Under the pieces are notes generated by a model. It made no database searches, was not told the DNA's origin, and saw nothing but the letters and a program-made list of their open reading frames with translations. The position numbers and the translations under genes are program-made. From Pseudomonas silvicola (GTDB taxonomy: Bacteria; Pseudomonadota; Gammaproteobacteria; Pseudomonadales; Pseudomonadaceae): a stretch of 64,000 nt of DNA. Positions 1 to 64,000 of this stretch are shown here, piece after piece. The stretch's first letter is position 1; every line of letters begins with the position of its first letter. Where the stretch lies: contig NZ_CP093280.1 in NCBI RefSeq assembly GCF_026651855.1, forward strand, positions 6,470,501 through 6,534,500, given 5' to 3'.

Positions 1-60
1 CAGGCAACAGAGAATGAGGCGGGTATCATGGGCGAGCCAGGCGATGGCGGTTGGGTCCAC
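1..60 (-). CDS. 5' end of an unidentified protein, cut by the left window edge
   Basis: Only the first 20 codons are inside the window. A GTG start at 60 is preceded by a strong AAGGAG ribosome binding site six bases upstream (on the minus strand), and the frame stays open to the edge. The visible peptide begins MDPTAIAWLAHDTRL and turns hydrophobic with two adjacent cysteines. That is too short to assign a family. An inverted repeat at 93-109 lies where an operator would be. It is on the same strand as the permease at 218-1021 but separated by about 160 bases containing a half REP. Confidence 0.55.
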   Translation of the reverse strand, partial: MDPTAIAWLAHDTRLILCCL

Positions 61-92
61 GGGGTGCTCCTTATTCTTGGGACGATTACTGC

Positions 93-109
93 TGCAACGT
101 TTTGTTGCA
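93..109. promoter_or_regulatory. Inverted repeat upstream of the left-edge gene
   Basis: TGCAAC, a five-base spacer and GTTGCA form a perfect dyad 33 bases upstream of the GTG start at 60. Its size and position suit a dimeric repressor operator. No regulator is visible inside the window, so the function is inferred. Confidence 0.35.
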
Positions 110-157
110 AATCAGTCCGCAGCATACCGGATCGCCGCCGCGTAGGCCCCACCACTG

Positions 158-189
158 CTTCTCGAGCTTCGCCCGGTCCCACAGGGAAT
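158..189. repeat. Half REP element, GTGGGA family
   Basis: The stretch with CTCGAGCTTCGCCCGGTCCCACAG closely matches one arm of the paired repeat at 33085-33260 (GAGCTTCGCCCGGTCCTACAG there). Only one arm is present here, just after the permease gene. It looks like a decayed REP singlet. Confidence 0.6.
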
Positions 190-217
190 CACCACCACAG
201 GGGTACAGGGGACGCGG

Positions 218-1021
218 TCAGAGAACCCGCGCGCCCAGGTACAACGCCACACCAACGCATAACGCCGCGAAGCCTGCCTGCAAGACGCGCGCGGGCAGCC
301 GGGGCGATAGCACCCGGCCAATCACCATGCCGGCAACGCTGGCGACGATGAAATACCCACCCTCCAGCGGGATGCGCACGCCAGCGTGCAAGGCACCCAG
401 GATCGCCATGCCCGACACGAGGGCAATGACCATCAATGAAGTGGCGATGATGCCATGCACGCGAATATCGGTCAGTTGCCGGAACGCCGGCACCAGCAGG
501 AAACCACCCCCCACCCCCAGCAGACCGGTAAGAAACCCGCAACACGAGCCCACCACCGACAAGGTGATGCTGCAGCGCAAGGTCCAGGACAGACGCCCGG
601 TGTCCTGGTTGAGCATGCAGTTTTTCTGCTCCCAGCTGTGGTCGATACCCGAGCCGGCGCACGGCCGGTCCCGGGATTGGCTGAACATGCGCCAGGCCAC
701 CACCAGCAGTACCGCGCAGAACAACCCCATCAGCCCGCGTTCCGGCATGCGGTGGGCCACCAGCAGGCCCAGGGGCGTGAACAAGGTGCCCAGCAGCGCC
801 ATCAACAGTGCCGCGCGCCAGCGAACGATGCGTTGACGCAGGCCATCGATGGCACCAACCGCCGCCGACACGCCCACGGCCAGCAACGCCACCGGCGCGG
901 CCTGGGTCATGGGCCAGCCCAGGCCCAGCACCAATGCCGGCACAGCCAGGATACCGCCGCCGGCCCCGGTCAGCCCCAGCACCATCCCGATCAGGCCGCC
1001 CAATACAAACGCCAGCATCAC
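218..1021 (-). CDS. TauE/SafE-family sulfite/sulfonate permease
   Basis: A 267-residue polytopic inner-membrane protein. It has two repeated halves, each opening with the glycine-rich signature of the TauE/SafE family (GLTGAGGGILAVPAL near residue 18 and GLLGVGGGFLLVPAF near residue 170). A hydrophilic loop around residues 115-150 separates them. Family members export sulfite, sulfoacetate or related anions. It is the last gene of a minus-strand cluster after a sulfide:quinone oxidoreductase and a BigR-like repressor, so export of an oxidised sulfur species such as sulfite is the likely role. The substrate is inferred from this context; the family is clear. Confidence 0.85.
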   Translation of the reverse strand: MMLAFVLGGLIGMVLGLTGAGGGILAVPALVLGLGWPMTQAAPVALLAVGVSAAVGAIDGLRQRIVRWRAALLMALLGTLFTPLGLLVAHRMPERGLMGLFCAVLLVVAWRMFSQSRDRPCAGSGIDHSWEQKNCMLNQDTGRLSWTLRCSITLSVVGSCCGFLTGLLGVGGGFLLVPAFRQLTDIRVHGIIATSLMVIALVSGMAILGALHAGVRIPLEGGYFIVASVAGMVIGRVLSPRLPARVLQAGFAALCVGVALYLGARVL

Positions 1022-1027
1022 CCGCCC

Positions 1028-2281
1028 CTATTCAGTGGTTGTGCAGCGGGTCAGCCATTCACGGCCCTTGAGCATGCCATGCCAGTAGAACCACGGCAGG
1101 AAATGCGCCTTCAGCCACCAGGCCGAACGCCGTGGCACGGTGGAGTCCAGCGCAAAGGTAGGCAACAGCTTGCCGCCATAGCCGAACTCGGCCAATACCA
1201 CCCGGCCCTTCTCCACTGTCAGCGGGCACGAACCGTAGCCGTCGTAGCGCAACGGCATCAAACGCCCGGCGCGCTGGGCCAGCAGGTTTTCGGCTACCAC
1301 CACGATCTGCTTGCGCACCGCCGCCGCGGTCTTGGCGTTGCTGGTGGCGCAGACGTCGCCCAGGCCGAAGACCTGTGGGTAACGCACATGCTGCAGGGTA
1401 GCGGGGTCCACTTCGCACCAACCGCCCTCATTGGCCAGGGCACTGTGGCGCACGCACGCGGGGGCCACCTGCGGCGGCACCACATGCAGCAGGTCGAAGG
1501 CCTTCGCCTGGCGCACAAGGTTGCCATCGGCATCCAGGCTGTCGAACCAGGCAGTTTTCGCCGGGCCGTCGACCTTCACCAGTTGCGAGCCGAACGCCAG
1601 CCGCGCGCGGTACTTGTCGATGTATTTCATCAACGCTGGCACATACGCCGCCACGCCAAACAATGCCGGCCCGGCGAGGTTGAACTCCACATCGATGGCG
1701 TTCAGCACCCCGCTGCGCCGCCAGTGGTCACACGACAGGTACAACGCCTTCTGCGGCGCGCCGGCGCATTTGATCGGCATGCCCGGTTGGGTAAAGATGG
1801 CCTTGCCACCCCGCAACCCCTGAACCAGTTGCCAGGTGTAGGGCGCCAGGTCGAAGCGATAATTGGAGGTCACACCGTTGCGCCCCAGGGTTTCTTCCAG
1901 GCCTTCGATCTGCTCCCAGGCCAGGCGCAACCCGGGGCACACCACCAGGTGCCGGTAAGCCACCTGACGGCCATCGTCCAGCACCACGCGCTGGCCATCG
2001 GCATCAATGCTCTGCACCGCGGCCTTGAGCCATTTCACCCCGCGGGGCAGTACATCGGCCGTGGGCCGCGCGGTTTTTTCGGCGGTGTAGGCGCCGCCCC
2101 CTACCAGGGTCCACGCGGGTTGGTAGTAATGGGTATCGGAAGGTTCGACCAGGGTGATCGAAAGGCCAGGCTGGCGCTTGAGCAAACTGGCGATCAGGCC
2201 AATGCCGGCGGCGCCACCGCCGATGATCAGAATGTCCGCGTTGCTGGCGGTCGCATCCTGTTGCTGCAGGTTCTCTTGCAT
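1028..2281 (-). CDS. Sulfide:quinone oxidoreductase, human SQOR-like type
   Basis: A 418-residue flavoprotein with an N-terminal FAD motif (ILIIGGGAAGIG). It oxidises sulfide to sulfane sulfur and passes electrons to quinone at the membrane. Cys172 in KCAGAPQK and Cys352 in YGSCPL match the redox cysteine contexts of the mitochondrial SQOR type; Cys115 sits in VVCPG. ATG at 2281 is preferred because it starts 13 bases after the stop of the repressor gene. A GTG at 2317 would overlap that gene and has no visible SD. The permease follows six bases downstream, so the three genes look like one transcript. Confidence 0.88.
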   Translation of the reverse strand: MQENLQQQDATASNADILIIGGGAAGIGLIASLLKRQPGLSITLVEPSDTHYYQPAWTLVGGGAYTAEKTARPTADVLPRGVKWLKAAVQSIDADGQRVVLDDGRQVAYRHLVVCPGLRLAWEQIEGLEETLGRNGVTSNYRFDLAPYTWQLVQGLRGGKAIFTQPGMPIKCAGAPQKALYLSCDHWRRSGVLNAIDVEFNLAGPALFGVAAYVPALMKYIDKYRARLAFGSQLVKVDGPAKTAWFDSLDADGNLVRQAKAFDLLHVVPPQVAPACVRHSALANEGGWCEVDPATLQHVRYPQVFGLGDVCATSNAKTAAAVRKQIVVVAENLLAQRAGRLMPLRYDGYGSCPLTVEKGRVVLAEFGYGGKLLPTFALDSTVPRRSAWWLKAHFLPWFYWHGMLKGREWLTRCTTTE

Positions 2282-2294
2282 GCCGTCCACACTG

Positions 2295-2648
2295 TCATTG
2301 GGTAAGGGGTTGCGCACCGAGGCTGGTGAGCACGGTGCCGCAGTACAGACCCGAAAGGGTCTTCATGACCTGGATCACCTCATGGCTGGCCAGCCCGTAA
2401 AAGATGTATTTGCCTTCGCGGCGGGTGGCCACCAGGCCCTCGTCGCGCAACACCCCCAGTTGCTGGGAGAGGGTAGGCTGACGCACCCCGGTGCCGGCTT
2501 CCAGCTCGCCAACATTGCGCTCGCCCTGGGTCAACTGGCAGAGGATCAGCAGGCGGTCTTCGTTGGCCAGCGCCTTGAGCAGCGCGCAGGCCTTGGAGGC
2601 ACTGGCGCGCAGGCGCACGACGTCGTCGGTGGTCAGGCAGGTTTCCAT
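2295..2648 (-). CDS. bigR: ArsR/SmtB-family persulfide-sensing repressor, BigR/SqrR-like
   Basis: A 117-residue winged-helix regulator (QPTLSQQLGVLRDEGLV is the recognition region). Cysteines at 4, 21, 37 and 103. The 37/103 pair has the same 66-residue spacing as the two redox cysteines of BigR, which form a tetrasulfide bridge with sulfane sulfur and release DNA. The usual metal-site CxC of ArsR is absent. It is the first gene of the sulfide:quinone oxidoreductase operon and divergent from the MBL hydrolase, with an AT-rich dyad between them, so it probably represses both sides until sulfide accumulates. The symbol is by resemblance. Confidence 0.82.
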   Translation of the reverse strand: METCLTTDDVVRLRASASKACALLKALANEDRLLILCQLTQGERNVGELEAGTGVRQPTLSQQLGVLRDEGLVATRREGKYIFYGLASHEVIQVMKTLSGLYCGTVLTSLGAQPLTQ

Positions 2649-2684
2649 GGGCAGGGGTCGCTCTCGATCACTTTCTGTGATTAC

Positions 2685-2715
2685 ATTATGTTTAAATATA
2701 GATTATTGAACAATA
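2685..2715. promoter_or_regulatory. Probable BigR-type operator in the divergent promoter
   Basis: The 83-base gap between the repressor and MBL genes holds an AT-rich imperfect dyad. TATGTTTAAATATA on one side faces ATTATTGAACAATA on the other, in otherwise GC-rich DNA. BigR boxes are AT-rich dyads, and the position lets one dimer control both directions. The sequence is visible; binding is inferred. Confidence 0.5.
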
Positions 2716-2731
2716 GAGTGTGGAGCAATTC

Positions 2732-3595
2732 ATGAGCCCACTGATCCAGCCCTTTTTCGACAGCGGTTCCTCGACCTTCAGCTACGTGGTGTACGAGGCG
2801 CCCGGCAGTGCCTGCGCGATCATCGACTCGGTGCTCGACTTCGACCCCACGTCCGGCCGTACCGGCAGTGAGCACGCCGACGCCATCGCCGCCTTCGTGC
2901 ACGCCCAGGGGCTGACCGTGCAGTGGTTGCTGGAAACCCACGCCCATGCTGATCACCTTTCCGCAGCGCCGTACCTGCGCGGTCGGTTGGGCGGCAAGAT
3001 CGTCATCGGTGAGGGTATCCGCCAGGTACAGAAGGTATTCAAGACGGTATTCAACCTGGAGCCGAACTTCCGCCTGGACGGCTCGCAGTTCGATCACCTG
3101 TTGCGGCCTGACGAGACCTTCAGCATCGGCAACCTCACCGTACGTGCCTTGCATGTGCCAGGCCACACCCCGGCGGACATGGCGTTCCTGGTGGGCGACC
3201 GGGACCTGTTCGTCGGCGACACGCTGTTCATGCCCGACGTAGGCACGGCCCGCTGCGACTTCCCCGGCGGCGATGCCGAGCAACTGTACCGATCCATCCG
3301 TACCCTGCTGGCCTTTCCCGGCGACACTCGCCTGCACCTGTGCCACGACTACCCGCCCGAGGGCCGCGCCGAACAATCACAGACCACCGTGGCCGCCCAG
3401 CGCCAAGGCAATATCCACGTGCGCGACGGCATCGATGCGGCGCAGTTCGTGGCCATGCGCACGGCGCGCGACGCCACCCTGGCCATGCCCATGCTGTTGA
3501 TGCCGGCGGTGCAGGTGAACATTCGCGCAGGTGAATTGCCGCCTGCCGAAGACAATGGCGTGCGCTATTTGAAAATTCCGCTCAACCGCTTCTGA
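2732..3595 (+). CDS. MBL-fold persulfide dioxygenase-like hydrolase (Blh/ETHE1 type)
   Basis: A 287-residue metallo-beta-lactamase-fold protein. It carries the metal motif THAHADHLSAA (about residue 70), GHTPADMAFLVGD and the late histidine in HLCHDY. ETHE1-type enzymes oxidise glutathione persulfide to sulfite; Blh is the BigR-operon member of this group. The ATG at 2732 has GGAG six bases upstream; an upstream in-frame GTG at 2720 overlaps that SD and is rejected. Context (repressor, sulfide:quinone oxidoreductase and permease divergent) supports the sulfide pathway: oxidoreductase makes persulfide, this enzyme makes sulfite, the permease exports it. Confidence 0.87.
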   Translation: MSPLIQPFFDSGSSTFSYVVYEAPGSACAIIDSVLDFDPTSGRTGSEHADAIAAFVHAQGLTVQWLLETHAHADHLSAAPYLRGRLGGKIVIGEGIRQVQKVFKTVFNLEPNFRLDGSQFDHLLRPDETFSIGNLTVRALHVPGHTPADMAFLVGDRDLFVGDTLFMPDVGTARCDFPGGDAEQLYRSIRTLLAFPGDTRLHLCHDYPPEGRAEQSQTTVAAQRQGNIHVRDGIDAAQFVAMRTARDATLAMPMLLMPAVQVNIRAGELPPAEDNGVRYLKIPLNRF

Positions 3596-3680
3596 GGCAC
3601 ACAGCGGGAACTTGTGCGCGCAAGGCTTGCCCATTCCTGAGGGGCCGGTATTCCACCCGCCCGCTTTCAGGAGTCATGAC

Positions 3681-4787
3681 ATGCCCGATGCTCAAGGCAA
3701 GGTTCGTTACGCGGTCGTCGCTGGCGGCTGGATTTCCCAGGGCGCGTTCATGCCCGGTGTCGGCCAGACCGACAACTCGGTGATGACCGCGCTGGTGACC
3801 GGCGATCCGGTGAAGGGCCGCGACCTCGCCGCCCACTACCACCTCAAGAGCTACCACTACGACGACTACGCTACCTTGCTGGCCAGCGGCGAAATTGATG
3901 CGGTGTACATTGCCACGCCGAACTTCCGCCACCGGGAGTTCGCGGTACCGGCGCTGGAAGCCGGCATCCATGTGCTGCTGGAAAAACCCATGGCCACCAG
4001 CGAGGAAGACTGCCTGGCGATCAACGCTGCTGCCGAGCGCGGCAAGGCCTTGCTGATGATCGCCTACCGCTTGCATTGCGAGCCGGCCACCGTTGAGTTG
4101 ATTGGCAAGCTGCGCGCCGGCGCCATCGGCGAACCTCGGTTGTTCACCTCCTCGTTCAGCCAGCTCACCAAGACCTCCAACCATCGCGCCCAGCATGGCT
4201 ATTGGGCCGGGCCCGTCGTGGACATGGGCCCCTACCCGCTCAACGCGGTGCGCAACCTGTTCGGGGGCGAGCCCCTGGAAGTCTCGGCCATGGGTGTGAA
4301 CACCCCAGGCCGCGACATCAACACCTACGACACGGTCAGTGTGACCCTGCGCTTCAGCGACGAGCGCCTGGCGCATTTCACGGTCAGCTACAGCTTGCCC
4401 GCCAGCCAGCGCTTCCAGCTGTTCGGCAGCAAGGGCGAGATCGACGCTTCACCGTGCTTCGGCTTCGGCGAAGGGGTGGCGATCGGTTACCAGCTCATCG
4501 TCGACGGCAAGACCGAGCAACACAGTGCTCCGGTAGTGGACCAGTTCGGCGGCGAAACCCAGTACTTCTCCGACTGCATTCTCAAGGGCGAGAAACCCGG
4601 CCCGGACGGCGATGAAGGCTGGCGCGACGTGCGCGTGCTGGCGGCCATCGAGAAAGCCCTGGAAACCGGCCAACCGCAACGCCTGGAGCCCCTGGCCCCA
4701 CGCGCCGATATCCAACCGGGGCAAGCTCGCCAGTTGCCCTTGGCCAAAGTACCGGCCTACATCAACACTGCCGAACCGAATGACTGA
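3681..4787 (+). CDS. Gfo/Idh/MocA-family NAD(P)-dependent oxidoreductase
   Basis: A 368-residue protein with an N-terminal Rossmann domain beginning YAVVAGGWIS and the family EKP motif (HVLLEKPMAT near residue 98). A C-terminal alpha/beta substrate domain follows from about residue 130. Members oxidise or reduce sugars, inositols and related polyols; the substrate cannot be read from sequence. The start at 3681 has CAGGAG ten bases upstream; an in-frame codon at 3612 lacks one. The next gene starts inside its last three codons, so the two are probably co-transcribed. Confidence 0.85.
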   Translation: MPDAQGKVRYAVVAGGWISQGAFMPGVGQTDNSVMTALVTGDPVKGRDLAAHYHLKSYHYDDYATLLASGEIDAVYIATPNFRHREFAVPALEAGIHVLLEKPMATSEEDCLAINAAAERGKALLMIAYRLHCEPATVELIGKLRAGAIGEPRLFTSSFSQLTKTSNHRAQHGYWAGPVVDMGPYPLNAVRNLFGGEPLEVSAMGVNTPGRDINTYDTVSVTLRFSDERLAHFTVSYSLPASQRFQLFGSKGEIDASPCFGFGEGVAIGYQLIVDGKTEQHSAPVVDQFGGETQYFSDCILKGEKPGPDGDEGWRDVRVLAAIEKALETGQPQRLEPLAPRADIQPGQARQLPLAKVPAYINTAEPND

Positions 4788-5334
4788 TACCGAGGATGCG
4801 CGCTTGAGCAGGATCATCACTTCACGCGTGCCGAGTGCCGAGGACAGTAGCGATAGCGAAAACGCGCTGATGTTCGGCACCCCCAAGGACCGCCTGGATT
4901 TCTACCGGCGTGAAATCCAGTATGAAACCGCCATTCTCTCCAACCGTACCAACAGCTACCTGTCGGCGCAGTCATTCCTGGTGATCGCCTACGCCTCGTC
5001 CATGGCCAACCTGAACCCCGAATGGGGCAAGGTGTTCACCCTGGTGGTGCCACCGGTGCTGGCGCTGCTGGGCGTGCTGTGCTCGCTCAACGCCTGGCCG
5101 GGCATTCGCGCGGCCTACGACATCATCGACCACTGGCACTTCAAGCAGAGCGGCCTGCTGCGCGACCTGCCGGCCATGGGCTTGGCCTATGACGACGAGC
5201 CGCTGTTCAGCGAAATGGAGTCCACGCACAAGGGCTATCGCAAATCGCTGATGTTCTCCATTCGAGCGCCGTGGTTGTTCGCCGGCTTCTGGGTGGGATT
5301 GGGCGTGTTTGCCGTGATGATCCAGATCAACTAG
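4780..5334 (+). CDS. Small membrane protein of unknown function, three predicted TM segments
   Basis: A 184-residue protein. An N-terminal hydrophilic region (1-58) is rich in acidic residues. Hydrophobic segments lie near 60-78, 85-106 and 163-182, and a cytoplasmic-looking loop around 107-160 includes a His/Trp patch (DHWHFK). The ATG at 4780 overlaps the stop of the preceding oxidoreductase by eight bases, indicating translational coupling. I do not recognise the family. Confidence 0.75.
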   Translation: MTDTEDARLSRIITSRVPSAEDSSDSENALMFGTPKDRLDFYRREIQYETAILSNRTNSYLSAQSFLVIAYASSMANLNPEWGKVFTLVVPPVLALLGVLCSLNAWPGIRAAYDIIDHWHFKQSGLLRDLPAMGLAYDDEPLFSEMESTHKGYRKSLMFSIRAPWLFAGFWVGLGVFAVMIQIN

Positions 5335-5412
5335 ATGAAACCGTGCATGTAACAAAGAATTTCAACCGCCGAGCGGGGTCTACCCAGTGACCCCCTTTAC
5401 GGAACCACTGCC

Positions 5413-5814
5413 ATGAAATTCTCGTTGTTCTCCAATGCCTTGTCCAAAGCTGCCGGCAGCTCGCGCACCTTCGTCGCGGCTGTGGTGCTGATCGTGATCT
5501 GGGCGGCCACAGGGCCGCTGTTCCACTACAACGATACGTGGCAACTGATCATCAACACGTCGACCACCATCATCACCTTCCTGATGGTGTTCGTGATCCA
5601 GAACACCCAGAACCGCGACAACGACATGCTGCACATCAAGATCGACGAACTGCTGCGCGCCACCCATGAAGCGCAGAACGCGGCGCTGGACCTGGAAGAT
5701 CTGGATGCCAAGGAACTGAAGACCATCCGCAAACAGTACAAGGCGATGGGCACCAACGAAACCATCGAGGTGACGGAGTCCACCACCACCCTCAAGGACG
5801 ATCACGACGCCTGA
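5413..5814 (+). CDS. Low-affinity iron permease family membrane protein
   Basis: A 133-residue protein with two hydrophobic helices (about 20-36 and 45-62). The signature TSTTIITFLMVFVIQNTQNRD at the end of helix two is typical of bacterial short proteins in the low-affinity iron permease (Fet4-like) family. A charged helical tail runs from residue 63 (DNDMLHIKIDELLRAT) to an acidic C terminus. The bacterial proteins have no proven iron transport role, so the name is a family label. It stands alone, ending at a stem-loop shared with a convergent gene. Confidence 0.8.
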   Translation: MKFSLFSNALSKAAGSSRTFVAAVVLIVIWAATGPLFHYNDTWQLIINTSTTIITFLMVFVIQNTQNRDNDMLHIKIDELLRATHEAQNAALDLEDLDAKELKTIRKQYKAMGTNETIEVTESTTTLKDDHDA

Positions 5815-5821
5815 ACCGTCT

Positions 5822-5850
5822 TGTGGGGCCGGATGCACCTCGGCCCCACA
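5822..5850. terminator. Stem-loop between convergent genes
   Basis: A perfect ten-base stem, TGTGGGGCCG paired with CGGCCCCACA, with a nine-base loop. It lies between the iron permease-like gene and the convergent EthD gene. There is no T-run, so it may be a decayed GTGGGA REP serving as a transcript end rather than a classical terminator. Confidence 0.5.
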
Positions 5851-5861
5851 GGAGCAATGCC

Positions 5862-6179
5862 TCAGACCTCGGCCAGCACTTCGCTGATCTGGATCACGGG
5901 CACCAGGTCGGTGTAATTGGGAATATCGCCGTTGAGCACGTCGGCGTGGGGACCAAAAGCTTCAGTGAAGCTTTCCAGCGTGTCGCAATAGAAGTGGCAC
6001 AACCCCAGGTACGTCGGCGGCGTTCCGGGTATGCCACCTGCCAGCCCTTTCTCCACCGAGTACTTCAGGCACGCCGCCCCCATCAGCTCCTTGAGCAAGG
6101 GCATGTGCTTGTCGCGGTAGTAACCGAAATCGAACCGCGCGCCTTTCTGGTAGGGGTACATCACGCTGACTTTGATCAT
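5862..6179 (-). CDS. EthD-family protein
   Basis: A 105-residue dimeric alpha/beta-barrel type protein beginning MIKVSVMYPYQKGARFDFGY, with YYRDKHMPLLKELMG near residue 22, the typical EthD signature. EthD proteins are small ferredoxin-like-fold proteins associated with ring and ether degradation, usually of unknown chemistry. The ATG at 6179 has CGGAG upstream; a longer frame from 6224 does not. No degradation genes adjoin, so no substrate is suggested. Confidence 0.82.
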   Translation of the reverse strand: MIKVSVMYPYQKGARFDFGYYRDKHMPLLKELMGAACLKYSVEKGLAGGIPGTPPTYLGLCHFYCDTLESFTEAFGPHADVLNGDIPNYTDLVPVIQISEVLAEV

Positions 6180-6300
6180 GGCGTTCTCCGGGGCAAAGAA
6201 TTGTCCGCACGATAGTAGCGCCAATTCAACTAACCGGTCGCGACAAAGTCACAGTTAGTGATTGCCTCACATCATGTTGCCGCCAGGCCTTGGGAGTTCG

Positions 6301-7620
6301 ATGAGTTTCATACTATGGATGTCAGTGCTGGGCGCCCTGCTGCTGTTGCTGGCCTTGACGTCTTCCTACCTTCGCTGGCTGCCCGTGACGACGTCGGCCG
6401 TGTGCCTGGCCTTTGGCATGGGCCTGGGGCCCCTTGGCCTGGGCCTGGTGAACATGGATTTCGCCCGGGCCTCGACCTGGTTGCAGCGCCTGACCGAGAT
6501 GGCGGTGCTGTTCTCGCTGTTCAGCACCGGCATCAAGCTGCGTCTGGGGCTGCGCCGCACGGCTTGGCGCGCTTCGTACCTGCTGGCAGGCCCCGTGATG
6601 CTGCTGTCCATCGCCGGGGTCGCGGCCGTGGCGCACTACGCTCTGCATTTGTCGTGGGGGTTGTCTGCGCTGCTGGGCGCGATGCTGGCACCCACCGACC
6701 CGGTGCTGGCGGCGATGGTCCAGGTCAACAGCGCCCATGATTTCGATCGGGTGCGCTATGGGCTGTCGGGCGAGGCCGGGCTCAACGACGGTGTGGCCTT
6801 TCCCTTTGTGATTTTCAGCCTGATGATGATCGACCACCTGGACATGGGCATGGCCGATGTCGGCGTGTGGGCCTTGCAGAACCTTGCCTGGGGGGTACCG
6901 GCGGGACTGGCCATCGGTTATGGGCTGGGGCGGCTGCTGGGGCAATTGATGATTCGCCAACGGGTGCGCAACAAGGACAGCATCGAGTCGCCCAACGACT
7001 TCCTGGCGCTGGCGCTCATCGCCATCAGTTATGTCGTGGCCTACGGCGTGGGGGCCTTCGGCTTCTTGTCGGTATTCGCCGCTGGGGTGGGCCTGCGCCA
7101 GGCCGAGGCGCGCGCGTCCCATTCCGAAGTGCCAGCCGAGCACCTGGCCAAGCCACGCGACGCCCACGCCCCGGTGCCGGCACCGGATGAACTGGCGGGT
7201 GAGCAACTGGCCGCCGGGGTGATGATGGATGACATCCTCACCTTTGGTGACCTGGTGGAGCGCTCCATGGAAGTGCTGCTGATCACCTTGCTGGGCGCGG
7301 CGCTGTCGCTTTACTGGGACTGGCGCGCCATCGGCCTGGGGCTGGCGCTGTTCTGCATCATCCGCCCGGCCAGCGTCTGGCTGCTGGTGCGCGGCAAACA
7401 CCTGGACGGCCACCAGCGCGCCCTGCTGGGCTGGTTCGGCATTCGTGGCATCGGCTCGCTGTATTACCTGTGCTTCGCCATTGCCCACGGCTTGCCCGCC
7501 GACATTCAACACACCGCGATTAGCCTGACCCTGTCAGTGGTGGCCCTGAGCATCCTGTTGCATGGCATCAGCACCCAGCCGCTGCTGGACCATTACGAGC
7601 GCCGGCACCGCCACGGTTAG
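6301..7620 (+). CDS. CPA1-family cation:proton antiporter (NhaP type)
   Basis: A 439-residue inner-membrane protein with about 11-12 hydrophobic helices. It has the CPA1 core motifs MLAPTDPVLA (about residue 138) and SGEAGLNDG (about 166), where the ND pair forms the ion site. Members exchange Na+ or K+ for H+. The ATG at 6301 has GGGAG just upstream. A hydrophilic loop around residues 270-310 is rich in His, Pro and Glu (AEHLAKPRDAHAPVPAPDE). The stop codon overlaps the stop of the convergent HAD gene. Confidence 0.87.
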   Translation: MSFILWMSVLGALLLLLALTSSYLRWLPVTTSAVCLAFGMGLGPLGLGLVNMDFARASTWLQRLTEMAVLFSLFSTGIKLRLGLRRTAWRASYLLAGPVMLLSIAGVAAVAHYALHLSWGLSALLGAMLAPTDPVLAAMVQVNSAHDFDRVRYGLSGEAGLNDGVAFPFVIFSLMMIDHLDMGMADVGVWALQNLAWGVPAGLAIGYGLGRLLGQLMIRQRVRNKDSIESPNDFLALALIAISYVVAYGVGAFGFLSVFAAGVGLRQAEARASHSEVPAEHLAKPRDAHAPVPAPDELAGEQLAAGVMMDDILTFGDLVERSMEVLLITLLGAALSLYWDWRAIGLGLALFCIIRPASVWLLVRGKHLDGHQRALLGWFGIRGIGSLYYLCFAIAHGLPADIQHTAISLTLSVVALSILLHGISTQPLLDHYERRHRHG

Positions 7621-8261
7621 CCAAGGCTCGCCAGGAGCGCCTTTAGGGCCGCGTAGTCGGGCGCGTGGTGGAAACCCGGCTGGCCCTGGAAGGCAGAAAA
7701 ATCGGTATCGCCGTAGCCCGCCACCACGGTGCCCGCCGCCAGCCCCGCCTGCACACCAGGCACACTGTCATCGACCAGCAGGCATTGCTGCGGCGCCAGG
7801 TCGAGCACCCGGGCGGCGGCCAGGATCAATTCCGGCGACGGCTTCCAGGCGTTGACCTCGTAGGCACTGACGATATTGCCTTCAAAAGCCTCCCACAGCC
7901 CGGCCGTCTTCAGGCACGTTTCGACCTTGGCGCGCGGGCCATTGGTGGCCACGCACTTGGGCAGCTTCAGTTCGCGGACAAAATCCAGCGCGCCGGGCAT
8001 TGCTTCCAGGCCCTGGGCGAACAGATCAAGGCTGCGTCCACGGAAGTCGCTCATGAAGGGTTCGGCGTCCAGGTGGGCATGCTCTTCGCACAACTCACCC
8101 ACGAAAATAGCGAACTGCACGCCGCGAAAACGCCGCAGCACTTCGTCATGGGGCAGATGGATATCGCGCTCGGCGAGCAGTTCGCGCAGCAGGCCAGCCG
8201 CCATGCGTTCACTGTCGACCAGGGTGCCGTCGCTGTCGAAAATAACGCCTTCAATACTCAA
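7617..8261 (-). CDS. HAD-superfamily phosphatase (HAD-IA)
   Basis: A 214-residue haloacid dehalogenase-like hydrolase. Motif I is FDSDGTLVDSE at residues 8-18, motif II lies in CVATNGPRAK, and the late motif is LVDDSVPGVQAG. The helical cap between motifs I and II is typical of subclass IA sugar-phosphate phosphatases such as YieH. The TTG start at 8261 has GGAG seven bases upstream and begins right before the catalytic strand; the longer upstream frame is proline-rich and not protein-like. Its stop TAA overlaps the antiporter stop TAG by three bases on the other strand. Confidence 0.85.
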   Translation of the reverse strand: MSIEGVIFDSDGTLVDSERMAAGLLRELLAERDIHLPHDEVLRRFRGVQFAIFVGELCEEHAHLDAEPFMSDFRGRSLDLFAQGLEAMPGALDFVRELKLPKCVATNGPRAKVETCLKTAGLWEAFEGNIVSAYEVNAWKPSPELILAAARVLDLAPQQCLLVDDSVPGVQAGLAAGTVVAGYGDTDFSAFQGQPGFHHAPDYAALKALLASLG

Positions 8262-8481
8262 TGCTTTGCTCCACGCTGGACAATCAACACCCCAGAGCCT
8301 GCCCCGCCTTGGCGGCTTTGTCCACTCTGGCGGCGTGGGCGCGGCCACTGGCCGTGGGGGCGCTGGCGTGCCAGCGAGGTTTTGGGCTAGGCTGGGCAAG
8401 GTGAGCAAAGCTTCATTTGCCCTGCGCACGCAAACGGATTCTCATACGGCCATTTGCCCCCTGCATACCCGAGACATACTG

Positions 8482-8964
8482 ATGAACCATCGCACAACCC
8501 TGCAAATTGGCCTGGCCCTGCTGCTGGCCGGCACCGGCACCGCCTTCGCCGCGCCCAATACCTTTGTCACCAATGCCCTGAACGCCGGCGCTGCCGAGAT
8601 TCTGCTGGTCCAGCAAGCGGGCGACAAGTTCAAGCAAGCCGACATGCAGACCTACGTCGGCGTGATGGTCAGGGACCACACGATCTTCAATGAGCAATTG
8701 ACGGAACTGGCGAAAAAACACGACATCGACGTGCCAGTGCCACCGACCAGGGTCATCCCCTCCCCGGCCGTGGCCGGCAAGAGCCCGGAGGCCAGTTTCG
8801 CCATCGGGCAGGTCAACGTTACCGAGCATCTGCGTGACCTTTACTCTGCCGAGGCCAACAGCAATGACGACCCGGACCTGAAGGCCTTCGCCACTGCGCA
8901 ACTGAAAGACGTGCAGCGCCACGCGAAAATGGCCACGCGCTTGCAGAAAACCTACAAGAAGTAA
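8482..8964 (+). CDS. Secreted DUF4142 protein
   Basis: A 160-residue protein with a signal peptide (cleavage after GTAFA, about residue 23). A ferritin-like helical DUF4142 domain follows, with paired histidines (MVRDHTIFNEQ and KDVQRHAKMATRL). The family is periplasmic and of unknown function, often linked to stress or metal exposure. The start at 8482 is set by the signal peptide; only a weak SD is visible. Confidence 0.8.
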   Translation: MNHRTTLQIGLALLLAGTGTAFAAPNTFVTNALNAGAAEILLVQQAGDKFKQADMQTYVGVMVRDHTIFNEQLTELAKKHDIDVPVPPTRVIPSPAVAGKSPEASFAIGQVNVTEHLRDLYSAEANSNDDPDLKAFATAQLKDVQRHAKMATRLQKTYKK

Positions 8965-8973
8965 CCTCGCTGT

Positions 8974-9056
8974 GTAGCAGCGGACCCGGCCGCGTCACAG
9001 GCGCTGCGTTGCATCAGGCATACCGCATGCACCGCGCACGCCCCAAGGTCCGCTGC
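8974..9056. repeat. REP pair, GCAGCGGACC family
   Basis: GTAGCAGCGGACCCGGCCGCGTC at 8974-8996 is followed about 50 bases later by the inverted arm GGTCCGCTGC (9047-9056). Near-identical 23-base copies occur at 10442-10464 and, inverted, at 30945-30967. The paired arms resemble a REPIN. It fills most of the gap between the DUF4142 gene and the next small gene. Confidence 0.7.
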
Positions 9057-9149
9057 TTGCATCAGCGCGCCCGACGAAGAATTGTCCATCACCTGTCACC
9101 ATTGAGTGCTACCTTGATCTCATCCCGCGTATCTCTTCAAGGAGCGATC

Positions 9150-9371
9150 ATGGCCCATCAGATGTTTTCCAGTGTCATTGCCTATTCGCAGCACTGCGAG
9201 CGGGTGATCAAGGAGATGTTGCATGCCCGCCCCAGCCTGGACCGGCAAAAGGTCATGACCTGGGTGGACGAGCAGGCCCATGCCCATTCCGAGGGTGAGC
9301 CGCTGGAGTACCTCAAGGCGTTGAGCGCCAAGGTACGCGCTGGCCAGCCGATGCCCTGGGACACTAAATAG
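9150..9371 (+). CDS. Small conserved-looking protein of unknown function
   Basis: A 73-residue soluble protein (begins MAHQMFSSVIAYSQHCERVI), predicted helical, with a single cysteine and histidines in AHAHSEGE. The ATG at 9150 has AAGGAG six bases upstream, the best SD in this neighbourhood, so it is very probably translated. It is followed ten bases later by a lipoprotein gene. I do not recognise the family. Confidence 0.68.
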   Translation: MAHQMFSSVIAYSQHCERVIKEMLHARPSLDRQKVMTWVDEQAHAHSEGEPLEYLKALSAKVRAGQPMPWDTK

Positions 9372-9381
9372 AGGACCGTCC

Positions 9382-9804
9382 ATGCGCCTGATGTGCACTG
9401 CGTTATGCGTTTTGCTGGTCAGTGGCTGTTCGTCCTACCGTTCCGACCACCCCGAACCCGTGCCTCAGGACCGCTTGCTGGGTTACCAGGCGGCGTTGGA
9501 TAACGGCAGTACCCTGGTGGTACACCGCGATATCGGCATGCTGGGTGGCGGCTGCTACGTGGCGGTGCTGATCGACCGCACCGTGGCGGCACGCATCGGC
9601 ATCGGCGAGGTGGCGACCTTCAAGGTACCCGCCGGTGAGCGGGTGGTCGGCATTGCCACCGACACGGCCGACGATACCCTCTGTGGCAAGGGCAGCCTGT
9701 ACCGCGAGATCATGGTCCAGGCCACGGCCGGGCATGACGCGCGGGTGCGGATTGTCAGCGAAAACAAGCAGGGCTTTGCCATCCTCCAGGACAAAACGCC
9801 CTGA
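9382..9804 (+). CDS. Putative outer-membrane lipoprotein
   Basis: A 140-residue protein with a short signal peptide and lipobox LVSGC, acylated at Cys16, followed by SSYR. The mature part is beta-rich, ends in KQGFAILQDKTP, and has two further cysteines (GGCYVAV and DTLCGKG) that could pair in the periplasm. GAGG lies eight bases before the ATG. The preceding 73-residue gene is close enough to share a transcript. No specific function is visible. Confidence 0.75.
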   Translation: MRLMCTALCVLLVSGCSSYRSDHPEPVPQDRLLGYQAALDNGSTLVVHRDIGMLGGGCYVAVLIDRTVAARIGIGEVATFKVPAGERVVGIATDTADDTLCGKGSLYREIMVQATAGHDARVRIVSENKQGFAILQDKTP

Positions 9805-9851
9805 TTACCCGGTAGACTGCGCCGGTCATTCAGCTTTTGGCAGATACGAGC

Positions 9852-10445
9852 ATGCAACCCCTGGAAGGCCCGCGCATCCTGCTGCGCCCCCTGCAACCCG
9901 ATGACGCCCCCGCGCTGGTGCTGGCCGCCAGTGACGGCGAGCTGTGGAACCTGCCCTTCACCGTGGTGCCTTCGGCCGCCACGGTGAAGGGTTATATCGA
10001 TACAGCGCTGCAGGGCCGTGACGCCGGCGTGGTACTGCCGTACGTCACGGTGCTCAAGGAAACCGGCGAAGTGATCGGCTCCACGCGGTTCTGGAAAGTA
10101 GACCGCGTGAACCGCAAGCTGGAGATCGGCAGTACCTGGATTGCGGCGCGCTGGCAGCGCAGTTTCGTCAACACCGAGGCCAAGTACCTGATGCTGCGGC
10201 ATGCCTTCGACGAGCTGGGGTGCGTGCGGGTGCAGTTCACTACCGACGAGATCAACGCCAGGTCACGGGCGGCCATTCTGCGCCTGGGGGCACAGCAGGA
10301 AGGGATCGTGCGCAACGAACGGATCATGCCGGACGGGCGCAGGCGCAATTCGGTGCGCTTCAGTGTGATTGAAGAAGAATGGCCTGAGGTGCGGGCCGGG
10401 TTGGAGGCAAGGTTGGAGAGGCGGCCTTGGGCCCGCTGCCCGTAG
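9852..10445 (+). CDS. GNAT-family N-acetyltransferase, RimJ/RimL-like
   Basis: A 197-residue protein with the GNAT fold order: ILLRPLQPDDAPAL at the N terminus, a central ETGEVIGSTRF strand and the acetyl-CoA region WQRSFVNTEAKYLML. RimJ-type enzymes acetylate protein N termini or small amines. Arg/Asn substitutions in the acetyl-CoA loop mean it matches the broader DUF-type GNAT class rather than canonical RimJ. The ATG at 9852 is preferred over a TTG at 9837. Confidence 0.8.
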   Translation: MQPLEGPRILLRPLQPDDAPALVLAASDGELWNLPFTVVPSAATVKGYIDTALQGRDAGVVLPYVTVLKETGEVIGSTRFWKVDRVNRKLEIGSTWIAARWQRSFVNTEAKYLMLRHAFDELGCVRVQFTTDEINARSRAAILRLGAQQEGIVRNERIMPDGRRRNSVRFSVIEEEWPEVRAGLEARLERRPWARCP

Positions 10446-10464
10446 CAGCGGACCTGGCCGCGTC
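10442..10464. repeat. REP copy, GCAGCGGACC family
   Basis: A 23-base copy (GTAGCAGCGGACCTGGCCG then CGTC), one base different from 8974-8996 and identical to the inverted copy at 30945-30967. Its first four bases overlap the end of the acetyltransferase gene. It is a single arm in the gap between convergent genes. Confidence 0.65.
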
Positions 10465-10497
10465 AAAAGCGCCGCGGATCACCTGGAGCGGCGAAAC

Positions 10498-11499
10498 TCA
10501 GCTCCCTGCTCCACCATGGGCCTCTTCGAAGAAGAAGTCCTTCCAGCTACCCGCCTTGTTCTTCAGCACGCCCAGTTCATTCAGCTTCTCGGCATACACC
10601 CCGGTGCGCTGGGGCACGATGGTGAAGTCGATTTCCGGGTCGTTGACGATCTTTTCAACCAACGCCAACGGCAACTTCGACTGCTCGACGCGGATGTAGG
10701 TCTTGGCCGCTTCGGTCTTGTTCGCCTTGATGTACTGCGACGCCTCGGCCAGCGCGTCGTAGAACGCCTTGTAGGTCTTGGGGTTTTCGTCGTGGAACTT
10801 CTGCGTGGTGTACAGCACGTTGAACGTCGCCTGGCCACCCAGCACATCGTACGAACTGAGCACTTTGTGCACCTTCGGGTTTTCCAGTTCCTGGTACTGG
10901 AACGGCGGGCTGGAGAAGTGCGCGGTGATCTCCGAGCTGCCGGCGATCAGCGCCGAGGTGGCATCCGGGTGCGGGATGCTGACCGAGTAGTTGTCAAAGC
11001 GCTTGAAGTCGGCGTCACCGAAGACCTTGGCGGTCTCGATCTGCAAGGTGCGCGACTGAAAGCCCACCCCCGCGGCCGGCACGGCGATGCGGTCCTTGTC
11101 GGTGAAGTCCTTGAGGGTCTTGATGTTCGGGTTATTGGTCAGCAGGTAGTTGGGCATCGAGCCCAGCGAGGCGATGGCCTTCACATTCTGGCGGCCCTTG
11201 GTGCGGTCCCAGATGGTCAACATCGGCGGTACACCCGCCGAGACCACGTCCAGGGCGCCGGCCAGCAGCGCTTCATTCATCGCCGTGGCACCGGAAATGC
11301 TGTTCCAGTCCACGGTGATGTCGATGCCCTCTTCCTTGCCGTGCTTCTCGATCAGTTTCTGGTCCCGGACCACGTCGAGAATCAGGTAACCGATGCCGAA
11401 CTGCTGGGCGATGCTGATCTTGCCTTCGGCGTGGGCGCTGGTGGTGAGGACCGAGCCCATGAGGCCGAGGGCAAGGGTGATTCTGGAAAGCGTTGGCAT
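10498..11499 (-). CDS. ABC transporter substrate-binding protein, NitT/TauT family
   Basis: A 333-residue periplasmic protein with a signal peptide (cleavage after TSAHA, about residue 24). The mature domain binds the ligand between two lobes (GISIAQQFGIGY-like opening; SGATAMNEALLAGALDVVSAG). NitT/TauT binding proteins carry sulfonates, nitrate or thiamine precursors. It is last in a four-gene cluster with a TauD-type dioxygenase, ATPase and permease, pointing to an organosulfur ligand. The ATG at 11499 has AAGGA upstream; the longer frame is not signal-like. Confidence 0.87.
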   Translation of the reverse strand: MPTLSRITLALGLMGSVLTTSAHAEGKISIAQQFGIGYLILDVVRDQKLIEKHGKEEGIDITVDWNSISGATAMNEALLAGALDVVSAGVPPMLTIWDRTKGRQNVKAIASLGSMPNYLLTNNPNIKTLKDFTDKDRIAVPAAGVGFQSRTLQIETAKVFGDADFKRFDNYSVSIPHPDATSALIAGSSEITAHFSSPPFQYQELENPKVHKVLSSYDVLGGQATFNVLYTTQKFHDENPKTYKAFYDALAEASQYIKANKTEAAKTYIRVEQSKLPLALVEKIVNDPEIDFTIVPQRTGVYAEKLNELGVLKNKAGSWKDFFFEEAHGGAGS

Positions 11500-11601
11500 G
11501 AAAATTCCTTGAATTGAGCGGCAAGCCGCCAGTAAAAACAGACTGCGTTGGCACCACTTACCGCTTTTGACGTGCAGCTTGCAGCTCATGGCTCAGCAAC
11601 T

Positions 11602-12468
11602 TCAGCGCTGCATGCCCCATTTCTTGATGGTCAGACGCTCGAAGGTGTTGAACAGCAGGTTCTCCACCAGCAGGCCGATGATGATCACCGCCGCCAGCCC
11701 GGCGAATACCTTGTCGGTATACAGTTCGTTGCGGTTCTGGAAGATGTACCAGCCCAGCCCGCCTTTGCCCGACGAGGCACCAAACACCAGCTCGGCGGCG
11801 ATCAGCGTGCGCCAGGCGAACGCCCAGCCGATTTTCAAGCCCGCCAGAATCGACGGCAGCGCCGCCGGGATGAGGATATGCCAGACGAACCGCAAGCCAC
11901 GCAGCCCATAGTTGCGCCCGGCCATGCGCTGGGTTTCCGAGACGGCCAGGAAGCCTGAATAGGTATTGAGCGCCAACGCCCACAACACCGAGTGCACCAG
12001 CACAAAGATCAGGCTGTTGTCGCCCAGGCCGAACCACAGCAGCGACAGCGGCAACAGCGCGATGGCCGGCAGCGGGTTGAACATGGCGGTCAGGGTGCTG
12101 AGCAAATCACGCCCCAACTGGGTCGAGACCGCCAGCGTGGTCAGGCCGAACGCCAGGACGATACCGATCAGGTAGCCCTTGACCAGCACGGTCAGGGAAA
12201 TCCACACCTTGCCTAGCAACTCGCCCGTGACGATGCCATCGACGAAGGCGTGGGCAGTCTGCAGGAAGCTGGGCAGCAGCAGGTCGTTGTTCTGAATACG
12301 CGCCGCAATCTCCCAGAGCACCGCCAGGGCGATCAGGATCACGGTCTTGCGTACCCAGCCCTGTTGCCAGATGCGCTGGGCCAGGGAAATGTCCCGGGCC
12401 AGGGCGGCCTGGGTAAAAGGTTCGAGCGCGATTTCATATTCTTCGCGCACAGGCGTCTGCAGGCTCAT
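11602..12468 (-). CDS. ABC transporter permease, SsuC/TauC-like
   Basis: A 288-residue inner-membrane permease with about six helices, and a cytoplasmic EAA-type loop in RMAGRNYGLRGLRFVWHILIPAALPSI where the ATPase docks. An N-terminal cytoplasmic stretch of about 40 residues precedes the first helix (VILIALAVLWEIAA). It lies between ATPase and binding-protein genes in one minus-strand operon. CGGAG precedes the ATG. The ligand is probably a sulfonate or sulfate ester, by context. Confidence 0.88.
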   Translation of the reverse strand: MSLQTPVREEYEIALEPFTQAALARDISLAQRIWQQGWVRKTVILIALAVLWEIAARIQNNDLLLPSFLQTAHAFVDGIVTGELLGKVWISLTVLVKGYLIGIVLAFGLTTLAVSTQLGRDLLSTLTAMFNPLPAIALLPLSLLWFGLGDNSLIFVLVHSVLWALALNTYSGFLAVSETQRMAGRNYGLRGLRFVWHILIPAALPSILAGLKIGWAFAWRTLIAAELVFGASSGKGGLGWYIFQNRNELYTDKVFAGLAAVIIIGLLVENLLFNTFERLTIKKWGMQR

Positions 12469-12483
12469 GGCAAGGCTCCGAGG

Positions 12484-13362
12484 TCAGTAGGCGATGCGGA
12501 TGTCGTGGAAACCCAGGTCCTGCTCGACCGGGCCTTGGGCCTCGTCGAACAGCAACCGGTGAATCCGCTGGGCACTGGCCTGGAAGGCCACGCCGCCGAT
12601 GCTCTGCAAATCGTATTCATGGCTGTTGATTTCGGCGCGAACCCGGCCAGGGTGCGGCGACAGCAACAGAATGCGGTTGCCCACCACCAAGGCCTCCTCG
12701 ATGGAGTGGGTGACGAACAGCAAGGTGAAACGCACTTCCTGCCACAATTCCAGCAACTCTTCCTGCATCTTGCGCCGCGTCAGGGCGTCGAGGGCGGCGA
12801 AGGGCTCGTCCATCAACAGGATCCTGGGCTGCATGGCCAGGGCGCGAGCAATGGCCACCCGCGCTTTCATGCCGCCCGACAGCGTGTGCGGGTAAGCATT
12901 GGCGAAGGCGCTCAGGCCAACCTTCTCCAGGTAATGGCGCGCACGCTCCTCGGCTTCCCGACGCTTGAGGGTGCGCGAGGCCAGCAGCGGGAACATGACG
13001 TTTTCCAGCACGGTTTTCCAGGCTGGCAACTGGTCGAACTCCTGGAACACCACGATGCGGTCGGGACCCGGCTCGGTGACGATGTCCCCGCCCAGGCGAA
13101 TTTCGCCTTCACTGGGCTTGATGAAACCGGCCACGGCCTTGAGCAGGGTGGACTTGCCGCAACCCGACGGCCCCAGCAGGACAAAACGGTCACTGCGGTC
13201 CACTTCGAAGCTGACCTGGTGGGTAGCGCGCACCACACGCTCGGGGGTGCGGTATTCGAGACTCACGTTGCTCACTTGCAGCAGGACTTCAGGGGTCGCC
13301 TGATGGCCTGCCTGCGCAGGTAACACATCGCTGGCCGTGTGGCCTTGCAGTACAGCGTTCAT
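12484..13362 (-). CDS. ABC transporter ATP-binding protein, SsuB/TauB-like
   Basis: A 292-residue ATPase. Walker A is GPSGCGKST, the Q-loop is VVFQEFDQL, the signature LSGGMKARVAIARAL, Walker B LLMDEPFAALD and the switch histidine FVTHS. The signature glutamine is replaced by methionine (GGMKAR), as in many SsuB/TauB-type ATPases. A C-terminal tail of about 45 residues may be regulatory. GGAG six bases before ATG 13362 fixes the start. It energises the adjacent permease. Confidence 0.9.
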   Translation of the reverse strand: MNAVLQGHTASDVLPAQAGHQATPEVLLQVSNVSLEYRTPERVVRATHQVSFEVDRSDRFVLLGPSGCGKSTLLKAVAGFIKPSEGEIRLGGDIVTEPGPDRIVVFQEFDQLPAWKTVLENVMFPLLASRTLKRREAEERARHYLEKVGLSAFANAYPHTLSGGMKARVAIARALAMQPRILLMDEPFAALDALTRRKMQEELLELWQEVRFTLLFVTHSIEEALVVGNRILLLSPHPGRVRAEINSHEYDLQSIGGVAFQASAQRIHRLLFDEAQGPVEQDLGFHDIRIAY

Positions 13363-13375
13363 GGTGACTCCTGAT

Positions 13376-14260
13376 TCAAAACGGCGCATCGCCCTGGATG
13401 GTGGTGCGATGCAGCTTGCGACGCAGGTGCTCGGGCGTGCCGGCGGCCAGGTGAATCAGCGAACGGTTGTCCCAGAACACCATGTCATGGGGCTGCCACT
13501 GGTGCCGGTAGACGTTCTCCGGGCGCACGCTGTGCGCGTACAGCTGGTTGAGGATGTCGCGGCTTTCGTCTTCCGGCAGGCCTACGATATGGGTGGTGAA
13601 CCCCTCGCTGACGAACAGCGCCTTGCGGCCGTTTTCCGGGTGGGTGCGCACTACCGGGTGGCTGACGGTGACCACTTGGGCCAACTGCTCCGCGGTCAGG
13701 GTGGGGCGCCAGTTGGCGGCATTCTTGCCCTCGCTGTAGCGAGCGGTGTAGGAATGCACGGCGAGTTTGCCTTCCACGGCGTCCTGCAGGTGCTGCGGCA
13801 GGGTGTCCCAGGCGCGGTGCATGTCGGCGAACAGGGTGTCACCGCCTTCGCTGGGCAGTTCCTGGGCATAGAGCATGGAGCCCAGGCTCGGCAGTTCCTT
13901 GTAGGAGAGGTCGGAGTGCCAGTACTTGCCGGCATCGCCCAGGCCGACCGGCTGCCCGTTCTCGACGATATTGGAAACGATCAGGATCTCCGGGTGGCCG
14001 GCTAGCAGAAACTGCTTGAGCACATGAATCTGCAGCACGCCGAAGCGGCGGCTGAAGTCGATCTGTTGCTGCGGGGTAATGTGCTGGTCGCGAAACACCA
14101 CCAGGTGGTAATCCAGGTGCGCCCGGTGGATGCGGGCAAAATCGTCATCGTTGAGTGGACGGCTCAGGTCCAGACCGACGATCTCGGCGCCCACCAGGCC
14201 TTGCAGCGGGCGGACTTCGAAGGTCTGGGAAGGCAGGGGGGCGAACGATAAGGCGGACAT
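13376..14260 (-). CDS. TauD/TfdA-family Fe(II)/2-oxoglutarate dioxygenase
   Basis: A 294-residue dioxygenase. The metal triad is visible as HSDLSY (His and Asp, about residue 109) and a late histidine in RSLIHLAAG; Arg for 2-oxoglutarate lies in EHLRRKLHR. Family members oxidatively split taurine, alkyl sulfates or herbicides, releasing sulfite or sulfate. It is the first gene of the operon with ATPase, permease and binding protein. The exact substrate cannot be read; taurine is possible but the first motif reads HSD where taurine enzymes usually have HTD. An ATAAC dyad lies upstream. Confidence 0.85.
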   Translation of the reverse strand: MSALSFAPLPSQTFEVRPLQGLVGAEIVGLDLSRPLNDDDFARIHRAHLDYHLVVFRDQHITPQQQIDFSRRFGVLQIHVLKQFLLAGHPEILIVSNIVENGQPVGLGDAGKYWHSDLSYKELPSLGSMLYAQELPSEGGDTLFADMHRAWDTLPQHLQDAVEGKLAVHSYTARYSEGKNAANWRPTLTAEQLAQVVTVSHPVVRTHPENGRKALFVSEGFTTHIVGLPEDESRDILNQLYAHSVRPENVYRHQWQPHDMVFWDNRSLIHLAAGTPEHLRRKLHRTTIQGDAPF

Positions 14261-14340
14261 GCGGGGCTCCGGCTCTGGCTATTGAGTACGAGACATTGAT
14301 GTCGAAACTCTATAGGCATAAGAACCGAAGTTTAAATATC

Positions 14341-14353
14341 GTTATTGCATAAC
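14341..14353. promoter_or_regulatory. GTTAT-TGC-ATAAC dyad upstream of the tauD-ABC operon
   Basis: A perfect 13-base dyad 81 bases upstream of the dioxygenase start, in a local AT-rich stretch. ATAAC is a recurrent half-site element in CysB binding regions. CysB itself is encoded in this window (56526-57500) and normally activates organosulfur operons under sulfate limitation. The dyad is seen; CysB binding is inferred. Confidence 0.4.
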
Positions 14354-14387
14354 CATATCACTGGAAAATGTGAGCTTTTCTGGTGCA

Positions 14388-15281
14388 CTACCAGTCCAGA
14401 CACAAACGGCTTTCGAAACTGCGGGGTGCGCCGGTCAACGGGTCGTTGAAATCCAGGCGCTTGGCCAGGAGTTTCAGTGGCTTGCCATAGTCGTCCACCT
14501 CGCCCTGGCCACGGACTTCGGGGTAGAACGGGTCGTTGCACAGGCTGGCACCCAGCGAAGTCATGTGCACACGCAACTGGTGGGTCTTGCCCGTGATGGG
14601 GTAAAGCCGGTAACGCCAGAGATCCCCGTTGCGTTCAGCCACTTCCACACGGGTCTCGCTGTTGCTCACCCCAGGCACTTCCTGCATGCGGAAGAACGGC
14701 TCGCCATGCACCATGCGGCTGGCATGCACCAGGGGAAAGGCCAGGTGGGGCAACGCCGGGGCAATGGCCTCGTAGCACTTGTCGATCTGGCGGGTAGGAA
14801 ACAGCGACTGGTAAGCCGACCGGCTGGCAGGGTTGGCAGAGAACAGCACCAGGCCCGCGGTGTGCCGGTCGATACGGTGCAAAGGCACCAGGTGCGGGTT
14901 GCCCAGGCGCTTGATCAGGCGTCGCAGCAACGTGTGCTCCACGTATTCGCCGGTGGGCGTCACCGGGAGAAAGTGCGGTTTGTCCGCGACTACCAGGTGG
15001 TCATCGATGTGCAGGATGCTTTCCTGTGCCGCGATGGGCCGTTCGTTGGGCACTTCGCGAAAATAATGAATGCGCAGGCCTTGCTTGTAGGGCTGGTCGA
15101 CACCGATGGGCTGGCCCTGAGCGTCCAGCACCCGCCCGCGGGCGATGCGGTCCAGCCACTGCGCACGGTCGATGGCCTTGAAATGGTCGCACAGGCAATC
15201 CAGCACCGTCGCCCAGTGGCCAGGTGGCAGGCTCAAGGTGCTGGCCTGGTGGTGGGCGGGATTGAACGGGGCGTCAGGCAT
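14388..15281 (-). CDS. RluA-family RNA pseudouridine synthase
   Basis: A 297-residue enzyme with the catalytic motif HRIDRHTAGLVL (Asp near residue 140) and the family motif GKTHQLRVHM near residue 230. The N-terminal 80 residues have a degenerate S4-like region. It isomerises uridine in rRNA or tRNA; the target is not determined by sequence. An in-frame TTG at 15299 gives six more residues, so the start is uncertain. Confidence 0.85.
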   Translation of the reverse strand: MPDAPFNPAHHQASTLSLPPGHWATVLDCLCDHFKAIDRAQWLDRIARGRVLDAQGQPIGVDQPYKQGLRIHYFREVPNERPIAAQESILHIDDHLVVADKPHFLPVTPTGEYVEHTLLRRLIKRLGNPHLVPLHRIDRHTAGLVLFSANPASRSAYQSLFPTRQIDKCYEAIAPALPHLAFPLVHASRMVHGEPFFRMQEVPGVSNSETRVEVAERNGDLWRYRLYPITGKTHQLRVHMTSLGASLCNDPFYPEVRGQGEVDDYGKPLKLLAKRLDFNDPLTGAPRSFESRLCLDW

Positions 15282-15336
15282 GGTGGGCTCGGAGGTCAAT
15301 GCAGCCTGGCATTATCCCCCAAGCCTGTGCCTGCTG

Positions 15337-15651
15337 TCATTGTGCCTGGGCCAGGCGCGCCGCGTCGGTGAACTCCTTGAGCCAGCGCAGCACCTGAACG
15401 GCCTCCCAGCGGGTGGGGTCGTACAGGGCGTAAAGCAGGCCTTCGTAACCCACCACGTCCAGCGGGCGGTGGTAGCCGGCGCGCTGGAACAAGGCTTCGA
15501 TTTCGGCGAAGCAGGTATTGAAATGCAGCTTGTTGAAGGGGGTCTTGCCCTCGGTGACCAGGCCATCCAGGCGCAATTCCAGCACCGCTTCGCTGACCAC
15601 GTCGGGGCTCATGCGGTTGACGCTGTATTTCAGTTGTTCGACGTTGACCAC
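15337..15651 (-). CDS. Small protein of unknown function
   Basis: A 104-residue soluble protein beginning (V/M)VNVEQLKYSVNRMSPDVV. It has alternating helix and strand, one cysteine (FNTCFAEI) and an aromatic C-terminal half (DPTRWEAVQVLRWLKEF). A GTG at 15651 has AGAGGA eight bases upstream and is better than the ATG at 15705, which begins in Ser/Arg-rich sequence. It lies just downstream of the M15 peptidase on the same strand. I do not recognise the family. Confidence 0.65.
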   Translation of the reverse strand: MVNVEQLKYSVNRMSPDVVSEAVLELRLDGLVTEGKTPFNKLHFNTCFAEIEALFQRAGYHRPLDVVGYEGLLYALYDPTRWEAVQVLRWLKEFTDAARLAQAQ

Positions 15652-15794
15652 GCGGGCAATCCTCTGACTTCGGTGCGCAAGACATGCGCTGGTACTTCGG
15701 CACATTGCGCTTGCGCCAACACTGTATCTTTATACAGCTTAAGCGGCGACCCGCGCGCCGTCAATCGCGCAATGATCGGCGGCGGCCGCGCGCT

Positions 15795-16226
15795 TCACAC
15801 GATACCAGGCTGATAACCACTGCCCTTGCGCAGTGTCAGCACCTGACGGCGTGGCGTAACCTCGCTCAGCCCCAGGTGCACCCAGCGGTCGAACTCCAGG
15901 ATCAACTGGTCGAAAACCAGGCCACTGTCATCCAGCAGTTCGACGGTCTGACGCGGTGTCAGCCCCGGCACGGTGAAGTCCGCCGCCAGCCCCCGGACAT
16001 GGGCACTGGTGGCCGAGCCGCCGATCAATTCGTTGAGCGCCGGGCAACGGTAGCCACTGCTGATCATCACCGGCCCCCCCACCAGCGTCCGCACGTCTTC
16101 GAGGGCTTGGCACAAGCGGGTGAGGTTGGCGACGACGGTCGCGTCCGGGGTGTTGTCGATGCCCGCCTTGGCGGCGCTGGGGGATTGGGTCAGTTCCTGC
16201 AGGGTGAAGTGTTCGCTGAGGTTCAT
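15795..16226 (-). CDS. M15-family zinc D-Ala-D-Ala carboxypeptidase-like protein
   Basis: A 143-residue cytoplasmic-looking protein of the Peptidase_M15_3 type. The motif SGYRCPALNELIGGSATSAH leads to HVRGLAADF (His and Asp zinc ligands), and WVHLGL supplies the third ligand. Such single-domain proteins are common in phages as endolysin-like or virion enzymes, but there is no signal peptide, holin or phage gene next to it. GGAG lies seven bases before the ATG. Confidence 0.82.
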   Translation of the reverse strand: MNLSEHFTLQELTQSPSAAKAGIDNTPDATVVANLTRLCQALEDVRTLVGGPVMISSGYRCPALNELIGGSATSAHVRGLAADFTVPGLTPRQTVELLDDSGLVFDQLILEFDRWVHLGLSEVTPRRQVLTLRKGSGYQPGIV

Positions 16227-16339
16227 CGTGTCGCTCCATGACGGCGTATCGGCCAGTAGCCGGCCCCCCGTTACGGGGGTGCGACGCCATGGTCGATGGA
16301 GGACGTGCCGGGGCGGCAGCAGGAATCTTTACCGATGCG

Positions 16340-16576
16340 TCAGCATACGAAAGCGATCACCTGTTCGGTGTCGAACGGCCAGGCCAGTTCGGCACCGGTG
16401 TCAACGCGGCGCAACACCGGGATCTTCAGGCTGTAGCGGTCGTAGAGCGAGGCATTGGCGGCGATATCGATCAACTCCACCTGCAGGCCGTGATCCACCA
16501 GGGGCATGAGTTCGGCCTCGGCCAGCTCGCATAAATGGCAGCTCAGGGTTCCAAACAGTTGGCATTCAGGCGTCAT
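16340..16576 (-). CDS. Glutaredoxin-like DUF836 protein
   Basis: A 78-residue thioredoxin-fold protein with CHLCELAEAEL (CxxC near residues 13-16), a cis-proline in SLKIPVLRR and the final strand LAWPFD. DUF836 members are small dithiol proteins of unknown partners. The ATG at 16576 starts directly before the first strand; the longer frame is Trp/Phe-rich and unlike the family. Confidence 0.78.
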   Translation of the reverse strand: MTPECQLFGTLSCHLCELAEAELMPLVDHGLQVELIDIAANASLYDRYSLKIPVLRRVDTGAELAWPFDTEQVIAFVC

Positions 16577-16684
16577 CGCAGAGCACCGGTTAAACGTGAA
16601 GAGCCACCATTCTAAAACCAGTTGGCCAGAGAATGAAGCGCCAACGCTGACGGGTGGGTACCCGAACAAGCCGGCATCCTGGCT

Positions 16685-17779
16685 TCAGGCAGCATCGTAT
16701 ACCTTGCGAGACACAGCCGTGTGGAACCGCCGGTTACCCCAGGCGGTGGCACGGTCCAGCAGGGGTTTTTCGATCAACCGATACGCCACCCAGCCATAAC
16801 ACAAGGTAGCCGTCAGCATCAGTACCACGAACACAGCGTTATCCCAGAGGCTGTCCGGGTGAGCCCCCACCAGGCGCCACACCTGCCCCATGACGCCCAG
16901 CACCAGCAGGTGGGAGAGGTACACGGTGTACGACATATCGCCGATATGCGCCAGCCACCGCGGCACCGACAACAGGCCACGGCGCTCCAGCAAGGCCAGC
17001 GACAGCGTCAGGCCACTGAATACCGCGGCCACCAGCAGCATGCGCGGCAGGCCTTCGGTTCGGTACAGGCCCAGGGCGGCGATCAACGGCATGCCGACGA
17101 GTACCGAGGCAAGCAACAGGGCCCACACATGACGATTGGCCAGGGAGGCACTGCGCGGGGAATAGAAGTAACGGGCGATGGCGCAACCCGCGATGAATTC
17201 AAGGGCGTAAGGGTGCAGAATGATTTTCACCACCTGGGAGTAATCCTGCCATTGCGCCGCCAGGTTGAACCCCACCAGCAGCAGGGCCCAGGCCCCCAGA
17301 CAGACGGGCAGCCACCGCTCGCGCACGAACAGCAGGCCAGCGAACACCAGGTAGAACCACAGTTCAAACACCAGCGACCACGCCACCATCACCAGCAAGA
17401 CCTTGTCGCTTGGCAATAACAGAAATGACATGCCCAGGTTGGAGCCGCCGTGGGCCGAATTGACCATGCCCGGCGCGGCCAGGTAGATCGCCAGGGTAAT
17501 GGCGTAATAGAGCCAGTAGTTGGGATAGATGCGCGCCAGGCGGTGGTAGACGAAACGCTGGCCTTGCACCCAGTCCTGATGGCGGCCGCGGGTGACGATC
17601 ACCATCACGAAGCCGCTGATGACGAAGAACAGGTCGACGCCTAGCTGGAAGAAATCCACCACGGACGGCAGCATCAGGTCGCCACCGCTGTATTTGGCCT
17701 CCACCGATGCCATGTGAAACAGCACGACGCCGACGACGGCGGCGCCCCTCATGCCCTGAAGCGAATACAGGCGTTCCAT
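16685..17779 (-). CDS. Acyltransferase family 3 integral membrane protein
   Basis: A 364-residue protein with about ten TM helices. The AT3 signature GMRGAAVVGVVLFHM near the N terminus contains the Arg and His thought to handle the acyl donor. AT3 enzymes O-acylate surface glycans, LPS or exopolysaccharide. No glycan gene adjoins, so the acceptor is unknown. ATG 17779 has GGGGA six bases upstream. The C terminus carries a cytoplasmic basic tail (WGNRRFHTAVSRK). Confidence 0.85.
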   Translation of the reverse strand: MERLYSLQGMRGAAVVGVVLFHMASVEAKYSGGDLMLPSVVDFFQLGVDLFFVISGFVMVIVTRGRHQDWVQGQRFVYHRLARIYPNYWLYYAITLAIYLAAPGMVNSAHGGSNLGMSFLLLPSDKVLLVMVAWSLVFELWFYLVFAGLLFVRERWLPVCLGAWALLLVGFNLAAQWQDYSQVVKIILHPYALEFIAGCAIARYFYSPRSASLANRHVWALLLASVLVGMPLIAALGLYRTEGLPRMLLVAAVFSGLTLSLALLERRGLLSVPRWLAHIGDMSYTVYLSHLLVLGVMGQVWRLVGAHPDSLWDNAVFVVLMLTATLCYGWVAYRLIEKPLLDRATAWGNRRFHTAVSRKVYDAA

Positions 17780-17930
17780 ATGTTTCCCCAACGGATGGCG
17801 GCGTCCTGCGCAGGCTGAATTGCGGCGAGTTGCCACCATGCTATGACGAATTCGCGTCGCTGGGAACACCCTTCGCACTGTCTGGGGCGGGCCTGCCAGC
17901 GCCAGTTTAGCGGCGCCAGCAGGCTGTCGG

Positions 17931-19139
17931 TCAGTCGTGGTTGACCGCGCCTATCTTGTGCAGCGACAGGTCGGCACCGTAGTACTCCTGCTCTTGGCTC
18001 AGACGAATGCCGCACACGGCCTTGAGCAGGCCGTAAACGGTAAAACCACCGGCCAGCGCCACCAGCACACCGGCCAGGCTACCGATCAGTTGCACGGTCA
18101 GGCTCACCCCGCCCATGCCACCCAGGGCCTGCTGGCCAAAGATCCCGCAGGCCACCCCACCCCATACGCCGCAGATGCCATGCAGCGGCCATACACCCAG
18201 CACATCGTCGATCTTCCACTTGCCCTGGGCGGCGATAAAGCAACCAACGAAGAGCGCGCCGGCAATGGCGCCCGTCGCCAGGGCGCCGATGGGGTGCATC
18301 AGGTCAGAACCGGCGCACACCGCCACCAGGCCCGCCAGCGGGCCGTTGTGCAGGAACCCTGGGTCATTGCGGCCCACCACCAGTGCGGCGATGGTGCCGC
18401 CGACCATGGCCATCAGCGAATTGATCGCCACCAGGCCACTCAGGCCTGCCACGCTCTGGGCACTCATGACGTTGAAGCCGAACCAGCCGACAATCAGAAT
18501 CCACGAGCCCAGCGCCAGGAACGGAATGTTCGACGGCGCGAACGCCACCAGGCGCCCATCGCGGTAGCGCCCCTGGCGTGGCCCCAGCAGCAGGACAGCG
18601 GCCAGCGCCAGCCAGCCACCCATGGCATGCACCACCACGGAGCCGGCGAAATCGTGGAAGGTGGCGCCAAAATGCGCCAGCAGCCACGGCTGCACGCCAA
18701 AGTTGCCGTTCCACGCGATGCCTTCGAAGAAGGGATAAATGAACGCGACGATCAGGGTGGTGGCGCACAGTTGCGGAACGAAACGGGCGCGCTCGGCGAT
18801 GCCGCCGGAAATGATCGCCGGGATGGCCGCGGCAAAGGTCAGCAGAAAGAAAAACTTCACCAGTGCGTAACCGTGGTCGGCACTCAGTTCGCTGGCCGGA
18901 GCCAGGAAGGTCACCCCATAGGCTATCCAGTAGCCTATAAAGAAATAGGCCAGGGTCGAGATAGCGAAATCGCTGAGGATCTTGGACAGGGCATTGACCT
19001 GATTTTTCTGCCGCACGGTACCGACTTCAAGGAACGCGAAGCCGGCGTGCATGGCGAGCACCATGACAGCGCCCATCAGCAGGAACAGGGTGTTGGAGCC
19101 GTGAATCAGCGTTTGCACGGCGCTTTGCAGATTATCCAT
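17931..19139 (-). CDS. amtB: Ammonium transporter AmtB
   Basis: A 402-residue protein with 11 predicted TM helices. Amt signatures include FAGSVVVHAMGG (first pore His) and WPLHGICGVWGG (second pore His). It conducts ammonium across the inner membrane and is normally gated by GlnK, which is not adjacent here, so this is probably a stand-alone paralogue. The start ATG 19139 is followed at once by the conserved N-terminal helix; no extra signal-like helix precedes it. Confidence 0.9.
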   Translation of the reverse strand: MDNLQSAVQTLIHGSNTLFLLMGAVMVLAMHAGFAFLEVGTVRQKNQVNALSKILSDFAISTLAYFFIGYWIAYGVTFLAPASELSADHGYALVKFFFLLTFAAAIPAIISGGIAERARFVPQLCATTLIVAFIYPFFEGIAWNGNFGVQPWLLAHFGATFHDFAGSVVVHAMGGWLALAAVLLLGPRQGRYRDGRLVAFAPSNIPFLALGSWILIVGWFGFNVMSAQSVAGLSGLVAINSLMAMVGGTIAALVVGRNDPGFLHNGPLAGLVAVCAGSDLMHPIGALATGAIAGALFVGCFIAAQGKWKIDDVLGVWPLHGICGVWGGVACGIFGQQALGGMGGVSLTVQLIGSLAGVLVALAGGFTVYGLLKAVCGIRLSQEQEYYGADLSLHKIGAVNHD

Positions 19140-19435
19140 CGAGGGGGCAGACCTGAAAAATCAGGAAAAACAGCACCAAAGCAGGTCGACCGATGAGTCA
19201 TTGCACCAATATGGATCAGGCAACGGGTTCATTATGCGACTGCGCGGTTATTTTTCCTCGGGGTTATTTCGTTTGGGTTAAGGTTTGACACGTGCGCCGG
19301 CTCTGACGCGCCGCTTCGGCGCACATACCTGCTGTCATGCACCAATGAAAAGCAAAAGCTGTACCAGGCAACAATGAAGGAACCTTCAGAAAGCCCCGCT
19401 ACTCGAACCACCAGACGCCAACAATGGAGAACACC
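19140..19435. other. Intergenic region between amtB and the DUF883 gene
   Basis: 296 bases between divergent genes. The amtB side is AT-rich. No clear sigma-54 GG-N10-GC promoter was found by eye. The middle has a GC-rich stretch around CGCGCCGCTTCGGCGC (19308-19323) that can fold. No ORF is credible. Confidence 0.5.
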
Positions 19436-19750
19436 ATGGCCCGCACCACGGCAAAGACTGCACAAGACGTACTGATGGCTGATTTTCAGACGTTGGTGCG
19501 CGACACCGAGAAACTGCTAGACCACACCAAGACCCTGGCCGGCGACCAGGCTGACGAGCTGCGCGAGCAGATCCACGACAGCCTGCTGCGCGCCCGCGAG
19601 ACCCTGAAGGCCACCGAACAATCGTTGCGCCTGAAGGGCGAGGCAGCCGTGGCCAAGACCGAGGAATATGTGCAGGAAAACCCCTGGCAGTCGATCGGTA
19701 TCGCGGCCGGCGTGGGTTTCCTGATCGGCCTGCTGGCTACAAGGCGCTAA
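19436..19750 (+). CDS. DUF883/ElaB-YqjD-like inner-membrane ribosome-associated protein
   Basis: A 104-residue protein. An amphipathic, coiled-coil-like charged helix occupies residues 1-80 (for example LRARETLKATEQSLRLKG), and a single C-terminal TM follows (SIGIAAGVGFLIGLLATRR). ElaB/YqjD proteins are tail-anchored and bind stationary-phase ribosomes in E. coli. GGAG six bases before ATG 19436 decides against the ATG at 19424, of which it is part. It is the first gene of a three-gene operon. Confidence 0.87.
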   Translation: MARTTAKTAQDVLMADFQTLVRDTEKLLDHTKTLAGDQADELREQIHDSLLRARETLKATEQSLRLKGEAAVAKTEEYVQENPWQSIGIAAGVGFLIGLLATRR

Positions 19751-19754
19751 GCCC

Positions 19755-20141
19755 ATGGCCCTGGACATGGACTCGAAATCGACGGCCGCCGGGCCGTCGT
19801 CGCGGCGCCTGGGCGCCGCCCTGCTGGGCCTGCTTCACAGTCACGTGGAACTGTTCGGCATCGAACTGCAGGAACAGAAATCCCGCACGCTGAGCCTGCT
19901 GCTGTTCGCAGGCCTTGCACTGGTGTTTGCCTTGCTGGCACTGGTGGCGCTGTCGGGGCTGATCCTCATTCTGCTGTGGGACAACTACCGCATGCAGGGC
20001 ATGATCGGGCTGTGCGTCTTCTACCTGCTGGCCGGGTTGTTCTGCGCGTTTCGCCTGAAGGCCGCTATTTTCGATGAGTCATCCCCCTTCCACGGCACCC
20101 TCGAAGAGTTGGCCAACGACCGGGAGCGCCTGTTGCCATGA
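19755..20141 (+). CDS. YqjE-type phage-holin-family membrane protein
   Basis: A 128-residue protein with two TM helices (about 48-70 and 80-102) after an amphipathic N-terminal segment (LLGLLHSHVELFGIELQEQ), the typical YqjE/Phage_holin_3_6 pattern. Despite the name, chromosomal members are not lysis proteins. It begins four bases after the DUF883 gene, and its stop overlaps the next start (ATGA). Confidence 0.85.
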   Translation: MALDMDSKSTAAGPSSRRLGAALLGLLHSHVELFGIELQEQKSRTLSLLLFAGLALVFALLALVALSGLILILLWDNYRMQGMIGLCVFYLLAGLFCAFRLKAAIFDESSPFHGTLEELANDRERLLP

Positions 20142-20470
20142 CTGCCCCCAACTTGCCACACAACCAGTCACGCCGCGAAATGCGCAAGGCCTTGATCCGC
20201 CTGCGCATGGAAATGCACCGCCAGGAGATTCGCCACGAATCCGGGCAATTGATCAACCCGCTGAACCGCCTGCGTGGCATGGGCCAGTCCGTGCAAGACG
20301 GCCTGGGCATCAAGCACGCGCCGTTGTGGGGCCTTGCCGGCGTAGTGCTGCTGGGCTTCCTGACGGGCAAAGGCGCCCGCAGCAACGGGGTTGGCGGCCT
20401 TACCCGACTGGTACGCCTGGGCACCAGCCTGATGCCGGTGATCAAGTTTGCGCTACAGCGCAAAGGCTAA
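20138..20470 (+). CDS. YqjK-like basic membrane-associated protein
   Basis: A 110-residue protein. A very basic helix (SRREMRKALIRLRMEMHRQEIRH is the core, about residues 11-33) precedes one TM segment (APLWGLAGVVLLGFLTGKG), and there is a hydrophobic C-terminal stretch. The ATGA overlap with the preceding gene shows translational coupling. With the two genes before it, it forms the yqjD-yqjE-yqjK-like operon known from enterobacteria. Confidence 0.72.
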   Translation: MTAPNLPHNQSRREMRKALIRLRMEMHRQEIRHESGQLINPLNRLRGMGQSVQDGLGIKHAPLWGLAGVVLLGFLTGKGARSNGVGGLTRLVRLGTSLMPVIKFALQRKG

Positions 20471-20570
20471 TTGCCACTCTTTGGCTGCATTCTTGCAACG
20501 ACACCTGCCCTGCCCCGGCCCACGCCGGCGGCAGGTTGTGTCTGGCCTTGCAGCAATCTGAGGAGTCGCC

Positions 20571-21734
20571 GTGTTCGACGGGCAACCGCTCGCCTGGTTT
20601 CAACCCTTCATCGACACCGCTACCGGCCGCATTGCCGGCGTAGAGGCCTTGGGCCGTCTACGCCAGGCCGACGGCCAGGTGCAGTCGGTGGGGCCGCTGT
20701 TCGCTGACCCTCGCACGCTGCCCGCCGCCTTGCGACGCCTGGACCGGCAGATCCGCGGCAATGCCCTGAGTCGCCTGCACGAAGCACCGCCGGAGTGGTT
20801 CCTGAGCCTGAACATGTCCCCGCGCTGGATCAGTCGCCTGCGCGATAACCAACCGCTGCCCAGCCTCACCCAATTGCAGCGCCATGGCGTGGCGCCACAG
20901 CGCATCGTCTTCGAAATCACCGAGCTGGGCGGTGATAGCCGCAGGCTCAGTGACGTGGTGCAGCGCTACCGTGAAGCGGGTGCGCGCATCGCCATCGATG
21001 ACTTCGGCGCCGGCTACTCGCAGCTTGACCGGGTGCTGGCCTTGCAGCCTGACATTCTCAAGCTCGACATGCGCCTGTTCCAGGCCGCCGCCCGCGGGGG
21101 CCCCAGCAGCGAGGTGGTCAAGGCGCTGGCGCAGATGGCGGAAAAGACCGGTTGCTGGATCATCGCCGAAGGCGTGGAAACCGAAGCCGAGCTCAACTTC
21201 GCCCTGGAGTGCGGCTCACGGTACGTGCAGGGCTACCTGTTCGCCCGTGCCGAACCGGATTTCTTCCCCACCGATGCGTTCGTACCGCGCTTCGCCGCCC
21301 TGCGTGAGCGTTATGTGCAGGAAAAACTGAGCGAGCGGGCGCGTCTGATGCAATTGCGCCAACAGTTGATCAAGTTGATGGCCATCCTGCACCCCTGGGC
21401 GCAGGCCGGCGCCCCGCTGAGCGAACTGCCGCAACTGGACGCCTACCCCTGGCTGCTGCGCTTCTACCAATGCGACCGCCACGGCACCCAACTGACCCCC
21501 AACATGGAATGGCGCCAGCATGCCTGGCATGCCGATACCAGCTACGTGGGGCATAACTGGTCATGGCGGCCGTATTTCTACCACCTGCTCGCCGAGGGCT
21601 GGGACGAGCGCCGGTTGATCTTGTCCAATACCTACCGGGATGCCACCAGCAACCAGTACTGCCTGACGGCGGGGCAGTTTTTTGATAATGGGCAGCGGTT
21701 GTTGCTGATTGATGTGGATGCGGTGAGGTTTTAG
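20571..21734 (+). CDS. EAL-domain cyclic-di-GMP phosphodiesterase with C-terminal sensory domain
   Basis: A 387-residue cytoplasmic protein. The EAL domain spans about 1-245, with GVEALGRL (Glu25), SLNMSP, FEITE, DDFGAG and EGVE all present, so the metal and substrate residues look intact. The usual DDFGTG reads DDFGAG. From about 255 a second alpha/beta domain follows (QYDR-type aromatic-rich, ending [12 protein letters not shown]), resembling the YkuI C-terminal sensory fold. It should hydrolyse c-di-GMP to pGpG. The GTG start at 20571 has AGGAG five bases upstream. Confidence 0.83.
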
Positions 21735-21855
21735 GGTCTGTATGAAATGTATTCCAGCGAAGGCCAGGCAAGGCGGCTCTGCGCACAAACCAGTTGCACC
21801 CCCACCCCCAAACAACCGAAGCTCACACCACCCCCCGCCTTCAGGAGACACCGCC

Positions 21856-23187
21856 TTGGATTGGCCTACCCTGCTCAACCGCGAACGCCTGGGCAAGACC
21901 CTGCACAGCCCCGAGGAACTGGGCCGCAGCCCGTTCCACAAAGACCACGACCGCATCATCTTCTCCGGCGCCTTTCGCCGCCTGGGCCGCAAGACCCAGG
22001 TGCACCCCGTGTCCAGCAATGACCATATCCATACCCGCCTGACCCACTCCCTGGAAGTCAGTTGCGTAGGCCGCTCCCTGGGCATGCGGGTCGGGGAGAC
22101 CTTGCGCGACCGCCTGCCCGCCTGGTGCGAACCCAGCGACCTGGGCATGGTGGTGCAATCGGCTTGCCTGGCGCATGACATCGGCAACCCACCGTTCGGT
22201 CATTCCGGCGAAGACGCCATCCGCCACTGGTTCCAACAGGCGGCCGGGCGCGGGTGGCTCGACGGCATGAGCGAGGCGCAGCGCAACGACTTCCTCAATT
22301 TCGAAGGCAATGCCCAAGGCTTTCGCGTGCTCACCCAACTGGAGTACCACCAGTTCGACGGCGGTACGCGCCTGACCTACGCCACCCTGGGTACCTACCT
22401 GAAATACCCCTGGACCGCCCGCCACGCGGACTCGCTGGGCTACAAGAAACACAAGTTCGGCTGCTACCAGAGCGAACTGCCGCTGCTCGAACAGATCGCC
22501 CACAAGCTGGGGCTGCCGCAACTGGAAGACCAACGTTGGGCCCGGCACCCGCTGGTGTACCTGATGGAAGCCGCCGATGACATCTGTTACGCGCTGATCG
22601 ACCTGGAAGACGGCCTGGAAATGGAACTGCTCGAATACGCCGAGGTGGAATCGCTGCTGCTGGGCCTGGTGGGCGACGACTTGCCGGAAACCTATCGGCA
22701 GCTGGGCCCACAGGACTCGCGCCGCCGCAAACTGGCGATCCTGCGCGGCAAGGCCATCGAGCACCTGACCAACGCCGCTGCCCGCGCCTTCGTCGAACAA
22801 CAGGATGCCTTGCTGGCCGGTACGCTGACGGGCGATCTGGTGGAACACATGCATGGCCCTGCCAAGCGCTGCGTCCTGAATGCCAAGGACATGGCACGCA
22901 AGAAAATCTTTCAGGACAAACGCAAGACCCTGCACGAGATCGGTGCCTATACCACCCTGGAAATCCTGCTCAATGCCCTGTGCGGCGCTGCCCTGGAGCA
23001 ACATGGCGGCAAGAGCCCATCGTTCAAGAACCGGCGCATTCTGGACCTGCTCGGCAATAGCGCACCGGACCCGCACGGTTCGTTGCACGCCTCGTTCCTG
23101 CGCATGATCGACTTCATCGCTGGCATGACCGACAGCTACGCCAGCGAAATGGCCCGTGAGATGACCGGCCGCTCAAGCCCCCAGTGA
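21856..23187 (+). CDS. dgt: Deoxyguanosinetriphosphate triphosphohydrolase-like HD protein
   Basis: A 443-residue HD-domain hydrolase. Motifs: RTHSLEV-type THSLEVS (about residue 69), [15 protein letters not shown] with the HD pair, and [13 protein letters not shown]. The family removes triphosphate from dNTPs. The TTG at 21856 has AGGAG eight bases upstream and begins [13 protein letters not shown], the family's usual N terminus. The upstream frame to 21742 is low-complexity Pro/His. A GC hairpin follows at 23195-23217. Confidence 0.88.
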
Positions 23188-23634
23188 CAGCCTGGCGGGC
23201 GCCATCTGGGCGCCCGCACCGACGCTCAGAATTTTCCTACAAAACTTTCAGACCCGTCCCCCTCGCCGCCCCAGGGGCGATTAGGGAATAATCCCTCCTG
23301 TCTGTAGGGCAAGTTACCTAAACATTGTGGGCAAAGTCGAAAACTACACTTCCGAGTCATTGAAAACTTACGTACAAGACTGGAAATTCGTTAGTTGCCT
23401 TTCAAACATATTTATACAAAACCGCAGACCGCAACGTTGTTTTTCATTTAGTCACAACCCCAGCGAAATATCGCCTTGACACTTTAAAAACCCGCACGGC
23501 CGTGTATTCTTAAACAGCAATACTTGTAGGAAATTTCCTATATAGCGCCGATGGCGTCCGTTCTTCATATGCCACTCCCGGCAACTGAGCTAATGTGCGC
23601 CTTTTATTCGCCGCCTGTAGGGGAAGACTATTTC
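23188..23634. other. AT-rich intergenic region before the RocA2-like regulator
   Basis: 447 bases without a credible gene. It opens with a GC hairpin after dgt (GCGGGCGCC / GGCGCCCGC at 23195-23217, no T-run). AT content is then high, with poly-A and poly-T tracts. TGTAGG recurs at 23303, 23525 and 23616. TTTCCTACAA occurs at 23233-23242 and inverted at 23524-23533. A 14-base palindrome lies at 23527-23540. The layout suggests an autoregulated promoter. Confidence 0.55.
23527..23540. promoter_or_regulatory. Perfect palindrome TAGGAAATTTCCTA upstream of the response regulator
   Basis: A 14-base perfect palindrome 94 bases before the response-regulator start. It overlaps an inverted copy of the TTTCCTACAA motif found 290 bases upstream. 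LuxR/NarL-type regulators bind short inverted heptamers, so autoregulation is plausible but unproven. Confidence 0.45.
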
Positions 23635-24261
23635 ATGAGTACTGCCTTTATCATTGACGACCATCCGGTCATTCGCCTGGCCGTCCGCTTTCTGCTGGAA
23701 AAGGAGGGGTATACCGTTATTGGCGAGTGCGACAACGGGGTCGATGCGATGCAAATCATCCGGGAAAACCCACCGGACCTGATCATCCTCGACATCAGCA
23801 TTCCGCGCCTCGATGGGCTGGAAGTGCTGGCGCGTTTTCAGACCATGAACCTGGGCCCCAAGATTCTGGTGTTGACTGCGCAGGCCCCCGCCTTGTTCAC
23901 GTTTCGCTGCATGCAGTCGGGCGCGGCGGGTTATGTCTGCAAACAGGAAGCCCTGGGGGAACTGAGCAGCGCCATTCGCGCGGTCATGTCCGGTTATAAC
24001 TATTTTCCCAGTGAGGCGCTCAACCCACTGGACGTGGACGACACCCTGCGCAATGAAATCAGATTATTCAAAGGCGTCAATGACCGGGAACTGATGGTGT
24101 TGCAACTGTTTGCCCAAGGGCGCTCGAACAAGGAAATAGCCAAAGGCATGTTCCTCAGCAACAAAACCGTCAGCACTTACAAAAAGCGCCTGATGCAGAA
24201 ACTGCAGGTGGTCTCGCTGGTAGACCTGATCGACATTGCCAAACGTAATGCCTTGGTATGA
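23635..24261 (+). CDS. rocA2: NarL/BvgA-family response regulator, RocA2-like
   Basis: A 208-residue protein. The REC domain (1-120) has acidic residues in FIIDDHP, the phosphoacceptor Asp in IILDISIPRLDG (about residue 53), Thr in VLTAQAP and Lys in YVCKQE. The LuxR-type HTH (about 145-205) has GRSNKEIAKGMFLSNKTVS. The next gene is a BvgS-type hybrid kinase whose start overlaps this stop (ATGA). Neighbours dgt, yggL, dacB and rlmL match what I recall around rocA2-rocS2 in P. aeruginosa, hence the symbol; orthology is inferred. Confidence 0.82.
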   Translation: MSTAFIIDDHPVIRLAVRFLLEKEGYTVIGECDNGVDAMQIIRENPPDLIILDISIPRLDGLEVLARFQTMNLGPKILVLTAQAPALFTFRCMQSGAAGYVCKQEALGELSSAIRAVMSGYNYFPSEALNPLDVDDTLRNEIRLFKGVNDRELMVLQLFAQGRSNKEIAKGMFLSNKTVSTYKKRLMQKLQVVSLVDLIDIAKRNALV

Positions 24262-27200
24262 ACAGCGCCCCGTGTTGCCTGCTGCTGATTACCGGGCTGT
24301 GCTGCACAGCCGGCATGGCTGCGGCACAGGGGGCCGATACACTGACAGTGCGCAGCCACAACGATGGCACCTCGGGCCTGGCACCCGCGCCTGACACCCA
24401 CGGGGTGCCACTGCGCCTGGGCATCTCGACGCCCGATTACCCGCCCCTGGACATCACCCACGACCAGGAATACGAGGGCCTGAGCGCCGATTACGCCGCC
24501 CTGGTCGGCCAGGCCCTGGGGCGGCCCCTGGTGGTGCAGCGCTACCCCACACGCGATGCGGCCATCGAGGCGCTGCGCCAGGGCCAGATCGATCTGCTGC
24601 CCAGCGCCAACGGCTACGAAGCGGCCTTCCCGGAGCTGGCGCTGAGCAACGCCTATGCCGTGGACCGGCCGGTGCTGGTGGCGCGCGCCGATGATGACGC
24701 CCCCCTGGGTGACCACCTGGCCGGGAGGCGCCTGAGCGTGGTCAACCACTACCTGCCGGAGGCCTATATCAAGGCCCACTACCCCGACGCCACCGTCACG
24801 TATTACCCCTCTTACCAGAATGCCCTGAACGCCGTGGCATTCGAGCAGGCTGACGTGTTCCTGGGGGACACCATTTCCACCCATTACCAGATTGACCAAG
24901 GGCTGTTGAACAATGTCCGCATGGTCAACTTCAGCCGCGACGAACCCTCGGGGTTCGGCTTTGCCGCCCGCCGTGGCGACCCCCTGCTGGCACACGTGAA
25001 CCAGGCACTGGCGGCCATCAACCCGGCGCAACGCGAAAGTATCTTCCAGCGCTGGAGCGGGGCCAGCGACCTGCTGCTCACCGACCGCAAGCTGCAATTG
25101 ACTCGGCGAGAGGAACGCTGGCTGGCCGACCACCCCAGCGCCAAGGTGGTGGTGGACGACTCGTTCGCGCCGCTAACTTTTTTCGACCGCTACGGCAACC
25201 TGCGCGGGTTGAGCGCGGACCTGCTGGAATTGATCCGCCTGCGCACCGGCCTGCAGTTCGAAATAGGCCGGGCCAGCAGCGTCGCCGATATGCTGGCCCA
25301 GGTGCAGCAAGGCCAAGCCGATGTGATCGCCGCCATCATCCCCAGTGAAGAGCGCGCCCACGACCTGCAATTCAGCCGCCCTTACCTGAGCAATTCCTAT
25401 GTGCTGGTCACCGCACGCGACCACCCGGGGCTGCAAGACCTTGGCCAGTTCGCCGGGCGCAGGCTGGCCATCCCCCGTGGCAACCCCCTGGTGAAGTGGC
25501 TGCGCCAGCACTATCCCGATATCCATGTGCAGGAAACCGACGATGCCTTCGCCAGCCTTGACCGGCTGGCCCAAGGCCAGGCCGAAGGGGCGGTCAGCGC
25601 CCTGGTGGTCGCCCGTCATCTGCTGGCGACCCCACTGTTCCAGGACCGCCTGGTCATCCGTAGCACGGTGGGTACCGAGCCTGCGCGGTTTTCACTGGCA
25701 ACGGGCAGCCAGGCCACCGAACTGGCCGCCATCCTCGACAAGGCGCTGCTGAGCATCGGCCCCCAGGAGATGACCGCCATCGCCGCCCGCTGGCGTAGCT
25801 ACACCCCGGATACCCACGGCTATTGGCGCAACTACCACCGCCTGATCCTGCAGATCGTGGCGACGGCCAGCGTGGTGCTGCTGGTACTGCTGGCGTGGAT
25901 CGGCTACATGCGCCACCAGATCCGCCAGCGCGTGAAAGCAGAGCGGGCGCTGGGCGACCAGCTGGAATTCATGCGCGCGCTGGTGGACGGCACCCCGCAC
26001 CCCATTTACGTGCGTGACCGCCAGGGGTTGCTGCTCAGCTGCAACGATAGCTACCTGACCACGTTCAACGCCCGGCGCGAGGACGTGATGGGCAAGACAG
26101 TGAAAGAAGGCGTGCTGCCGGACGCCGACCATGCCCAGGCCTACCACCTGGATTACCTGCAAGTGATGGCTCAGGGCGAGCCGATGATCATGGACCGCCC
26201 CTTGCGCATCGGCGACCGGGCCCTGAGCATCTACCACTGGATATTGCCGTACCGTGACGCGGAGGGGCAGGTATGTGGCGTGATCGGCGGCTGGATCGAC
26301 ATCAGCGAACGTCGCCAACTGCTTGAGGACCTGCGCCAGGCCAAGGAACAGGCAGACCAGGCCAACCGGGCGAAAAGCACTTTTCTGGCGACCATGAGCC
26401 ACGAAATACGTACCCCCATGAATGCGCTGATCGGCATGCTCGAACTGGCCCTGCGCCGGGCCGAGCGCCAGCAGCTGGACCGTAACGCCATCGAGGTGGC
26501 CTATGCCTCGGCGCGCGACCTGCTGAACCTGATCGGCGATATCCTGGACGTCTCGCGCATCGAAGCCGGCCACCTGAGCCTCAAGCCCGAGCGCGTGCAG
26601 GCCGGCAGCCTGGTCAACGATGTGGCGCGCATCTTCGAAGGCCTGGCGCGGGACAAGGGCCTGGCGTTGCGGGTCCGGCTACCGGCTGCCGCGCAACCGG
26701 ATGTCATGCTCGACCCGCTGCGCTTCAAACAGGTGCTGTCGAACCTGGTGAGCAACGCGATCAAGTTCACCGATCACGGCCATGTGCAACTCGAACTGGC
26801 AATGGCGGCCAGCGATGTCGCTGGCAAGCATGCGCTGCGCCTGACCGTCAGCGACACCGGTATCGGCATCAGCGCCAGTGACCGCCAGCGCCTGTTCCAG
26901 CCCTTCGCCCAGGTAGACCCCGATAGCCGTCGCGCCCGCAGCGGCACGGGCCTTGGGCTGGTGATCAGCCAGAACCTCAGCCGCTTGATGGGCGCCGAAC
27001 TGACGCTGCACAGCCAGCCAGGTGACGGCACGCAGGTCGACCTTGCACTGGCGGTGGACGCACTGCAACCGTTGCCGGCGCAACCGGTGCAGGCACCGAG
27101 GGCTGCCATCGACCTGGGCGGGTTGCGTGTACTGGTGGTCGACGACCACCCGGCCAACCGGCTGCTGATGACCGAGCAGCTGGGCTTTCTCGGTTTGCAG

Positions 27201-27830
27201 GCCGCCACCGCCGACAACGGCCACACCGGCTTGGCCGCCTGGCAGGCCGGCGCCTTCGATGTGCTGTTCGTGGACTGCAACATGCCCGGCATGGACGGCT
27301 ACGAAATGACCCGCCATCTGCGCCACCAGGAGCAGCAGGCTGGCCGCCCCCCCTGCGTAGTGTTCGGCTATACAGCCAGCGCCCTGCCCCAGGAGCGTGA
27401 GCGCTGCCTGGCTGCCGGCATGAATGACTGCCTGTTCAAACCCATCAGCCTGGCCGACCTCACGCAGGTCCTGGCGGCTCGCGTACCGCCACGGTTGACG
27501 GCGCTGCTGGACCTGGAGCAATTGGCGACCCTGACCGGTGGCCAGCCGGCTCTGGAGCGCCGCCTGCTGCAACAGGTACTGGACAGCTGCGCGCAGGATC
27601 GCCAGGCCTTGCTGGGGGCCACCAGCCCACCTGCCTTGAGCGAACTGGCCCACCGCATAAAGGGCGCGGCGAAAATTGTCGCGGCCACCGCGCTGATCCA
27701 GGCTTGCGAGGCTCTGGAACAGGCTTGCGAGGCTGGCAACCCACAGCTGTGGACCAGCGCCGTGGTTCAGGCCATGGCGCAACTGGAACACGCGGTGCGA
27801 CAGCACCTGGACACCTTGCCCGCGCCGTGA
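24258..27830 (+). CDS. rocS2: BvgS-type hybrid sensor histidine kinase, RocS2-like
   Basis: A 1190-residue inner-membrane kinase. In order: signal peptide (about 1-23); two periplasmic Venus-flytrap SBP_bac_3 domains (about 50-275 and 290-515); one TM (about 527-549); PAS (about 570-690); HisKA with His715 in SHEIRTPMN; HATPase with DTGIGI and GTGLGL; REC with Asp1006 in VDCNMPGMDG; and Hpt with His1132 in LAHRIKGAAKIV. All phosphorelay residues are present, so phosphate should pass His715, Asp1006, His1132 to the adjacent regulator. The ligand of the flytrap domains is unknown. Confidence 0.88.
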   Translation: MNSAPCCLLLITGLCCTAGMAAAQGADTLTVRSHNDGTSGLAPAPDTHGVPLRLGISTPDYPPLDITHDQEYEGLSADYAALVGQALGRPLVVQRYPTRDAAIEALRQGQIDLLPSANGYEAAFPELALSNAYAVDRPVLVARADDDAPLGDHLAGRRLSVVNHYLPEAYIKAHYPDATVTYYPSYQNALNAVAFEQADVFLGDTISTHYQIDQGLLNNVRMVNFSRDEPSGFGFAARRGDPLLAHVNQALAAINPAQRESIFQRWSGASDLLLTDRKLQLTRREERWLADHPSAKVVVDDSFAPLTFFDRYGNLRGLSADLLELIRLRTGLQFEIGRASSVADMLAQVQQGQADVIAAIIPSEERAHDLQFSRPYLSNSYVLVTARDHPGLQDLGQFAGRRLAIPRGNPLVKWLRQHYPDIHVQETDDAFASLDRLAQGQAEGAVSALVVARHLLATPLFQDRLVIRSTVGTEPARFSLATGSQATELAAILDKALLSIGPQEMTAIAARWRSYTPDTHGYWRNYHRLILQIVATASVVLLVLLAWIGYMRHQIRQRVKAERALGDQLEFMRALVDGTPHPIYVRDRQGLLLSCNDSYLTTFNARREDVMGKTVKEGVLPDADHAQAYHLDYLQVMAQGEPMIMDRPLRIGDRALSIYHWILPYRDAEGQVCGVIGGWIDISERRQLLEDLRQAKEQADQANRAKSTFLATMSHEIRTPMNALIGMLELALRRAERQQLDRNAIEVAYASARDLLNLIGDILDVSRIEAGHLSLKPERVQAGSLVNDVARIFEGLARDKGLALRVRLPAAAQPDVMLDPLRFKQVLSNLVSNAIKFTDHGHVQLELAMAASDVAGKHALRLTVSDTGIGISASDRQRLFQPFAQVDPDSRRARSGTGLGLVISQNLSRLMGAELTLHSQPGDGTQVDLALAVDALQPLPAQPVQAPRAAIDLGGLRVLVVDDHPANRLLMTEQLGFLGLQAATADNGHTGLAAWQAGAFDVLFVDCNMPGMDGYEMTRHLRHQEQQAGRPPCVVFGYTASALPQERERCLAAGMNDCLFKPISLADLTQVLAARVPPRLTALLDLEQLATLTGGQPALERRLLQQVLDSCAQDRQALLGATSPPALSELAHRIKGAAKIVAATALIQACEALEQACEAGNPQLWTSAVVQAMAQLEHAVRQHLDTLPAP

Positions 27831-27963
27831 GGCAAAGGCTTGTCAAGCGCTGAAGCGTTAGCCATTATCAGCCCGCAAGGGCTGCGGTGAAGAGGCTCTG
27901 CACGCCGCCACGCCCTGGCTTTGCCTGGCGAGCGGTGAACGCATCCTCAAGGAGTGATTCGCG

Positions 27964-30915
27964 ATGCCCAGGCTCACAGAACACCGCTTTCCGCTGCATG
28001 TGCACATCAGCGCCATGTTCACCCTGCTGTTGCTGCTCACCGGCACGGTGCTGGGGCTGTTCAACTACCGGCAGACCTCGCAGATCATCCTGTCCAGCAG
28101 CCAGAGCCTGTTTTCGCGCATTGACCAGGACGTGCGCCTGGACATCGACCACACTTACCTGCCCATACGCCACCTGCTCAGCCTGCTGGCGCTCAACGAT
28201 GCCGCCCAGGGCGCCGTCCTGGAGCAGCGCCTGGCTTTGCTGGAGCCCATGGCCCAGTCACTGGCCGACAACCCGAACCTGGCATCGCTGTATACCGGCT
28301 ACGGCAACGGCGATTTCTTCATGGTCCGGCCCTTGCGCACCGACGAGCTCAAGCAGCGCTTCGGGGCCCCCGCGGCCGCGGCCTATCAGGTGTGGAGCAT
28401 CGAACACGACGCCACTGGCGCACGCCACGCCCAGTCGCTGATGTTTGACCGCACCCTGAACCTCATCGGCCATCAGGACCTGCCCGACGACCAGTACGAC
28501 CCGCGCACCCGCGCCTGGTTCAGCCGTGCCCTGACCGATCGCACCCAGGTGACCACCGACCCCTACGTGTTTTTTTCCAGCCATGCGGTCGGCACTACCC
28601 TGGCCTTGCGGGTCAGCGACCATGTGGTACTGGGCGCCGACCTGACCCTGGAGGACCTCAGCGCCACCCTGGCCAAGCACCGAGTCACCCCGCACACCCA
28701 GATTGCCCTGTTCGACCACAACGACAACGCCGTGGCCTACCCCGATAGCCAGCGCCTGATCAACCCGGATGGCAGCATGGAGCCGACCAAGGTCGCCGAC
28801 CTGGCGCCAGCGCTGGCCGCCCTGCTTGCCCGGGGCGACACCGACGCCAACCGCCTGCATGCCGACGGTCGCGATTGGGTAGTGTCACGCAGCAGCATCG
28901 ACCAGGGCGGCCCGGACGGCCTGCAACTGGCCCTGCTGGTACCCGAAGACGAACTGCTGGCCGACGCCTACCGGCTGCGCTGGCAAGGCGCGCTGGTGAC
29001 ACTGACCATCCTGCTGCTGTGCCTGCCGGTGGGCTGGCTGACCTCGCGGCTGCTGGTCAAGCCGCTGTACGCGCTGGTCAAGGAAGCCGATGCGATTCGC
29101 AGCTTCAATTTCAAACGCCCGGCCAGCCAGCGCTCGCCCGTGCTGGAAGTGGACCAGCTGACCGAGTCCATGCAGCGCATGAAGCAGACCCTGGCCAGCT
29201 TCTTCGAGATCACCGCCAGCCTGTCGGCCGAGACCCGCTTCGAGCCGCTGCTCAAGCGCGTGCTGCAGGAAACCGTGAGCCTGAGTGATGCCCAGGCCGG
29301 CATCATCTACCTGTACGACAGCGATAGCGGCCAGGTGCAGCCCAGCGGGCTGATCATCAACGACAAGCTGCGCAACGTGACCCGCTACGGCTTGACCAGC
29401 CACGCCCTGAACGCAAGCGACACCCCCACCTGGCTGAGCGCGCTGAACGGTCAGCAGAACAGCGTGGTGACGTCTATCGGCTTCGACCAGGCCCGTGAAC
29501 TCAAGCAGATCATGCTCAAGCTCGACAGCCCGCGCCTGGACCTGATTGGCGTGCGCCTGCACAACCGCCGTGGCGAAACCATCGGCGTGCTGGTATTGCT
29601 GCACCGTGACACCGGCAGCCGCAGTGACCTGGTCAAGTTCAGCCCCGACCGCATCGCCTTCATCCTGGCCGTGTCGGGCGTGGCCGCCGCCAGCATCGAA
29701 GGCCAGCGCCTGCAGGTACGCCAGCAAGCGTTGCTGGACGCCTTCATCCAGATCATCGCTGGCGCCATCGACGCCAAGAGCCCCTACACGGGGGGGCACT
29801 GCCAGCGCGTGCCAGTGCTGACCAAGATGCTCGCGCGCGCGGCCGCGGACAGCCAGGCCGCGCCGTTCGCCAGCTACCAGCCCAGCGAGGAAGAGTGGGA
29901 GGCCCTGCACATCGCCGCCTGGCTGCATGACTGCGGCAAGGTCACCACCCCCGAATACGTAGTGGACAAGGCCACCAAGCTGGAAACCCTCTACGACCGT
30001 ATCCACGAGATTCGCACGCGTTTTGAAGTACTCAAGCGCGACGCCTGGATCGACTACTGGCAGCGCCTGGCCGAAGGCGGTGACGCAGCGGCCCTGGCCG
30101 CCGCCCGCGACGCCCAATTGCAGGCCCTGGACGACGACTTCGCCTTCGTCGCCCGCTGCAACCTGGGCGGCGAATTCATGGATTCCGACAGCCAGCAGCG
30201 CCTGGCGCGCATCGCCGAGCGCACCTGGCTGCGCACCCTGGACGACCGCCTGGGGGTGTCCTGGGAAGAGAACCGCCGCCAGGAGCGCAACCCCGCCCCC
30301 GCCCTGCCGGTGCGCGAACCGCTGTTGGCCGACCGCCCCGAGCACCTGTTCGAACGCCCTGACTACGAGCGCATGCCCGCGGACAACCCCTGGGGCTTCA
30401 ACATGAAAGTGCCCGACTACAAGTTCAACCGTGGCGAGCTGTACAACCTGAGCATCGGCCGCGGCACCTTGACGACCGAAGAGCGCTACATCATCAACCA
30501 CCACATGGTGCAGACCATCCTGATGCTCAGCCGCCTGCCCTTCCCCAGCCACCTGCGGAACGTCGCGGAAATGGCCGGCGGGCACCACGAGAAAATGGAC
30601 GGCAGCGGCTACCCCCGGGGCCTCAACCGCGAGCAGATGAGCCTGCCGGCACGGATGATGGCCATCGCCGATATCTTCGAAGCCCTGACTGCCGCCGACC
30701 GGCCGTACAAGAAAGGCAAGACGCTCAGCGAAGCGCTGGGGATCATGGCCTTCATGTGCCGCGATGCGCATATCGACGTCGAGCTGTTCGAGCTGTTTCT
30801 GCGCAGTGGCGTGTACCTGGAATACGCCCAGCAGTACTTGCCGGCGCAGCAGCTGGATGAGGTGGACATCGACCAGGTGCTGCTCAAGGCAGGGGTGGGC
30901 GTTCAGCCGGCATGA
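27964..30915 (+). CDS. Cache-HAMP-GAF-HD-GYP protein, probable c-di-GMP phosphodiesterase
   Basis: A 983-residue membrane sensor. TM1 (about 15-35), a periplasmic dCache-like region (about 40-335), TM2 (about 341-362), a HAMP-like linker, GAF (about 420-600), then HD-GYP. Metal motifs: His612 in GGHCQRVPV, HD at 655-656 (LHDCGKV) and HHEKMDGSGYP at 874-884. The roughly 220 residues between HD and HHE exceed the usual 60-75, so an insertion of about 150 residues (rich in Arg, Glu, Trp and Pro) splits the catalytic domain. AAGGAG precedes the ATG. It follows the RocS2-like kinase by 133 bases, so co-regulation is possible. Confidence 0.85.
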   Translation: MPRLTEHRFPLHVHISAMFTLLLLLTGTVLGLFNYRQTSQIILSSSQSLFSRIDQDVRLDIDHTYLPIRHLLSLLALNDAAQGAVLEQRLALLEPMAQSLADNPNLASLYTGYGNGDFFMVRPLRTDELKQRFGAPAAAAYQVWSIEHDATGARHAQSLMFDRTLNLIGHQDLPDDQYDPRTRAWFSRALTDRTQVTTDPYVFFSSHAVGTTLALRVSDHVVLGADLTLEDLSATLAKHRVTPHTQIALFDHNDNAVAYPDSQRLINPDGSMEPTKVADLAPALAALLARGDTDANRLHADGRDWVVSRSSIDQGGPDGLQLALLVPEDELLADAYRLRWQGALVTLTILLLCLPVGWLTSRLLVKPLYALVKEADAIRSFNFKRPASQRSPVLEVDQLTESMQRMKQTLASFFEITASLSAETRFEPLLKRVLQETVSLSDAQAGIIYLYDSDSGQVQPSGLIINDKLRNVTRYGLTSHALNASDTPTWLSALNGQQNSVVTSIGFDQARELKQIMLKLDSPRLDLIGVRLHNRRGETIGVLVLLHRDTGSRSDLVKFSPDRIAFILAVSGVAAASIEGQRLQVRQQALLDAFIQIIAGAIDAKSPYTGGHCQRVPVLTKMLARAAADSQAAPFASYQPSEEEWEALHIAAWLHDCGKVTTPEYVVDKATKLETLYDRIHEIRTRFEVLKRDAWIDYWQRLAEGGDAAALAAARDAQLQALDDDFAFVARCNLGGEFMDSDSQQRLARIAERTWLRTLDDRLGVSWEENRRQERNPAPALPVREPLLADRPEHLFERPDYERMPADNPWGFNMKVPDYKFNRGELYNLSIGRGTLTTEERYIINHHMVQTILMLSRLPFPSHLRNVAEMAGGHHEKMDGSGYPRGLNREQMSLPARMMAIADIFEALTAADRPYKKGKTLSEALGIMAFMCRDAHIDVELFELFLRSGVYLEYAQQYLPAQQLDEVDIDQVLLKAGVGVQPA

Positions 30916-30944
30916 ACGTGTGCCTGGTGCTGCGCGGCGCCTGG

Positions 30945-30967
30945 GACGCGGCCAGGTCCGCTGCTAC
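30945..30967. repeat. REP copy, GCAGCGGACC family (inverted)
   Basis: The complement of the 10442-10464 copy, identical over 23 bases. It sits between the HD-GYP gene and the convergent yggL, just before a terminator. Confidence 0.65.
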
Positions 30968-30985
30968 GGCGGTTATACCAGGCAC

Positions 30986-31014
30986 AAAAAAGCCGCTGGG
31001 GTCAGCGGCTTCTT
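30986..31014. terminator. Rho-independent terminator between convergent HD-GYP and yggL genes
   Basis: GCCGCTG, a four-base loop and CAGCGGC form the stem. An A-run precedes it and TTCTT follows, so it can act in both directions. Confidence 0.75.
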
Positions 31015-31027
31015 CGTATGACTCGGA

Positions 31028-31372
31028 TCAGGCGACCGGGTTGATCGGCTTTTCCGGGTACCAGGCGTCCAGCAGCGGGCTGACTTCGATCTTGGTCAGT
31101 TCGTCGCGGCCCTTGAGCCAGGCTTCGACGGCTGCGCGCTGCTCTTCGGTGACCGAGCCACGCTCGACGGTGCACACCAGGCCGACGTCGTCGGTGCCGA
31201 CGTAGTCCAGGCCATTGGCGTCCATGGCTTCAGCCAGGAACGCGTCGAGGAATGCGTCGATTGCCTGGTCGTCCAGGTTTTCCTTGAAGTCCAGGTTCAG
31301 TTCGAAACCCAGCTCCTGGAATTCATCCACGCAGAGTTTTTTGCGCAGACGGCGGGAACGGTTAGTGGCCAT
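31028..31372 (-). CDS. yggL: YggL-family 50S ribosome-binding protein (DUF469)
   Basis: A 114-residue protein opening MATNRSRRLRKKLCVDEFQE, the basic YggL N terminus, followed by acidic FKENLDDQAIDAFLDAF and the C-terminal ...LLDAWYP. In E. coli YggL binds the large ribosomal subunit. The ATG at 31372 has GAGGA upstream; the frame up to 31405 is not conserved-looking. It stands alone between convergent and divergent genes. Confidence 0.88.
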   Translation of the reverse strand: MATNRSRRLRKKLCVDEFQELGFELNLDFKENLDDQAIDAFLDAFLAEAMDANGLDYVGTDDVGLVCTVERGSVTEEQRAAVEAWLKGRDELTKIEVSPLLDAWYPEKPINPVA

Positions 31373-31600
31373 GAAACAATCCTCTTGAGTATTAACGCGC
31401 CGCACTTTACCAGTTTCGGCACGCGGCTGCCCGACTGATACAGATAAACCCGCCCAAGTGTCGAAAAAATCATGAAATGCGCGTCAGCCAGGCCAAAGCG
31501 CCAATCCCTTGGGGCATAATGCCGACTCTTTATGTACGGGGGCTTTCACCTTTTCGCGCCCTCATTTTTTTCACCCCTCGCCCGCAGGGTTTCATTGCTC

Positions 31601-33067
31601 ATGATCAAATCGTTTCGCCCTCTACTGCTCGCCGGCCTGATGCTACCCCTGGCCCTGCCCGTTCATGCCGCGCCCGTCATCACCGCGCTGCCGGCCAAGG
31701 TGCAACAAGCCCTCAAGACCAACAAGATCTCCGACAACGCCCTGTCGCTGGTGATGGTGCCGCTCACAGGTCCAGGCACCCCGACGGTGTTCAACGCCGA
31801 TGTGTCGGTGAACCCGGCCTCGACCATGAAGACCATCACCACTTTCGCCGCCCTGGAGCTGTTGGGCCCCAACTACCAGTGGAAGACCGAGTTCTACACC
31901 GACGGCACCCTGAGCAACGGCGTGCTGCACGGCAACCTGTACCTCAAGGGCGGCGGCGACCCCAAACTGAACATGGAAAAGCTCTGGCTCCTGATGCGCG
32001 ACCTGCGCGCCAACGGCGTGCAGCAGGTCACCGGTGACCTGGTGCTGGACCGCAGCTATTTCATCCAGCCCAACCTGCCTGAGTTCAACGACGACGGCGG
32101 CGATGAGAACGCGCCGTTCCTGGTACGCCCGGACGCCCTGATGGTCAACCTCAAGGCCCTGCGCTTCGTGGCGCGCAACGATGGTGGCAAGATAATGGTC
32201 TCGGTGGAACCGCCGATTGCCACCATTCATGTCGACAACCAGATCAAGGCGCTGGCTGGCAAGCAGTGCAGCGGTGACGTGCGCTACAACCCGGTGACCG
32301 CGCCGGACGGCAGCATCAGCGTGGTGGTCAGTGGCGGCCTGGCGGATGGTTGCAGTTCCCAGACCTACCTGTCCGTGCTTGACCACCCCACCTATGCCGC
32401 GGGGGCGGTACGGGCGATCTGGAACGAACTGGGCGGCACCATCGCCGGCCGCGACCGCGAGGCCGTGGTGCCCAAGGACGCCAAGCTGCTGGCCCGGGCG
32501 TTCTCCCCGGACCTGGCGGAGATCATTCGCGACATCAACAAATACAGTAACAACACCATGGCGCAGCAGCTGTTCCTGAGCATCGGCGCCCGTTACCGCA
32601 CCGATGCCGACACTGACGACGCCAAGGCCGCCCAGCGGGTGATCCGTGCCTGGATGGCACGCAAGGGGATACCGGCCAGCCATCTGGTACTGGAAAATGG
32701 TTCGGGGCTGTCCCGTGACGAGCGTGTCAGCGCCCGGGAGCTGGCGACCATGCTGCAAGTGGCCTGGAAAAGCCCATACGCCGCCGAATTCATGAGCTCG
32801 CTGCCGATCATCGGCACCGACGGCACCATGCGCAAACGCCTGAAGACCACGGCGCTGGCCGGTGAAGGCCACGTCAAGACCGGCACCCTGAACAACGTAC
32901 GCGCCATTGCCGGTTTCAGCCGCGATGACAACGGCAACACCTGGGCGGTGGTCGCCATTTTGAATGACTCCAAGCCATGGGGCGCGTCGTCGGTGCTGGA
33001 CCAGGCGCTGCTGGACCTGTACCGGCAGCCGAAGGCAGGGGAACAGGGGGTTTCGTTGAACCCTTGA
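31601..33067 (+). CDS. dacB: D-Ala-D-Ala carboxypeptidase/endopeptidase PBP4
   Basis: A 488-residue periplasmic penicillin-binding protein. Signal peptide ends after PVHA (about residue 23). Active-site motifs: S74-T-M-K77, YSNNTMAQQ (SxN) and HVKTGTL (KTG). The large middle region after the SxxK motif is the extra domain of class C PBPs. It trims peptide stems and crosslinks of peptidoglycan. The ATG at 31601 gives a normal signal peptide; upstream residues from 31532 do not. Confidence 0.9.
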   Translation: MIKSFRPLLLAGLMLPLALPVHAAPVITALPAKVQQALKTNKISDNALSLVMVPLTGPGTPTVFNADVSVNPASTMKTITTFAALELLGPNYQWKTEFYTDGTLSNGVLHGNLYLKGGGDPKLNMEKLWLLMRDLRANGVQQVTGDLVLDRSYFIQPNLPEFNDDGGDENAPFLVRPDALMVNLKALRFVARNDGGKIMVSVEPPIATIHVDNQIKALAGKQCSGDVRYNPVTAPDGSISVVVSGGLADGCSSQTYLSVLDHPTYAAGAVRAIWNELGGTIAGRDREAVVPKDAKLLARAFSPDLAEIIRDINKYSNNTMAQQLFLSIGARYRTDADTDDAKAAQRVIRAWMARKGIPASHLVLENGSGLSRDERVSARELATMLQVAWKSPYAAEFMSSLPIIGTDGTMRKRLKTTALAGEGHVKTGTLNNVRAIAGFSRDDNGNTWAVVAILNDSKPWGASSVLDQALLDLYRQPKAGEQGVSLNP

Positions 33068-33084
33068 TGGCACGCCGCGGCCAA

Positions 33085-33260
33085 CCTCTGTGGGACCGGG
33101 CGCCAGCTCGGGAAGCAGGCGCTGCGGTGTATCAGGCAGACCGCGCGGCGCCCTTCCCGAGCTTCGCCCGGTCCTACAGGGAATCCCCACCACTGCGGCC
33201 ATCCTCTGTGGGACCGGGCGCCAGCTCGGGAAGCAGGCGCTGCGGTGTATCAGGCAGACC
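33085..33260. repeat. REPIN-like pair plus a second half copy, GTGGGA family
   Basis: A 58-base unit at 33085-33142 (CTGTGGGACCGGGCGCCAGC and onward) is repeated directly at 33203-33260. Between them, 33152-33181 holds the inverted arm (CCGAGCTTCGCCCGGTCCTA). So one complete hairpin pair is followed by an orphan left half. The same arm occurs at 158-189 and, shortened, at 54127-54153. The element fills the gap between dacB and the convergent GGDEF gene. Confidence 0.8.
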
Positions 33261-33271
33261 CATGCCGCGAC

Positions 33272-35659
33272 TCAGGGCAGTTCCGGTTCCACGCGGTCCC
33301 TGCCCGCCTGCTTGGCCGCGTATACGCCGGAATCGGCGCGCAACAGCAGCGCATCGGCGCCTTCCCCCCGGCGCCAGCTGGCTACGCCGAAGCTGGCGGT
33401 GACGATGCCGACACCGTCGATAGGCGTGTGCCGCAGCCCTTGCCATAGTTCCAGCGCCAGGGCGTGAGCCTGGTCGCTGCTGCTGCCCGGGCACAACACC
33501 ATGAATTCCTCACCCCCCAGCCGGCAGAAGACGTCGGTGCGCCGCAGGCGGTGGCCGATCTTTTCGCAGATCCCTTGCAGCACGCGGTCGCCGACGGCAT
33601 GGCCGAACTGGTCGTTGATCCGCTTGAAATGGTCAATGTCGAGCATGATCACTGCCAGTTGCACGTGGTCGCGTTCGGCACGGTCAAGCTCGGCTTTCAG
33701 GCGTTCCTGAAAGTAGCGGCGGTTGTGAATGCCGGTGAGCACGTCGGTGACCGACAGCGCCCGCAATTCTTCTTCCACGCGCTTGAGGTCAGTGATGTCG
33801 GTCAGGTAGCCGTGCCATAGCGTGCCGCCGCCGGCCAACGGCTCAGGCGTGGCTTCCCCGCGCACCCAGCGCAGGCCCTGACGTGGCAACTGCACCCGGT
33901 ACTCTTCGCGCCATGGCGTGAGGTGCTGGGCCGAGAAACGGATGGAATCGAGCACCCGCTGGCCATCGTCCGGGTGAATGCGCTCCATGACTCGCCGCCC
34001 GTCATCACGCAAGGCGCTGGGCTCCATTTCGTAGATGTCACGGATGCCCTCGCTGGCCCAGCTGAAACTGGAATGGCCATCCGGGTCCAGGCGAAACTGG
34101 TAGATGCCGCCGGGCACTTCGGCGCTGAGTTTCTGCAACAATTGGTCGCGCGCGGCCAAGGCCTCGTGCACCCGCTTGCGCTCAGTGATATCGATGCAGA
34201 TAGCCAGGTGCCCCACCCACAGGCCTTGCTCGTCCAGCAAGGTGGTGGCGAGCATGTTCACCGCCACCGTGCTGCCATCACGCCGTACCAGGGTCCATTC
34301 GCGCGCCTGCTGACTACCTTCACCGGGGGTTTCCACCAGCATGGCCTGGGCCAGGGGAATGTCCCGCTCGTAATAGGCGCTGAGGGTACAGGCGCGGGCC
34401 ACCAGCTCTTCACTCAGGTGCAGGTTCTGCAAGGTCAGGTGGCCTACCGCATCGCCAGCACCGTATCCCAGCATGCGCTCGGCCCCGGCGTTGAACGTGG
34501 TGATCAGGCCATGCAGGTCGGTGGCGATGATCGCCACCTGGGTGGCGGCATTGAGCACGCTGCGCAACTGGTTATGGGTAACGCGCAGGGCCTGTTCGCT
34601 GCTGCGCAGCTGCGATGTGCGCTGCTCCACCAGTTTCAGGGCTCGCTGGCGCTGGCTGACCAGGCTGTACAGCAAGGCACTGAGCAGAAGGCTGAGCAAA
34701 GCGCCCAAGGCCACGACCACCGCCACTGGCGAGGCGTGGTTGGCTTCGACAAACAGCGTGCTGGGGCTGATATCCAACTGGTAATCGCGGTCGGCCAGGT
34801 GCAGCAGGTGCGTCGCCATCAGGGGCTCGGGTACCACGGTGTTGCTGGACTCGTACAGCACCTCGTGGTTGCCGGCCAGCGACAGGTCGAGGATGCGCAC
34901 ATGCAGGTTGTCATCGCTTTGCGCAGGCAGCCCTTCGCCCATCAATTGCCCCAGGCTCACCACCGCCGAAACAAAGCCCAGCGGCGGTTCGCCGGGTTTG
35001 CCAGGCACCGGCGCAACCATCAGTACCCCACGGCTGTACCGCGGGCTGACCCCCACCAGGTTGACCGGCGGGGTCACCGCCAATGTGCCGGTGTGCAGGG
35101 CCCGCATCAGGGTGTCATGGCGCGAGGCCTGGGAGTTGACGTCAAAGCCCAGGGGCAAGCGCTGGCGCGTCTGCGACTGGGTATAGAACACCGGGTAATA
35201 CTCGTCCCGCTGCCCCGCCGGCACCAGGCTGCCATCAGCGGCCTGGTCGCGAATGGAGAAATCCTCGATTCCCTGTTCACGGGCGCGCTGTTCGAACGCA
35301 GGGCGTTCGGCGGCCGTGACCCGTGGCAGCCACGAATAGGCCTGGGTACGCATCAGCAACGGCCCGGCGTAGCCTTCGTATTCTCGCCGGCTGACGTTGT
35401 CCGAATAACTGAAAAACCGGCGAAGGCCGTCCAGCCGCTGTGTCTGGTCCTCGAACCGCTCCTCGATGCGGCTGAAGCGTTCGTTGGCAAGCAATTCGAA
35501 GCGCTGGCGCAACTGGCGCTGGTAAAGCTCGGCCGTGCCCACCGCCAGCAGGCTGGTGACCAGCGCACCGGCGGCAAGGGCCAAGGAGGCTATCAGCCAG
35601 GCCGATGCATCTTCACTGATAAAGCCAAGTATTTTGGGGCGAACGGCATGCAACGACAT
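33272..35659 (-). CDS. CHASE-PAS-PAS-GGDEF diguanylate cyclase
   Basis: A 795-residue membrane protein. TM1 about 20-42; periplasmic CHASE domain about 70-290 (YAGPLLMRTQAYSWLPRV, GFDVNSQASRHDTL); TM2 about 312-335; two PAS/PAC units (about 365-490 and 500-615); GGDEF about 625-795. The signature is GGEEF at 715-719, and an RxxD inhibitory site (RRTD) lies five residues before it, so the cyclase is probably active and product-inhibited. A CHASE ligand is not predictable. It is transcribed alone, with a terminator from rlmL upstream. Confidence 0.87.
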   Translation of the reverse strand: MSLHAVRPKILGFISEDASAWLIASLALAAGALVTSLLAVGTAELYQRQLRQRFELLANERFSRIEERFEDQTQRLDGLRRFFSYSDNVSRREYEGYAGPLLMRTQAYSWLPRVTAAERPAFEQRAREQGIEDFSIRDQAADGSLVPAGQRDEYYPVFYTQSQTRQRLPLGFDVNSQASRHDTLMRALHTGTLAVTPPVNLVGVSPRYSRGVLMVAPVPGKPGEPPLGFVSAVVSLGQLMGEGLPAQSDDNLHVRILDLSLAGNHEVLYESSNTVVPEPLMATHLLHLADRDYQLDISPSTLFVEANHASPVAVVVALGALLSLLLSALLYSLVSQRQRALKLVEQRTSQLRSSEQALRVTHNQLRSVLNAATQVAIIATDLHGLITTFNAGAERMLGYGAGDAVGHLTLQNLHLSEELVARACTLSAYYERDIPLAQAMLVETPGEGSQQAREWTLVRRDGSTVAVNMLATTLLDEQGLWVGHLAICIDITERKRVHEALAARDQLLQKLSAEVPGGIYQFRLDPDGHSSFSWASEGIRDIYEMEPSALRDDGRRVMERIHPDDGQRVLDSIRFSAQHLTPWREEYRVQLPRQGLRWVRGEATPEPLAGGGTLWHGYLTDITDLKRVEEELRALSVTDVLTGIHNRRYFQERLKAELDRAERDHVQLAVIMLDIDHFKRINDQFGHAVGDRVLQGICEKIGHRLRRTDVFCRLGGEEFMVLCPGSSSDQAHALALELWQGLRHTPIDGVGIVTASFGVASWRRGEGADALLLRADSGVYAAKQAGRDRVEPELP

Positions 35660-35778
35660 AAGCAGAACTCACAACGCCGGCGTGCTTCGGTTGTCACATT
35701 GGCTTGGCTCAGTTATAGCTATTTGCCAGTAGTTTGCCTAGTGAGCCATCAAGCGAAAATGTTGATCGGTCGTGCAGC

Positions 35779-35804
35779 AAAAAGGGCTCCTGGGAGCCCT
35801 TTTT
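35779..35804 (-). terminator. Rho-independent terminator of rlmL
   Basis: A perfect inverted repeat, AAAAAGGGCTCC / GGAGCCCTTTTT, with a two-base centre, 50 bases beyond the rlmL stop. Symmetric A and T runs allow action on both strands. Confidence 0.8.
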
Positions 35805-35853
35805 ACCATCTAGCCAAAACTGTACGACAGGCGTGCCTGCCGTGGGCTACCGC

Positions 35854-38118
35854 TCATCGGGCCTGAATTTTCCAGGCACGGTGGATCTTGCTGTTGCGAG
35901 CAAAGTCGGGGTCCAGGGTCTGGGCACTGATTTCCTCTACCTGGTAACGCTCGCCCAGGTGCTCGTCGAGCTGGAACTTGCGGAAGTTGTTGGAGAAATA
36001 CAGCACCCCGTCCTTGGCCAGGCGTGCGACGGCCAGGTCCAGCAACTCGACATGGTCGCGCTGCACATCGAATACCCCTTCCATGCGCTTGGAGTTGGAA
36101 AACGTCGGCGGGTCGATGAAGATCAGGTCGTACTCGTCGCGGCTGGCTTGCAGCCAGGCCATCACGTCACCCTGCTCCAGGCGGTTCTTGTCGGAGAACC
36201 CGTTGAGCGACAGGTTGCGGCGCGCCCAGTCCAGGTAGGTTTTCGACAGGTCGACACTGGTGGTACTGCGCGCACCGCCCTTGGCCGCGTGCACACTGGC
36301 CGTGGCCGTATAGCAGAACAGATTGAGGAAACGCTTGCCCGCGGCCTCGCGCTGAATGCGCAGACGCATGGGGCGGTGGTCCAGAAACAGGCCTGTGTCC
36401 AGGTAGTCGGTCAGGTTGACCAGCAGCTTGACGCCGCCTTCCTGCACCTCGGTGAACTGGCCCTGGGCGGCCTGGCGCTCATACTGCCTGGTACCGCTCT
36501 GGCGCTCGCGACGTTTGATGATGACGCGGCTCTTGTCGATGTTCAGCGCCTGGGGAATGGCGGCCAGGGCATCGAACAGACGGGCCTGGGCCTTTTCCGG
36601 GTCAATGGACTTGGGCGCCGCGTATTCCTGCACATGCACCCAGTCATGGTACAGGTCGATGGCCAGGGCGTATTCGGGCATGTCGGCATCATAGACGCGG
36701 TAGCAATCGACTTTCTCGCGACGGGCCCACTTGCCCAGTTGCTTGAGGTTCTTCTGCAAGCGGTTGGCGAACATCTGCCCGCCTTCGCTCAGGCGCGCCT
36801 GCTCGACCACCACGGGCGCCGGCTTGATCGGGTTGCCGTTCTTGTTGACCCGTGCGTACGGGTCGGCGGCAGGTGCGGCCGCCTGCTCTTGTGCTTGCTC
36901 GCGCTCCACCTGGCGCTGCTCGGGGGTGCGACGCTCGCCGGTGACGAACTGGTCAGGCAGCACCTTGATCAGCAGCAGTTTGCACGGCAACGCACCGTTC
37001 CAGAAGGCGTACTGTTTGTGGCTGCGAATACCCATGCGCTTGCCCAGGTCCGGGGCACCGGTGAACACCGCGGCTTCCCAGTTCAGGCAGGCCTGGCGCA
37101 GACGCTCGCCCAGGTTCTGGTAGAGGTAGAGCAGGCTGGCTTCATCCCCCAGACGCTCTCCGTAGGGAGGGTTGCAGATCACCAGGCCTTTCTGGTTCTG
37201 GTCCGGGCGCGGCTCGAAGGTGGCGACTTCGCCCTGGTAGATCTTGATCCAGTCGCTGAGCCCAGCGCGTTCGACGTTGTTGCGGCCCGGCTGAATCAGG
37301 CGTGGGTCGGCTTCATAGCCGCGGATCCACAGCGGCGGCTTGGCCAGGCCGGCTTCCGCACGGGCCAGGGCTTCGTCATGCAGCTTGCGCCACAAGGCCG
37401 GCACATGGCCCAGCCAGGCGCTGAAGCCCCAACGGGTACGCTTGAGGTTGGGGGCGATGTCGGCAGCGATCATCGCCGCCTCCACCAGGAAGGTCCCCAC
37501 ACCGCACATCGGGTCGGCCAGCGCGCCGCCCTGAGCGGCGATGCGCGGCCAGCCGGCACGGATCAGTACGGCGGCGGCAAGGTTTTCCTTCAGTGGCGCG
37601 GCACCCTGCTGCAGGCGGTATCCGCGCTGGTGCAGGCTGTGGCCGGACAGGTCCAGGGACAGGATCGCCTCGCCACGGTCCAGGCGCAGGTGCACGCGCA
37701 GGTCAGGATTGAGCTTGTCGACGCTGGGGCGCTCACCTTCGGGCGTGCGCAGTTTGTCGACGATGGCGTCCTTGACTTTCAAGGCACCGAAATGGGTGTT
37801 GCCGATACCTGAGCCATGGCCGCTGAACTCCACCGCCAGGGTGCCGTCGGGCAGCAGGTGGTCTTGCCACTCCACGTCGTGCACGCCGTGGTAGAGGTCT
37901 TCGGCGTCCTTCATGGCAAAGCGCTTGAGCACCAGCAGCACGCGGTTGCCCAGGCGCGACCACAGGCACAGGCGGTAAGCCGTTTCCATGTCGGCCATGC
38001 CGCGCACGGCAGAGGTATGCTCACGGGCCTCTTCAAGGCCAAGCGCGGTGGCTTCCTCGATCAGCAGGCCTTCGAGGCCCTTGGGGCAGGTGAGGAAGAG
38101 TTCGTAACGATCCGACAT
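35854..38118 (-). CDS. rlmL: Bifunctional 23S rRNA methyltransferase RlmL/RlmK
   Basis: A 754-residue fusion. N-terminal THUMP domain (about 1-165), an RlmL-like SAM domain with ADPMCGVGTFLVEAA and the catalytic ICNPPYGERLG, then a C-terminal RlmK-like methyltransferase (from about 500) with LNLFCYTATASVHAAKGG and IFIDPPTFSNSKR. It modifies 23S rRNA at m2G2445 and m7G2069 in E. coli numbering. ATG 38118 begins MSDRYELFLTCPKG, the typical start; the eight preceding residues from 38142 are not needed. Transcribed away from rmf. Confidence 0.9.
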   Translation of the reverse strand: MSDRYELFLTCPKGLEGLLIEEATALGLEEAREHTSAVRGMADMETAYRLCLWSRLGNRVLLVLKRFAMKDAEDLYHGVHDVEWQDHLLPDGTLAVEFSGHGSGIGNTHFGALKVKDAIVDKLRTPEGERPSVDKLNPDLRVHLRLDRGEAILSLDLSGHSLHQRGYRLQQGAAPLKENLAAAVLIRAGWPRIAAQGGALADPMCGVGTFLVEAAMIAADIAPNLKRTRWGFSAWLGHVPALWRKLHDEALARAEAGLAKPPLWIRGYEADPRLIQPGRNNVERAGLSDWIKIYQGEVATFEPRPDQNQKGLVICNPPYGERLGDEASLLYLYQNLGERLRQACLNWEAAVFTGAPDLGKRMGIRSHKQYAFWNGALPCKLLLIKVLPDQFVTGERRTPEQRQVEREQAQEQAAAPAADPYARVNKNGNPIKPAPVVVEQARLSEGGQMFANRLQKNLKQLGKWARREKVDCYRVYDADMPEYALAIDLYHDWVHVQEYAAPKSIDPEKAQARLFDALAAIPQALNIDKSRVIIKRRERQSGTRQYERQAAQGQFTEVQEGGVKLLVNLTDYLDTGLFLDHRPMRLRIQREAAGKRFLNLFCYTATASVHAAKGGARSTTSVDLSKTYLDWARRNLSLNGFSDKNRLEQGDVMAWLQASRDEYDLIFIDPPTFSNSKRMEGVFDVQRDHVELLDLAVARLAKDGVLYFSNNFRKFQLDEHLGERYQVEEISAQTLDPDFARNSKIHRAWKIQAR

Positions 38119-38652
38119 GGGGTATCCAGGGTCTTGAGCCATAAGTGAAAGGGCAACGCATCACCCTTCCCGAGTTTAACCAGGCGCCTTTCTGAAGAAG
38201 CGCCCGTGTGACACCGCCAGGGTGTCGACCGCCGGGACCGATACTGGCATCAAAAAGCCTTTGATCATCCCGGCAGAATAAAATTCTGCAAAAAGACGAG
38301 GGTGAAAATGACCCTTCGTCGCCTAATACTGAAAAGCATTTCGCCATCATTTTCGATGGCTTTTTCCCGTCATTCGCGCTGTAGCCCTGATCATAGCGGG
38401 CTTTCGGGCGTCGTTAGCCCGGACGCATCCGCTTACTTATGGTTCGCACACCATAATCATTACGTGCTTATGACAAAACGGTCGTTCACACCGGCCAACG
38501 CATTGTTTAGAAATCTATACAGGCCGCACCGCAATGGTACGGCACCACTGCTCGCCACGCCGGCAGCGAGCACCAAAACCGGCAGAAAGACTCTGCCCGG
38601 CCTCACACGAGGCCGACGGGACATAACAGTCAACAGACGAGGGCAACACCCT
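38119..38652. other. Divergent intergenic region between rlmL and rmf
   Basis: 534 bases. It contains a 7-base dyad GCAGAAT-aaa-ATTCTGC (38275-38291 area), a hairpin GCCATC-attttc-GATGGC followed by TTTTT (38343-38365), and several ORF shadows without SD. The last hairpin is a terminator-like element inside the likely rmf leader. No credible protein gene. Confidence 0.5.
38343..38365 (+). terminator. Terminator-like hairpin in the rmf upstream region
   Basis: A GCCATC/GATGGC stem with a six-base loop and five Ts, 290 bases before rmf. It could end a small RNA, act as an attenuator in a long rmf leader, or end a short divergent transcript. The sequence alone does not decide. Confidence 0.45.
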
Positions 38653-38868
38653 ATGAGAAGACTTAAGCGTGATCCGTTGGAACGAGCATTTTTACGCGGA
38701 TACCAATACGGCATCCATGGCAAATCCCGCGAGCTTTGCCCTTTTACTCTACCGTCGGTTCGCCAAGCCTGGATCAATGGCTGGCGCGAAGGACGCGGCG
38801 ACAACTGGGACGGTATGACCGGCACTGCGGGTATCCACAGACTCAACGAACTTCACGCGGTCGGCTGA
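38653..38868 (+). CDS. rmf: Ribosome modulation factor
   Basis: A 71-residue basic protein, MRRLKRDPLERAFLRGYQYG then HGKSRELCPF and RQAWINGWREGR, the RMF family pattern. It dimerises 70S ribosomes into inactive 100S particles in stationary phase. GAGGG lies about ten bases before the ATG. A terminator follows at 38943-38968. Flanked by pyrD and rlmL as in other pseudomonads. Confidence 0.93.
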   Translation: MRRLKRDPLERAFLRGYQYGIHGKSRELCPFTLPSVRQAWINGWREGRGDNWDGMTGTAGIHRLNELHAVG

Positions 38869-38942
38869 CGAGGACGATTTTTCTCTTACATTCACATTGC
38901 TGATTAACCATGCGCGCCCCAACGGGCGGCGGGCGAGAGCCC

Positions 38943-38968
38943 AGGGGCCTTCTAGAGGGCCCCTTTTT
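38943..38968 (+). terminator. Rho-independent terminator after rmf
   Basis: The AGGGGCC / GGCCCCT stem with a TCTAGA-containing loop, followed by TTTTT, 75 bases past the rmf stop and before the convergent pyrD end. Confidence 0.75.
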
Positions 38969-38974
38969 AATGCC

Positions 38975-40000
38975 TTACGTGCGCGGCAGTGCCGCGATGG
39001 CATCCACCGCCTCGCGGATCAGCGCCGGGCCCTTGTAGATGAAGCCCGAGTACAACTGCACCAGGCTGGCACCGGCGGCGATCTTCTCGGCCGCGTGCTT
39101 GCCTTCGGTGATGCCGCCTGCGGCGATGATCGGCATGCGCCCGGCCAGCTCCCCAGCCAGTACCTTGACGATGTGGGTGCTCCTCTCCCGTACCGGCGCG
39201 CCCGACAGTCCGCCCGCCTCGTCACCATGGGCCAGCCCTTCCACGCCTTCACGACCCAGGGTGGTGTTGGTGGCGATCACCGCGTCCATGCCTGCGCCCA
39301 GCAGCGCCTGAGCCACTTGCGCGGTTTCCTCGTCACTCATGTCCGGGGCGATCTTGATCGCCACCGGCACACGCTTGCCATGCAGGCCCACCAGGGCTTC
39401 ACGGCGCTCGGCCAGGGCGTCGAGCAACTGCTTGAGCGACTCACCGAACTGCAGGCTGCGCAGGCCCGGGGTGTTGGGCGAACTGACGTTGACGGTGATG
39501 TAGCTGGCGTGGGCGTAGACCTTGTCCAGGCAGATCAGGTAGTCGTCCACGGCGCGCTCGACCGGGGTGTCGAAATTCTTGCCGATGTTGATGCCCAGCA
39601 CGCCTTTGTACTGGGAGGCGCGCACGCGGTTGAGCAGGTTGTCGACGCCCAGGTTGTTGAAGCCCATGCGGTTGATGATGGCCGTGGCTTCGGGCAGGCG
39701 AAATATCCGCGGCTTGGGGTTGCCGGGCTGCGGGCGCGGAGTGACGGTGCCGATCTCGACGAAACCGAAACCCAGCTGGGCAAAACCATCGATGGCCGCG
39801 CCGTTCTTGTCCAGGCCCGCGGCCAGGCCCACCGGGTTGTCGAACGACAGCCCCATCACCTGCACCGGCAAGCGCGCCGGCGCCTTGGTCAGCAAACCGT
39901 TGAGCCCCAGGCGGCCACCTGCGCCGATCAGGTCCAGGGACAGGTCGTGGGAGGTTTCCGGAGAGAGTTTGAACAACAGCTGGCGGGCCAGGTTATACAT
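38975..40000 (-). CDS. pyrD: Dihydroorotate dehydrogenase (quinone), class 2
   Basis: A 341-residue FMN enzyme of de novo pyrimidine synthesis, attached to the inner membrane by its N-terminal helix ([20 protein letters not shown]). FMN and active-site motifs: [19 protein letters not shown]-type [10 protein letters not shown] with the catalytic serine, and [11 protein letters not shown]. It oxidises dihydroorotate to orotate with ubiquinone. Transcribed toward rmf. Confidence 0.93.
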
Positions 40001-40116
40001 GGGCGGGCATGACTCGTTGGAAGAACGTGGGGGGCGTGATTATAGGCCCTTTGGGTAGCCGCAAGCTACCGGCGCCGAACGGCAAGGCACGCCCCGTCAA
40101 CGTTCGGGCGAAAAAA

Positions 40117-40140
40117 AACCCGGCCGAGGCCGGGTTTTTT
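40117..40140 (-). terminator. Rho-independent terminator of oprF
   Basis: AACCCGGCC-GAG-GGCCGGGTT-type stem (CCCGGCC/GGCCGGG) flanked by A8 and T6, just beyond the oprF stop at 40155. It can serve either strand. Confidence 0.85.
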
Positions 40141-40154
40141 CAAGCGCTACCCAA

Positions 40155-41138
40155 TTACTTGGATTGAGCTTCTACTTCAGCTTCTACGCGACGGTTAACG
40201 GCGCGGCCAGCTTCAGTTTTGTTGTCAGCCACTGGACGGCTTTCGCCGTAACCGATGGAGTCAACACGGTTGCCCTGGATGCCGTACTGGTTGACCAGAA
40301 CGTTTTTCACAGCAGCAGCGCGACGCTCAGACAGCTTCTGGTTGTAGGCGTCTGGACCGACGTTGTCGGTGTGGCCTTCAACACGAGTAGTGGTCTGCGG
40401 GTACTGCTTCATGAAGTCAGCCAGGTTCTTGATGTCAGCATAGCTGTTTGGCTTGACGACCGACTTGTTGAAGTCGAACTTCACGTCCAGCTGAACGCGA
40501 ACGGTTTCAGCTACTGGAGCTGGAGCCGGTTCTTCAGCCACTGGAGCCGGAGCTGGTTCTGGAGCAGGAGCCGGAGCCTTGCCACCGTTACCACCGAAGT
40601 TCACACCCAGGCCGACGGTAGGCGCGTAGTCCCACTTGCCGTTGTCCAGCTTGTAGTCAGCATCGATACCGGCACGAGCGTACAGGTTGTCGGTGATGTA
40701 CCACTTGGCGCCAGCGCCGATGGTAGCGAAGGTGGAGCTGTCGCGACCGCTGTGGCCGTCAGCTTGCACGTTGCTCAGGCTCTGGTGCGCGAAGCCACCG
40801 GAAACGTATGGACGAATGGCATCGCCGACAGTACCGAAGTGGTACATGGCGGTCAGGGAGCCAGTGTCACCGTGGATTTTCTGGCTGCCAGTACCATCGT
40901 TCGAACGAGTGTAGTTGGTCTTGCCGTAGCCCAGGATGACTTCAACGTCGTCGGTCAGGAAGTAGCCCAGGGAACCGCCGGCGGTGCGGCCGTCTTCCAC
41001 GTGCTTGACGCTGTCGTTGTAGTTCTTCTGGTAGAAGGCTTCACCTTCGACCGCGCCTTGGCCTTGTGCCAAAGCGCCGAAAGAAGTTGCGGCAACAAGA
41101 GAACCAATGGCAATGCCTAAGGTGTTTTTCAGTTTCAT
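40155..41138 (-). CDS. oprF: Major outer-membrane porin OprF
   Basis: A 327-residue protein. Signal peptide to about residue 24 (FGALAQ), an eight-strand beta-barrel (25-170), a proline/alanine hinge (APAPAPEPAPAP), and an OmpA-like peptidoglycan-binding domain (about 200-327, VEGHTDNVGPDAYNQKLSERRA). It links outer membrane to peptidoglycan and forms a low-permeability pore. Codon use is strongly biased to the few favoured codons of highly expressed genes. Upstream is sigX, which controls oprF in related species. Confidence 0.95.
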   Translation of the reverse strand: MKLKNTLGIAIGSLVAATSFGALAQGQGAVEGEAFYQKNYNDSVKHVEDGRTAGGSLGYFLTDDVEVILGYGKTNYTRSNDGTGSQKIHGDTGSLTAMYHFGTVGDAIRPYVSGGFAHQSLSNVQADGHSGRDSSTFATIGAGAKWYITDNLYARAGIDADYKLDNGKWDYAPTVGLGVNFGGNGGKAPAPAPEPAPAPVAEEPAPAPVAETVRVQLDVKFDFNKSVVKPNSYADIKNLADFMKQYPQTTTRVEGHTDNVGPDAYNQKLSERRAAAVKNVLVNQYGIQGNRVDSIGYGESRPVADNKTEAGRAVNRRVEAEVEAQSK

Positions 41139-41173
41139 CCGTTAAATCCCCATCTGGTGATTGTTAAGCAGTA

Positions 41174-41188
41174 CCCCGTTACACGGGG
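41174..41188. promoter_or_regulatory. Dyad in the oprF leader
   Basis: CCCCGT-TAC-ACGGGG, a perfect dyad about 40 bases before the oprF start in the 108-base gap after sigX. It may form a stabilising 5' hairpin in the oprF mRNA or be part of a promoter; no further evidence. Confidence 0.4.
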
Positions 41189-41246
41189 ACAACTCGGCGG
41201 CAAGTCTAGCAGAACTCGCCCCACGTTTAGAGATATTTGCACCGAA

Positions 41247-41837
41247 CTAAGTTTCGGCAATGCCTGCAAATTTCTCACGTAGCTTGTCGAGCGCGCGTTT
41301 GTATCGCATTTTCGTCGCGCTCAAGCCCATGTGCATGATGTCCGCAATCTCTTGAAATTCAAGCTCTGCGACGAATCGAAGCACAAGTATTTCTCGGTCG
41401 ATCGGGTTGACATGTATCAGCCAACGATCCAATCCACCACGCTCCTCCGGTTTCGGCGCCTTCTCTTCGGAAGCCTCCTCGAGCGGATCAAGGCTCAGGG
41501 CATCCATGAGGCGGCGCTTGCGCCGTTCCTTTCGGTACTGCGTGATACATTCGTTGTACGTGATGCTGTAGAGCCAGGTCTTGAACTTCGATTTTCCCTC
41601 GAAGTTTTTCAGACCGTAGAGGACCTTCAGCATCACCTCCTGACAGACATCGTCAGCGTCACGATCGTTCCCTAAATAACGTGCACAGACGTTGAAGAGG
41701 GTGCGCTGATAGCGCCTCATCAGCTCCTCATAGGCGCGCGTGACGTGGAAAAGTTCCACATGCGAACGCGCCACCAGCTCCTCGTCTGTGAGCGTGCGGG
41801 GGTCGTAACGCAGGGGCAACGAATGAACTTTATTCAA
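41247..41837 (-). CDS. sigX: ECF sigma factor SigX
   Basis: A 196-residue ECF sigma. Region 2 (about 35-105) includes FKTWLYSITYNECITQYRK, and region 4 (about 135-190) includes PIDREILVLRFVAELEFQEIAD. It directs oprF and cell-envelope/fatty-acid genes in pseudomonads. No anti-sigma gene adjoins; CmpX upstream is thought to influence it. The start is TTG at 41837, giving the family's normal 196 residues; no good SD is visible. It is upstream of oprF on the same strand. Confidence 0.92.
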   Translation of the reverse strand: MNKVHSLPLRYDPRTLTDEELVARSHVELFHVTRAYEELMRRYQRTLFNVCARYLGNDRDADDVCQEVMLKVLYGLKNFEGKSKFKTWLYSITYNECITQYRKERRKRRLMDALSLDPLEEASEEKAPKPEERGGLDRWLIHVNPIDREILVLRFVAELEFQEIADIMHMGLSATKMRYKRALDKLREKFAGIAET

Positions 41838-41927
41838 AACAGGTCGGGCCGGCAGTCAGGTCGATATCCACCATGGCCCGACACCCGGGCCATTTTGCGG
41901 CGGCATACAGTAGCAGAAATCGCCGGC

Positions 41928-42752
41928 TCAGCGGCTACTTACCCGCTGTTCCAGAAGGATCCGATTGGACAGGGAAACCAGTTCCCCATCGTCGGTCAGC
42001 AGCGTCGTCTTGACCGTGCCGATCTCCTCGATCTGGCCTTCAACCTCTCCAACCCGCACTTGTTGCCCCACTTGATACAATTCCCGCACGTAAATTCCTG
42101 CCAGGATCTGCCCGGCGATTTCCCGACTTCCCAGGCCCATGGCCAATGCCACGGCCAGACCAACGGTAATCAGGACAATGACAATCACATGGTTCAGCAG
42201 GTCGGTCTTGACCTCGAGCTGGCTGATGGCCACCGAGATACTGATGATAATGACCATCCACTGCGCCACTCGCCCGAGGCCGGCCGAATAGTCCAGGCCC
42301 ACCCCTTCGGCGGCGCCCCGCACGAGGCCGTTGACCACCTGCGCCAGCAGCACACCCACGAGCAGCACCAGCGCGGCACCAAAAACCTTGGGCAAATAGA
42401 GCGCCAGCATGTCGAGCGTAGCTGAAACTCGCTGCAAGCCAAGGGATTCGGCAGCGGACACCAGAAAAATCAGCAACACGAACCAGTAGACGATCTTGCC
42501 CACCAGGGTCGAGATCGGTACCTGAATGCCGCCACGGCTCATCAGCTTGGTCAGGCCGGTACCCGCCATCAGGCGGTCCAGGCCCAGCTTGGCCAGCAAT
42601 TTGGACAGCAGGGTGTCGAGCAGCTTGGCGACCACGAAGCCCAGCAGCAGCACCACCAACGCACCGAACAGGTTGGGAATGAAATTCGCGACCTTAGTCC
42701 AGAGTGCGGTCATGGCCGTCACCAGGCTCTGAGTCCAGAGATCAAGTTGCAT
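41928..42752 (-). CDS. cmpX: CmpX, MscS-type small-conductance mechanosensitive channel homologue
   Basis: A 274-residue membrane protein with paired Conserved_TM-helix repeats (NLFGALVVLLLGFVVAKLLD and LPKVFGAALVLLVGVLLAQ) and a C-terminal MscS-like beta region (GQQVRVGEVEGQIEEIG). Such channels respond to membrane tension; in P. aeruginosa CmpX affects SigX activity. ATG 42752 overlaps the crfX stop region, a TTG at 42758 is less likely. Confidence 0.88.
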   Translation of the reverse strand: MQLDLWTQSLVTAMTALWTKVANFIPNLFGALVVLLLGFVVAKLLDTLLSKLLAKLGLDRLMAGTGLTKLMSRGGIQVPISTLVGKIVYWFVLLIFLVSAAESLGLQRVSATLDMLALYLPKVFGAALVLLVGVLLAQVVNGLVRGAAEGVGLDYSAGLGRVAQWMVIIISISVAISQLEVKTDLLNHVIVIVLITVGLAVALAMGLGSREIAGQILAGIYVRELYQVGQQVRVGEVEGQIEEIGTVKTTLLTDDGELVSLSNRILLEQRVSSR

Positions 42753-42754
42753 AG

Positions 42755-42997
42755 TCAATCAGCCTTATCAGCAGTACGAGGTTTGCGTCGCGAGACCGGT
42801 GCCACATGGCCAGATCCGTTGTCCACGGCGATCATGAAGGCCTGCAACCAGCGGCCCATCAAGCTGAACAGATCCCCCGCGCCCACCTGCCGGTTGGCGG
42901 TCTTGAGCACCCGACCCAGGCATGCATCGTCGTCCCGCTCCACGGAGGAGGACGCCTTGAGCATGTCACGCAATGACTCTTCAAACGGATCGTGCAT
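42755..42997 (-). CDS. crfX: CrfX, small protein of the sigX region
   Basis: An 80-residue soluble protein with an acidic N terminus (MHDPFEESLRDMLKASSS) and a Gly/Phe middle (GAGDLFSLMGRWLQAFM) before a basic C terminus. It is the conserved small gene between cmaX and cmpX in Pseudomonas; its function is unknown. Its stop lies three bases before the cmpX start, so they are one transcript. GAGGTG precedes the ATG at 42997. Confidence 0.82.
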   Translation of the reverse strand: MHDPFEESLRDMLKASSSVERDDDACLGRVLKTANRQVGAGDLFSLMGRWLQAFMIAVDNGSGHVAPVSRRKPRTADKAD

Positions 42998-43095
42998 TCG
43001 GCACCTCACGAATTATCCTTCAAAGACGAGAGCTTCCTGGGACGGGTCACATAAGGCACTGAGGGTTATGCAACCATATGTGTCCTGAACGGCAG

Positions 43096-44091
43096 CTAAA
43101 CCCAGCGCAATCGACGGAATAGCCACCACTGCCCCAGCGCCACCACCACCATCAGCCCGCAGGCCACGATGAAGCCATAGGGGTTGGTGGACAACGGAAT
43201 ACCGCCGACGTTGATGCCCAGCAACCCGGTGAGAAAGCTCATGGGCAGGAACACCCCGGTAATGATGCCGAACCGGTACATGGTGCGGTTCATGCGCTCG
43301 TTCAGGCGCCGGTCCTCGGCCTCCAGCACCAGCCCCACGCGCTCGCGGGTCAGTTCCAGCTCTTCCAGATAACGGGTCAGGCTGTTGTTGAGTTCGTTCC
43401 AGTAGTCGGCATCATCGTCCACGAACCAGGGCAACTTGTTGCGCGATAGCTGCGCGAATATCTCCCGCTGCGGCGCCAGGAAACGGCGCAGGCCAGCGGC
43501 TCGACGGCGAATCTGCAGGATGCTCCCGTGTTCGGGCGCATACCGTTCGTCGGCGTCGATCTTGTCTTCTTCGTTGTCGATGATTTCGCCCAGGTCGCTG
43601 ACCAGCGTCTGGACCTTTTCGGTGAGGTACTGGGCCAGGTAGAGGATCAGTTCCGACGCGGTGCGCGGCCCCCTGCCCTGCTGCAGCAACACCATCAACT
43701 CGTCGGTGGCGCGCAACGGGCGCAGGCGCAGGGAAATGACCCGCCGGGCTTCGGCGAAGATACGCACCGAGACCATGTCTTCGGGCTCGGCGCCGGGGTT
43801 GAGGTTGACGCCACGCAGGAACAGCAGCAATTGGTCATCGGGCAGCGGCAACAGGCGCGGGCGGGTATTCTCCTCCAGCAACAGGTCGCAACTGAACTCG
43901 TTCAGGCCGCTGTCTTCGCGCAACCAGGCCTGTGTCAGCGGGTGGCCGCGATCCCAGTGCAGCCACAGGCTCTGCTGTGGCTCCAGCACCAGGTCGTCGA
44001 TCTCGTCACGGGCAAGCAAACGCGCGCCACCTTTACCATCCAGCACCAGGGCATGTACCAGCCCCCGCTGCGCGTTTTCTTCCTCGTACAT
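43096..44091 (-). CDS. cmaX: CmaX, CorA/ZntB-family divalent-cation transporter
   Basis: A 331-residue protein with a large cytoplasmic N-terminal domain and two C-terminal TM helices. The signature GxN after TM1 reads GINVGGIP, as in ZntB-like members, not GMN. It may carry Mg, Co or Zn. The gene leads the cmaX-crfX-cmpX-sigX-oprF block. The start is uncertain: ATG at 44091 begins MYEEENAQRGLVHALVL; a TTG at 44115 would add eight residues. Confidence 0.86.
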   Translation of the reverse strand: MYEEENAQRGLVHALVLDGKGGARLLARDEIDDLVLEPQQSLWLHWDRGHPLTQAWLREDSGLNEFSCDLLLEENTRPRLLPLPDDQLLLFLRGVNLNPGAEPEDMVSVRIFAEARRVISLRLRPLRATDELMVLLQQGRGPRTASELILYLAQYLTEKVQTLVSDLGEIIDNEEDKIDADERYAPEHGSILQIRRRAAGLRRFLAPQREIFAQLSRNKLPWFVDDDADYWNELNNSLTRYLEELELTRERVGLVLEAEDRRLNERMNRTMYRFGIITGVFLPMSFLTGLLGINVGGIPLSTNPYGFIVACGLMVVVALGQWWLFRRLRWV

Positions 44092-44121
44092 CCACACCCC
44101 ATCAACCAATTGCAAAAAGAA

Positions 44122-44610
44122 TCACTCTGGCATCTTCAATGCGCTGGGCGACACGATAACCCCATTATTGTCGGCGTAAATGAATTCTCCCGGCTTGAAC
44201 GTGACACCCGCGAAGGTCACCGGCACGTTCAGGTCACCGATACCGCGCTTCTCTGTGCGCAGCGGGTGGCTGGCCAGCGCCTGCACCCCCAGGTCTACCT
44301 GGGCGATGACGTCCACGTCGCGAATGCAACCATAGATGACAATGCCTTCCCAGCCGCTTTTGGCGGCCTTTTCGGCCAGCATGTCACCCAGCAGCGCGCA
44401 GCGCAGCGAGCCACCGCCATCGACCACCAGCACCTTGCCCTTGCCGTCCTTGTCGACCTGCTCCCTGACCAGCGAATTGTCTTCGAAGCACTTGATGGTG
44501 ACGATCTGGCCACCGAAGGAATCGCGGCCACCGAAGTTGCTGAACATGGGCTCCAGCACCTTGACCATCTCGGGGTAGGCATCGCACAAATCGGGGGTGA
44601 GGTAATGCAT
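44122..44610 (-). CDS. rraA: RraA-like regulator of ribonuclease activity
   Basis: A 162-residue protein, [20 protein letters not shown], with [18 protein letters not shown] and the conserved [16 protein letters not shown] and YGCIRDVD motifs. RraA binds and inhibits RNase E in E. coli; homologues also include aldolases that retain the fold. AGGAG seven bases upstream selects ATG 44610; the frame above it is Ser/Arg-rich. It precedes cmaX by 30 bases on the same strand. Confidence 0.9.
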
Positions 44611-44760
44611 GGGGTAACTCCTGTCAGCTGAGGACAACGACGATCGAAGTGGCGACCGGTCATTGATTGACGAGCCGATACGCCGCGCATTTACCCTGCG
44701 CCGACCTGCAGCGGCCGGCGCAATCGTCACAGCTTAGCCTTCCCACCGCTGACCGTGAAG

Positions 44761-45750
44761 TCACGCGCCCAGGGGGAGCGCCGATGCCTGTGGCAGCAGC
44801 GGTGCCAACGGGTCGTTCAACCAACGCCCCACCAAGGGCCAGACCTCGGCCTGGGCCGGCTTGCTGACCAGCATCTCGACATGGCCGAAGTTGTCGGCGA
44901 AGCCGTGGTCGCGCCCCAACTGCACGAATTGGCGGTGCTCGCCGCCAAAGGCGTCGAACAGCTTGCGGCAGGCCCACGGCGGGTCCTGGTGGTCACCGCT
45001 GGCCGCCACGGCCAGCAGGGGTACCTGCACCTCGGCCAGCCCCGCCCACCAGTCCTGCTTGCCCTCGCCGAAGCGGCCGAACAGGCCATGCCAGCGCATG
45101 GCTTCCAGGGCGAGGCCGATGGGCTCGTCCTCGGGGCCGCGCTTGAGCCGCGAACCGGAAATATGCGCGAAGCGCTTGAGCAACAACCGCGCGCTCCACT
45201 CCACCGGGGGCATTTTCAGCGGCCAGTAGGTGCGGCTGACCTGGCAGCCGAACAGCGCGGCCGAGGCGACATTGTCCTGGGCCAGGTAACCGCCACCCAG
45301 GGCGGCCGCCAGGCTGATGCCACCCAGGGAATGGCCAACCCAATGGGGCGCCTGGCCACTCTGTTCCTGAACGAAGGCACCGATGGCCGGCAGGTCGTAG
45401 CGTGCGTAGTCAGCGACACGGTTCTTGGGGTAAGCCAGGTTGCGCGGCGACAGGCCGTGGCCGCGCATTTCAGGGATCCACACATCGAACCCGGCCCGCG
45501 CCAGCCAGGCGCCCAGGCCGATGCCCCGGGGCGAGACCCAGAACCTGCGGTTGGAAAAACTGCCATGAAGCAGAATGACCGGCACGCCACCGGGCTGCGC
45601 CTGATCGGCCATGCCCAGGCGGGTCACGGCCAGTTCCACGCTGGCATCAGGGCTGTTGGCGGCCTTGATGCGGTATACGTCTTCGCTCAGGTCGCCACGC
45701 CGCTCGGCGCTGAGCAAGGCGACCGGGAAGAGATTGCTGCTGCTTTGCAT
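44761..45750 (-). CDS. Alpha/beta-hydrolase, membrane-associated esterase-like
   Basis: A 329-residue alpha/beta-hydrolase. Oxyanion region PVILLHGSFSNRRFW (about residue 60), nucleophile elbow GHSLGG (about 139), and a late histidine in GRDHGFADNFGHVEM. The cap region is Trp/Arg-rich. Substrate unknown. In P. aeruginosa a similar gene lies between rraA and ppsA, matching the order here. Confidence 0.83.
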   Translation of the reverse strand: MQSSSNLFPVALLSAERRGDLSEDVYRIKAANSPDASVELAVTRLGMADQAQPGGVPVILLHGSFSNRRFWVSPRGIGLGAWLARAGFDVWIPEMRGHGLSPRNLAYPKNRVADYARYDLPAIGAFVQEQSGQAPHWVGHSLGGISLAAALGGGYLAQDNVASAALFGCQVSRTYWPLKMPPVEWSARLLLKRFAHISGSRLKRGPEDEPIGLALEAMRWHGLFGRFGEGKQDWWAGLAEVQVPLLAVAASGDHQDPPWACRKLFDAFGGEHRQFVQLGRDHGFADNFGHVEMLVSKPAQAEVWPLVGRWLNDPLAPLLPQASALPLGA

Positions 45751-45810
45751 AGGGTGCTTTTACAGAAAGGGTTAACAGAAACACATCGGGGTGCAGGATA
45801 CAGAAATGCC

Positions 45811-45874
45811 GTGGGAGCTGGCTTGCCAGCGAGCTTTCGTTCAGTAAAAAGCTCGCTGGCACGCCAGCTCCCAC
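45811..45874. repeat. REPIN-like hairpin, GTGGGAGCTGGC type
   Basis: GTGGGAGCTGGCTTGCCAG and onward to 45837 is answered by its near-perfect inverse at 45848-45874, making a long hairpin with a ten-base centre (TCGTTCAGTA). This is the classical Pseudomonas GTGGGAGC...GCGA REP form. It lies between the hydrolase gene and ppsA. Confidence 0.8.
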
Positions 45875-45876
45875 AG

Positions 45877-45904
45877 AAAAACAGCCCCTGCCAGGCAGGG
45901 GCTG
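45877..45904 (-). terminator. Rho-independent terminator of ppsA
   Basis: The CAGCCCCTGCC-A-GGCAGGGGCTG stem; on the minus strand TTTTT follows. It sits six bases beyond the ppsA stop. Confidence 0.82.
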
Positions 45905-45909
45905 GAAGC

Positions 45910-48285
45910 TTACGCGGCGCCTTGGCCTTCGGCCAGGAAGAACCAGGTCTCCAGTACCGAGTCCGGGTTCAGCGACACGCTTTCGATGCCCTGCTCCATC
46001 AGCCATTTGGCCAGGTCCGGGTGGTCGGAAGGGCCCTGGCCACAGATGCCGATGTACTTGCCGGCCTTGTTGCACGCGGCGATGGCACTGGCCAACAGCT
46101 TCTTGACCGCCGGGTTACGCTCATCGAACAGGTGGGCGATGATGCCCGAATCGCGGTCCAGGCCCAGGGTCAGCTGGGTCATGTCGTTGGAGCCGATGGA
46201 GAAGCCATCGAAGAATTCCAGGAATTCATCGGCCATCAGCGCGTTGGACGGCAGCTCGCACATCATGATCACGCGCAGGCCGTTGACGCCACGGCCCAGG
46301 CCGTTCTCGGCCAGCAGGTCGACCACCTGGCTCGCCTCGCCCAGGGTGCGCACGAACGGCACCATGATCTCGACGTTGGTCAGGCCCATTTCGTTGCGCA
46401 CGCGCTTGAGCGCACGGCATTCAAGCTCGAAGCACTCGCGGAACGACTCGCTGATGTAGCGCGAGGCACCGCGGAAGCCCAGCATCGGGTTCTCTTCTTC
46501 CGGCTCGTAGAGCTTGCCGCCGATCAGGTTGGCGTACTCGTTGGACTTGAAGTCCGACAGGCGCACGATGACCTTTTTCGGCCAGAACGCCGCGGCCAGG
46601 GTACTGATGCCTTCCACCAGCTTGTCGACGTAGAAGTCCACCGGCGCGCTGTAGCCCGCGATGCGCTTGTCGACGCTGTCCTTGATGTCGGCGGGCAGGC
46701 CGTCGTAGTTCAGCAATGCCTTGGGGTGCACGCCGATCATGCGGTTGATGATGAACTCCAGACGCGCCAGGCCGACACCGGCGTTGGGCAACTGGGCGAA
46801 GTCAAAGGCACGGTCCGGGTTGCCGACGTTCATCATGATCTTGAACGGCAGGTCGGGCATGGCGTCCACCGAGTTCTTCTTGATGTCGAAGCCCAGTTCG
46901 CCCTCGAAGATGTACCCGGTGTCCCCTTCGGCGCATGAAACGGTCACGCCCTGGCCATCGACCAGCAGTTGGGTGGCGTTGCCACAACCGACCACGGCCG
47001 GGATGCCCAGCTCGCGCGCAATGATGGCCGCGTGGCAGGTACGCCCGCCGCGGTTGGTGACGATGGCGCTGGCGCGCTTCATCACCGGCTCCCAGTCAGG
47101 GTCGGTCATGTCGGAGACCAGCACGTCGCCAGGCTGCACCTTGTCCATCTCGGACACGTCCTTGATGATGCGGACCTTGCCGGCGCCGATGCGCTGGCCG
47201 ATGGCGCGGCCTTCAACCAGTACGGTGCCCTTCTCCTTGAGCAGGTAGCGCTCCATGACGTTGGCCTGAGAACGGCTTTTCACGGTTTCCGGGCGGGCCT
47301 GCACGATGTACAGCTTGCCGTCGTCCCCGTCCTTGGCCCATTCGATGTCCATCGGGCACTGGTAGTGCTTCTCGATGATCATCGCCTGCTTGGCCAGTTC
47401 ACTGACCTCAGCGTCGGTGAGGCAGAAGCGCGCACGGTCGGCCTTGTCCACATCGACGGTCTGCACCGACTTGCCGGCCTTGGCCTCGGCGCCGTAGATC
47501 ATCTTGATGGCCTTGCTGCCCAGGTTGCGGCGCAGGATTGCCGGGCGACCGGACTCCAGGGTGTGCTTGTGCACGTAGAACTCGTCGGGGTTGACGGCGC
47601 CCTGCACCACGGTTTCACCCAGGCCATAGGCGCCGGTGATAAACACCACGTCACGGAAGCCCGACTCGGTGTCCAGGGTGAACATCACGCCAGCCGTGCC
47701 GGTTTCCGAACGCACCATGCGCTGCACACCGGCCGACAGGGCCACCAGCTTGTGGTCGAAGCCCTGGTGCACACGGTAGGAAATGGCACGGTCGTTGAAC
47801 AGCGACGCAAATACTTCCTTGGCCGCGCGGATGACGTTTTCAACGCCGCGAATGTTCAGGAAGGTCTCCTGCTGGCCGGCGAACGAGGCATCCGGCAGGT
47901 CTTCGGCGGTGGCCGAGGAGCGCACGGCCACGGCGATGTCCGGGTTGCCCTTGGACAGTTCGGCGAAGTGGGTACGGATCTCGGCGTTCAGTTGCTCGGG
48001 GAATTCGGCGTCCATGATCCATTGGCGGATCTGGGCGCCTGTCCTGGCCAGGGCATTGACGTCATCCACGTCCAGGGCGTCGAGCGCCTTGTGGATCTGG
48101 TCGTTGAGACCACTTTGCTCGAGAAAATCGCGGTAAGCCTGAGCCGTAGTGGCGAAGCCACCGGGTACCGATACGCCGGCACCGGCAAGGTTGCTGATCA
48201 TCTCGCCAAGGGATGCGTTCTTGCCCCCCACATGCTCAACATCGTGTTTGCCGAGCTTATCGAGGGAAACTACGTACTCTACCAA
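45910..48285 (-). CDS. ppsA: Phosphoenolpyruvate synthase
   Basis: A 791-residue enzyme converting pyruvate and ATP to PEP, AMP and phosphate. An ATP-grasp domain (1-350, [11 protein letters not shown]), the swivelling domain with the phosphohistidine in [15 protein letters not shown] (about residue 420), and the PEP-binding barrel (from about 480) with [15 protein letters not shown] and a C-terminal GICGQGPSD. The TTG at 48285 has GGAGAG upstream and gives the family's 791 residues; the longer frame from 48396 is Ser/Arg-rich. Divergent from its regulator. Confidence 0.93.
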
Positions 48286-48461
48286 GGTGATCTCTCCACT
48301 GACGTTGTTGGAATAGCTCAGGGTGCTGCGGCTGCCGTTGAAGGCGCGTGAGCGACCATGGCCTGGACCTGGAAAATAAGTGAGAATGCCAGACACTCAG
48401 GGCCGGCAAATCGGGCCTATCATATCCAAGAATCGTCACCAGCTTAAGGCCCAGGGCGCAA

Positions 48462-49280
48462 ATGAAACGATCTGCTTTCTTTATTTCCGACGGCACCGGT
48501 ATCACCGCCGAGACACTGGGCCAGAGCCTCCTGGCACAATTTGAAAACATTACGTTCAACAAGTTCACGCGCCCCTACATCGACAGCGTAGACAAAGCGC
48601 GCAACATGGTTCGCCAAATAAACGATTCAGCCGAGCGAGATGGCGTACGTCCGATCATTTTCGACACTATCGTGAACCAGGACATTCGTGAAATCCTGGC
48701 CACTTCCAATGGTTTCATGATCGATATATTTTCCACCTTCCTGGCGCCGCTTGAGCAGGAACTGAGTGCCCACTCGTCGTATTCGGTGGGCAAGTCCCAC
48801 TCCATCGGGCACAACTCCAACTACATGGAGCGTATCGAGGCGGTGAATTTCGCCCTGGACAACGACGACGGCGCCCGTACCCACTATTACGACAAGGCCG
48901 ACCTGATTCTGGTCGGTGTTTCCCGTTGCGGCAAGACGCCCACCTGCCTGTACATGGCCATGCAGTTCGGCATCCGCGCGGCCAATTACCCGCTGACCGA
49001 GGACGACATGGAGCGCCTGGAGCTGCCCGCGGCCCTCAAGGCCCACCGGCAAAAGCTGTTCGGCCTGACCATCGACCCCGACCGGCTGACCGCCATCCGC
49101 CATGAGCGCAAGCCCAACAGCCGCTATTCCAGCTTCGCCCAGTGCGAATTCGAGGTGCGCGAAGTGGAGAACCTGTTCCGCCGCGAAAACATCCCCAACA
49201 TCAATTCCACACACTTTTCCGTGGAAGAAATATCGGCCAAGATCCTGGTGGAAAAAGGCGTCGAGCGCCGCTTCAAATAG
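48462..49280 (+). CDS. ppsR: PEP synthase regulatory protein (DUF299 kinase/pyrophosphorylase)
   Basis: A 272-residue protein with [15 protein letters not shown] at the N terminus and a P-loop-like [10 protein letters not shown] (about residue 152). It inactivates PEP synthase by ADP-dependent phosphorylation of a threonine next to the catalytic histidine and reverses it with phosphate. It is divergent from ppsA across 176 bases, the usual arrangement. A weak SD precedes the ATG. Confidence 0.9.
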
Positions 49281-49301
49281 CGCAACCCGGCCCCACGCGG
49301 G

Positions 49302-50786
49302 CTAAGGCACGAACAGGTCGATAAACCGTTGCACCGCCATTTCCTCCAGCCGGTCCTGGTCCCGGCACGCTTCCAGAATCTTCAGGCAACGCTGCCCCAC
49401 GAAACGGGTCGCCAGGTGGGTGCGGAACTTGTCCAGCAACAGCGGCATGCCCTCCCCCCGCCGGCGCCGATGGCCGATGGGGAAATGCACCTCGACCTTC
49501 TCGGTGCTGCTGCCATCGCGGTAGAACACCTGCACGGCATTGGCAATGGACCGCTTGTCCGGCTCCAGGTATTCACGGCTGTACACCGGGTTTTCGACGA
49601 TCTGCATCTTGTCGCGCAACTGGTCGATGATCGGGTGGGCGGCATGAAAGGCGTCTTCGTACTGCTCGGCCACCAAGGTACCGAACGCCAGGGGCACGGC
49701 GACCATGTATTGCAGGCAATGGTCGCGGTCGGCGGCGTTCGCCAGCGGCCCGACCTTGGAAATGATGCGGATCGCCGATTCATGGGTGGTAATGACAATG
49801 CGGTCGATCTCGCTCAGCCGGCCTCGCACCTGCGGGTGCAGGGCCACCGCGGCCTCGCACGCGGTCTGCGCATGGAACTCAGCAGGAAAACTGATCTTGA
49901 ACAGCACGTTTTCCATCACGTAGCTGCCCAGGGGCCGCGCCAGGCGCAGGTGCCGGTCGCCTTCGGGCTTCAGGGCCAGGTCCTTGCTGGTGTGGCTGAA
50001 CAGTACATCGTTGAACCCCCACTGCGCCGCTCCCAGCACCCCGGGAATGCCCATTTCGCCGCGCAGGGCGATGTCTGCCAGGCGCACCCCACGGCTGCTG
50101 GCATCGCCTGCCGCCCAGGACTTGCGCGAGCCGGCATTGGGCGCGTGGCGGTAAGTGCGCAGGGCCTGGCCATCCACGAAGGCGTGGGACAAGGCCGACA
50201 GCAACTGGTCGCGGCTGGCCCCCATCAACCAGGCGCTGACCGCGGTGCTGGCGACCTTGACCAGCAGCACATGATCGAGGCCCACGCGGTTGAAGGCATT
50301 CTCCAGCGCCAGCACACCCTGGATCTCATGCGCCATGATCATGGCTTCCAGCACCCGGCGCATCAGCAGCGGGGGCTCGCCTTCGGCCACACGACGCTGT
50401 GACAGGTGGTCGGCCACCGCCAGGATGGCCCCCAGGTTGTCCGAGGGATGCCCCCACTCCGCCGCCAGCCAGGTGTCGTTGTAATCCAGCCAACGCACGA
50501 TGCAGCCGATGTCCCAGGCCGCCTTGACCGGGTCCAGGCGCCAGGCCGTGCCCGGCACCCGCGCACCGTTTGGCACCACCGTGCCCTCCACCAGCGGCCC
50601 CAGGTGCTTGGTGCATTCGGGAAAGCGCAGGGCCAGCAGGCCGCAGCCCAGGGTATCAATCAGGCAGTAGCGGGCCGTGACCAGCGCGTCGGCAGAGTCG
50701 ACGGCATACCCCAGCACGTAGTCGGCAATGTCCTGCAACAAAGGCTCGTAATCGGGGCGATTGTTGCTGTCGGCGTTGAGACTCAT
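49302..50786 (-). CDS. prpD: 2-methylcitrate dehydratase PrpD-type protein, isolated
   Basis: A 494-residue MmgE/PrpD-family protein with [42 protein letters not shown] (about residue 104), [19 protein letters not shown] and [18 protein letters not shown], all typical of PrpD of the methylcitrate cycle. It converts 2-methylcitrate to 2-methyl-cis-aconitate during propionate use. No prpB, prpC, acnD or prpF is nearby. It may be a functional second copy, or act on another substrate. Confidence 0.85.
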
Positions 50787-50864
50787 GGGTGTACTCCTGG
50801 GCGATCAACCTGATCGTATCGGGGCCCGCGCTTTCCTGGCGCGCAGTGCCTGGGACGCGGCCTC

Positions 50865-50878
50865 GCAGCCGCGGCTAC
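50865..50878. repeat. GCAGCCGCGGCTAC palindromic motif
   Basis: A GC-rich imperfect palindrome in the gap between the prpD and protease genes. The complement of a sister motif (one base different) is at 56491-56504. It follows a GACGCGGCC element shared with the GCAGCGGACC repeats. Confidence 0.45.
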
Positions 50879-51054
50879 GGGTCGAGCTGCCACGAAAGCG
50901 CGTCGGCGGCTCACCACAGCCTAGTAAAAACCCCACCCCACGCAACCTTCCGCCTCGGCGCCGGTCAACATTGCGCCCCGCCCCCTGCGGTGGCGTCATA
51001 AAACCATCATGCTAGAATGCGCGGCCCGCCATGTGGGGCCAACCACCGGGAACC

Positions 51055-51591
51055 ATGACCATCAAGCCACTGCATAGCCTTTTCTGCCTGTTTTTCGTGC
51101 CGGGCCTGGCCACGGCCGCGGAAAAGACCACCTACGGCCTCAACGAATACGCCCGCCTGGACGACATCGACCTGCAAGTGGCGGCCAAGCTCGACACCGG
51201 CGCCAAGACCGCCTCACTCAGCGCTCGCGACATCAAGCGCTTCAAGCGCAATGGCGAGCACTGGGTGCGTTTCTACCTGGCCATCGACTCGGCCCACAGC
51301 CACCCCATCGAACGCCCGCTGGCCCGCGTCAGCCATATCAAGCGCCGGGCCGGCGACTATGACCCCGAGCAGGGCGAGCATTACACCGCCCGCCCGGTGA
51401 TCAACCTGGACGTGTGCATGGGCACCGAGCTGCGCGCCATCGAAGTCAACCTGACCGACCGCAGCGCCTTTCAGTACCCGCTGCTGATCGGCAGCGATGC
51501 GCTCCGGCATTTCAACGCCCTGGTCGACCCCAGTCTAAAATACGCAGCCGGCAAGCCTGCCTGCAGCAACGACGCTCATACCGCAGAGTAA
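51055..51591 (+). CDS. Periplasmic retropepsin-like aspartic protease, RimK-associated type
   Basis: A 178-residue protein with a signal peptide (cleavage after LATAA, about residue 22). The fold is PF05618-like with the aspartyl-protease motif KLDTGAKTASLSA (Asp47) and a later GSDALRHFN. Members were annotated as ATP-dependent zinc proteases but look like single-domain retropepsins that would dimerise. It is the first gene of a three-gene operon (next start six bases after its stop) with a transglutaminase-like 7TM protein and an ATP-grasp ligase. GGGA lies four bases before ATG 51055. Confidence 0.83.
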   Translation: MTIKPLHSLFCLFFVPGLATAAEKTTYGLNEYARLDDIDLQVAAKLDTGAKTASLSARDIKRFKRNGEHWVRFYLAIDSAHSHPIERPLARVSHIKRRAGDYDPEQGEHYTARPVINLDVCMGTELRAIEVNLTDRSAFQYPLLIGSDALRHFNALVDPSLKYAAGKPACSNDAHTAE

Positions 51592-51596
51592 CCCGA

Positions 51597-53129
51597 ATGC
51601 GCTCGCTTACCCTCCACCTGAAAGTCCTCATCGCCGTCCTGGTCACCCTGGGCCTGGCGATCACGGCCTATCAGATTTTCGTGCTCGGCATTCCCATGAC
51701 CGAAGACGAGACCGACGACCTGTGGAATATCGACGCCAAGGTCGAGTTCGTCGCCAGCACCAAGGACCCGGTCAAGATCCAGATGTTCGTGCCGCCGCTG
51801 ACGCGCGACTTCGTCAGCCTCAACGAAAGCTTCATTTCCAACAATTACGGAGTGAACGTCAACCGGGTGGACGGCAACCGCAAGGTCACCTGGTCGGCGC
51901 GCCGGGCCAGCGGTAACCAGACCCTGTACTACCGCCTGGTGCTGACCAAGCGCTACAGCAGCGAAAAACCCAAGGTCAAGGGTCCGACCTTCCGTGACAG
52001 CATGGCCATCGAAGGCCCGGAAAAGATTGCCGCCGAGGCGCTGCTGGCACCCATTCGCCAGCATTCGGCCGACGTCGAGACCTTCGTCAGCGAAACCATC
52101 AAGCGGGTCAACAACCTCAGCGACGACAACGTCAAGCTGCTGCTGGCCGGTGACCCTTCCACCCCGCACAAAGCGGCCATCGTCGACCTGCTGCTGTCCA
52201 TCGCCCATGTGCCCCTTGAGAAAGTGCACACCATTCGCCTGGTGGCGGACCAGCCCCAGACCCCGGAGCTGTGGCTGCGCAGCTTCAACGGCAGCCAGTG
52301 GCTGTACTTCAACCCCGACACGGGCGAGCAGGGCCTGCCCAGCGACCGCCTGCTGTGGTGGACCGGCGATGAAAACCTGATCAGCGTGGAGGGTGGCAAA
52401 AAGGCCCTGGTGACGTTCACGCTGAACAACAGCGAGATGAACGCCATTCGCCTGGCCAAGCTGACGGACGAGAACACCGACGCCGACTTCCTCGAATATT
52501 CGCTGTACAGCCTGCCACTGCAGACCCAGCAGACCTTCATGATCATGGTGATGATCCCCATCGGCGTGCTGGTGATCCTGATCCTGCGCAACCTGATCGG
52601 CCTGCAGACCCTGGGCACCTTTACCCCGGTATTGATCGCCCTGGCCTTCCGCGAGACCCAGCTGGGCTTTGGCATCGCCCTGTTCACGGTGATCACGGCG
52701 CTGGGCCTGACCCTGCGCTCCTACCTCGAGCACCTGAAACTGCAGATGCTGCCGCGCCTGTCGGTGGTACTGACGTTCGTGGTGGTGCTGATCGCCGCCA
52801 TCAGCCTGTTCAGCCACAAACTGGGGCTTGAACGCGGCCTGTCGGTGGCGCTGTTCCCCATGGTGATCCTGACCATGACCATCGAGCGCCTGTCCATCAC
52901 CTGGGAAGAGCGCGGCGCCAGCCATGCCATGAAAGTGGCCATCGGCACCCTGTTCGCCGCGTCCCTGGCGCACCTGCTGATGACCGTGCCGGACCTGGTG
53001 TACTTCGTCTTCACCTTCCCGGCCATTCTGCTGATCATGGTGGGGTTCATGCTGGCCATGGGGCGCTACCGCGGCTACCGCCTGACCGAATTGCTGCGCT
53101 TTCGCGCATTCCTCAAGGCGGACAGCTGA
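51597..53129 (+). CDS. Inactive transglutaminase-like, 7TM protein (UUP1 type)
   Basis: A 510-residue protein. One N-terminal TM (about 8-30), a large periplasmic region (about 31-300) with a transglutaminase-like fold but no clear Cys-His-Asp triad, then about seven TM helices (from about 310) ending in a basic tail. It has no recognised catalytic residues, so it probably binds or presents a peptide or lipid to its operon partners. ATG 51597 follows the protease stop by five bases, and the ligase start follows with zero spacing. Confidence 0.82.
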   Translation: MRSLTLHLKVLIAVLVTLGLAITAYQIFVLGIPMTEDETDDLWNIDAKVEFVASTKDPVKIQMFVPPLTRDFVSLNESFISNNYGVNVNRVDGNRKVTWSARRASGNQTLYYRLVLTKRYSSEKPKVKGPTFRDSMAIEGPEKIAAEALLAPIRQHSADVETFVSETIKRVNNLSDDNVKLLLAGDPSTPHKAAIVDLLLSIAHVPLEKVHTIRLVADQPQTPELWLRSFNGSQWLYFNPDTGEQGLPSDRLLWWTGDENLISVEGGKKALVTFTLNNSEMNAIRLAKLTDENTDADFLEYSLYSLPLQTQQTFMIMVMIPIGVLVILILRNLIGLQTLGTFTPVLIALAFRETQLGFGIALFTVITALGLTLRSYLEHLKLQMLPRLSVVLTFVVVLIAAISLFSHKLGLERGLSVALFPMVILTMTIERLSITWEERGASHAMKVAIGTLFAASLAHLLMTVPDLVYFVFTFPAILLIMVGFMLAMGRYRGYRLTELLRFRAFLKADS

Positions 53130-54110
53130 ATGTTCGGCCTGGTCAAGACCTGGAAGGCCCTGCAGGCGCGGGGCATCATGGGCATCAACCGGCGCAACGC
53201 CGACTACGTGCTCAAGTACAACAAGCGCAGCCTGTACCCCATCGTCGATGACAAGATCATCACCAAGGAGCGGGCCATCGCCGCTGGCATCCATGTGCCG
53301 GAAATGTACGGGGTGATTTCCACCGAGAAAGAAATCGCCGGGCTCAAAGGCATCATCGGCGGGCGCAGCGACTTCGTCATCAAGCCGGCCCAGGGCGCGG
53401 GCGGTGACGGCATCCTGGTGGTGGCCGACCGTTTCGAGGACCGCTACCGCACGGTGTCGGGGCGCCTGATCAGCCACGACGAGATCGAGCATCAGATTTC
53501 CAGCATCCTCACCGGCCTGTATTCCCTGGGTGGCCACCGTGACCGCGCCCTGATCGAGTACCGCGTCACCCCGGACCAGATCTTTCGCAGCATCAGCTAT
53601 GAAGGCGTGCCGGATATCCGCATCATCGTATTGATGGGCTACCCGGTGATGGCCATGCTGCGCCTGCCCACCCGCCAGTCCAACGGCAAGGCCAACCTGC
53701 ACCAGGGGGCCATTGGCGTGGGCGTGGACCTGGCCACCGGCGTGACCTTGCGCGGCACCTGGCTGAACACCATCATCAGCAAGCACCCCGACACCACCAA
53801 CGCGGTGGACGGCGTGCAACTGCCCAACTGGGACGGCTTCATGAAGCTGGCCGCCGGTTGCTTCGAGCTGTGCGGCCTGGGCTACATCGGGGTGGACATG
53901 GTGCTGGACCAGGAAAAGGGCCCGCTGATCCTGGAACTCAACGCCCGCCCGGGGCTGAACATCCAGATCGCCAATGATTGCGGCCTGACGCACCGTACCC
54001 AGGCCGTGGAAGCACGGCTGGCGGAGCTGGCCAGCGAAAGCCGGGTTGAAACCCCCGAAGAGCGTGTGCGCTTTACCCAAGGATTGTTCGGGCATGTGCC
54101 CACGGCATAA
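53130..54110 (+). CDS. ATP-grasp alpha-L-glutamate ligase-like protein
   Basis: A 326-residue cytoplasmic ATP-grasp enzyme (PF14397-like): FVIKPAQGAGGDGILVVADR is the phosphate-binding loop, LILELNARPGLNIQIAN the metal-binding strand. Relatives of RimK add glutamates or other amino acids to a peptide or protein. The start is immediately after the preceding stop (TGAATG), so translation is coupled. Together with the protease and transglutaminase-like protein it suggests a peptide-ligation and trimming system of unknown target. Confidence 0.85.
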   Translation: MFGLVKTWKALQARGIMGINRRNADYVLKYNKRSLYPIVDDKIITKERAIAAGIHVPEMYGVISTEKEIAGLKGIIGGRSDFVIKPAQGAGGDGILVVADRFEDRYRTVSGRLISHDEIEHQISSILTGLYSLGGHRDRALIEYRVTPDQIFRSISYEGVPDIRIIVLMGYPVMAMLRLPTRQSNGKANLHQGAIGVGVDLATGVTLRGTWLNTIISKHPDTTNAVDGVQLPNWDGFMKLAAGCFELCGLGYIGVDMVLDQEKGPLILELNARPGLNIQIANDCGLTHRTQAVEARLAELASESRVETPEERVRFTQGLFGHVPTA

Positions 54111-54126
54111 AACTGTCTCGCCCTGT

Positions 54127-54153
54127 GTGGGACCGGGCGAAGCGCGGTCCCAC
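54127..54153. repeat. Single REP hairpin, GTGGGACCG type
   Basis: GTGGGACCG and its inverse CGGTCCCAC flank a nine-base centre. It is a shortened member of the family at 33085-33260, placed between the ligase gene and pabB. Confidence 0.65.
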
Positions 54154-54230
54154 GGGTAGCTGCCGCTACACAGTTTGTGACGACAGGACTACAATCGCCC
54201 TCCTCGCCTGCTTGGTGTCGTATCAGCCAC

Positions 54231-55574
54231 ATGTCCATCTGCTTTGTACACCCCCTGCCCTACCACCCCGACCCCGCCGCCTGGTTCGCCACCCTTCGCC
54301 ACGCCCCGGGGGCGATTCTGCTCGACAGCGCCAAACCTGCCGCCGAGCGCGGGCGCTTCGATATTCTCAGCGCCTGGCCCCAGGCGGTGTTGCGCGCCGA
54401 ACCCGAAGAGACCGGCGAAGCCTTCCTGCGACGCTTGCGCGCCGCCTTGGCTACCCTGGGAGAAGCACAGCTGCCCGACGGCCTGGAACTGCCCTTCGCC
54501 GGCGGCCTGCTCGGCTACCTGAGCTACGACTTCGGCCGCCGCCTGGAGCACTTGCCCAGTACTGCCACGGACGACCTGCATCTGCCCGACGCGCACCTGG
54601 GCCTGTATGCCTGGGCGCTGATCAGCGACCACCAGTGCAAGACCAGCCAACTGGTCCTGCACCCCAGCGTGACAGCCGACGAACAGCAACGCCTGATCGA
54701 CCGGTTCAGCCAACCGGGCACTGCCACCCCCGGCGCATTCAGACTCGACGCCCCCATGGCCCCGGACCTGACCCCCGAGCAATACCGCCAGGCGTTCGAA
54801 CGCATCCAGGCCTACATCAGCGCGGGCGACTGCTACCAGGTCAATCAGACACAGCGTTTCCGCGCACCTTGCCACGGCGACCCCTGGGCCGCCTACCAGG
54901 CCTTGCGCCAGGCCTGCCCGACGCCGTTCTCCGGCTACCTGACGCTGGAAGACGGCAGCGCCATTCTCAGCCTGTCGCCGGAACGCTTCATTCAGGTGCA
55001 TGACGGGCACGTGGAAACCCGCCCCATCAAGGGCACCCGCCTGCGCGACAGCGACGCCGAACGTGATGCCGCCAACGGCCGCGAACTGTTGGCCAGCCTC
55101 AAGGACCGCGCTGAAAACCTGATGATCGTCGACCTGCTGCGCAATGACCTGGGACGCACCTGCCGCATCGGCTCGGTGCGCGTGCCCGAGCTGTTCGCTC
55201 TGGAAAGCTACCCCAACGTCCACCATATGGTCAGCGCCGTGGTCGGCGAACTGGCCGAGGGCAAGGACTGCCTGGACCTGATTGCCGGCAGCTTCCCCGG
55301 CGGCTCCATCACCGGCGCACCGAAGATCCGCTCGATGGAGATCATCGACGAACTGGAGCCGACCCGCCGCGCCTTGTATTGCGGTTCGCTGCTGTACCTG
55401 GACGTGCGCGGGCACATGGACAGCTCCATCGCCATCCGCAGCCTGCTGGTCAAGGATGGACAAGTGAGTTGCTGGGGTGGCGGCGCGATCGTCGCCGATT
55501 CGCGCTGGGAAGATGAATATGCCGAATCGGTGTTCAAGGTTCAGGTGTTGATGGATACCCTGAAGACGCTGTAA
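54231..55574 (+). CDS. pabB: Aminodeoxychorismate synthase component I
   Basis: A 447-residue chorismate-binding enzyme. The PIKGTR motif (Lys) marks PabB instead of anthranilate synthase (PIAGT). Others: GYLSYDFGR, DLLRNDLGR and GSITGAPKIRSMEIIDELEP. With a glutaminase partner it converts chorismate to 4-amino-4-deoxychorismate for folate. The ATG at 54231 gives the typical N terminus. Confidence 0.92.
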   Translation: MSICFVHPLPYHPDPAAWFATLRHAPGAILLDSAKPAAERGRFDILSAWPQAVLRAEPEETGEAFLRRLRAALATLGEAQLPDGLELPFAGGLLGYLSYDFGRRLEHLPSTATDDLHLPDAHLGLYAWALISDHQCKTSQLVLHPSVTADEQQRLIDRFSQPGTATPGAFRLDAPMAPDLTPEQYRQAFERIQAYISAGDCYQVNQTQRFRAPCHGDPWAAYQALRQACPTPFSGYLTLEDGSAILSLSPERFIQVHDGHVETRPIKGTRLRDSDAERDAANGRELLASLKDRAENLMIVDLLRNDLGRTCRIGSVRVPELFALESYPNVHHMVSAVVGELAEGKDCLDLIAGSFPGGSITGAPKIRSMEIIDELEPTRRALYCGSLLYLDVRGHMDSSIAIRSLLVKDGQVSCWGGGAIVADSRWEDEYAESVFKVQVLMDTLKTL

Positions 55575-55580
55575 GCCGAA

Positions 55581-55641
55581 AGCGGCAAGCTGGAAACGCG
55601 GAGGCAGTCTTCCGGCAGCTCAAAGCTTGAAGCTTGCCGCT
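55581..55641. repeat. Long-spaced inverted repeat between pabB and cysH
   Basis: AGCGGCAAGCT at 55581-55591 and AGCTTGCCGCT at 55631-55641, an 11-base perfect inverse pair with 39 bases between. It looks like a different REP-type element; no T-run. Confidence 0.5.
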
Positions 55642-55706
55642 GCCCATTTTGTTACCATCGGCCACAAATGAGCGCCCAAGCGCCGAATGAACTAGGAAGC
55701 CGCCTG

Positions 55707-56441
55707 ATGAGCCTGAACCTCGACGTCGCCGAACTCGCCGCGACTTATGCCAACAAGTCCGCCCAGGACATCCTGAAGCTTGCCTTCGAGCACTTCGGTG
55801 ACGACCTGTGGATCTCCTTCAGCGGTGCCGAAGACGTGGTGCTGGTGGACATGGCCTGGAAGCTGAACAAGAACGTCAAGGTGTTCAGCCTCGACACCGG
55901 GCGCCTGCACCCGGAAACCTACCGGTTCATCGACCAGGTGCGCGACCATTACAAGATCGCCATCGAACTGGTGTCGCCCGACCACACCAGGCTGGAGCCG
56001 TTCGTCAAGGAAAAGGGCCTGTTCAGTTTCTACAAGGACGGTCATGGCGAATGTTGCGGCATCCGCAAGATCGAACCCCTGCGTCGCAAACTCTCTACCG
56101 TCAGCGCCTGGGCCACCGGCCAGCGCCGCGACCAGAGCCCGGGGACCCGCAGCCAGGTGTCGGTGATGGAAGTCGACGGCGCGTTCTCCACCCCGGAGCG
56201 CACGTTGTACAAGTTCAACCCCTTGGCACAGATGAGCAGCGAGGAAATCTGGGGCTATATCCGCATGCTCGAGCTGCCTTACAACAGCTTGCACGAACGC
56301 GGTTTCATCAGCATCGGCTGCGAGCCCTGCACTCGCCCTGTGCTGCCGAACCAGCACGAGCGCGAAGGCCGCTGGTGGTGGGAGGAAGCCACCCAGAAGG
56401 AATGCGGGCTGCATGCCGGCAACCTGATCCAGAAAGCCTGA
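55707..56441 (+). CDS. cysH: Adenylylsulfate (APS) reductase, [4Fe-4S] type
   Basis: A 244-residue enzyme reducing adenylylsulfate to sulfite. The P-loop-like [13 protein letters not shown] binds nucleotide. The paired cysteines CCGIRK and CEPCTRP (four Fe-S ligands) identify the APS-reductase type, and the active Cys lies in ECGLH near the C terminus. AGGAAG eight bases before ATG 55707 decides against the ATG at 55668. cysB lies beyond the terminator in opposite orientation. Confidence 0.92.
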
Positions 56442-56445
56442 ACAG

Positions 56446-56474
56446 AAAAACCGGCCAGATTGGCCGGTTTTTTT
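56446..56474. terminator. Rho-independent terminator between cysH and cysB
   Basis: A perfect AAAAACCGGCCA-GAT-TGGCCGGTTTTT structure with seven Ts after it. Symmetric A and T runs make it bidirectional for the convergent cysH and cysB. Confidence 0.87.
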
Positions 56475-56490
56475 ATGAGTTCCCGCACGT

Positions 56491-56504
56491 GTAGCCGTGG
56501 CTGC
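56491..56504. repeat. GTAGCCGTGGCTGC motif
   Basis: A one-base variant of the complement of 50865-50878, in the 50-base gap before cysB. Two copies, one per strand, suggest a small REP-like family. Confidence 0.4.
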
Positions 56505-56525
56505 AAGGCAGCGGGCCCCGACCGT

Positions 56526-57509
<984 letters not shown>

Positions 57510-57620
57510 TCAAAGCAAGTAGACGCCAACAGCGACGATTTATAACTATATTAATGGTCTAGGGGAGAAATCTAGAACTTTTTATCAAAATTTGTACGTG
57601 AGCGCACCTTTGTCGTGCAG

Positions 57621-58121
57621 TCAGGCCTTGCGCCGCCCCAACTGCTGGGAAAGGGGCACCATGTAGACGGGCACCGGCGAGAGCTGCAACACCCTGGCTG
57701 CGGTGCGGCCCAGGGGTATGTCCGTACCGGCGCCCTGGCTATGGCTGCCCACGATCAGCAGGTCTACCGCCAGGCGCTGGGCCTGGTCCAGGATGACCTG
57801 GGCGGGATCGCCCTGGCGGACCCGCACGGCGGTGATCAACGCCAGATCCTGCTGGCCCTCGCCCAATTCCTCGCGAAAGCCGTCGAGCACCTTGTGCTCG
57901 ATGCCAGCCATCATGGTGCTCAGGCCTTCGGTGTGCAGTTCATTGAGGGTGGGCTCATCCAGGTAGCTCTGCAGCACCGACTCGGCGAACAGCCCCATCG
58001 GCTCCACGGCATGGATGACATACAGGTCGGCCTTGAACGTGCGCGCCAGGGCCAGGGCGTGTTGCATGACGTAAGGGGCATACAGGCCCAGATCAGTGGC
58101 ATACAGCATCGAACGGATCAT
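57621..58121 (-). CDS. Universal stress protein A family
   Basis: A 166-residue UspA-fold protein. The ATP-binding signature G-2X-G-9X-G(S/T) is not perfect: LLIVGSHSQGAGTDIPLGRTAARVL shows the loop with conserved glycine spacing. An N-terminal strand (MLYATDLGLYAPYVMQ) starts the fold. Start ATG 58121 has GAGGAG upstream. It may respond to starvation or oxygen; the target is unknown. Confidence 0.83.
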   Translation of the reverse strand: MIRSMLYATDLGLYAPYVMQHALALARTFKADLYVIHAVEPMGLFAESVLQSYLDEPTLNELHTEGLSTMMAGIEHKVLDGFREELGEGQQDLALITAVRVRQGDPAQVILDQAQRLAVDLLIVGSHSQGAGTDIPLGRTAARVLQLSPVPVYMVPLSQQLGRRKA

Positions 58122-58239
58122 ATGATCTCCTCGACTGCCAAAACGGCAGAGCTTGCCCAAGCTTAGCAGCGCCGCTCACAGTCAGGGGCCCCGCTCATAA
58201 CCTGAGCGATGGTCGACAGCCCCCGTGATTGCTAGCTTT

Positions 58240-58626
58240 TCAGGGCAATTCATCAGGTTCCCGGCGCAACGCCTCCACCAGCCGATGATTGATTTCCCCC
58301 GCCAGCAGCCGCGCCTGCAAGGGGCCGTGAAATTCGCCATCGCGCACCACAAAGATTGCGGGCAGGTGAAAGACCTCGTACCTTTGCACCGCCCCGCCAT
58401 TGTCACCGGCGTCCACCCAGCACAGCCGGTCCACTGCCAGGGGCATGGCGGGCAGCTCGCGACGGGCTACCCGGCAACTGGCGCACCCCACGCTGGTGAA
58501 CACCAGCAAGGAAGTGCCCGGCGCGTCGAGCAGCACGTGATCTATAGTCAAATCAGTCAGTTCCAGTTCCTGCAGGGCATCGCGGGAAATATCGTCAACC
58601 AACCGGCACTCGGAGCCTGTGTTCAT
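58240..58626 (-). CDS. Thioredoxin-fold protein with CASC motif
   Basis: A 128-residue thioredoxin-like protein. The redox motif is C48-A-S-C51 and the cis-Pro loop is FHLPAIFVV, as in thioredoxins. There is no signal peptide, so it is probably cytoplasmic. The N-terminal 35 residues are acidic. Its ATG at 58626 overlaps the ATG of the divergent PilZ gene by two bases, so the two share one promoter area inside each other's start. Confidence 0.8.
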   Translation of the reverse strand: MNTGSECRLVDDISRDALQELELTDLTIDHVLLDAPGTSLLVFTSVGCASCRVARRELPAMPLAVDRLCWVDAGDNGGAVQRYEVFHLPAIFVVRDGEFHGPLQARLLAGEINHRLVEALRREPDELP

Positions 58627-59074
58627 GGGTCGTTTCCTGCCTCATCCTGTCGATGTTCCCGTGGAGTTGCGCCTGTGCCATCGCCCGTATCTGTCTGCCC
58701 GCCGCCTGCACCGCGTCAGCCTGGGCGGCGTCGCGTGCCGGCATCATCGGCGCTACCCGGTGGGCACCGCCATCGAGTTGAACATGCCCACGCTGGGCAA
58801 TGGCACCCAGTACCCTGGCTACGTGGCCTGGTGTCGCAAAGAGGCCCAAGGCTACCTGATTGGCGTGGCCTTTACCGATGAACAGACACTGTTCGGCGCG
58901 CGGATGGGCGAACAGGTGTGCCAGATTCAGCGATACTGTGAAGCCCATTCGCCTTTTTCCGACAATGTGGAAAGTATCGACGCCCTGGCGCGTCAATGGG
59001 TAGAGCAGCACGCGGCCGAGTTTTCCCGTGCCAGCCTGGGCGAGGCGGTGTCCGCTGCAACCGCGCACCTGTAA
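58625..59074 (+). CDS. PilZ-domain protein, probable c-di-GMP effector
   Basis: A 149-residue protein. The c-di-GMP signature appears as RRLHR (RxxxR-like) followed by VSLGGVACR, corresponding to the (D/N)xSxxG turn, with the Asp/Asn replaced by valine. Nucleotide binding may therefore be weak. The domain covers nearly the full length; an acidic helix closes it. GGAG lies nine bases before ATG 58625; GTG at 58619 is an alternative. Divergent from the thioredoxin-like gene. Confidence 0.75.
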   Translation: MGRFLPHPVDVPVELRLCHRPYLSARRLHRVSLGGVACRHHRRYPVGTAIELNMPTLGNGTQYPGYVAWCRKEAQGYLIGVAFTDEQTLFGARMGEQVCQIQRYCEAHSPFSDNVESIDALARQWVEQHAAEFSRASLGEAVSAATAHL

Positions 59075-59233
59075 CCTGCGGTCATGGGTTGATCCCCGTC
59101 ATTTACACAGCGGCCCATTGTCGCGCCACCGGTATCGCGTTAAGGTTCGGCTCCCCGCTGCGCCTAAAACAAGCTGTGCTCCGCCGCGCGGGGATCGCTG
59201 GCGGCCCGCACCCGTGACCTGACGAGTAACACG

Positions 59234-60310
59234 ATGGCTGATTTACCGATCGACGACCTCAATGTCGCCTCCAACGACACCCTGATCACCCCTGACCAGC
59301 TCAAGCGGGAGATCCCCCTGAGCGCCAGCGCCCTGAAGACCATCTCTGCAGGCCGCCAGGTGGTACGCGACATTCTCGACGGCAAGGACCACCGCCTGTT
59401 CGTGGTGATCGGCCCGTGCTCGATCCATGACATCAAGGCCGCCCACGAGTACGCCGAGCGCCTGAAGGCCCTGGCGGCGGAAGTCAGTGACACCCTGTAC
59501 CTGGTGATGCGCGTGTATTTCGAGAAGCCACGTACCACCGTGGGCTGGAAGGGCCTGATCAACGATCCGTACCTGGACGACTCCTTCAAGATCCAGGATG
59601 GCCTGCACATTGGCCGCCAGTTGCTGCTGGACCTGGCGGAGATGGGCCTGCCCACCGCCACCGAGGCCCTGGACCCGATCTCGCCGCAGTACCTGCAGGA
59701 CCTGATCAGCTGGTCGGCCATCGGCGCGCGCACCACCGAATCCCAGACCCACCGGGAAATGGCCTCCGGCCTGTCCTCGGCGGTCGGCTTCAAGAACGGC
59801 ACCGACGGCGGCCTGACCGTGGCCATCAACGCCCTGCAGTCGGTGTCCAGCCCCCACCGCTTTCTGGGCATCAATCAGGAAGGTGGCGTGTCCATCGTCA
59901 CCACCAAGGGCAATGCCTACGGGCACGTGGTATTGCGTGGCGGCAACGGCAAGCCCAACTATGACTCGGTCAGCGTCGCCCTGTGCGAGCAGGCCCTGGC
60001 CAAGGCCAACATCCGCGCCAACATCATGGTCGACTGCAGCCACGCCAACTCCAACAAGGACCCCGCCCTGCAGCCGCTGGTGATGGACAACGTGGCCAAC
60101 CAGATCGTGGAAGGCAACAACTCGATCATCGGCCTGATGGTGGAGAGCCATCTGAACTGGGGCTGCCAAGCCATTCCCAAGGACCTGGCCGACCTGCAGT
60201 ACGGTGTGTCGATCACCGATGCGTGCATCGATTGGACCAGCACCGAAACCACCCTGCGCAACATGCACGCCAAGCTCAAGGACGTGTTGCCCAAGCGCGC
60301 CCGCGGCTAA
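59234..60310 (+). CDS. aroF: 3-Deoxy-7-phosphoheptulonate (DAHP) synthase, class I
   Basis: A 358-residue enzyme, the first step of aromatic amino acid synthesis (PEP plus erythrose 4-phosphate). Motifs: VVIGPCSIHD, MRVYFEKPRTTVGWKGLIND and VDCSHANSNKD. AroF and AroG/H types cannot be separated here by eye; the symbol is provisional. No trp leader or attenuator is seen upstream. A strong bidirectional terminator follows at 60323-60360. Confidence 0.9.
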   Translation: MADLPIDDLNVASNDTLITPDQLKREIPLSASALKTISAGRQVVRDILDGKDHRLFVVIGPCSIHDIKAAHEYAERLKALAAEVSDTLYLVMRVYFEKPRTTVGWKGLINDPYLDDSFKIQDGLHIGRQLLLDLAEMGLPTATEALDPISPQYLQDLISWSAIGARTTESQTHREMASGLSSAVGFKNGTDGGLTVAINALQSVSSPHRFLGINQEGGVSIVTTKGNAYGHVVLRGGNGKPNYDSVSVALCEQALAKANIRANIMVDCSHANSNKDPALQPLVMDNVANQIVEGNNSIIGLMVESHLNWGCQAIPKDLADLQYGVSITDACIDWTSTETTLRNMHAKLKDVLPKRARG

Positions 60311-60322
60311 GGCTGCCCGCAG

Positions 60323-60360
60323 AAACAGAAACGCCGGGGCATGCCCCGGCGTTTCTGTTC
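60323..60360. terminator. Long bidirectional terminator after the DAHP synthase
   Basis: AAACAGAAACGCCGGGGC-AT-GCCCCGGCGTTTCTGTT, about 17 paired bases, between the convergent synthase and acetyltransferase genes. Confidence 0.8.
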
Positions 60361-60368
60361 ATGTGTGG

Positions 60369-60650
60369 TCAGATCTTGGCTGCGCGCCGCTGGTGCCGTT
60401 CCATATAGCGCTCCACATAGGAGCACGACGGGATCACGGTGTAGCCCATGCGCTCGGCGTACGCCAGCGCCTGTTCGGTAAGGGCCGCGGCGATGCCGCG
60501 CCCGCGCAGTGCGTTGGGCACGAAGGTACGATAGATATCCAGTGTCTGCTTACCCAGGTCCATGTAGGTCAGGTAAGCACGATGACCGTCCACATTGGTC
60601 TCGAACTGATGACCGGCCTGGTCATGGTGGATGGACAACGCCTCGCTCAT
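60369..60650 (-). CDS. Small GNAT-type N-acetyltransferase (YidJ/COG2388-like)
   Basis: A 93-residue protein with the minimal acetyltransferase fold: RAYLTYMDLGKQTLDIYRTFV, then the acetyl-CoA loop ALRGRGIAAALTEQAL and the terminal PSCSYVERYMERH. GAGGAG six bases before ATG 60650 excludes the GTG at 60653. Substrate unknown. Confidence 0.82.
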   Translation of the reverse strand: MSEALSIHHDQAGHQFETNVDGHRAYLTYMDLGKQTLDIYRTFVPNALRGRGIAAALTEQALAYAERMGYTVIPSCSYVERYMERHQRRAAKI

Positions 60651-60653
60651 CAC

Positions 60654-61155
60654 AACTCCTCGCGGGTCTTGGAATTTGACCCTTACCTTACCGATGTTTT
60701 TCCGGCGAAGGAACCTCTACGCCACCCCGTGCCTGTTTCGACACCGAGACGAGCCGTGTCGTTCTCTTTTCAAATGAGCACGTACTCAATAGTAGGCGCC
60801 GTTGCCACCGACACTCAAGACACCTGCCCGGTTGCGCACTGAAATAGCGCGACCGAACATCTGAAGGCAGCCACGACTGAACATTGCCGAATGTTAAAGC
60901 TTGAGACGACTGCCGACACTTTTAGTCACTATTAGTTCAGTAAAAACACTTTAGCAGGCTTTGTGAAACGGGTATGGCAATGCCATGTTGTTTCATTCCC
61001 GCGACATTGAACAGTGACGCAGATCACCCGCAACGGGTAGTGGCCATACGCCTTTCGGCGAACTTGCACAGCAGTGGCGAAGCCGTCCGCCCCCCAAGGG
61101 CGCAGCGCTTCGAACGGGTGCCAAGATTTTTTTTTGGTTCTTGCGTTAGGTCATT
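60654..61155. other. Long intergenic region before the oprI promoter
   Basis: About 500 bases, AT-rich in parts, without a credible gene; an ORF at 60974-61222 lacks an SD and ends in the oprI leader. It contains three dyads: AACATT-GCCG-AATGTT (60880-60895), ATGGCA-A-TGCCAT (60975-60987) and TTACTT-ACTAC-AAGTAA (61156-61172). A run of nine Ts follows a weak stem near 61128. It may hide a small RNA; not proven. Confidence 0.45.
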
Positions 61156-61182
61156 TTACTTACTACAAGTAATGGGTACTAT
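61156..61182 (+). promoter_or_regulatory. Probable oprI promoter with dyad
   Basis: The TTACTT-ACTAC-AAGTAA dyad overlaps a possible -35 (TTTACT), with TACTAT at 61177-61182 as a possible -10 after 16 bases. The start codon is at 61249, giving a leader of about 60 bases. Weak consensus match, so tentative. Confidence 0.4.
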
Positions 61183-61248
61183 GTACGCCGGCTATTTTCT
61201 CAACCACGAGAGATGGCTTTAAATAGAAAGTCCTTCAAGGGGATCACG

Positions 61249-61500
61249 ATGAACAACGTTCTGAAATTCTCTGCTCTGGCCCTGGCCGCAGTTCTGGCCG
61301 CAGGTTGCAGCAGCGCCTCCAAAGAAACCGACGCTCGCCTGACCGCTACCGAAGACGCTTCGGCTCGCGCTCAAGCTCGTGCTGATGAAGCTTATCGCAA
61401 GGCTGACGAAGCTCTGGCTGCTGCCCAGAAAGCTCAACAGACTGCTGACGAAGCCAACGAGCGCGCTCTGCGCATGCTGGACAAGGCAAGCCGCAAGTAA
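61249..61500 (+). CDS. oprI: Major outer-membrane lipoprotein OprI (Lpp-like)
   Basis: An 83-residue lipoprotein. Signal peptide with lipobox LAAGC (Cys20), then an alpha-helical trimeric coiled coil with heptads ([20 protein letters not shown]), ending KASRK, whose terminal lysine can be joined to peptidoglycan. It uses the GCT, CTG and AAG-type codons of very highly expressed genes. AAGGGG precedes the ATG. A terminator follows. Confidence 0.95.
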
Positions 61501-61524
61501 TAATCCCCCCGGGATTGTTGCCAG

Positions 61525-61555
61525 GCCAGCCCACCTCAGGTGGGCTGGCTTTTTT
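61525..61555 (+). terminator. Rho-independent terminator of oprI
   Basis: A stem of GCCAGCCCACCT / AGGTGGGCTGGC with a one-base centre, then six Ts, 25 bases after the oprI stop. Confidence 0.87.
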
Positions 61556-61595
61556 ATGCCCGCAGGAAACACCGCGCCTGAAACACCCCAGGTGC

Positions 61596-61624
61596 AAAAA
61601 AGGGAAGCCGAAGCTTCCCTTTTT
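61596..61624 (-). terminator. Rho-independent terminator of the L,D-transpeptidase gene
   Basis: AAAAAAGGGAAGC-CGA-GCTTCCCTTTTT structure with T-run on the minus strand, ending 14 bases from the stop at 61638. Confidence 0.8.
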
Positions 61625-61637
61625 GATCGGCTGCCGA

Positions 61638-62645
61638 TCAATCCATCGGCTGTACCGGCACCTGCGGTGTTGTCTTCACCGGCGCGGTGGAGATGATGGC
61701 ATCGCTGGAAGAACCCGCCACGCCAGGGGCGGCGATTTCAACGGGCATACCGTCTTCGGCGGCCACCACGTCACGCACGGTGTCCCAGTTCATCTGCATG
61801 TTGCCGTTGAGGTCCGGGCGGTTGAGCATGGCGTTGATCACCGAGGTGTGCTTGTCCACGGCCGACGGGTCGCCCTTGGCGTCCAGCGGGGTATGCGCCT
61901 CGATGTAGACCTTGCCGCCGCTCACGCCGAACTTGTAGGGCTCGTTGATGATGCGCACTGGCGTGCCCACCGGCACCATTTTGGACAGTTCCAGCACGTT
62001 GAAGTTGTACATGCGGAAGCAACCGTGGCTGGTGCGCATGCCAATGCCGAACTTCTTGTTGGAACCGTGAATCAGGTAACCCGGCAGGCCAAGGGTGAAC
62101 TTGAACGGCCCCAGGGGGTTGTCCGGGCCGGCCGGTACCACGTTGGGCAACGGGTCGCCGTCGGCGGCATGCTCGGCCTTGATCGACGCCGGCGGCGTCC
62201 AGGTAGGGTTGGGGATCTTGCCGGTGACCTTGGTCTGGGAAATGGGCGACCCCCAGCCCTCACGGCCAATGCCGATGGGGTAGGTGTACACCACGTTCTG
62301 GCCCTTGGGGAAGTAGTACATGCGGTACTCGGGCAGGTTGATCACGATGCCTTCGCGCGGGCCCGGGGGCAGAATGAAACGCGTGGGCAACACGATCTCG
62401 GTGCCGGCGCCCGGCAACCAGGCATCGACGCCAGGGTTGGCGGCGATCATTTCCAGGTAGCCCAGGTCATTGGCCTCGCCCAGGTCGGCAAAGGTGTCTT
62501 CGTACTTGGCCTTGATCACCTGGACCTGGCCGACGATGTCTTCGCCTGGCGGCGGCAGCGGGTATTCGGTAGCGCCAGCCGAGCCGGCAGCGATCGCGGC
62601 GGTCAGGGCCAGGCAACGGGTGACGACGGAAAAGCGCGGCAACAT
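61638..62645 (-). CDS. L,D-transpeptidase (YkuD family) with LysM-like N terminus
   Basis: A 335-residue periplasmic protein. Signal peptide to about residue 27, a LysM-like part (DLGYLEMIAANPGVDAWLPG), then YkuD with the active site IHGSNKKFGIGMRTSHGC (Cys209). Such enzymes make 3-3 crosslinks or attach the C-terminal lysine of Lpp-type lipoproteins to peptidoglycan. Its convergent neighbour is oprI, an Lpp homologue, so OprI attachment is a plausible role. The start is fixed by AAGGA before ATG 62645. Confidence 0.87.
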   Translation of the reverse strand: MLPRFSVVTRCLALTAAIAAGSAGATEYPLPPPGEDIVGQVQVIKAKYEDTFADLGEANDLGYLEMIAANPGVDAWLPGAGTEIVLPTRFILPPGPREGIVINLPEYRMYYFPKGQNVVYTYPIGIGREGWGSPISQTKVTGKIPNPTWTPPASIKAEHAADGDPLPNVVPAGPDNPLGPFKFTLGLPGYLIHGSNKKFGIGMRTSHGCFRMYNFNVLELSKMVPVGTPVRIINEPYKFGVSGGKVYIEAHTPLDAKGDPSAVDKHTSVINAMLNRPDLNGNMQMNWDTVRDVVAAEDGMPVEIAAPGVAGSSSDAIISTAPVKTTPQVPVQPMD

Positions 62646-62754
62646 CCGAGGATCCTTTGCAAAACGGGAGGGATAATCGGCCGATTGTACACTGGCGTTC
62701 CGCCGACCGGGAGGCATCCCGGCGGTTGATGGATGAGCAGTTGTTCAGGAATGC

Positions 62755-63036
62755 CTAGAGCTGGGGCCACACTGGCCGGGTGCCCTGTTTTTGCGCATGA
62801 AGGATGGCCTTGCACAGGGGGCAAAGGCGCTTGTCGCGAAAGATAGAGGGCGCCACCCCGGACCAGCGCGGTTGCGCGGGCAACAGGGTGCCGCACAGGG
62901 TCCGGTCGGCGGAGCCACCGAGTTCCAGTTGGCGTGCGATCAGGTGCACGCGAATTTCCTGGCACGCGAACAGATCGAGCTGCTCATCGGGCTCGATAAG
63001 TTGGTAGGCAAACAGGGACCAGGCAGGACGCGGCAT
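62755..63036 (-). CDS. Small cysteine-containing protein of unknown function
   Basis: A 93-residue soluble protein beginning MPRPAWSLFAYQLIEPDEQL, with four cysteines (FACQE, RTLCGTL, LCPLCKAI). The last pair CPLC could bind zinc or form a disulfide. It lies between the transpeptidase and tesA, same strand as both, as I recall for P. aeruginosa. Start ATG 63036 sits nine codons inside a longer frame. I cannot name the family. Confidence 0.7.
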   Translation of the reverse strand: MPRPAWSLFAYQLIEPDEQLDLFACQEIRVHLIARQLELGGSADRTLCGTLLPAQPRWSGVAPSIFRDKRLCPLCKAILHAQKQGTRPVWPQL

Positions 63037-63093
63037 TGGGGGCTCCAGATCGGGGGGCGCCACATTAGCCGAAAGGCGGTCACTAGAAAAGCG

Positions 63094-63699
63094 TCAAAGC
63101 AGCGGTTTGAGCTGCGGCCAGACATTTTCCAGCAACTTGCCCTGGGCATTCACCGCCGGGTGAATGCCATCAGCCTGCATCAGCGACGGCACACCCCCTA
63201 CCCCTTCGAGGAAAAACGGCACCAGCGGCACCTGTTTCTGCTCGCCCAACTGGCTGTAGACCTGGGCAAAGGCATGGGTGTAGCGCGCACCGTAGTTGGG
63301 GGGCAGCTTCATGCCCAGCAACAGAACCTTGGCACCGGCTGCGCGGGACGCGTCGATCATCGCCGCAAGATTTTGTTGCATTTGCGCCGGAGGGTGCCCC
63401 TGCAAGCCGTCATTGCCGCCCAGTTCCACGATCACCACGCTTGGCTTGTTGGCTGCAAGCAACGCCGGCAGCCGCGCCTGGCCGTTCGCGGTGGTGTCGC
63501 CGGAGATCGAGGCATTGACCACCGAATCCTTGAAACCCTCGTGCTCAAGCCGTTGTCGCAGTAACGACACCCACCCCTTGCTGGTATCCAGGCCCAAACC
63601 GGCGCTGATACTATCGCCCACGACCAGCACGGTACCCGCCGCTGCGTTTTGCGCCATCAGCATCAGCGCCAGACCAGCACTCAACCACCACACTCGCAT
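63094..63699 (-). CDS. tesA: Periplasmic arylesterase/lysophospholipase TesA (SGNH)
   Basis: A 201-residue secreted hydrolase with a signal peptide (about 1-21). SGNH blocks: GDSIS with the nucleophile Ser30, the glycine-asparagine block VELGGNDGLQG, and the terminal DGIHP holding Asp and His. It hydrolyses esters, thioesters and lysolipids. GGAG six bases before ATG 63699 decides among several in-frame ATGs. Divergent from the ABC gene at 63710. Confidence 0.92.
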   Translation of the reverse strand: MRVWWLSAGLALMLMAQNAAAGTVLVVGDSISAGLGLDTSKGWVSLLRQRLEHEGFKDSVVNASISGDTTANGQARLPALLAANKPSVVIVELGGNDGLQGHPPAQMQQNLAAMIDASRAAGAKVLLLGMKLPPNYGARYTHAFAQVYSQLGEQKQVPLVPFFLEGVGGVPSLMQADGIHPAVNAQGKLLENVWPQLKPLL

Positions 63700-63709
63700 C
63701 GGATTCTCC

Positions 63710-64000
63710 ATGGGCCCAAGCATCCTCAAAGCTCAGAACCTTAGCAAAGTGGTTCCCAGCGCGGAAGGTGAACTCACCATCCTTCATGAATTGTCACTGG
63801 ACCTGAACAAGGGCGACAGCCTGGCCATCGTCGGCGCTTCGGGCTCCGGCAAATCCACCTTGCTGGGCCTGCTGGCCGGCCTGGACCTGCCCAGCGGCGG
63901 CAACGTGACCCTGGCCGGGCGCGACCTCAGCCAACTGGACGAAGACCAGCGCGCCCGGGTGCGGGCCGAGCACGTGGGCTTCGTGTTCCAGTCCTTCCAG
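63710..64000 (+). CDS. ABC transporter ATP-binding protein, LolD/YbbA-like, cut by the right edge
   Basis: The first 97 residues, in frame from ATG 63710 to the edge. The Walker A motif is GASGSGKST (about residues 45-53) and the Q-loop VFQSFQ ends at the last base. Its short spacing and the LSKVVPSAEGELTIL opening resemble ATPases of lipoprotein- or toxin-exporting YbbA/YbbP systems, which lie next to tesA in many gammaproteobacteria. Only ten bases separate its start from that of the divergent tesA. Confidence 0.85.
   Translation, partial: MGPSILKAQNLSKVVPSAEGELTILHELSLDLNKGDSLAIVGASGSGKSTLLGLLAGLDLPSGGNVTLAGRDLSQLDEDQRARVRAEHVGFVFQSFQ

Follow-up and report, generated by a model that had tools for sequence, protein, structure and literature searches.

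What might a secreted protease, a membrane protein and an ATP-grasp ligase, encoded back to back, make or edit together? The question is raised by a three-gene unit in the window, by which we mean the whole 64,000-nucleotide stretch of Pseudomonas silvicola DNA analyzed here. The original prediction saw in this unit the best candidate for an undescribed system, but it is the already published rloABC operon (Lormand et al., mBio 2025, PMC12239564), named in June 2025 in work that also gave its phenotypes, crystal structures of RloA and poly-glutamate as a substrate in vitro. The accompanying claim that there was no characterized pathway or target is wrong for the pathway, which has been published, and still stands for the target, PMC12239564 giving no physiological substrate or RloC product. 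What we add to the known operon is a comparative pattern, that of a core with a variable hydrolase.

The rlo operon of P. silvicola

All three genes lie on the + strand and have the tight packing that had been predicted, with gaps of 5 nt between rloA and rloB and 0 nt between rloB and rloC. The features of the operon are as follows (TG, transglutaminase; 7TM, seven-transmembrane).

51055..51591, + strand: rloA (RloA1), secreted retropepsin-like aspartic peptidase, 178 aa (NF052262, PF05618)
51055..51120, + strand: RloA signal peptide, residues 1-22 with a putative end; residues 8-22 are hydrophobic and the 9g58 chain aligns from residue 21
51193..51201, + strand: codons of the catalytic Asp47-Thr-Gly of RloA, within KLDTGAK (DTGA motif)
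51597..53129, + strand: rloB, inner-membrane protein, 510 aa (NF052267, PF14400, PF14402)
51711..52442, + strand: periplasmic TG-like part of RloB, residues 39-282
52161-52163, 52266-52268 and 52311-52313, + strand: codons of RloB T189, E224 and N239, which are Cys, His and Asp in Cys-type homologues
52518..53123, + strand: 7TM domain of RloB, residues 308-509 (PF14402, AF2 model helices)
53130..54110, + strand: rloC, ATP-grasp, RimK-related glutamate ligase-like enzyme, 326 aa (TIGR02291, PF14397)

For rloA, the ORF listing begins at an upstream ATG at 51031, and the NCBIfam RloA1 model fits residues 1 to 178 counted from 51055; for rloB the listing gives a longer frame beginning at 51414, and 51597 was used. 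A promoter and terminator scan gave counts like those of shuffled sequence.

The family assignments made earlier for the three proteins were borne out by Pfam and NCBIfam matches that all exceed the curated cutoffs. RloA scored 337.1 bits on the RloA1 model NF052262 (cutoff, 280) and 153.6 bits on PF05618 (cutoff, 27), and both the KLDTGAK motif with Asp47 and the N-terminal hydrophobic segment expected of a secreted aspartyl protease were confirmed. The same protein reached 79.9 bits on the RimB model NF052261, below its cutoff of 200, and so does not qualify as the cytoplasmic RimB. It matched PDB entry 9g58 at 293 bits; this entry is probably the crystal structure of P. fluorescens RloA reported in PMC12239564. 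RloA residues K45, R91, R113 and R136 correspond to the P. aeruginosa poly-Glu contacts K46, R92, R114 and R137, with numbering shifted by one, while the asymmetric contacts K95, K97 and K109 are H94, K96 and E108 in the window, at positions described as not always conserved (PMC12239564).

RloB matched NF052267 at 1067.2 bits (cutoff, 900), PF14400 at 165 bits and PF14402 at 325.9 bits (cutoff, 25 each). It has an N-terminal transmembrane helix, a periplasmic inactive TG-like domain and a C-terminal 7TM domain, with an AF2 model at a pLDDT of 88.3. As predicted, the periplasmic domain lacks the active Cys-His-Asp triad, Thr189, Glu224 and Asn239 occupying these columns in an alignment whose His column can shift by one. 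RloC scored 565.9 bits on TIGR02291, alpha-L-glutamate ligase-like (cutoff, 314.2), 324.3 bits on PF14397 (cutoff, 31.4) and, secondarily, 34.9 bits on PF08443, RimK (cutoff, 21). Its residues K42, K85, D256, E269 and N271, which we take to be ATP/Mg ligands, are invariant across 13 diverse members. When an RloC profile was compared with the PDB, 11 of 12 matches, classed by name, were RimK or alpha-L-glutamate ligases, cyanophycin synthases or tubulin polyglutamylases (E values of 8e-10 to 0.009, over short stretches).

The P. aeruginosa operon (PA14_41690-41710-41730 [PMC12239564], or PA1768-PA1767-PA1766 in PAO1 [PMC7314104]) has the same gene order, domain content, poly-Glu contacts and signal peptide as that in the window. 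P. aeruginosa has three secreted RloA retropepsins, which are redundant (PMC12239564), whereas a profile search of the P. silvicola genome with PF05618 found two secreted RloA proteins together with RimB, and no third secreted RloA. RloA2 scored 293 bits (cutoff, 250) and precedes a creB-like gene, and RimB in the same genome (L001) scored 292 bits (cutoff, 200) and precedes a rimK-like gene, both gene names being read from the translation.

In P. aeruginosa the operon is required for a healthy cell envelope: the triple RloA mutant does not grow without salt and dies at low osmolarity but is rescued when rloB or rloC is lost as well, and rlo mutants show beta-lactam sensitivity and cell-shape defects (PMC12239564). 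In vitro, RloA cleaves stretches of 8 or 10 Glu and not of 6 or fewer, and the poly-Glu contact variants R114A and R137A fail to complement (PMC12239564). Lormand et al. found no genome-encoded RloA substrate and considered a poly-glutamylated protein or free poly-Glu as candidates (PMC12239564). Suppressors of a rugose phenotype include insertions in PA1766, PA1767 and PA1768 (PMC7314104), PA1767 is among the genes mutated under ceftazidime (PMC10187892), and disruption of a Shewanella gene annotated as an inactive transglutaminase fused to 7TM led to 1.9-fold more vesicles (PMC12096838). The predicted outline of ligase, membrane presenter and trimming protease fits both the sequence and the published genetics (PMC12239564).

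Operon variants and their hydrolases

PF14402 (rloB) was present in 48 of 299 Pseudomonadota genomes, a fraction that is not a prevalence, since 74 of the genomes come from a single family (f32). Matches to TIGR02291 of at least 250 bits fell in the same 48 genomes, 41 of which exceed the cutoff. In keeping with a joint system, the genes are not separable in most genomes: rloC directly adjoins rloB in all 48 rloB-bearing genomes, beyond chance (40 loci by script and the other 8 by coordinates), and rloA is adjacent in 40 of the 48 (32/40 by script, 8/8 by coordinates). The order is likewise constant in a set of named loci drawn from the best 80 of 580 confirmed candidates, where rloC lies downstream of rloB in 79/79; two of these loci lie on contigs that the first set also contains. 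Once the rlo genes and their antisense frames are excluded from the ∼5 to 7 kb around 40 rlo loci, no family among the 60 largest listed recurs in more than 9 loci (cmoA/cmoB-like by our reading), and among these families no fourth conserved gene spans lineages beside RloA-type operons.

The hydrolase partner of the constant rloB-rloC pair differs between lineages, and most loci have an amide-bond hydrolase of varying kind either next to RloB or as part of it. We aligned 120 RloB sequences (119 fetched plus the window), 118 of them with a TG-like domain. Cys, His and Asp (or Cys) are retained in 19 distant RloB proteins (17 without duplicates), which we refer to as Cys-type; among the 99 without the Cys, a His is retained to within one column in 23, the Asp in 32 and both in 5. 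RloA was adjacent in 0/14 testable Cys-type loci versus 86/95 testable Cys-less loci, window included (Fisher p = 5e-12, ancestry ignored). This table drops L076 and L079 as duplicates of L068 and L069, leaves out the TG-less loci L071 and L072, and does not tally 4 non-Cys and 3 Cys loci without upstream room. A crude hydropathy test assigned a hydrophobic segment at the N terminus to 83 of the 85 adjacent RloA proteins, and 19 of these 83 also carry a lipobox.

Cys-type loci occur in Mariprofundaceae, Ghiorsea (Zetaproteobacteria) and Anaeromyxobacter oryzisoli and in MAGs labeled Proteobacteria, Gammaproteobacteria, Deltaproteobacteria, Archangium, Chlorobiota, Spirochaetaceae, Polarisedimenticola and Zixibacteriota. 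Loci L066 to L070, of family f32, were assigned by way of L076 and L079, whose contigs coincide with those of two of them. On a tree of the RloB 7TM domain they form one side of a single branch (support, 99), and on the RloC tree their distribution needs two changes. As all Cys-type RloB proteins thus fall into a single clade of the RloB tree, the pattern of hydrolase exchange is suggestive and does not amount to proof. A search for PF05618 in the genomes of 12 Cys-type loci, whose completeness is not given, found none in 9, only RimB-like copies without a signal segment (by eye) in 2, and in the remaining one, MAG UBA6915, a RimB-like copy together with a second, RloA-type rlo locus.

Nine Cys-less loci with upstream room have no adjacent RloA. 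In L089 and L093 a gene of the AstE/AspA family (PF24827, 1e-40) ends 25 and 12 nt before rloB, respectively. The genomes of L145 and L144 encode an unlinked, secreted-looking PF05618 protein, that of L053 (G193) has two PF05618 matches away from the rlo locus, those of L138 and L141 have only a RimB-like one, and those of L088 and L140 gave no match to PF05618.

Further genes accompany the variants. A tetratricopeptide repeat (TPR) protein is encoded directly after rloC in 16/18 testable Cys-type loci, 0/79 RloA-type loci and 0/14 others, with an N-terminal transmembrane segment in 8/8 checked, and a barrel-like gene follows the TPR gene in 9/14 Cys-type loci (two weak, at 22 and 26 bits), 0/70 RloA-type loci and 0/10 others. 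These counts include two duplicate records, without which they are 14/16 and 8/13. They also include the 6 and 5 loci that served as seeds for the TPR and the barrel profile, respectively, and therefore match by construction. "Barrel-like" is our own reading of the proteins: that of L074 matched the porin family MtrB/PioB (3.7e-9), while those of L070 and L081 matched no Pfam family. In L081 an M14 peptidase gene directly precedes the Cys-type rloB. In L071 and L072, which we read as alphaproteobacterial, the TG domain is missing and rloB is abutted by a barrel-like gene; their barrel-like proteins are 54% identical, and that of L072 has a weak OMP_b-brl match (E = 0.018). We found no earlier report of a Cys-type, TPR or barrel operon in the open-licence literature searched, which does not amount to a claim of absence from print, and the main text of PMC12239564 does not mention "transport," "TPR" or "Mariprofund."

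Related systems

The rlo operon resembles several known systems in part. The rimBK pair likewise joins a same-family retropepsin to an ATP-grasp glutamate ligase, but it is cytoplasmic and has no membrane protein; RimB and RimK act on the ribosomal protein RpsF (PMC11957791). The Anbu operon also combines protease-like, ATP-grasp and transglutaminase-like genes, but there Anbu, of the Ntn-hydrolase fold, replaces the retropepsin and an alpha-E gene is added (PMC6376114). No Pfam match to such an Ntn-hydrolase was found in the three window proteins up to an E value of 0.1.

The poly-gamma-glutamate synthase PgsBCA/CapBCA is built from a ligase, a membrane protein and a hydrolase, and poly-glutamate is the end product that we propose for rlo. 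PgsB is of the Mur-ligase type, whereas RloC is an ATP-grasp enzyme (PF14397) and so is no PgsB counterpart of that kind. A kinship of the RloB 7TM domain with CapC/PgsC, suggested by a motif, is no more than a lead: PF14102 was not among the families listed (25/29) for 50 RloB proteins, nor was it matched in L071 or L072. With a CapC profile of only 4 proteins, hhalign gave a probability of 8% (P = 0.0043) in one comparison and of 2%, versus 0.5% for the reversed profile, in another; no CapC structure was found in our PDB copy. A weak CapC match in one genome (G214) reads like heme A synthase and was dropped. In family f32 the genomes with rloB and those with CapC are disjoint (5 and 5 of 74), which is uninformative with 0.3 shared genomes expected by chance.

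A proposed glutamate-chain pathway and its alternatives

We propose, with a probability of roughly 0.55, that RloC makes a glutamate-rich chain that is passed by RloB and trimmed by RloA, and that excess chain causes death at low osmolarity. Cytoplasmic RloC would spend ATP on building or lengthening a peptide chain rich in glutamate, either free or on an acceptor, and the 7TM domain of RloB would move or present this chain across the inner membrane, where the catalytically dead periplasmic TG-like domain may grip it and secreted RloA, with its paralogues encoded elsewhere, would shorten it. When the proteases are missing, long anionic chains would accumulate in the envelope and either increase the osmotic pressure of the periplasm or interfere with growth of the wall; an anionic polymer would potentially pull counter-ions into the periplasm, leading to death at low osmolarity in cells that still have both rloB and rloC. 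Taken together, the relatives of the ligase, the cutting of poly-Glu, the epistasis and the changing amide-bond hydrolase are most simply read as synthesis of such a chain by RloC, its passage by way of RloB and its trimming in the periplasm.

The alternative that we rate next, and hold to be rather unlikely, is that RloC adds poly-glutamate to a single particular protein, which may be RloB or else a protein of the periplasm or outer membrane that RloB handles, and that RloA removes this tag with no free polymer involved. RloC and RimK are related, the action of RimB and RimK on RpsF sets a precedent (PMC11957791), and Lormand et al. named this among the possibilities (PMC12239564). Yet a cytoplasmic ligase must act on such a target before or during export, and no acceptor gene is evident near the 40 rlo loci, where neighboring families reach at most 9 loci among the 60 largest listed.

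Less probable still is that RloB and RloC add amino acids to peptidoglycan or another envelope precursor, with the TG-like domain binding peptide stems and RloA editing them. TG-like folds occur in wall enzymes, and the Cys-type TG domain and the AspA and M14 partners belong to amide-hydrolase families, but Pseudomonas peptidoglycan is not known to contain runs of at least 8 Glu. Such a run of at least 8 is what RloA requires in vitro, which speaks against wall decoration even as the beta-lactam sensitivity and cell-shape defects of the mutants speak for it (PMC12239564). That RloB is a signaling or regulatory membrane protein inactivated by RloA proteolysis, with RloC merely supporting it, would account for the epistasis of rloB and rloC losses to rloA losses (PMC12239564), but it appears very improbable, given that R114A and R137A, at the poly-Glu contacts of RloA, do not complement (PMC12239564) and that rloC is retained in the Cys-type, AspA-type and TG-less operon variants.

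Beyond P. silvicola, the comparison of loci is suggestive of rloB-rloC as a conserved core for synthesis and export of a poly-glutamate-type product, with an exchangeable periplasmic hydrolase. A wider version, which we offer tentatively, is that the pair may be the invariant core of widespread, unrecognized envelope machines for poly-amino-acid (poly-glutamate) synthesis and export, in which the hydrolase can be a Cys-type RloB domain (with TPR and barrel-like proteins, Zetaproteobacteria being an example), RloA (the RloB triad being lost) or an enzyme of the AstE/AspA family. From the Cys-type and TG-less barrel forms the polymer would exit via the outer membrane. The annotation "inactive transglutaminase" conceals a branch of RloB with a complete triad, and the comparative pattern connects the rloB-rloC core with possible outer-membrane export genes. 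If Cys-type RloB cuts the poly-Glu substrates of RloA, the TG-like domain of "inactive" RloB would be a substrate-binding relic, and the substrate would travel through RloB.

Surroundings of the window's rlo operon and its genome

An 839-aa open frame runs antisense to rloB and rloC, the genes for the membrane protein and the ATP-grasp ligase, and is probably a by-product of high G+C.

51576-54095, - strand: 839-aa open frame
45910-50786 and 54177-57500: flanks of the operon

As read from translations, the flanks hold ppsA, a ppsA regulator, an MmgE/PrpD-like gene, pabB, cysH and a LysR regulator. The window's genome (8.65 Mb, 3 contigs, listed contamination of 8%) is larger than all six same-genus genomes listed (4.4-6.7 Mb).

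Additional ligase genes and co-occurring rlo types

A glutathione-synthetase-like ATP-grasp gene lies upstream of rloA, the protease gene, in one family (L060-L063), and a rimB-rimK-like pair immediately precedes a barrel-like gene and an rloB-rloC pair lacking the transglutaminase-like domain in one genome (L071).

Glutathione-synthetase-like ATP-grasp genes:
L060, 7557-8606
L061, 1535-2587
L062, 8890-9954
L063, 36-1100 (PF02955 match)
rimB-rimK-like genes:
L071, 4174-5567

One UBA6915 MAG carries both a locus whose RloB keeps the catalytic triad and a locus with adjacent RloA (L074 and L095), reflecting either two coexisting systems or a chimeric MAG.

Frames with two CapC matches in Mariprofundaceae

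Two matches to CapC, the membrane subunit of poly-gamma-glutamate synthase, fall within one long frame in 5 of the 74 genomes of Mariprofundaceae (family f32); the four loci fetched have frames of ∼1080 aa.

L164, 8486-11725: double-CapC frame
L165, 4686-7937: double-CapC frame
L166, 748-3999: double-CapC frame
L167, 7485-10736: double-CapC frame

The next gene encodes ∼820 aa at all four loci and is followed at three by one of ∼315 aa; at L164 neither of these has a Pfam match. This gene set may represent a poly-glutamate system of unusual build.
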